Origin: a bacterium
GTDB taxonomy: Bacteria > Electryoneota > JAOADG01
DNA length: 22,742 bases
NCBI GenBank assembly: GCA_026417415.1
Contig: JAOADG010000017.1
Span: 1 to 22,742 of the forward strand
Direction: 5' to 3'
Part shown: positions 1 to 22,742 of the stretch, piece by piece
Position numbering within the stretch: position 1 is the stretch's first letter
Layout of the letters: every line of letters begins with the position of its first letter
Made by a program: the position numbers and the translations under genes
The notes under the pieces: generated by a model
Seen by the model: only the letters and a program-made list of their open reading frames with translations
Told to the model about the DNA's origin: nothing
The model's database searches: none

Positions 1-2
1 AA

Positions 3-188
3 CCACTTGCTTTGATGGAGAGAATTATATTATCTTCAACTAAAGAGGGCGACCTCATCCTTGACCCATTTGCGGGAACGTGTACAACAGCAGTCGCCGC
101 ACAAAAACACAATCGCAGGTTTACGATGATAGAGAAGGATGAAGGGTATGTGAGGGTGGGGGGAAAAAGAATGCTAATGTCTCACTAA
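3..188 (+). CDS. DNA methyltransferase (N4/N6, beta-class), C-terminal fragment
   Basis: The window opens inside this gene; the frame runs from base 3 to TAA at 186-188. The 61 visible residues carry PLALMERII (motif X region), then DPFAGTCTTAVAA (motif I, the S-adenosylmethionine-binding loop), then a short tail with EKDEGYV, typical of the conserved region just after motif I. Motif I close to the C-terminus fits the beta class of amino-methyltransferases, whose catalytic DPPY or SPPY motif lies in the N-terminal half, here outside the window. Such enzymes methylate adenine N6 or cytosine N4, usually in restriction-modification systems. The specificity cannot be read. An insertion sequence starts 22 bp after the stop, and an AT-rich same-strand gene lies beyond it and could be an original partner. 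Confidence 0.87.
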   Translation, partial: PLALMERIILSSTKEGDLILDPFAGTCTTAVAAQKHNRRFTMIEKDEGYVRVGGKRMLMSH

Positions 189-210
189 TTTACGATACAA
201 AAAAGACTTA

Positions 211-223
211 GAGCCTATCCTCA
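211..223 (+). repeat. IS left terminal inverted repeat
   Basis: GAGCCTATCCTCA, preceded by the TA target duplication at 209-210. It pairs with the right end at 1101-1112, with one mismatch and one single-base gap. Confidence 0.75.
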
Positions 224-230
224 ATTAAAC

Positions 231-260
231 TTGACGTGAGAATCTTGTCTTTTTTATCTT
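231..260 (+). promoter_or_regulatory. Candidate sigma-70-like promoter of the IS transposase
   Basis: TTGACG at 231-236 matches the -35 consensus at 5 of 6 bases. TATCTT at 255-260 matches the -10 consensus at 4 of 6, with an 18-bp spacer. A GAGG ribosome-binding site at 277-280 precedes the ATG at 285. Placing a promoter just inside the left end is usual for insertion sequences. It is a sequence match only. Confidence 0.4.
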
Positions 261-284
261 TGGTTGGTTTTTCTTTGAGGCACG

Positions 285-773
285 ATGAGTCACCAACCTT
301 GGATTTTAACAGAAGCTCTTTTGAATCGGATCGAAACTTTACTTTCCACCGGTATCACTCGTAAGCGCAGACGTAAATACAAGCGCAAGCCGGGTGGTGG
401 TAGGAAGCGTGTGGATAACCGTCCCATTTTCGCTGGGATTTTGTATGTGCTTAGTACTGGTTGCCAGTGGCAAGCAATTCCGCGGGAGTTCGGTTCCCCT
501 TCCACGATCCTTCGCCGTTTTCAGGAGTGTCGCGATGCCGTTATCTTTCTGACTCTTTGGAAAGACGGGTTGTCTGAATATGATGAATTGCAAGGGATTG
601 TCTGGGATTGGCAAAGCATCGATGGTGCGATGATCAAGGCGCCGTTGGGCGGCGGTACAACCGGTCGGGACCCGACCGACCGGGGGAAAAAGGAAGCAAA
701 CGTCACGTTTTGGTTGAAGGTCGTGGCGTTCCGATCGGCTTCTTCATCACCGGCGCGAATGTTCACGATGTAA
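285..773 (+). CDS. IS5-family transposase, first frame (orfA)
   Basis: This frame has 162 codons and encodes the N-terminal part of an IS5/IS427-type transposase. It shows the DUF4096-like region, with a basic RRRKYKRKPGGGRK stretch at residues 27-40, then GILYVLSTGCQWQAIP, then the first catalytic aspartate in WQSIDGAMIKA (Asp113). Family members continue with a conserved TDRGK-GSKR-VLVEGRGVP run. Here TDRGKK is in this frame but GSKRHVLVEGRGVP is in the -1 frame, so the last 26 codons or so are probably out-of-frame tail. The start is supported by GAGG four bases upstream of the ATG. On its own the product would lack the second aspartate and the glutamate of the DDE triad. Confidence 0.8.
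   Translation: MSHQPWILTEALLNRIETLLSTGITRKRRRKYKRKPGGGRKRVDNRPIFAGILYVLSTGCQWQAIPREFGSPSTILRRFQECRDAVIFLTLWKDGLSEYDELQGIVWDWQSIDGAMIKAPLGGGTTGRDPTDRGKKEANVTFWLKVVAFRSASSSPARMFTM
683..692 (+). other. Probable -1 programmed frameshift site in the transposase
   Basis: The run GGGGGAAAAAG (682-692) spans the point where the conserved transposase sequence leaves the orfA frame and continues in the -1 frame. In the orfA frame the codons are CGG GGG AAA AAG, which gives the near-canonical slip site G AAA AAG at 686-692. Slippage by one base joins DPTDRGKK to GSKRHVLVEGRGVP and restores the family pattern. IS427-group elements are known to make their transposase by frameshifting. I did not find a clear stimulatory stem-loop. 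Confidence 0.6.
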
Positions 774-1100
774 AGATGTTGGCTGCGGTACTGGATAGTA
801 TCGTGATCGAACGACCGGGTGGAACCGGACTACAGAACCTGTGTGCCGACAATGGATATCGCGGTATCCGTTCTGAAATGACAACTATGGATTGAAACTA
901 TTATCAGCATAACCGTGGTCGTGGTGAAGAAAAAGTAGCGAAGACTGAAGGGTATCGAGCACATCGATGGGTTGTGGAAGCTTGCCATTCCTGGCAAAAT
1001 CGATTCAAAAAACTGCTGGTACGATTCGAAAAACAGGTTGAAAATTATATTGCATTACTACAGTTCGCATGTGCACTGATCCGCTGGCGAAAAGTTATTA

Positions 1101-1112
1101 TGAGATATGCTC
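1101..1112 (-). repeat. IS right terminal inverted repeat
   Basis: Read on the minus strand this is GAGCATATCTCA, the partner of the left repeat. It is followed on the plus strand by TA at 1113-1114. The flanks extend the similarity slightly (ACTTA before the left end, TAAGT after the right end), so the exact boundary could be off by a few bases. Confidence 0.75.
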
Positions 1113-1165
1113 TAAGTTAATTAGTATCAATATTTACATTTATAAACTTATTCCAAGGAGCTATT

Positions 1166-1657
1166 ATGTCACGTAAATATGAAAAGAAAACATATTGGAA
1201 TTTAGTTACAGATGGTTTTGCTTCGTTGGTTTGGCTTAATATATCAGAACAACTATCAAACAGTAACCTGCCTATATCAAATGCATTAGCAAGATATAAA
1301 CAAGATATAGATTCAAATCATCAATTTAGTTTATTCAATCCAGGAATTCTATTTGCTTACTCTTATATTGCATTAGTTTATCCTGTTGTGACAAACAAAG
1401 ACGAATTTCTAAACAATTTCAATTTAGACTATAGAGAATTTAAAATAATAAAACAAAAAGATAGATCTAAAAGCTTATTACGGTATTTGAGTCACTCCAT
1501 TTCACATGGAGAGTTCATACTATCTGATGATTTACTTATTACTTTTTATTGTTCAAGTGCTGATGAAATCGAATTCGAAGCAGCTATAAAATTAAGTGAT
1601 TTTGGTAAGTTTTTAAATAATTTTGTTTTGCAAGCAGTTAAAATCATTAGAAAATAA
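1166..1657 (+). CDS. Hypothetical AT-rich protein with a degenerate HEPN-like motif
   Basis: I do not recognise the family of this 163-residue protein. The start is well supported by AAGGAGC six bases before the ATG. The predicted protein is soluble and mostly helical, with no signal peptide or clear membrane segment. Residues 104-117, LLRYLSHSISHGEF, resemble the end of HEPN RNase or toxin domains, where R(N/H)xxxH is followed by G. Here the catalytic arginine position is serine (Ser109-His110...His114). Codon use is far more AT-rich than in the neighbouring housekeeping genes, which suggests acquisition by transfer. It lies downstream of a DNA methyltransferase, separated only by the insertion sequence, so a defence role is possible but unproven. 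Its stop directly abuts the stop of the convergent nfo gene. Confidence 0.65.
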   Translation: MSRKYEKKTYWNLVTDGFASLVWLNISEQLSNSNLPISNALARYKQDIDSNHQFSLFNPGILFAYSYIALVYPVVTNKDEFLNNFNLDYREFKIIKQKDRSKSLLRYLSHSISHGEFILSDDLLITFYCSSADEIEFEAAIKLSDFGKFLNNFVLQAVKIIRK

Positions 1658-2497
1658 CTACGTTTTTAATCCACGCAAGAGCTCAAGGTTCTTGAGGTAG
1701 CCGTCCTCAGCGCTGGGGGTTTCTAAGATGGCGGGAGTATCGGAAAAGCGAGGGTCGTGAACCAGATAACGGAATGGCTCTAAACCCAGTGTGCCACTCC
1801 CAATTTCATCGTGACGATCTACACGCGAAGCCAACGGTTTTTTCGAATCGTTGAAATGAAATGCTTTGAGGTGTTGTAATCCTATTACCGCATCAAACTC
1901 TTGCATCACTGCTTCGTATCGCTGCACAATGTCGTAACCTGCACTATAGGTATGACACGTATCAAAACAGATTCCCACCCGTTCTGGCTCGTGCACAAGA
2001 TTGCGAATCATAGCAAGATGTTCAAAACGATACCCTAAATTGGTCCCTTGACCTGCAGTGGTTTCAAGAAGAACCATAGTACGATACCCTTTAAGTTGGG
2101 AAAAAATGTGGTTGAGGGAGTAAGCAATTTCCCGTAACCCCCACTCTTCTCCTTGCTGCAAATGTGAACCGGGATGGGTCACTAAATACGGGATTCCCAA
2201 CGCTTCGCACCTTTCCAACTCATCTATGAAAGAAGCAATAGATTTTTTTCGATTCCCTTCATCGGGAGCACAAAGATTGATGAGGTAACTATCGTGCACA
2301 GTAGTATGACGGGCTTCAATCCCATTTGCTTTAAGCCCCCGTTTCCAGCCCTGAATGGTGCTGTCGGTCAACGGTTTACCAGTCCATTGATTTTGGTTTT
2401 TGGCAAAGATCTGAATGGCTTGACAAGTTAACTCTTTTGCACGAGCAGGGGCTTGCTCAATACCACCCGCAGTTGAAATGTGTGCACCTAAAATCAT
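1658..2497 (-). CDS. nfo: Endonuclease IV (AP endonuclease)
   Basis: This 279-residue protein, the usual length, is a TIM-barrel enzyme with a trinuclear zinc site. It cleaves the phosphodiester bond 5' of abasic sites and removes 3'-blocking groups in base-excision repair. All metal ligands of the family are visible at expected spacing: His68, His108, Glu145 (LLETTAGQG), Asp179 and His182 (CFDTCHTYSAGYD), His214 (HFNDSK), Asp227 and His229 (DRHDEIGSG), and Glu259 (ILETPS). The N-terminus GAHISTAGG is also typical. GGAGAAG lies just upstream of the ATG. The gene follows purA by 27 bp on the same strand and is probably its downstream partner in one transcript. Confidence 0.97.
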   Translation of the reverse strand: MILGAHISTAGGIEQAPARAKELTCQAIQIFAKNQNQWTGKPLTDSTIQGWKRGLKANGIEARHTTVHDSYLINLCAPDEGNRKKSIASFIDELERCEALGIPYLVTHPGSHLQQGEEWGLREIAYSLNHIFSQLKGYRTMVLLETTAGQGTNLGYRFEHLAMIRNLVHEPERVGICFDTCHTYSAGYDIVQRYEAVMQEFDAVIGLQHLKAFHFNDSKKPLASRVDRHDEIGSGTLGLEPFRYLVHDPRFSDTPAILETPSAEDGYLKNLELLRGLKT

Positions 2498-2524
2498 CTT
2501 TCTTCTCCGCTTAGACCCACTGCT

Positions 2525-3790
2525 TTATCGGACGATGGTTTCATCTCTTTTTTCGCCCACACTGATGTATTTTACAGGCGTTTGGGTTAGTTGTTCAATC
2601 ATTTGAATGTAATTTTGTGCCGCTTTAGGTAGTGCCTCAAAGGTACGACAATGATGGATAGGTCCCTCCCACCCCTCAACCGTTTCGTAAATGGGTTTGA
2701 CTTGCGCTAAAATCTGCCCATCTGTTGGGAACTCAGTGGTTAGACCATAGGGGGTATCATAAGCAGTACAATAGTGAATCTTCGGAAAACCACATAAAAT
2801 ATCCAATTTAGTGATTGCCCATGCGGTCAATCCATTCACTCGGACGGCATAGTTTGCCACCACATTATCCCACCACCCACAACGACGGGGACGTCCTGTG
2901 GTAGAGCCAAACTCCGAACCATAATGACGCAACTGTTCACCTATCTCACTCGTCTCTTCAGTAGGAAATGGACCATTCCCTACCCGCGTTACGTATGCTT
3001 TTGCTACACCAATCACCTCGGTTAAATGTTTAGGACCCAGCCCCAATCCTGCAGATGCACCACCAGCAATCGATTCAGAAGAGGTAACGAACGGATAAGT
3101 TCCAAAATTGATATCCAACAAAGTCCCTTGCGCCCCCTCTAATAAAATGTTTTTACCTTGCTTTAATCCAAAATTTAACTCAAGCGAAACATCGCGTATC
3201 CACCGTGCAATCTTTGTACGAAGTGGGAGAATTTCATCAAGTACAGTTTGAATATCCATGGGTGATTCGCCGTAAACCTGTTTTAATTGGTGATTCATTC
3301 GCTCACATTCGGCTTTCAAACGTGCAGTTAAGTGCGACTCATTGGAAAAATCACCTATTCGGATCCCAAAACGTGCGTATTTATCGGTATAAGCAGGTCC
3401 AATCCCTCTTTTTGTGGTACCAATTTTTGCAACCTTTTCTTGAGCTGCATCTAAACGTTGATGATAGGAAAAAATGCAATGTGCCCGCGGATCAAGAAAT
3501 AGACGACCCTCCACCTCTATCCCCCGTGCTACTAATCCATCCACTTCCTTTAATAAAACGATCGGGTCAATCACCACCCCTGCACCCAAAAGGTTGATGG
3601 TTTTCGGGTTTAGGATACCGGATGGAATATGATGCAAAACAAACTTTTCGTTTTTTACAACAACCGTATGCCCAGCATTGGGACCACCCCCCCATCGGGC
3701 GATTATGTCTGCATTCTCAGCAAGGAGGTCAACGATTTTGCCTTTGCCTTCATCGCCCCATTGCGCACCAACCACTGTACAAACTGACAT
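2525..3790 (-). CDS. purA: Adenylosuccinate synthetase
   Basis: The 421-residue cytosolic enzyme joins IMP and aspartate, using GTP, to make adenylosuccinate, the first committed step to AMP. The N-terminus has the GDEGKGK loop with catalytic Asp13, and RWGGGPNAGHT with catalytic His41. Further on are IGTTKRGIGPAY, the LLEGAQGTLLDI segment, the TSSESIAGGA stretch, TGRPRRCGW, and NGLTAWAITKLDIL near the GTP-binding end. I chose ATG at 3790: the strong GGAGGAG Shine-Dalgarno sits three bases before it, whereas an in-frame GTG at 3802 overlaps that very Shine-Dalgarno. A hairpin separates the gene from secF upstream; nfo follows closely. Confidence 0.97.
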   Translation of the reverse strand: MSVCTVVGAQWGDEGKGKIVDLLAENADIIARWGGGPNAGHTVVVKNEKFVLHHIPSGILNPKTINLLGAGVVIDPIVLLKEVDGLVARGIEVEGRLFLDPRAHCIFSYHQRLDAAQEKVAKIGTTKRGIGPAYTDKYARFGIRIGDFSNESHLTARLKAECERMNHQLKQVYGESPMDIQTVLDEILPLRTKIARWIRDVSLELNFGLKQGKNILLEGAQGTLLDINFGTYPFVTSSESIAGGASAGLGLGPKHLTEVIGVAKAYVTRVGNGPFPTEETSEIGEQLRHYGSEFGSTTGRPRRCGWWDNVVANYAVRVNGLTAWAITKLDILCGFPKIHYCTAYDTPYGLTTEFPTDGQILAQVKPIYETVEGWEGPIHHCRTFEALPKAAQNYIQMIEQLTQTPVKYISVGEKRDETIVR

Positions 3791-3809
3791 TTGCTCCTCC
3801 ACAAGAAAC

Positions 3810-3831
3810 GGGCGGACCGTAAAGCCCGCCC
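3810..3831 (-). terminator. GC-rich hairpin between secF and purA
   Basis: GGGCGG at 3810-3815 pairs perfectly with CCGCCC at 3826-3831 around a 10-base loop. It lies just after the secF stop and before purA on the transcribed minus strand. On that strand the following bases are GTTTCTTG, a poor U-tract, so it is a weak terminator, an attenuator or a processing/stability element. Confidence 0.45.
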
Positions 3832-3860
3832 ATTAAAAACAACCAACCAAATCCACCCCG

Positions 3861-4847
3861 TTAAGCGGCAATTCGCTTTTTTGCCCCTTTCTTTTCCATC
3901 TTCTTTCCGATGTTCTTGACCCCAGAGTCCACAATTAACGATGAAGCCACAAATATTGAAGAGTAGGTACCAAAGGTAACCCCGAATATCATCACCACTA
4001 CAAAATCGTGAACCACCGGCCCGCCCGTAAAGAATAGCACCAACAAAGATAACAATACCGTCCCTGCTGTGATGGTGGTTCGTGAAAGGGTTTCGTTTAT
4101 GGAACGATTGATGATGTCCACAATAGGTTCACCATGCCGCTTCATAAAGTTTTCACGAATTCTATCGTACACCACAATGGTATCGTTGATTGAGTACCCT
4201 AAAATGGTCAGTAATGCTGCTACGGTTTGCATGGAATACTCAATTCCCATAATATTCATATACCCCGAGGTGATGAACACGTCGTGAATCAAAGCAATGG
4301 TTGCACCTACACCAAAAATCCATTCAAACCGCCACCATAAGTAAATCATAATCAGCAAAGCAGTCACGATAATGGCATAAAATGCAGCAAACATCAATTC
4401 ACGGCCGATTTTGGGTCCAACGCTTTGGGTTTGTCTCAATTCCACATGCACCGGTTTCAGTTTTTCTGCTACCGCACGTTCAATCTTGTTTGCGACTTCA
4501 GTGATGGTTCCTACATCGGTGGACTTAATACGGACCAAAATATCCATATTGCCTTCAATATCGGTGATGGTCTTGACCTCTGCATCTTTGTAACCCAAAT
4601 TGCTCAGGGCTTCACGAATGGGTTGTTCCGATACATTTGACGTGGGTCGTAAAGTGATTTCCATCCCACCACGAAAGTCAATGGAAAGATGGACTCCGAA
4701 GATAAAATAGGAAAAAATAGCAATCACGATACAGGTACCACTAAAAAAGTAAGCACCTTTACGCCATTTCATAAATGGAAAATTGACTTTCTTAAAAAAA
4801 GAAAAGAATTTTACTCTGGGTGTGGTACTTGTGGATGTAGTATTCAT
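3861..4847 (-). CDS. secF: Protein translocase subunit SecF
   Basis: SecF is the RND-type partner of SecD. In the inner membrane the pair uses the proton-motive force to help pull proteins out of the SecYEG channel. The 328-residue protein has a cytoplasmic N-terminus, a first membrane helix around residues 33-52 and the conserved SIDFRGGMEITL just after it. A periplasmic domain follows, then a five-helix bundle that includes TILGYSINDTIVVYDRIREN, the SecF signature. The family's NRSINETLSRT segment is also present. The C-terminus is Lys-rich. It lies 28 bp downstream of secD on the same strand, the normal order. Its Shine-Dalgarno is weak, which fits coupling to secD. Confidence 0.96.
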   Translation of the reverse strand: MNTTSTSTTPRVKFFSFFKKVNFPFMKWRKGAYFFSGTCIVIAIFSYFIFGVHLSIDFRGGMEITLRPTSNVSEQPIREALSNLGYKDAEVKTITDIEGNMDILVRIKSTDVGTITEVANKIERAVAEKLKPVHVELRQTQSVGPKIGRELMFAAFYAIIVTALLIMIYLWWRFEWIFGVGATIALIHDVFITSGYMNIMGIEYSMQTVAALLTILGYSINDTIVVYDRIRENFMKRHGEPIVDIINRSINETLSRTTITAGTVLLSLLVLFFTGGPVVHDFVVVMIFGVTFGTYSSIFVASSLIVDSGVKNIGKKMEKKGAKKRIAA

Positions 4848-4875
4848 TCGTTTTACCGTTCTTTCTATTAACTAA

Positions 4876-6891
4876 TTATACTGATAATGTTTTTGGTGTA
4901 AACTTGTAAAGAATAAAATCCAGAATGGCTCTGGACATGTAAAGCGCTGTAAACATTGAAACAATGATCCCAATAATCAAGGTAGTCGCAAATCCTTTCA
5001 CCGGTCCTGTACCAAATTGGTAAAGGGCGAATCCTGAAAACAAAGTGGTTAAGTTGCTGTCAAAAATGGTGATAAACGCTCGTTCAAATCCAGCTTTGAC
5101 GGCATGGGTAGGTGTTTTTCCACTTAACAATTCTTCGCGAATTCGTTCGTAAATCAGCACATTCGCATCCACCGCCATACCCATCGTTAATACCAACCCC
5201 GCAATACCGGGTACCGTGAGCGTGGCTTGAAATAAAGCAAGGATCGCCATCACCATTGCAATGTTCACGATAATAGCAAAACTAGCAACCGCACCAGATA
5301 AACGATAATAGAAAATCATAAATAAAGAGATAACGACAAATGCTAAAATGAAACTCTTTTTGCCTGCTTCAATTGAATCTCTTCCAAGTGACGGTCCAAC
5401 AGTACGCTCTTCAATCACTTCTACCGGTGCTGGTAATGCCCCTGCACGAAGTACTATGGCTAAATCATTGGCTTCTTCAATACTGGCAGAACCTTCAATC
5501 ACTCCGCGTCCGTCCGGAATGCGGCTACGGATGGTAGGTGCCATATGCACAATATTGTCCAATACAATCGCCATCCGCTTTCCGATATTGGCACCGGTGA
5601 CCCGTGCAAACACCCTTCTTCCTTCATTGTTCAATTCAAATTGAACATCCGGCGCACCAGCAGTACGACCACCTAAAGATACACGTGCATCTACCAAGCC
5701 ACTACCGGTCATTTCTGCTTTTCTGTTTACCAAATACAAGGGGATATAGGTTTCAGCACCTACTTGTTCCGGCATCTTTCCCCACAAAAATTCAACATCC
5801 ATCGGAATAGAATTTTTTACTTTTTCCATTCCGAGCAGCTGTTGGACGCGCTTCACATCTTTTTTCGGAACAGCAATGGAACCACGAACATTTCTTAATA
5901 GTGAAGTAAACGGTTTTTTGATATTGAGAGCCGTGTCCGTCGTGGCTTTTGTTGTTTGACCAAACAATGTATCAATCTGGGTAACAGTAGTATCTTTCTT
6001 TGTGGTATCCTGTTTTGTAGTATCCAGGTTTGCTTGTTCAGTTGCTATTTTTGTAGTATCCAAACCAAGTTCTTGTGAAACAATTTGATCTATATCTTGT
6101 AAAATCCTTTCTACTCGATCCCCTTCAATTAACATCTTGAATTCAAGTAGTGCGGTTTTACCAATCAGGTCTCTTGCACGTTGCGGATCTTGCACGCCCG
6201 GCAATTCTAACACGATTCTACGATCCCCTTGTCTGGTAATGTTTGGTTCAGAAACACCAAATTGGTCAATTCGGTTTCGTAAAATTTCCAAAGAACGTTT
6301 GACCGCATCTTCATTGGCTTTTTTAACAAATTCCAGTGCTTGATCTTCCGATAAACCACTTCCAAAATAACGGTTCAACGGAACTTTTCGTTCATTTAAT
6401 TTTTTTTGTAATGCGGCGATGACATCCAAATCAGGATTGGCTTTGGTTTCTTTTCTCAATTCTCGAATAACCATTTGAAATACTTCGTCTTTGGAACGTG
6501 CAATGTTCTCAATGAGGGTAACCGCATCCACTTCCATTACCAAGTACATTCCCCCTTGAAGATCCAACCCTCTTTTAATCGCGGTTCCACGAACTTTGTC
6601 CATTGAATTTCTTAATTCACCACGGATGTAATCCACCAGTTCGCTTGCTTTTTTAGCATTTTCAGGTGAAGTGGCTCTTCGCTGTATTTCACTTTTCAAG
6701 TCAATTTCATCCCGATAGACCGTGGATACTATTTCACCTCGGGTCATATTGGAGAGCTGTACCAATTCGGTGATTTTACTGGCTTCTACATCGGTCAGCT
6801 GATTAAAACGATAGGATGGATATAAATAGTAAATTGTTCCGGCAAATACGATCAAGATGAGAATCCACCGACTCAATAGATTTGTTTTCAT
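4876..6891 (-). CDS. secD: Protein translocase subunit SecD
   Basis: SecD forms the proton-driven SecDF export motor. The 671-residue protein has an N-terminal membrane helix (about residues 8-26), GLDLQGGMYLVMEV at 108-121 (family signature), a large periplasmic P1 region with LRNRIDQFGVSEP and IVLELPGV, then RAGALPAPVEVIEERTVGPS before the membrane bundle with GMAVDANVLIYERIREEL. Residues 278-320 form an Asp/Thr/Lys-rich insert with repeated DTT units, absent from short SecD proteins such as those of many proteobacteria. Similar Thr-Asp linkers are, to my knowledge, common in FCB-group proteins. The gene is separate from secF, unlike the fused SecDF of most Bacteroidota. Start: ATG with a GAGG eight bases upstream. 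Confidence 0.96.
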   Translation of the reverse strand: MKTNLLSRWILILIVFAGTIYYLYPSYRFNQLTDVEASKITELVQLSNMTRGEIVSTVYRDEIDLKSEIQRRATSPENAKKASELVDYIRGELRNSMDKVRGTAIKRGLDLQGGMYLVMEVDAVTLIENIARSKDEVFQMVIRELRKETKANPDLDVIAALQKKLNERKVPLNRYFGSGLSEDQALEFVKKANEDAVKRSLEILRNRIDQFGVSEPNITRQGDRRIVLELPGVQDPQRARDLIGKTALLEFKMLIEGDRVERILQDIDQIVSQELGLDTTKIATEQANLDTTKQDTTKKDTTVTQIDTLFGQTTKATTDTALNIKKPFTSLLRNVRGSIAVPKKDVKRVQQLLGMEKVKNSIPMDVEFLWGKMPEQVGAETYIPLYLVNRKAEMTGSGLVDARVSLGGRTAGAPDVQFELNNEGRRVFARVTGANIGKRMAIVLDNIVHMAPTIRSRIPDGRGVIEGSASIEEANDLAIVLRAGALPAPVEVIEERTVGPSLGRDSIEAGKKSFILAFVVISLFMIFYYRLSGAVASFAIIVNIAMVMAILALFQATLTVPGIAGLVLTMGMAVDANVLIYERIREELLSGKTPTHAVKAGFERAFITIFDSNLTTLFSGFALYQFGTGPVKGFATTLIIGIIVSMFTALYMSRAILDFILYKFTPKTLSV
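5986..6060 (-). repeat. Degenerate DTTK-coding repeat inside secD
   Basis: Codons for four Asp-Thr-Thr units (residues 278-280, 290-292, 295-297 and 300-302) are spaced by short Lys/Gln-rich stretches. On the plus strand this shows as recurring TTTGTAGTATCC-like copies. The copies have diverged, so it is an old coding repeat and not a recent expansion. Confidence 0.7.
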
Positions 6892-6961
6892 TACAATTGC
6901 CTCGAATTTAAATGGTTAGGTTCGATCTTTATGTTTCAGAATGTAAAATTCAAACTTGGTT

Positions 6962-6990
6962 AAGATATAGGTTTCTTCTTTGAAAGGCAA
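6962..6990 (-). promoter_or_regulatory. Tentative promoter for the secD transcript
   Basis: In the gap between divergent secD and the small basic gene, the minus strand reads TTGCCT (6985-6990), a 17-bp spacer and TATCTT (6962-6967). Each hexamer matches the sigma-70 consensus at 4 of 6 positions. It lies about 70 bp before the secD ATG. The same region holds a short inverted repeat, AAGGC/GCCTT. If the organism uses a Bacteroidota-type promoter code this match would mean little. Confidence 0.25.
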
Positions 6991-7111
6991 CTCGCCTTGA
7001 AAACAGAATTATTGAAGTTTTACTTTCAAGAAACTCCATTCAACAGGTCTTGCTTTCAGGTTGGTTCGTTTCTATATTGCCAAGCATTGTATCAAAAGAA
7101 TGAGGAGCACC

Positions 7112-7294
7112 TTGCCAAGATCCAAATCAAAACAGAAATTACGAAAAAATCAATTGAAAGTAGCACGTAAAAAATACGCAGAACGTAAAAAAGAACGCTT
7201 GAAGTTGCTTAAAGAACAATCCGTCAGTGCAATTTCAGAATCTACACCGACGGTAACCAAACGTGCCACTGTTACACGAAAAACCTCCCATTAA
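7112..7294 (+). CDS. Small Lys/Arg-rich protein of unknown function
   Basis: From TTG at 7112 this encodes about 60 residues, starting MPRSKSKQKLRKNQLK. The first half is strongly basic with a helical KKYAERKKERLKLLKEQ stretch; the tail is Ser/Thr-rich and ends in TRKTSH. High charge suggests nucleic-acid or ribosome binding, but I do not recognise a named family. Start choice: GAGGAG at 7102-7107 fits TTG at 7112, while ATG at 7100 overlaps that Shine-Dalgarno and has no good one of its own. A longer in-frame version from 7061 is less likely. It lies 61 bp before the yhaM-like gene on the same strand and heads that group. Only the composition and the Shine-Dalgarno support it. Confidence 0.6.
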   Translation: MPRSKSKQKLRKNQLKVARKKYAERKKERLKLLKEQSVSAISESTPTVTKRATVTRKTSH

Positions 7295-7312
7295 TAATAA
7301 TCGTTCCTGATA

Positions 7313-7327
7313 CAATCGGTACGATTG
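7313..7327 (+). promoter_or_regulatory. Perfect inverted repeat upstream of yhaM-like gene
   Basis: CAATCG, a 3-base GTA centre and CGATTG form a perfect 6-bp-arm inverted repeat 28 bp before the ATG at 7356. It could be an operator or a small RNA hairpin. There is no U-tract, so it is not a standard terminator. Confidence 0.3.
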
Positions 7328-7355
7328 GTCATACAGGTAAACGATCGGAGAAACG

Positions 7356-8357
7356 ATGGCTCTGAAACAGCTAAACATCGGCGACCGCGCGTCCGGTGTG
7401 TTTTTGCTTAGATCGTTTCAAGAAAAAATTTCTCGAATCGGTTCAAGTTATTGGGAATTTGAATTGGTAGATAAATCCGGTCGTATGTTGTGCCGATGGT
7501 TTCAACCAACCCTTCCACCTCCAGAAACGACGCCTCTTGCGGTTCAAGCAGAGTTGGTGGTAGAGGTATGGAACGAACGAAAAGTAGGAAAAATTACCTC
7601 ACTTGAATTCTTGCCCAATGAAAAGGTGGATTGGAATAAACTCATTCCCGTTTCAAAACGCAGCAAAGATGAATTGATTGCAGATTTAATCTCGCGCGTA
7701 ACCCAAATCCAAGATGTTCATTACCATCGTTTATGGCAAGAGTTGTTACAAGATAAATCTTGGCTGGAACGTTATGCCGAAGCACCGGCTGGAAAATTGT
7801 GGCACCATACTTACCGCAGTGGCCTCTTGGAGCATTCTTTGTGCGTCGCTGACTTGTGTGCAGTGGCTGCAAAAAATCATCCTATCGCTGATGCCGATTT
7901 GCTGCTATGTGGTGCTTTGCTACACGATGTTGGAAAAATATGGGAATTGAGTTCAACACCTGCGGCTGATTATACCGAAATGGGAAGGATGTTGGGACAT
8001 ATCTTTATCGGTGCAAATTTTGTATCTAAGAAAATGGAAGCGATATCTGATTTTCCATTACGACATAAAATTCGGTTGTTGCATTTGATTCTTTCTCACC
8101 AAGGAGAACACGTAAAAGGTTCACCCATTATTCCTGCCTCCATTGAAGCCAAAATTCTCCATTACGCCGACGAGTTGGATGCTCATACGGAAGCATTTGA
8201 ACATATCATTACCAATGAAGCCGATGGTGAAAAGTTGTTTACTTCATATATTCCACTTGCCAACGCCTTTTTGTATTTAGGTGATCGGCCCGATCGGTTA
8301 TTCAAAGAAGATAACTCTACCCAAGAAAATGAAAATCCAGACAATAAGAAAGATTAA
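7356..8357 (+). CDS. yhaM: YhaM-family 3'-5' exoribonuclease (OB fold + HD domain)
   Basis: This 333-residue protein has the two-part build of YhaM/CBF1 nucleases. The N-terminal OB-fold nucleic-acid-binding domain covers about residues 5-90 (IGDRASGVFLLRS, SYWEFELVDKSGRMLCRWF). The HD metal-dependent phosphohydrolase domain covers about 125-300. Metal-binding residues are visible: LWHHTYRSGLLEHSL (His150, His151, His160), LLHDVGK (His190-Asp191), GHIFIGA (His215) and ILSHQGE. Characterised members degrade short RNA and single-stranded DNA from the 3' end with manganese. Start: ATG with GGAG six bases upstream. The C-terminal tail is acidic and Asn/Lys-rich and overlaps the next gene by 29 nt. 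The symbol follows the Bacillus name; orthology is inferred. Confidence 0.85.
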   Translation: MALKQLNIGDRASGVFLLRSFQEKISRIGSSYWEFELVDKSGRMLCRWFQPTLPPPETTPLAVQAELVVEVWNERKVGKITSLEFLPNEKVDWNKLIPVSKRSKDELIADLISRVTQIQDVHYHRLWQELLQDKSWLERYAEAPAGKLWHHTYRSGLLEHSLCVADLCAVAAKNHPIADADLLLCGALLHDVGKIWELSSTPAADYTEMGRMLGHIFIGANFVSKKMEAISDFPLRHKIRLLHLILSHQGEHVKGSPIIPASIEAKILHYADELDAHTEAFEHIITNEADGEKLFTSYIPLANAFLYLGDRPDRLFKEDNSTQENENPDNKKD

Positions 8358-8904
8358 CCCTCTCGTATTCCTCTTCGTTTTTCTTCTCGGGCTTTGTGTT
8401 CACGCCGAAGAAGTTACGGTAAAACGTGTGATTGACGGCGATACCTTTCAAGCGAAAAACGATCAAGATGAATTTTTGGTACGCTTGCTTTATGTCAATA
8501 CTCCTGAATCAGTTCATCGTGATAAAAAACAAAACCATCCTATGGGTAAGGTTGCCAGCGATTGGTTGGTTAAAAAACTTGAAGGAAAAGTTGTGAACTT
8601 GGTTAATCCACCAAAAGCCGATTCTATAGATTATTTTCAGAGACGTTTAGCATTGGTGTATTTAGGAAATGAGTTGATCAATTTAACAATTATTGCAGAA
8701 GGACTTTCTCCTTACTTTACGAAATATGGTAAAGCCATTGAACCCTTTCACACCCAATTCAAAGCGGCGGAAAAAGATGCAAGAAATGCTCTTCGTGGAA
8801 TTTGGAGCGATCCTGTACTCACAAAAAAATATCTACGTTTGAAATCCAAGTGGGGACAAGAAAAAGAAAAAAAGAGCAAATCCAAGAAAAAATCCAAACC
8901 ATAA
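8329..8904 (+). CDS. Secreted SNase-like (thermonuclease family) nuclease
   Basis: From ATG at 8329 this is 191 residues. A signal peptide is clear: a basic start, a hydrophobic core LVFLFVFLLGLC, and likely cleavage after VHA. The staphylococcal-nuclease OB fold follows, with VKRVIDGDTF (metal Asp), VRLLYVNTPE (Arg35 equivalent; the usual Asp of DTPE is Asn here), and DYFQRRLALVYLG (Arg87 equivalent). The C-terminus is a Lys/Ser-rich tail. Such enzymes cut DNA and RNA outside the cytoplasm. The Asn replacement occurs at a calcium ligand, so activity or metal use may differ. The start lies inside the yhaM-like gene (29-nt overlap) with only a weak Shine-Dalgarno, suggesting coupled translation. 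An in-frame GTG at 8281 would add residues before the signal peptide and is less likely. Confidence 0.85.
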   Translation: MKIQTIRKINPLVFLFVFLLGLCVHAEEVTVKRVIDGDTFQAKNDQDEFLVRLLYVNTPESVHRDKKQNHPMGKVASDWLVKKLEGKVVNLVNPPKADSIDYFQRRLALVYLGNELINLTIIAEGLSPYFTKYGKAIEPFHTQFKAAEKDARNALRGIWSDPVLTKKYLRLKSKWGQEKEKKSKSKKKSKP

Positions 8905-8908
8905 ACGA

Positions 8909-10555
8909 TTACTCTTTCTCTTGTTGATATTTATATCGCTTTACTTTTCTTGTTACAGTTTTTTCCAATTCGGTTTTGGAAACCTTGATATTCGTAATTC
9001 TGCGGTATTCCGGTTGGCGTTCATTGACCGCAGCGATAATTGAAACTGCAATTCTGTGTAGTTCTTCATCAGAAATTTCATTTCCTTTATTTTTTTGTTC
9101 CGTTATCCACTCTTCGTTGAATACCACAATGGTGGCAATCATCTCGCCTGTACCTTGTCTATTTTTTGTACCAAATACAACGCACTCTGCAATTCGTTCA
9201 TCTTTTAAGATTTCACGCTCCAATGTTTCAGGGTAAACATTTTTTCCTGCACTGGTTACAATGACATCTTTTCTTCTTCCGACAATGTACAGAAATCCAT
9301 CTTCATCCATCTGAACCACATCCCCAGTAATTAGCCATCCATCTTCAGTAAACACTGCTTCTGTTGCTTTAGGATTGTTCCAATATCCTTTGGTCACATT
9401 GATTCCACGTACTTGTAAAATTCCATCCTTGGTTTCTTCATCCGCAACCACACGTACCTCACAAAACTCAAACGGTTTTCCTACGGACCCTCGTTTATAC
9501 TGCTTTATGGAATTTGCCGATACTAACGGTGCACATTCGGTTAATCCATAACCTTGTACCAACGGAATACCCAGCGCTTGCATATCTTGTTCTACAGATA
9601 ACGGTAAGGCAGAACCACCACTAACGACGTATCGGATCTTTTTAAATCCTATTCGTTGTCGCAATGACTGAAACAAAACTTTTCCTAAACCTTGATTTGG
9701 ACCTTTTGTAGTCAATTGGGAAAGATGATAAAATAAACGAAATAAAATTCGTTGAAGCCAATTTTTTTCTTTGACTCGCCTAAAAATGCCATTTCTAAAT
9801 TTCTCAATAAAGAGCGGTACAACCAACATCAACGTGGGTTCTACAGTTTGGAGATCTTCTAATAACTCATTGGGTTTTAATGAACGTGCGTAATACACCG
9901 AAGCACCAACACACACAGGAAGCAAGAATCCACACGTACCTTCATAACTATGATACAATGGCAATATGGATAAAAACACATCATTTTCGTTTACACCAAA
10001 TCGCTCTTTTGCACCTATGATATTGGCACCATATGCTTCGCCTGTGATGGTTACACCTTTGGCAACCCCTGTGGTTCCTGAAGTGTAGAGTATGGAGGCA
10101 AGTGGAGCGATAGATAAAAATTCAACTTGTTTTACGGAAGTAAGAGGTGAAACGGCAAATTGGGTAGTAAGGATATTGCCTTGAAAATGTTGCTTGTTTG
10201 CGGATTGTTTTTGTGTTGCAGTTTCACTTAGTATCCAATACTTTGCGCCTGAATCTTGCAAGATAAATTGTACTTCACTTTCAGGAAGATTAAGATCAAA
10301 AGGAACGACGGTTCCACCCGCTCGAAGAATTCCTAAAAATGCAGCACCCCACAGCGGATTGTTTTCACCACATAAAGCAACACGATCGCCTGTTTTAATA
10401 CCAAGACCATATAAATGCAAAGCAACATTTTCTACTGCATTCTTTAACTCAGCATACGTGAAAGAAACGCCATTCGTTTCTAAGGAACGCAATGCCAACT
10501 TGTTTGGAAACTTATTTGCCGTTTCTAAAAACAAATTTAATGGATGTTGATACAA
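8909..10555 (-). CDS. Long-chain acyl-CoA synthetase (AMP-forming)
   Basis: This 548-residue ANL-superfamily enzyme activates fatty acids through an acyl-adenylate to acyl-CoA. Motifs are in order: ILYTSGTTGVAKG (about 155-167, AMP/phosphate loop), LPLYHSYEG (199-205), VSGGSALP (311-318), VQGYGLTE (333-340), GWLITGD (406-412) and GRRKDVIVTSAGKNVYPE (426-443, hinge with the C-terminal domain). The segment with paired basic and aromatic residues at about 255-305 is typical of long-chain enzymes. The catalytic lysine is probably in the TVTRKVKR tail. The start is TTG at 10555, supported by TAAGGAG five bases upstream. It sits 20 bp after the TIGR01777-family gene and is probably co-transcribed. 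Substrate chain length is inferred, not seen. Confidence 0.9.
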   Translation of the reverse strand: MYQHPLNLFLETANKFPNKLALRSLETNGVSFTYAELKNAVENVALHLYGLGIKTGDRVALCGENNPLWGAAFLGILRAGGTVVPFDLNLPESEVQFILQDSGAKYWILSETATQKQSANKQHFQGNILTTQFAVSPLTSVKQVEFLSIAPLASILYTSGTTGVAKGVTITGEAYGANIIGAKERFGVNENDVFLSILPLYHSYEGTCGFLLPVCVGASVYYARSLKPNELLEDLQTVEPTLMLVVPLFIEKFRNGIFRRVKEKNWLQRILFRLFYHLSQLTTKGPNQGLGKVLFQSLRQRIGFKKIRYVVSGGSALPLSVEQDMQALGIPLVQGYGLTECAPLVSANSIKQYKRGSVGKPFEFCEVRVVADEETKDGILQVRGINVTKGYWNNPKATEAVFTEDGWLITGDVVQMDEDGFLYIVGRRKDVIVTSAGKNVYPETLEREILKDERIAECVVFGTKNRQGTGEMIATIVVFNEEWITEQKNKGNEISDEELHRIAVSIIAAVNERQPEYRRITNIKVSKTELEKTVTRKVKRYKYQQEKE

Positions 10556-10575
10556 TGGATCTCCTTAACTACCTA

Positions 10576-11517
10576 TTAAAATGAATATACATCCATGGAT
10601 TTATCTTTACCTATCTCTCTATTTTCAAAAAAGAATTTCATTGCATCGGAAATGGTGGGATGATGCCATTGAAATTGATGTTCCAATAGTCGTTTGGGTT
10701 TTACGTTACATGAATCAAACAGCAGTGCATCTGCCATTTCACCTAACATGATTTTCATGATAAATTTTGGAATAGAAAAAATTGCAGGGCGATGAAAAAC
10801 GGATGCAATTTCTTTAACCAATGCTTGATTGGTGATGGGATAAGGTGTTACAGCATTGACCACTCCTTGAATTTTATCGTTTTCCATAATTGTTTGAATC
10901 ACTTGAATAAGATCGTTTAAGGTAATCCAACTCCAAACTTGCTTACCCTCTCCGAACCATCCTCCGATACCGTATTGAATGGGTTTTATGAGTTTTGGTA
11001 ATGCACCCCCTTTTAAGCTGAATACCACACCGATTCTGACAATCACAATTCTGGACACTTTGTTTTCTGCTTTTCGTATTTCATTCTCCCATGCTTCACA
11101 AACATCTGCTAAAAATCCGTTTCCTTTAGGTGAAAATTCATCCACCACTTCGTTGGGTCTATGTCCATAATACCCTATTGCAGATGCAGAAATCAGTAAT
11201 GGCAAAGGTTCATTAATCGTTTGCATTGCTTTTACAATGGTTCTTGCAGTTTGTACTCTACTTTCTAAGATGATCTTTTTCTGTTTTGCGGTCCATCTCT
11301 TGTTCGCAATGTTTTCGCCTGCAAGATTGATGATACAATGGATACCTTTTAATTTTTCAATTTCCTTTGAATTGGATTCAGGGGTTAAAAAAATTTCGTC
11401 AGGATGTTGCGAGGGAAATCTCACTATCCGTTTCACTGAATGCTTTTGTTGGATTAAATAGGAAGATAAAGCACTTCCGATGAGTCCGTTTGACCCTGCA
11501 ATTGCAATCTGTTTCAT
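10576..11517 (-). CDS. TIGR01777-family epimerase-like protein (YfcH-like)
   Basis: A 313-residue extended short-chain dehydrogenase-like protein. The Rossmann loop GSNGLIG is at 8-14; the family signature NLAGENIANKRWTAKQK follows at about residues 64-80, with ESRV shortly after. SASAIGYYG marks the active-site region and the C-terminus has the DUF1731-like KPKRLLEHQFQWHHPTI ending. The substrate of this widespread family is not established. GGAAG lies two bases before the ATG. It is downstream of a strong terminator and immediately upstream of the acyl-CoA synthetase, so these two probably form their own transcript, with a promoter that must lie near or overlap the terminator. Confidence 0.9.
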   Translation of the reverse strand: MKQIAIAGSNGLIGSALSSYLIQQKHSVKRIVRFPSQHPDEIFLTPESNSKEIEKLKGIHCIINLAGENIANKRWTAKQKKIILESRVQTARTIVKAMQTINEPLPLLISASAIGYYGHRPNEVVDEFSPKGNGFLADVCEAWENEIRKAENKVSRIVIVRIGVVFSLKGGALPKLIKPIQYGIGGWFGEGKQVWSWITLNDLIQVIQTIMENDKIQGVVNAVTPYPITNQALVKEIASVFHRPAIFSIPKFIMKIMLGEMADALLFDSCNVKPKRLLEHQFQWHHPTISDAMKFFFENREIGKDKSMDVYSF

Positions 11518-11542
11518 CTGTCTTCCAATTTTTTTTCAAAAC

Positions 11543-11572
11543 GAAAAAGCGATGATGGAACATCGCTTTTTC
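11543..11572 (-). terminator. Strong intrinsic terminator, perfect 12-bp stem
   Basis: GAAAAAGCGATG (11543-11554) pairs perfectly with CATCGCTTTTTC (11561-11572) around a 6-base loop. On the minus strand the stem's 3' arm ends CTTTTTC and continues GTTTTG, so the U-tract is partly in the stem. It lies 23 bp after the stop of the 595-residue gene and should end that transcript. The A/T symmetry would allow action in both directions. Confidence 0.85.
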
Positions 11573-11595
11573 AACAATATACGTGATAGAACTGG

Positions 11596-13383
11596 TTATC
11601 GTTTTATTCTCATTCCTTCATCTTCAATGGAGAAGATCCATCCTGCTACTGCACCGATGCGAATTGGCGCCGGCTCAGCACCACCGTTGGGTGTACATTG
11701 CCACCAAAATTCACGACCGATGTGGAAGCGACTGCTTTTTTCTTCTCCATCATCTTGCTCAGCGTTTTCTTTCATTCTTCGCAAACGATCTTTCCATTTT
11801 TCCCAATTGCTCAATCTCAAATCTACCCAACCGTCAAAACACCATTGATCAATACGCTCTGGGGTAACTTTGAATCGATTCTTTTTTGCTGGATCTGGTG
11901 GAACTACAACGTTATCGGATCGTAAGACCGTTTCACCATCAGATAAAAGGATCGGCAATCCAATGGAAAGAATTTGTGAACGAAGTTTAGTATCCGAATG
12001 CAGAATCGATTCAGCATTCTGCTGCATCTCTTTCGGTGAAGCATTGAGCGCCGCTTCATAAGTACCATACGCCCGTTTTAATAGATATGCTTCATACAAC
12101 AATTTTGAAAGACGTGGTGGTCCTAAAATTTCAAAGGCAACTGAATCCTCACTAAACTGTTGCTCTAATTCTTCTAACTTCTTTAATGCTTTTTCTCTCA
12201 TCACACCAGCACGATAAGTCGGTCCCATCACAGCAGCATCAATAGCACTCACTACATCTTTACCCGTAGAGCCACCTCTTAATTCTTGTAACATAACTTC
12301 CGCAATCTCTTCAGGAGTAATAAATTCCATTTGACCAATGGAAGTGATGGCTTCAAATTCGCCTGCAGAAAAGACACCATTTTCACCGGTATCAATGAAC
12401 ACTGCTTTGAATGGTTCGCCAGTGCTTATTGCACTGTTGGGTTTTACTGGATGAAAATACTCTGTCAACTTTTCACCATGCATCGGCGTAACATCCACCA
12501 ATGGAATCGGTTTTCCTTTTCTGGTGATGACATCGTATTTAATATCTTTCCAAGCAATCGCCGCTGCTGGCTTAAACTCTTTGATGATCGGTGCACCGGG
12601 GGTAATAGACATCAAGGTAAGTAACATGGAATGTGCACCTGCTACAGAAGATTTGGACAACAATACTCTTGATGGTTTTCCTTCACTGTGCGTATAAGGG
12701 ATATTTAAACCCATTCCACCCGTGCCGGTTGTGCCACATTTGATATACACGGACACTTTGTTGTTGCGACGATACGGTGGCGACAATTTGGTGGGCTGCA
12801 TGGCTTCAAACATCAATTGAATATGACGAACCAGTTGTGGGATGTACATAGAGGCAATTAACGATTCAGTTAAATTGATTAATGTATCAAGTTGAACTTC
12901 ACCATTTTCCCGATAATTTTGAATAACGCTTCTCAACCGTTCGGACTGTGAAAAGAGATCTTGGTAGGCAATTCCTGTCGCCGTATTAATACAATCAATC
13001 ACCGCATCAGGACGATATTCATCCAAAATTTTTACAAAGGTATTGTTGGTAATGATTTCTTCATCCAACGGATCCAAAATGTCGCGAAGCAGCACTGCAC
13101 GGTCTTTTGGATTGGATAAAATCTCGTCTTGCTCCGGATCAGGACTCCGTTTTCTATCCCGAAATTCCCAACGCACAAAGATGTTTCCCCACACTGGAAT
13201 TAATTCCGTACTATTCTCTACCACACTGGGCTTTAATACCGCAACACCTTCGTTTGCTTCTTGTTCCGTTAATCCCCCCACAATGATTCGTTTGGGTTTG
13301 TGTGGCAATAGCAGTCGGCAAAATGCTCGGCCTACTAAACCTGCTCCTCCTAATACTAAAATGGTTTTACCTTGAATTTCCAT
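11596..13383 (-). CDS. Large Rossmann-fold NAD(P)-binding protein of unknown function
   Basis: This 595-residue protein begins with a beta strand and the nucleotide loop VLGGAGLVGRAF (Gly12, Gly15, Gly18), followed by RIIVGGL. This is the pattern of short-chain dehydrogenases, epimerases or saccharopine-dehydrogenase-like proteins. YRPDAVIDCINTATGIAY at about 123-140 resembles the end of a Rossmann fold. It then departs from classical families: no YxxxK catalytic pair is evident, and there is a second Gly-rich segment, CGTTGTGGMGLN (216-227). Roughly 350 further residues carry no motif I recognise. No signal or membrane segment is visible. It is about twice the length of a normal dehydrogenase of this kind. 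CAGGAG precedes the ATG. It is transcribed alone, between a divergent envelope operon and a terminator. Confidence 0.8.
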   Translation of the reverse strand: MEIQGKTILVLGGAGLVGRAFCRLLLPHKPKRIIVGGLTEQEANEGVAVLKPSVVENSTELIPVWGNIFVRWEFRDRKRSPDPEQDEILSNPKDRAVLLRDILDPLDEEIITNNTFVKILDEYRPDAVIDCINTATGIAYQDLFSQSERLRSVIQNYRENGEVQLDTLINLTESLIASMYIPQLVRHIQLMFEAMQPTKLSPPYRRNNKVSVYIKCGTTGTGGMGLNIPYTHSEGKPSRVLLSKSSVAGAHSMLLTLMSITPGAPIIKEFKPAAAIAWKDIKYDVITRKGKPIPLVDVTPMHGEKLTEYFHPVKPNSAISTGEPFKAVFIDTGENGVFSAGEFEAITSIGQMEFITPEEIAEVMLQELRGGSTGKDVVSAIDAAVMGPTYRAGVMREKALKKLEELEQQFSEDSVAFEILGPPRLSKLLYEAYLLKRAYGTYEAALNASPKEMQQNAESILHSDTKLRSQILSIGLPILLSDGETVLRSDNVVVPPDPAKKNRFKVTPERIDQWCFDGWVDLRLSNWEKWKDRLRRMKENAEQDDGEEKSSRFHIGREFWWQCTPNGGAEPAPIRIGAVAGWIFSIEDEGMRIKR

Positions 13384-13484
13384 ACTTAAACTCCTGCGGG
13401 TTATGAGGTTACTAATGAAGCAGAGAAATGAAGTTTTCTAAATGTACAACTGAATTTTTGAATTTGCGAATCGTAGTTTTTCCA

Positions 13485-13497
13485 TTACATTTTGTAA
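13485..13497 (+). promoter_or_regulatory. Palindrome TTACA-TTT-TGTAA in the divergent promoter gap
   Basis: A perfect 5-bp-arm inverted repeat lies 30 bp before the Wzi-like gene and about 100 bp before the divergent Rossmann gene. A TTTG lies about 20 bp upstream. TACATTTTG within it loosely resembles the Bacteroidota -7 element TAnnTTTG, so it could be part of the operon promoter or an operator. Evidence is pattern only. Confidence 0.3.
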
Positions 13498-13527
13498 ATT
13501 AGATTGAATAGAACAAAAGAGGCCCTT

Positions 13528-15063
13528 ATGGTTAGCAACCGCTATCTCATTATCCTATGCTGTTTAGGATTTTTTTGTGCATTTCCTGTATATGCAAACC
13601 TTTATCCAACTGCATTTCAATATACACCACGTTTACAAATGCTATTGGATGAAGGGAATTTGTGGTACTACAATTCCACCTTTCTTCCTTTACAAGTACC
13701 TAAAACTGCACCGTCAAGGATGTTTGATCACTCAATCTATCGTTCACTGCTTCGCTATACACAAACCCACCAATTGCTCTGTAAAGAAGCGAAAGATGGA
13801 TTTAGTTCTTATGTATTTCCTACTCTTGGTATCTCCCGACAAGATGGTACAGCGAAACGTTATGAAAAACTTGCCATACAACCTATACTTTGGGCAGAAG
13901 GGTATTATCACAATTGGTATGCAAAACTTTTCGTCCGAGTATCCAACGAAGCCAACAGTTTAGAGGGTTTTTCTGGACAATCACGCAGTATCCGCCGTGC
14001 AGGGATGAATGCTTCTGAGGTGGACCAATCGGTAATCGGGTACCGAAACGAATGGGCGAATGTAGAATATGGTAGAACTCGTGAAATCTGGGGACCCTAT
14101 CTATCGGAGAATATGTTCCTTTCTACCAATGCTCCTCCTTATGAACGTCTGATGTTGGAACTGACCTACAAACGATTCCGCTATCGCTGGTTTTATGGAT
14201 ATTTGGAATCTTTATACGATGCTTCCAATCAACTTGTTCACCGCTATTTGGTAGGTCGGTGTCTTGAATACCGAAACCGCAAGAATCTTGTTGTTTCGTT
14301 TGGTGAGTTTTCTACCTTAGCGGGACCTAACCGCCCTGTGGATCTATCGTTCCTAAATCCCATCGCAGCCCATTTAGAAGTGGAACAGAATAAACGTACC
14401 AATGATCCAAATGGAAATCATGCCAACAATTTGCTGTATGCTTCTTTTGATTGGATGGTCCTTGCAGGTTTAAGAATTTCTGGTGCGGTAGGATTAGACG
14501 AATTACAAATTGATTTTCAAGACCGAAAACAAAAAGAAGCCGATCAACTTTTGTACAACGGACGAATTGCTTATACCCCAATAATGGAGCCCTTTACCCT
14601 TACCTTGTTAGGAAATTTGTATTATTCAGATACATATTCTTTACAACATTCGTATCGTTACACCAATTTTGTTAGCAGAAACCAACCGTTGGGACATCCA
14701 CTTGCCAACGATGCAGAAGAGTACCGAATTGGTGTTCGCCTTTCTTACAACCGTTTTCCTATGGTGCTTACCACCGAATATGGCTATAGTGCTTGGGGTG
14801 ATTCTTCTATTGCCAATGATCCGTATCGTCCCTACCATTCTACTTATCGCACCAAACACCCTGCAGGCACTGTACGCGAAAACCGTTTTGTTAGAATCAA
14901 CTTGGATACTGAATGGATTGAACGTTTGAATATTACGGTCAACGGACAATTGGATCTCAAGCATCGTGGACCGAACAGCCAACGTGAAACGTGGACCATA
15001 GCAGCCCAATATGCTATCCCCTTTACCTTTACAAGTAAAGATGAACCTTTTAGAGAACCTTAG
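13528..15063 (+). CDS. Wzi-like outer-membrane beta-barrel (capsule assembly family)
   Basis: From ATG at 13528 this is 511 residues. The start is chosen for AAAAGAGG five bases upstream; a TTG at 13504 has no such support. A signal peptide (YLIILCCLGFFCAFPVYA, cleavage after VYA) is followed by a mature protein rich in alternating aromatic strands, as in outer-membrane barrels. EYGRTREIWGPYLSENMFLS followed by TNAPPYERLMLEL matches the signature of the Wzi capsule-assembly family (Gly-Arg, Trp-Gly, then NAPP). Wzi helps anchor surface polysaccharide in enterobacteria; in other phyla the family is less defined. It heads the envelope operon, with the transglutaminase-like gene next. No capsule biosynthesis gene is in the window, so the ligand is unknown. 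Confidence 0.75.
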   Translation: MVSNRYLIILCCLGFFCAFPVYANLYPTAFQYTPRLQMLLDEGNLWYYNSTFLPLQVPKTAPSRMFDHSIYRSLLRYTQTHQLLCKEAKDGFSSYVFPTLGISRQDGTAKRYEKLAIQPILWAEGYYHNWYAKLFVRVSNEANSLEGFSGQSRSIRRAGMNASEVDQSVIGYRNEWANVEYGRTREIWGPYLSENMFLSTNAPPYERLMLELTYKRFRYRWFYGYLESLYDASNQLVHRYLVGRCLEYRNRKNLVVSFGEFSTLAGPNRPVDLSFLNPIAAHLEVEQNKRTNDPNGNHANNLLYASFDWMVLAGLRISGAVGLDELQIDFQDRKQKEADQLLYNGRIAYTPIMEPFTLTLLGNLYYSDTYSLQHSYRYTNFVSRNQPLGHPLANDAEEYRIGVRLSYNRFPMVLTTEYGYSAWGDSSIANDPYRPYHSTYRTKHPAGTVRENRFVRINLDTEWIERLNITVNGQLDLKHRGPNSQRETWTIAAQYAIPFTFTSKDEPFREP

Positions 15064-15091
15064 TTCAATCATGAAATGGAAAGAACTGCTT

Positions 15092-17407
15092 ATGAAACCC
15101 TTTCGTCCTTTTCTTACTTTGTTAATTTTGGTGGTGATTTCCAGTACCTTTTGTAATGCAGCCCATTTGGATTCATTATTGAAAGTTCAACGTGTTCGTG
15201 CGGGTAAATTTGCTGATGCACTCTTTGCACCCTTGGATGCTTCCAACCCTGAGCGTTTGACCAGTAGTGAAAAAGAGGATTACCGTTTTCTACTTGCTTA
15301 TCTGCCATTATCCGATCTTGCTTCAATTACTGCCCAAGAGTTGATTAGTAACATACGCTTGGCACAACAAGCACGACGCGAATTTTCCTGGGGCAATCAA
15401 TATGATGAAAGTACCTACCGTCATTTTGTGCTTCCACATCGGATATCACAGGAACCGTATGTCCATGGTTGGCGCGAAAAATTTTTTCGTGAACTAAAAC
15501 CTCGCATTCAGCATCTTTCTATGTCTGAAGCCGCATTGGAAGTTAATCATTGGTGTTTAGAATATGTCACCTTTGTTCAAACGGATGCCCGCGATCAGGA
15601 CCCATTCACCACCATACGTTCCGGATTTGGACGTTGTGAAGAAGAGATGATTTTTACCATTGCTGCCTTACGGTCTGTAGGTATCCCTGCCAGACAATGC
15701 TTTACCCCTTATTGGGCAACCACAGACAATAACCATGCTTGGGTAGAGGCCTGGGCTGATGGAAAATGGAACTACTATGGTGCTTGTGAACCTGAACCAA
15801 TTTTGAATCAAGGGTGGTTTACGGAACGTGTAGCGCGTGCTTTTTTGGTGCTTAGTTCTGCTTATGGTGACTACGAAGGCAACGAACCCATTTATAAAAG
15901 AAATATCACCTCCACTTACATCAATTCCACTGCAGTTTATGGAAAAACGCGCAACCTTCATATTACCTTGGTTAACGAAGAAGGTGAACCGCTACCAAAG
16001 AAAACGGTAGTGCTTTCAATTATCAATTATGGTGGCTTAATGCCGGTGGCATCGGTAATCACCAACGATTCCGGAAAAGCAGAAATTACCTGTGGTTATG
16101 GGGATTGTTGGGTAAGTAGCGGCGATCAAAAAAATAGTGTGTTTCAATTCATAAAAGGGAATGAAACGCAAGTGACTTTGTTTTTGCATCCGACTCCTAA
16201 ACTTATGGAAGCCCAGCATTTTCTGTATGAACCACCTCCTAACCCAACGGAATTGAAAACGGTTGAAAAGGATTCGCTGTTCCGATGTAGAATGTCCGAG
16301 GCAGATACGCTCCGAAAAAACCGTGTTTGGACTATGTGGGCAGTGGAACAAGGAATTCAACTTTCAAGTAAAGATCCCATCCAACCGGATTCGCTTTTCT
16401 TTTCTACTTTTATTCTCGCTACAGAAAAACAAAAAGACCAGTACCAACGTTTTCAGGAATTGTTACGAAAATCTTATGGCAATTGGGGCAATCTCTTTCG
16501 TTACGTATTTGGATTTTATCCTCTGTACGAAGAAATCAAACGTAAATCCAAAAACCCAAAACAACCACAGGTGTATCTCCCACCTTTGGAAGAACCGATG
16601 CTATTGTTGGAATCACTGTCAGAAAAGGATTTGCGGGATTTTACCGTAGCGATGTTACAAGATCATTCGGTTCGTTTGGAAGCACTGACAGAATGGAAAA
16701 AGTACTGCCCTGACGGTTCTCAACCTGATTCTAATGCTGCACAACGGATAGTAGATGCAGTCATTTCACCACGAATTGATTTTGAACCCTCTTCAGCATG
16801 GCGTGGTGAATTAGAGCATTTGTTAAGAACACATCCCGAATTAAAGCAAACAAAAACGTTGATCAAATGGATAAAAAAAGAATTTGTGATTGATAAAACC
16901 TTGGATCGTTTGGCAGCACCTCTTACTCCCATTCAAGTATTGCATTTGAAACGTGGCAGTCCACGTGATTTAGAACGTTTGTTGGTTGCCATCAAGCGTA
17001 CCCAATTTGAAGCAGCACGTTTTCATCCTGTAACTGATCAACTGCAAATTTGGGAAAAATCACAATGGCGAACCATAGAACTCTTTCCTACGAAAACCAC
17101 GCCGAAAAAGTTCCGAATAGGCACTGTCCAACTCAGTGTTGCTTCCGATTCAGTTTCTCAACACGCAAAGTATTTTCAAGAATGGATGATTTCTCGGTGG
17201 TTCTACGAACGTACTCAACCGATGCAATTTGAGTTTCATCAAGAAGCCAAACTATTTACCCAACCTTTGGATTTGCCGGAAGGGTTGTATGTTTTGAGTT
17301 ACGGTCTTCGCAAACCTGATGGAGCGGTACCTGTTTCCTTGGTATGGTTTGAAGTGAATAGAAAACGACCGACAAAGTTACTTTTAGATCTTACTAAGCA
17401 TGAATGA
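15092..17407 (+). CDS. Secreted transglutaminase-like (papain-fold) protein
   Basis: This 771-residue protein from ATG at 15092 begins with a signal peptide (FLTLLILVVISSTFCNA). The transglutaminase-like core is clear: SGFGRCEEEMIFTIAALRSVGIPARQC with Cys182, NNHAWVEAW with His215, and GACEPEP with Glu233 in the third catalytic position. After it, about residues 285-365 look like a beta-sandwich domain (VNEEGEPLPKKTVVLSI, TNDSGKAEITC), like carboxypeptidase-regulatory folds. The remaining 400 residues are mostly helical and unassigned. Such proteins are often proteases or cross-linkers acting in the envelope. GGAAAG precedes this ATG; another in-frame ATG at 15071 lacks a Shine-Dalgarno. The stop overlaps the next start in ATGA. 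Confidence 0.8.
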   Translation: MKPFRPFLTLLILVVISSTFCNAAHLDSLLKVQRVRAGKFADALFAPLDASNPERLTSSEKEDYRFLLAYLPLSDLASITAQELISNIRLAQQARREFSWGNQYDESTYRHFVLPHRISQEPYVHGWREKFFRELKPRIQHLSMSEAALEVNHWCLEYVTFVQTDARDQDPFTTIRSGFGRCEEEMIFTIAALRSVGIPARQCFTPYWATTDNNHAWVEAWADGKWNYYGACEPEPILNQGWFTERVARAFLVLSSAYGDYEGNEPIYKRNITSTYINSTAVYGKTRNLHITLVNEEGEPLPKKTVVLSIINYGGLMPVASVITNDSGKAEITCGYGDCWVSSGDQKNSVFQFIKGNETQVTLFLHPTPKLMEAQHFLYEPPPNPTELKTVEKDSLFRCRMSEADTLRKNRVWTMWAVEQGIQLSSKDPIQPDSLFFSTFILATEKQKDQYQRFQELLRKSYGNWGNLFRYVFGFYPLYEEIKRKSKNPKQPQVYLPPLEEPMLLLESLSEKDLRDFTVAMLQDHSVRLEALTEWKKYCPDGSQPDSNAAQRIVDAVISPRIDFEPSSAWRGELEHLLRTHPELKQTKTLIKWIKKEFVIDKTLDRLAAPLTPIQVLHLKRGSPRDLERLLVAIKRTQFEAARFHPVTDQLQIWEKSQWRTIELFPTKTTPKKFRIGTVQLSVASDSVSQHAKYFQEWMISRWFYERTQPMQFEFHQEAKLFTQPLDLPEGLYVLSYGLRKPDGAVPVSLVWFEVNRKRPTKLLLDLTKHE

Positions 17408-18252
17408 AATTCTTAATGAGCGATTTGGATTTGAAAACTAATTCTACTACAAATTTAGAGAAAGATGTCAAAGTACCTACTTTGCATCAGTTGAAAGAAA
17501 TTTTCTTTCTTTCCTTTTTTTGGATATTTCTTTGTGAATTAATTCTTAGCGCCACTTCATTAAGCACAGGGTATAAAATGTTTTTTTTATCCATTTTATT
17601 ACCCTTACCAACGCTTGTCATTTTAGCCGTCCATTCGTATCCGATCGTGCTTACCTATCGTTTCCATTCTCCCGGCTGGAAACATTTGCTTTTGGCTATA
17701 CCCATCGGTTTAAGTGCCAGTATTGTGATTGACGGGATTGATCGGTTGTGGATCCAATGGAGTGGTTTAGAACAAGAGCATTTGCACAAACTTTATGAAA
17801 AATTACGTACCAATGATTGGTACGAATTCAATACCATTCTTTTTACAGCCGTATTTGTAGCCCCTTTTACGGAAGAGATGTTGTTTCGTGGCGTCTTACA
17901 AGGTACAATGGAATATAGAAAATCCATGCACCAAGCCATCACTTGGACCGCGATCATTTTTACTATCTTACATTTTAATCTGGAACAAATTGTATCGCTT
18001 TGGATGTTTGCTATTTTATTAAGTTTTATGGCTTGGCGTGTAGATTCCATTTTTCCTTCAATGATTGTGCATATGATCAACAATGGTTTATCCTTTTATG
18101 TATTACAATACCGTTTGGATGGTTCCTTGTTTGACGGATATTTACGTGATCAGATTGTTGCGCCGTTTTGGTTTATGGTGGCAACATTGCTTTTATCTAT
18201 CAGTGCTTGGTTCTATTTCAAATTTGATCATCCTTTGCAGGAAACAGTATGA
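17404..18252 (+). CDS. CPBP (CAAX/Abi) family intramembrane metalloprotease
   Basis: A 282-residue polytopic membrane protein. The three conserved blocks of the CPBP/Rce1-like family are present: APFTEEMLFRG with Glu157-Glu158 and Arg162, ILHF with His190, and HMINN with His223 and Asn227. The glutamates and histidines are the presumed catalytic residues. There are about seven to eight hydrophobic segments, and a hydrophilic N-terminus of about 30 residues. Bacterial members have been tied to bacteriocin immunity, peptide maturation or unknown processing; nothing here shows the substrate. The start ATG overlaps the transglutaminase-like stop (ATGA), implying translational coupling. A second ATG at 17416 is possible. 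Confidence 0.88.
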   Translation: MKFLMSDLDLKTNSTTNLEKDVKVPTLHQLKEIFFLSFFWIFLCELILSATSLSTGYKMFFLSILLPLPTLVILAVHSYPIVLTYRFHSPGWKHLLLAIPIGLSASIVIDGIDRLWIQWSGLEQEHLHKLYEKLRTNDWYEFNTILFTAVFVAPFTEEMLFRGVLQGTMEYRKSMHQAITWTAIIFTILHFNLEQIVSLWMFAILLSFMAWRVDSIFPSMIVHMINNGLSFYVLQYRLDGSLFDGYLRDQIVAPFWFMVATLLLSISAWFYFKFDHPLQETV

Positions 18253-18497
18253 AAAACCGTTCCATCCCATATGTCTTTAATCCAAAACGTGACCGCAACA
18301 TCAGACGGTTTATGAAACTAAAACGGTTCAGCACCATTCTATTTACTTTATGTGCTGCGTTTTTATTGACTACCTTCATTTTTGGAAGGCATGCCTCTGG
18401 TGGTTCAAATCTGATGTATATTGGGCTGATATTAAGTATTTTGACAGGAGCGTTTGTATTCATCGTCCATCGCAAACTCAAACAGCAGAAGCGTTAA
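18249..18497 (+). CDS. Two-TM small membrane protein
   Basis: An 82-residue protein with a basic N-terminus (KRDRNIRRFMKLKR) and two hydrophobic segments: about residues 28-46 (STILFTLCAAFLLTTFIFG) and 55-74 (MYIGLILSILTGAFVFIV). It ends with a basic tail (HRKLKQQKR). The charge pattern predicts both ends in the cytoplasm. I do not recognise the family. The start overlaps the CPBP stop in ATGA. Its last 148 nt overlap the long frame of the SpoIID-like gene. The second helix followed by a frame change could form a signal-anchor for that gene, so it may not be independent. Confidence 0.6.
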   Translation: MKNRSIPYVFNPKRDRNIRRFMKLKRFSTILFTLCAAFLLTTFIFGRHASGGSNLMYIGLILSILTGAFVFIVHRKLKQQKR

Positions 18498-19984
18498 CCG
18501 TTCGGATTGCTGTACTTCGGGAACAAACAGAAGTTACCCTTATCGTAGTAGAAGGGAGTTATCTGCTGTCCCAAAAACACAGTGAGCGGCGCATTCAAGC
18601 AGGCGAAAAACTCACCTTTGCTGGGACTGATTTTCACCGAAAAGCGTGGTTAAAACGAACGAACATACAGCAACCTACCACAAATTCAGACCTTCGTACA
18701 GGCATCACGGCTACGTTTCGCAATCCCGATGGTGAAATGGAAACGATTCACTCCCACAGATATTTTCAACTCACGGCTTCTGAACCACTATTTTCACCCG
18801 ATCCCCTTTTTACCCATGCACAATCCATCGCCCAATCTGAAAAAATTGGGAATACAATTGTGATACCTGATGAACGGCGTGCTGAATCGCCAGAAATTAC
18901 GTTGGGATGGACCGTCTTGGAAGCGCCCATCACTTTGTACCCAATACATGACAATAGTAAGATTGCTGTTTCAAACGTTCGAATCGGAATCGGGTTTCAT
19001 TGGGATCACCTTCAAACTTTAACCTATACTGGGATTCTTCATATAGAAAAACTCAATCGTGGTTTATGTGTAGTGGTAGAAATTCCCCTGGAAGAGTATT
19101 TAGCATCCGTGAACTCTTCGGAAATGCCTGCAGATTTACCACTTGAATTTATGAAAGCCCAAACGGTTGCTGCGCGCTCTTGGTTGTTGGCAAATCTGGG
19201 GACACATCATACCGGTGCACCTTTTGATATCTGTTCCGATGATCATTGTCAATGTTTTCACGGAAGCCAAAAACTTCAAGAAAAAAGTATTTTAGCAGTA
19301 GAATGTACAAGAAGCGAAATTTTAGTTTGTAACGATCAAATGAATGGATATACTCTGACCGATGCACGCTATGCCAAGACCTGTGGTGGACGTTTTGAGC
19401 CCGGCGAAGCCATATGGGGTGGACCGACTCATGGATTGGTGTACGGTTCTGAGCAATTGGAACAGGAACCGATTCGAAGCGAAAAAGATGCTTTTGATGT
19501 GCTAAAAGATAAAAACCAAAACGATTTTTGCAACCCTCGTATCAATATCTATCCGAACTCACTTCGTTATGCAGAACCTTATTACCGTTGGGAATTCCAT
19601 TGGGATGAAAGACAACTGTGTGCCTTTATTCAACGGAGTTTAGGGATCAGTTGGGATGGTTTAGATGCGGTGGAAATCGTTCAACGAGGTTTATCGGGTA
19701 GAATTCATTCAATTCGCCTTGGGTTTCAAAAAAAGTGGATTGACGTTTCAGGCGAACTTGCCATTAGACGTCTATTTTCCGATACTCATTTGCCAAGTTC
19801 CGCCTTTGTCATAGAACGATCGGGAACAACGTTCAGTTTGTATGGTGCTGGATGGGGTCATGGTGCAGGTTTGTGTCAAACGGGAGCGGCCGTACGTGCC
19901 ACTTTGGGACAAAATTATCAAGAGATTTTGAAAGCGTATTACCCAACTTCAATACTGGTCAAAGCAGAGCAATTGAACCGATGA
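18350..19984 (+). CDS. SpoIID/LytB-like protein; start uncertain
   Basis: The frame opens at ATG 18350, but recognisable family sequence begins only about residue 49 (LTVRIAVLREQTEVTL). Downstream are IPLEEYLASVNSSEMP (Glu258, catalytic-position glutamate), LEFMKAQTVAARSW (267-278), CSDDHCQCFHG (Cys-rich loop), and GAGWGHGAGLCQTGA near residue 500. SpoIID proteins are lytic transglycosylases that cut denuded peptidoglycan; LytB-like relatives act in cell-wall remodelling. The first 48 residues overlap the preceding small gene in the -1 frame and contain no signal peptide. There is no ATG, GTG or TTG between residue 2 and the domain. So either 18350 is real, or a non-canonical start or a frameshift from the small gene supplies the N-terminus. 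The stop overlaps the next start in ATGA. Confidence 0.8.
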   Translation: MCCVFIDYLHFWKACLWWFKSDVYWADIKYFDRSVCIHRPSQTQTAEALTVRIAVLREQTEVTLIVVEGSYLLSQKHSERRIQAGEKLTFAGTDFHRKAWLKRTNIQQPTTNSDLRTGITATFRNPDGEMETIHSHRYFQLTASEPLFSPDPLFTHAQSIAQSEKIGNTIVIPDERRAESPEITLGWTVLEAPITLYPIHDNSKIAVSNVRIGIGFHWDHLQTLTYTGILHIEKLNRGLCVVVEIPLEEYLASVNSSEMPADLPLEFMKAQTVAARSWLLANLGTHHTGAPFDICSDDHCQCFHGSQKLQEKSILAVECTRSEILVCNDQMNGYTLTDARYAKTCGGRFEPGEAIWGGPTHGLVYGSEQLEQEPIRSEKDAFDVLKDKNQNDFCNPRINIYPNSLRYAEPYYRWEFHWDERQLCAFIQRSLGISWDGLDAVEIVQRGLSGRIHSIRLGFQKKWIDVSGELAIRRLFSDTHLPSSAFVIERSGTTFSLYGAGWGHGAGLCQTGAAVRATLGQNYQEILKAYYPTSILVKAEQLNR

Positions 19985-20772
19985 ATCACGTGATACAACA
20001 TTCCGAAAAACACCAAAAAGTAGAGCGTTTACGTCGTTGGAATACCACGTGGTTAGGACGATTGGACAGTTATTTGTTGCACCTGATTACTCTGGTTGTA
20101 GTAACCTTGTTTATGTATATATTTCAAAGAACACGTGTGTTTCATCGCGAACGGATGAAACAAATGAAAGAAGGGGCTGTAATTGTTCCGAACCACGTTT
20201 CTATGTTGGATGATTTCTTTTTAGGGGGTCCGATTTTGGGACTAAAGGGTGTTTTGAATTACAAACATTTTCCTTACCATGCACCCGAAGAGAAAAACTT
20301 TTTCAAAGGTAAAATATTAAGTTATTTCATGCGTAAATTGAAATGCGTTCCTTTAACTCGCGGTGCAGGGTTCACACAACCGGGGATGTTGCGTTTAATA
20401 GAACTTGCAGAAGAAGGGAATATCTTGTGGATTTATCCTGAGGGGGGACGCACGCGTACGGGGGACATTCAACGTGGAAAAGCGGGTGTGGGGTTGATTC
20501 TTTATCGGTCACGCTCCCAAGCTATCCCCGTGTACCACCACGGTTTACAAAATATACTCCCTATCGGGAAACAGATACCACGTCTGTTTCGTAAAGTAGA
20601 TATCATTGTGGGTAATCCTGTCCCTTTAGACGATTTATTTGAATTGCCGGACGAACCACGTACTTGGCAAGCCATTGCAGATCGTATTATTGAGCATATC
20701 AAAGCGTTACGCGAAGAACTTTCGCAAATTACCGGACGGAATTATCTACCTAAACCAAGAGTAAAACGATGA
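19981..20772 (+). CDS. PlsC-like 1-acylglycerol-3-phosphate O-acyltransferase
   Basis: A 263-residue membrane-associated acyltransferase. It has a hydrophobic helix at about 31-48, then the catalytic NHVSMLDD (His72, Asp77; the HX4D motif), KCVPLTRGAG (motif II region), and IYPEGGRTRTG at 151-161 (phosphate-binding motif III). VYHHG follows as motif IV-like. It probably transfers an acyl group to lysophosphatidate or a related lipid; the adjacent pgsA gene supports glycerophospholipid synthesis. I chose ATG 19981, which overlaps the SpoIID-like stop in ATGA; a longer in-frame start at 19852 lies wholly inside that gene. The exact acceptor is inferred. Confidence 0.85.
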   Translation: MNHVIQHSEKHQKVERLRRWNTTWLGRLDSYLLHLITLVVVTLFMYIFQRTRVFHRERMKQMKEGAVIVPNHVSMLDDFFLGGPILGLKGVLNYKHFPYHAPEEKNFFKGKILSYFMRKLKCVPLTRGAGFTQPGMLRLIELAEEGNILWIYPEGGRTRTGDIQRGKAGVGLILYRSRSQAIPVYHHGLQNILPIGKQIPRLFRKVDIIVGNPVPLDDLFELPDEPRTWQAIADRIIEHIKALREELSQITGRNYLPKPRVKR

Positions 20773-21398
20773 GAACCAACTGGCGTGAAATTCGTTGGAA
20801 ATCAACTGCGGCCAATTATTTGACCGTATTCCGTTTGCTTTTAGTACCCCTCTTTGCGTGGCTCTTTTTAACTGAACATTATGTATTGCAATTAATCGCA
20901 ACCTTTCTTTTTATTATCGCTGCCATTACCGATGCGATTGATGGTCATTTAGCACGCAAACGGAATGAGGTGACGCAGTTTGGCGCATTTTTAGACCCCT
21001 TTGCCGATAAGTTATTGACTTTAACGGCATTTGTGTTAATTGCGTTACGTAAAGAGTTCTCGCTTTTACTGGTTAATATGGTGGTGTACATTTCATTGAT
21101 TGCTGCACGCGAGATTGGGATTACAATGTTGCGAATCTGGGCCATTGATCGTGGTCAACCCCTTGTCACTTCTCTTTGGGGAAAAATGAAAACAGGAATT
21201 CAATTGACCACTCTGATTGGTACACTGCTTTATTTTAACTTACGGGATTGGATGCGAGCACACGGGATTAAAATTGCCTATCTTGACGACCAAACAGTAG
21301 TCCCAGTGTTGCATTTCTTGATTGTTATCTGCGTGATTGTGACCATCATTTCAGGATGGTTATATTTAAGGAATTTGTCATTTAGAAAAAAACAATAA
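20769..21398 (+). CDS. pgsA: CDP-diacylglycerol-glycerol-3-phosphate 3-phosphatidyltransferase
   Basis: A 209-residue inner-membrane enzyme that makes phosphatidylglycerol-phosphate from CDP-diacylglycerol. The CDP-alcohol phosphatidyltransferase motif D(x)2DG(x)2AR(x)8G(x)3D(x)3D is complete: Asp55, Asp58-Gly59, Ala62-Arg63, Gly72, Asp76 and Asp80. NYLTVFRLLLVP near the start is typical of PgsA, as is the AAREIGITMLR segment. About five to six hydrophobic segments are visible. The ATG overlaps the acyltransferase stop in ATGA, and eno follows 18 bp later. A close relative acting on another alcohol cannot be excluded, but PgsA is the best match. Confidence 0.9.
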   Translation: MRTNWREIRWKSTAANYLTVFRLLLVPLFAWLFLTEHYVLQLIATFLFIIAAITDAIDGHLARKRNEVTQFGAFLDPFADKLLTLTAFVLIALRKEFSLLLVNMVVYISLIAAREIGITMLRIWAIDRGQPLVTSLWGKMKTGIQLTTLIGTLLYFNLRDWMRAHGIKIAYLDDQTVVPVLHFLIVICVIVTIISGWLYLRNLSFRKKQ

Positions 21399-22694
<1,296 letters not shown>

Positions 22695-22701
22695 ACCCTT
22701 T

Positions 22702-22732
22702 GATTCCCATCCGAACGCATTCGGAAGGGATC
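22702..22732 (+). terminator. Hairpin after eno, possible terminator
   Basis: The core CCGAA-CGCA-TTCGG is extended by a T-A pair, then, after an A.A mismatch, by TCCC/GGGA. The stem is strong and starts 8 bp after the eno stop. No U-tract follows within the last 10 bases of the window; the sequence instead reads CATTCAAAATG, which could be the start of another gene. Rho-independent termination is therefore doubtful. Confidence 0.45.
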
Positions 22733-22742
22733 ATTCAAAATG

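Follow-up and report, generated by a model that had tools for sequence, protein, structure and literature searches.

How a cell-wall-enzyme-like gene is translated when its reading frame holds no usual start codon where its conserved sequence begins is the question raised by a locus at positions 17404-19984 of the window, which here denotes the whole stretch of 22,742 nucleotides that was analysed, one entire contig (C15) of genome G000 (2.2 Mb over 40 contigs). Three + strand genes lie there in tandem, encoding a CPBP/Rce1-like protease, a protein with two transmembrane (TM) helices and a SpoIID/LytB-domain protein (Table 1). The first two genes share 4 nt (ATGA), and the SpoIID frame is -1 relative to the 82-aa ORF of the two-TM protein. 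This small protein finds zero matches in Pfam and in NCBIfam. Its homologue in the sister genome G001 is 33-34% identical (E 2.8e-10); at the other loci compared no homologue was found, so that among these the gene is confined to this family. The best explanation of the data presented below is that the SpoIID gene is intact, belongs to a clade without signal peptides and stands third and last in a CPBP - two-TM - SpoIID set. Most likely, it relies on an inefficient ATT, a type of start that is rare but has precedents, and neither a frameshift nor an indel is involved.

Table 1. Coordinates of the genes and candidate start signals at the SpoIID locus of the window.
Feature	Position	Strand	Basis or remark
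CPBP/Rce1-like membrane protease gene, first of the set	17404..18252	+	ORF; Pfam PF02517, E 4.6e-17
82-aa protein, two predicted TM helices	18249..18497	+	ORF; stop TAA 18495-18497
ATG	18350..18352	+	sole usual in-frame upstream start; judged not to be the genuine start
AGGAG, Shine-Dalgarno (SD) candidate	18446..18450	+	duplex -8.1 kcal/mol
ATT, proposed SpoIID start	18458..18460	+	7 nt after AGGAG; predicted product M-HRPSQTQTAEALTVRIAVLR...
SpoIID/LytB-domain protein without signal peptide	18458..19984	+	508 sense codons counted from the proposed ATT; stop 19982-19984
TTA at the position of the G001 TTG start	18494..18496	+	overlaps stop TAA as TTAA (G001: TTGA); weak SD, -0.7 kcal/mol

The initial annotation had let the SpoIID domain begin at about 18494. 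This holds for sequence conservation, whose onset lies at ~18494-18497, and not for the Pfam domain, which is found further in (PF08486, residues 237-326 of the 544-aa ORF; E 1e-20, 74.6 bits vs a cut-off of 23). NCBIfam TIGR02669 is matched as well (135.8 vs a cut-off of 83.3), while the equivalog cut-off of TIGR02870, stage II sporulation protein D sensu stricto, is missed (101 bits vs 234.75). In the alignment of 23 sequences S221, E222 and M223 are invariant; the glutamate of this S-E-M motif is taken as catalytic, a role established for B. subtilis SpoIID. All family-invariant residues are retained in the window protein, and its frame is free of stops and gaps. Profile searches match the SpoIID structures 4rwr (E 8.6e-32), 5i1t and 5txu, and a structure model computed from the 23-sequence alignment reaches a pLDDT of 77.7 and a pTM of 0.81. 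In the model of the product from 18458, confidence is very low for residues 1-9, and residues 14-23 form the first strand, directly after the TTA codon; the predicted fold is complete from either start, 18458 or 18494. With the SpoIID/LytB peptidoglycan hydrolases of these PDB entries the window protein shares the domain matches, the SEM motif and a GWGHG..CQ motif; unlike them, it has a long extra N-terminal region, a DHCQC motif and neither signal peptide nor TM anchor.

A scan of the SpoIID frame from the upstream stop at 18290 to the conserved start at ~18494 bore out the earlier observation that only one ATG, GTG or TTG, the ATG at 18350, is present there; downstream, the next usual starts are ATG 18737 and then GTG 18860. 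To compare candidate starts, SD duplex energies were computed with the genome's own 16S tail (CACCUCCUUUC), giving +1.7 kcal/mol for ATG 18350, -8.1 kcal/mol for ATT 18458, -0.7 kcal/mol for TTA 18494 and -10.9 kcal/mol for CTG 18563, and codon usage was scored as coding versus the -1 frame of real genes. Initiation at ATG 18350, which would add 48 residues encoded within the two-TM gene, has in its favour that this is the sole usual start codon in frame. It has no SD, and codons 18353-18457 score as non-coding (-15.2 nats), the ATG lying 14 nats lower on the score curve; the N-terminus it would encode, described earlier as odd, is thereby borne out as such. We also sought this extension from a conserved ATG among the homologues and found it in none, so that 18350 is not rescued from that side either. 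We therefore reject this codon and regard its use as very unlikely. Provided that the assembled base at 18496 is correct, the SpoIID gene thus appears, from its sequence, to have no ATG, GTG or TTG at its true start.

The sister genome G001 shows how the same gene begins in a relative. Searches of the family and class for closer relatives returned solely G000 and G001; viral contigs yielded no relatives, and phage records only distant SpoIID matches. The G001 SpoIID protein is 48-49% identical to the window protein, and gene order and -1 overlap are identical. There, the small gene ends in cgTTGA, and a TTG in the SpoIID frame overlaps the stop and encodes MNIRVAVLR, which aligns with LTVRIAVLR of the window; an AGGAG lies 5 nt upstream (duplex -6.6 kcal/mol). 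Since the -1 relation is real in both genomes, an indel in the window assembly is unnecessary as an explanation. The assembly indel considered in the initial annotation is accordingly dismissed: G001 shares the frame relation, and the site contains no homopolymer.

Beyond the sister genome, homologues were aligned from across the phylum and from a few genomes outside it. Their start codon, ATG or in some of them GTG or TTG, precedes the strand VRIG(L)L by about 2-20 residues. A signal-like or TM-like hydrophobic stretch in the first 45 residues was found neither in the window protein nor in any of the 22 aligned homologues. In many of these homologues the next stop upstream is a few codons away from the start, so near that a missed signal peptide is excluded for them. 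A second SpoIID paralogue of the phylum does carry a hydrophobic N-terminus (L024, L026, L028). Lack of a signal peptide therefore characterises the clade and does not mark the window gene as defective. In many relatives the CPBP gene lies immediately 5' of SpoIID, whose start falls between -38 and +22 nt from the CPBP stop, with a frame relation that differs from case to case; among the relatives there are SpoIID genes whose first 1 to 38 nt are shared with the gene before them. Proximity to the upstream gene is hence conserved, whereas a frame relation suited to programmed frameshifting is not.

These comparisons bear directly on the proposal that SpoIID gains a membrane anchor, namely the second TM helix of the two-TM protein, through programmed -1 frameshifting. 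The initial annotation had favoured such a -1 change, joining the helix to TAEALTVRIAV. The frame relation permits it, and SpoIID enzymes usually act outside the membrane and require an anchor or a signal. However, G001 keeps the -1 relation and here has a TTG start and an SD of its own, homologues outside the family lack anchor and signal peptide alike, and the frame in which SpoIID follows the upstream gene differs among relatives. Moreover, inspection by eye of the region near the stop revealed no slippery heptamer of the form X XXY YYZ, as had been remarked before. We consider the fusion highly improbable.

The exact place of the sister's start codon deserves closer attention. At this position the window reads cgTTAAcc, with TTA as the codon, and the SD CAGGAG of G001 is here CAGCAG. 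That TTA occupies precisely the site of the sister's start codon hints at the change, or the misreading, of a single base. The true start may accordingly be a TTG at 18494-18496 that is read as TTA owing to one wrong or new base in the assembly or strain; a G-to-A error or polymorphism at 18496 would turn the site into an ordinary TTGA overlap, though with the SD still degraded. This fits the TTG of G001 at this very codon, in the same cgTTGA context and with AGGAG upstream, and the start of most homologues a few residues from the first strand. Furthermore, errors or unfixed variants do occur in the genome, as at least two apparent indels in poly-T runs show. Yet two changes are needed, as the SD is degraded too, the codons upstream of 18494 are coding-like, and the site shows neither a homopolymer nor a visible sign of error. 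On balance we hold a misread or altered TTG to be unlikely, while keeping it in serious consideration.

If the base is correct, TTA 18494 itself might be a genuine start: a ribosome that has ended translation at the overlapping TAA would begin anew there, hardly aided by an SD. TTA is, to our knowledge, absent from the start codons of NCBI table 11, and we know of no natural TTA start in bacteria. The position equals that of the sister's TTG start and forms a 4-nt stop-start overlap, TTAA, that would have evolved from TTGA. Re-initiation after termination at overlaps of this type is well documented (PMC10666635). The weak SD and the coding signal that continues upstream argue against it, and we judge a natural TTA start of this kind rather improbable.

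Upstream of this position, a different candidate emerges. Between 18434 and 18494, ATT 18458 is the only in-frame codon among ATT, ATC, ATA and CTG; the sister's start sits 36 nt downstream of its position. An SD duplex of -8.1 kcal/mol or lower is found at 13% of unambiguous ATG starts (n = 135), so that the ATT site beats about 87% of them, and at 2.9% of control positions inside genes (n = 4144). Where an open -1 frame exists at gene 3' ends, an AGGAG or GGAGG lies 4-10 nt before an ATT, ATC, ATA or CTG in 4 of 232 sampled genes. Codon usage marks the same place, with the 12 codons 18458-18493 scoring +3.7 nats as coding and a steep drop upstream of 18458. A score this high over 12 codons is equalled by 1 of 229 gene ends and by 3 of 2355 internal open -1 stretches; as the 12-codon test stretch was set by the ATT and chosen once that codon had been seen, the fair figure is that obtained with any extension length allowed, namely the same maximum in 8 of 229 gene ends (3.5%). 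SD and codon usage, which are roughly independent, both point to ATT 18458. Against it count the poor performance of ATT as a start codon, the sister's start 36 nt further on with TTA at that very site in the window, and the 40-nt overlap with the upstream gene, which exceeds the usual length in the sample. The region 18420-18520 folds less stably than shuffled sequences (z +1.6), and no control by an RNA hairpin is indicated at the start. Of the readings weighed here, an ATT start, listed in the initial annotation as one alternative, is the best supported, and we put translation from ATT 18458 behind AGGAG, within the two-TM gene, at about an even chance.

Finally, the start could have been lost in a decaying gene, or could lie further in, at CTG 18563 or 18566. 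The strongest SD-like stretch of all candidates, AGAAGGGAG, precedes CTG 18563, yet the frame is intact with every invariant residue kept, and a CTG start would delete the first two strands, which are conserved with G001. The two CTG codons are thus rejected, and both decay and an internal start seem to us very remote. As an observation in its own right, the occurrence of this stretch shortly before CTG CTG (18550-18568) is possibly due to chance and possibly reflects an internal start.

To see how the organism begins its other genes, we surveyed a 303-kb sample of the genome with 239 called genes. Usual starts were ATG in 177, TTG in 38 and GTG in 19 genes; SpoIID and four others had no usual start near the coding onset, in a lenient survey that undercounts unusual starts, as it accepted a start anywhere in the first 25 codons of a gene and left infC unflagged. 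In two of those four, the signal peptide is encoded in a different frame, beyond a poly-T run; the other two have an acceptable start slightly further off. On contig C38, the ORFs at 52619-50781 (-; L043) and 73599-73234 (-; L044) are separated near the 5' end from their likely, out-of-frame signal peptide by runs of T9 and T6, respectively, and may represent assembly indels or phase-variable genes. On the same contig, the only nearby usual start of an fmt-like gene (methionyl-tRNA formyltransferase; 107664-108653, +) is GTG 107697, 8 residues before an ATA at the normal beginning of such proteins.

The genome also encodes IF3. Its infC gene (L040, contig C5) has no ATG, GTG or TTG at the N-terminus; instead, GGAGG is followed after 7 nt by ATC AAG ACA (duplex -9.5 kcal/mol). 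Taken together, the infC pattern and the presence of IF3 make it probable that this organism initiates translation at AUH codons preceded by a strong SD. Both infC, which encodes IF3, and pcnB of E. coli start with AUU. The window SpoIID, with its proposed AUU start, would resemble these two genes, but it is neither an initiation factor nor a known dosage-sensitive regulator, and autoregulation is not implied. For infC of G000, the likely start is ATC (or ATT) behind GGAGG, as in other bacteria, infC starting with ATT in E. coli and ATC in Streptomyces (PMC5472188).

Further precedents come from other bacteria. In S. aureus, cvfC1 (AUU) and ccpN (AUA) combine non-canonical starts and a strong SD with low expression (PMC13009471). 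Both starts are conserved, and initiation profiling demonstrated them, whereas the SpoIID ATT, located inside the upstream gene, is proposed on sequence evidence. Streptomyces sigR has a conserved GTC start that was tested for IF3 control (PMC5472188). Like sigR, the window gene would have a true start without ATG, GTG or TTG and would be wrongly annotated to an upstream usual codon; its candidate codon, however, is ATT and not GTC.

With ATT 18458 as the preferred start, expression of the set might proceed as follows. Ribosomes would pass from the CPBP gene into the two-TM gene via their 4-nt overlap. Within the last 40 nt of the latter, AGGAG and ATT would set a weak SpoIID start, and ribosomes translating the two-TM gene would probably open the site and aid initiation. 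The N-terminus would consist of Met and about 12 disordered residues, followed by the conserved first strand. The predicted N-terminal peptide is MHRPSQTQTAEALTVR, or HRPSQTQTAEALTVR without Met, as opposed to MTVR for a start at 18494. For E. coli, the efficiency of ATT as a start is given as ~0.3% relative to ATG (Hecht et al. 2017, cited in PMC10666635). With such an efficiency the SpoIID protein is expected to be scarce, and, by analogy with known ATT genes, the start could confer sensitivity to IF3, should it have a regulatory role.

With regard to the family, the homologues L003-L036 and the window gene (18494-19984) make up a whole SpoIID/LytB clade, often paired with CPBP, that is signal-less despite belonging to a family that acts on peptidoglycan outside the membrane. 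This raises a separate question, namely the site of the enzyme's action. The apparent lack of a signal peptide is a feature of the whole SpoIID-like clade and not the result of a frameshift. If the ATT start is true, standard gene callers err at this locus, adding 36-48 false residues, and a cell-wall-enzyme-like gene of an uncultured lineage would join the short list of bacterial genes that start with AUU.
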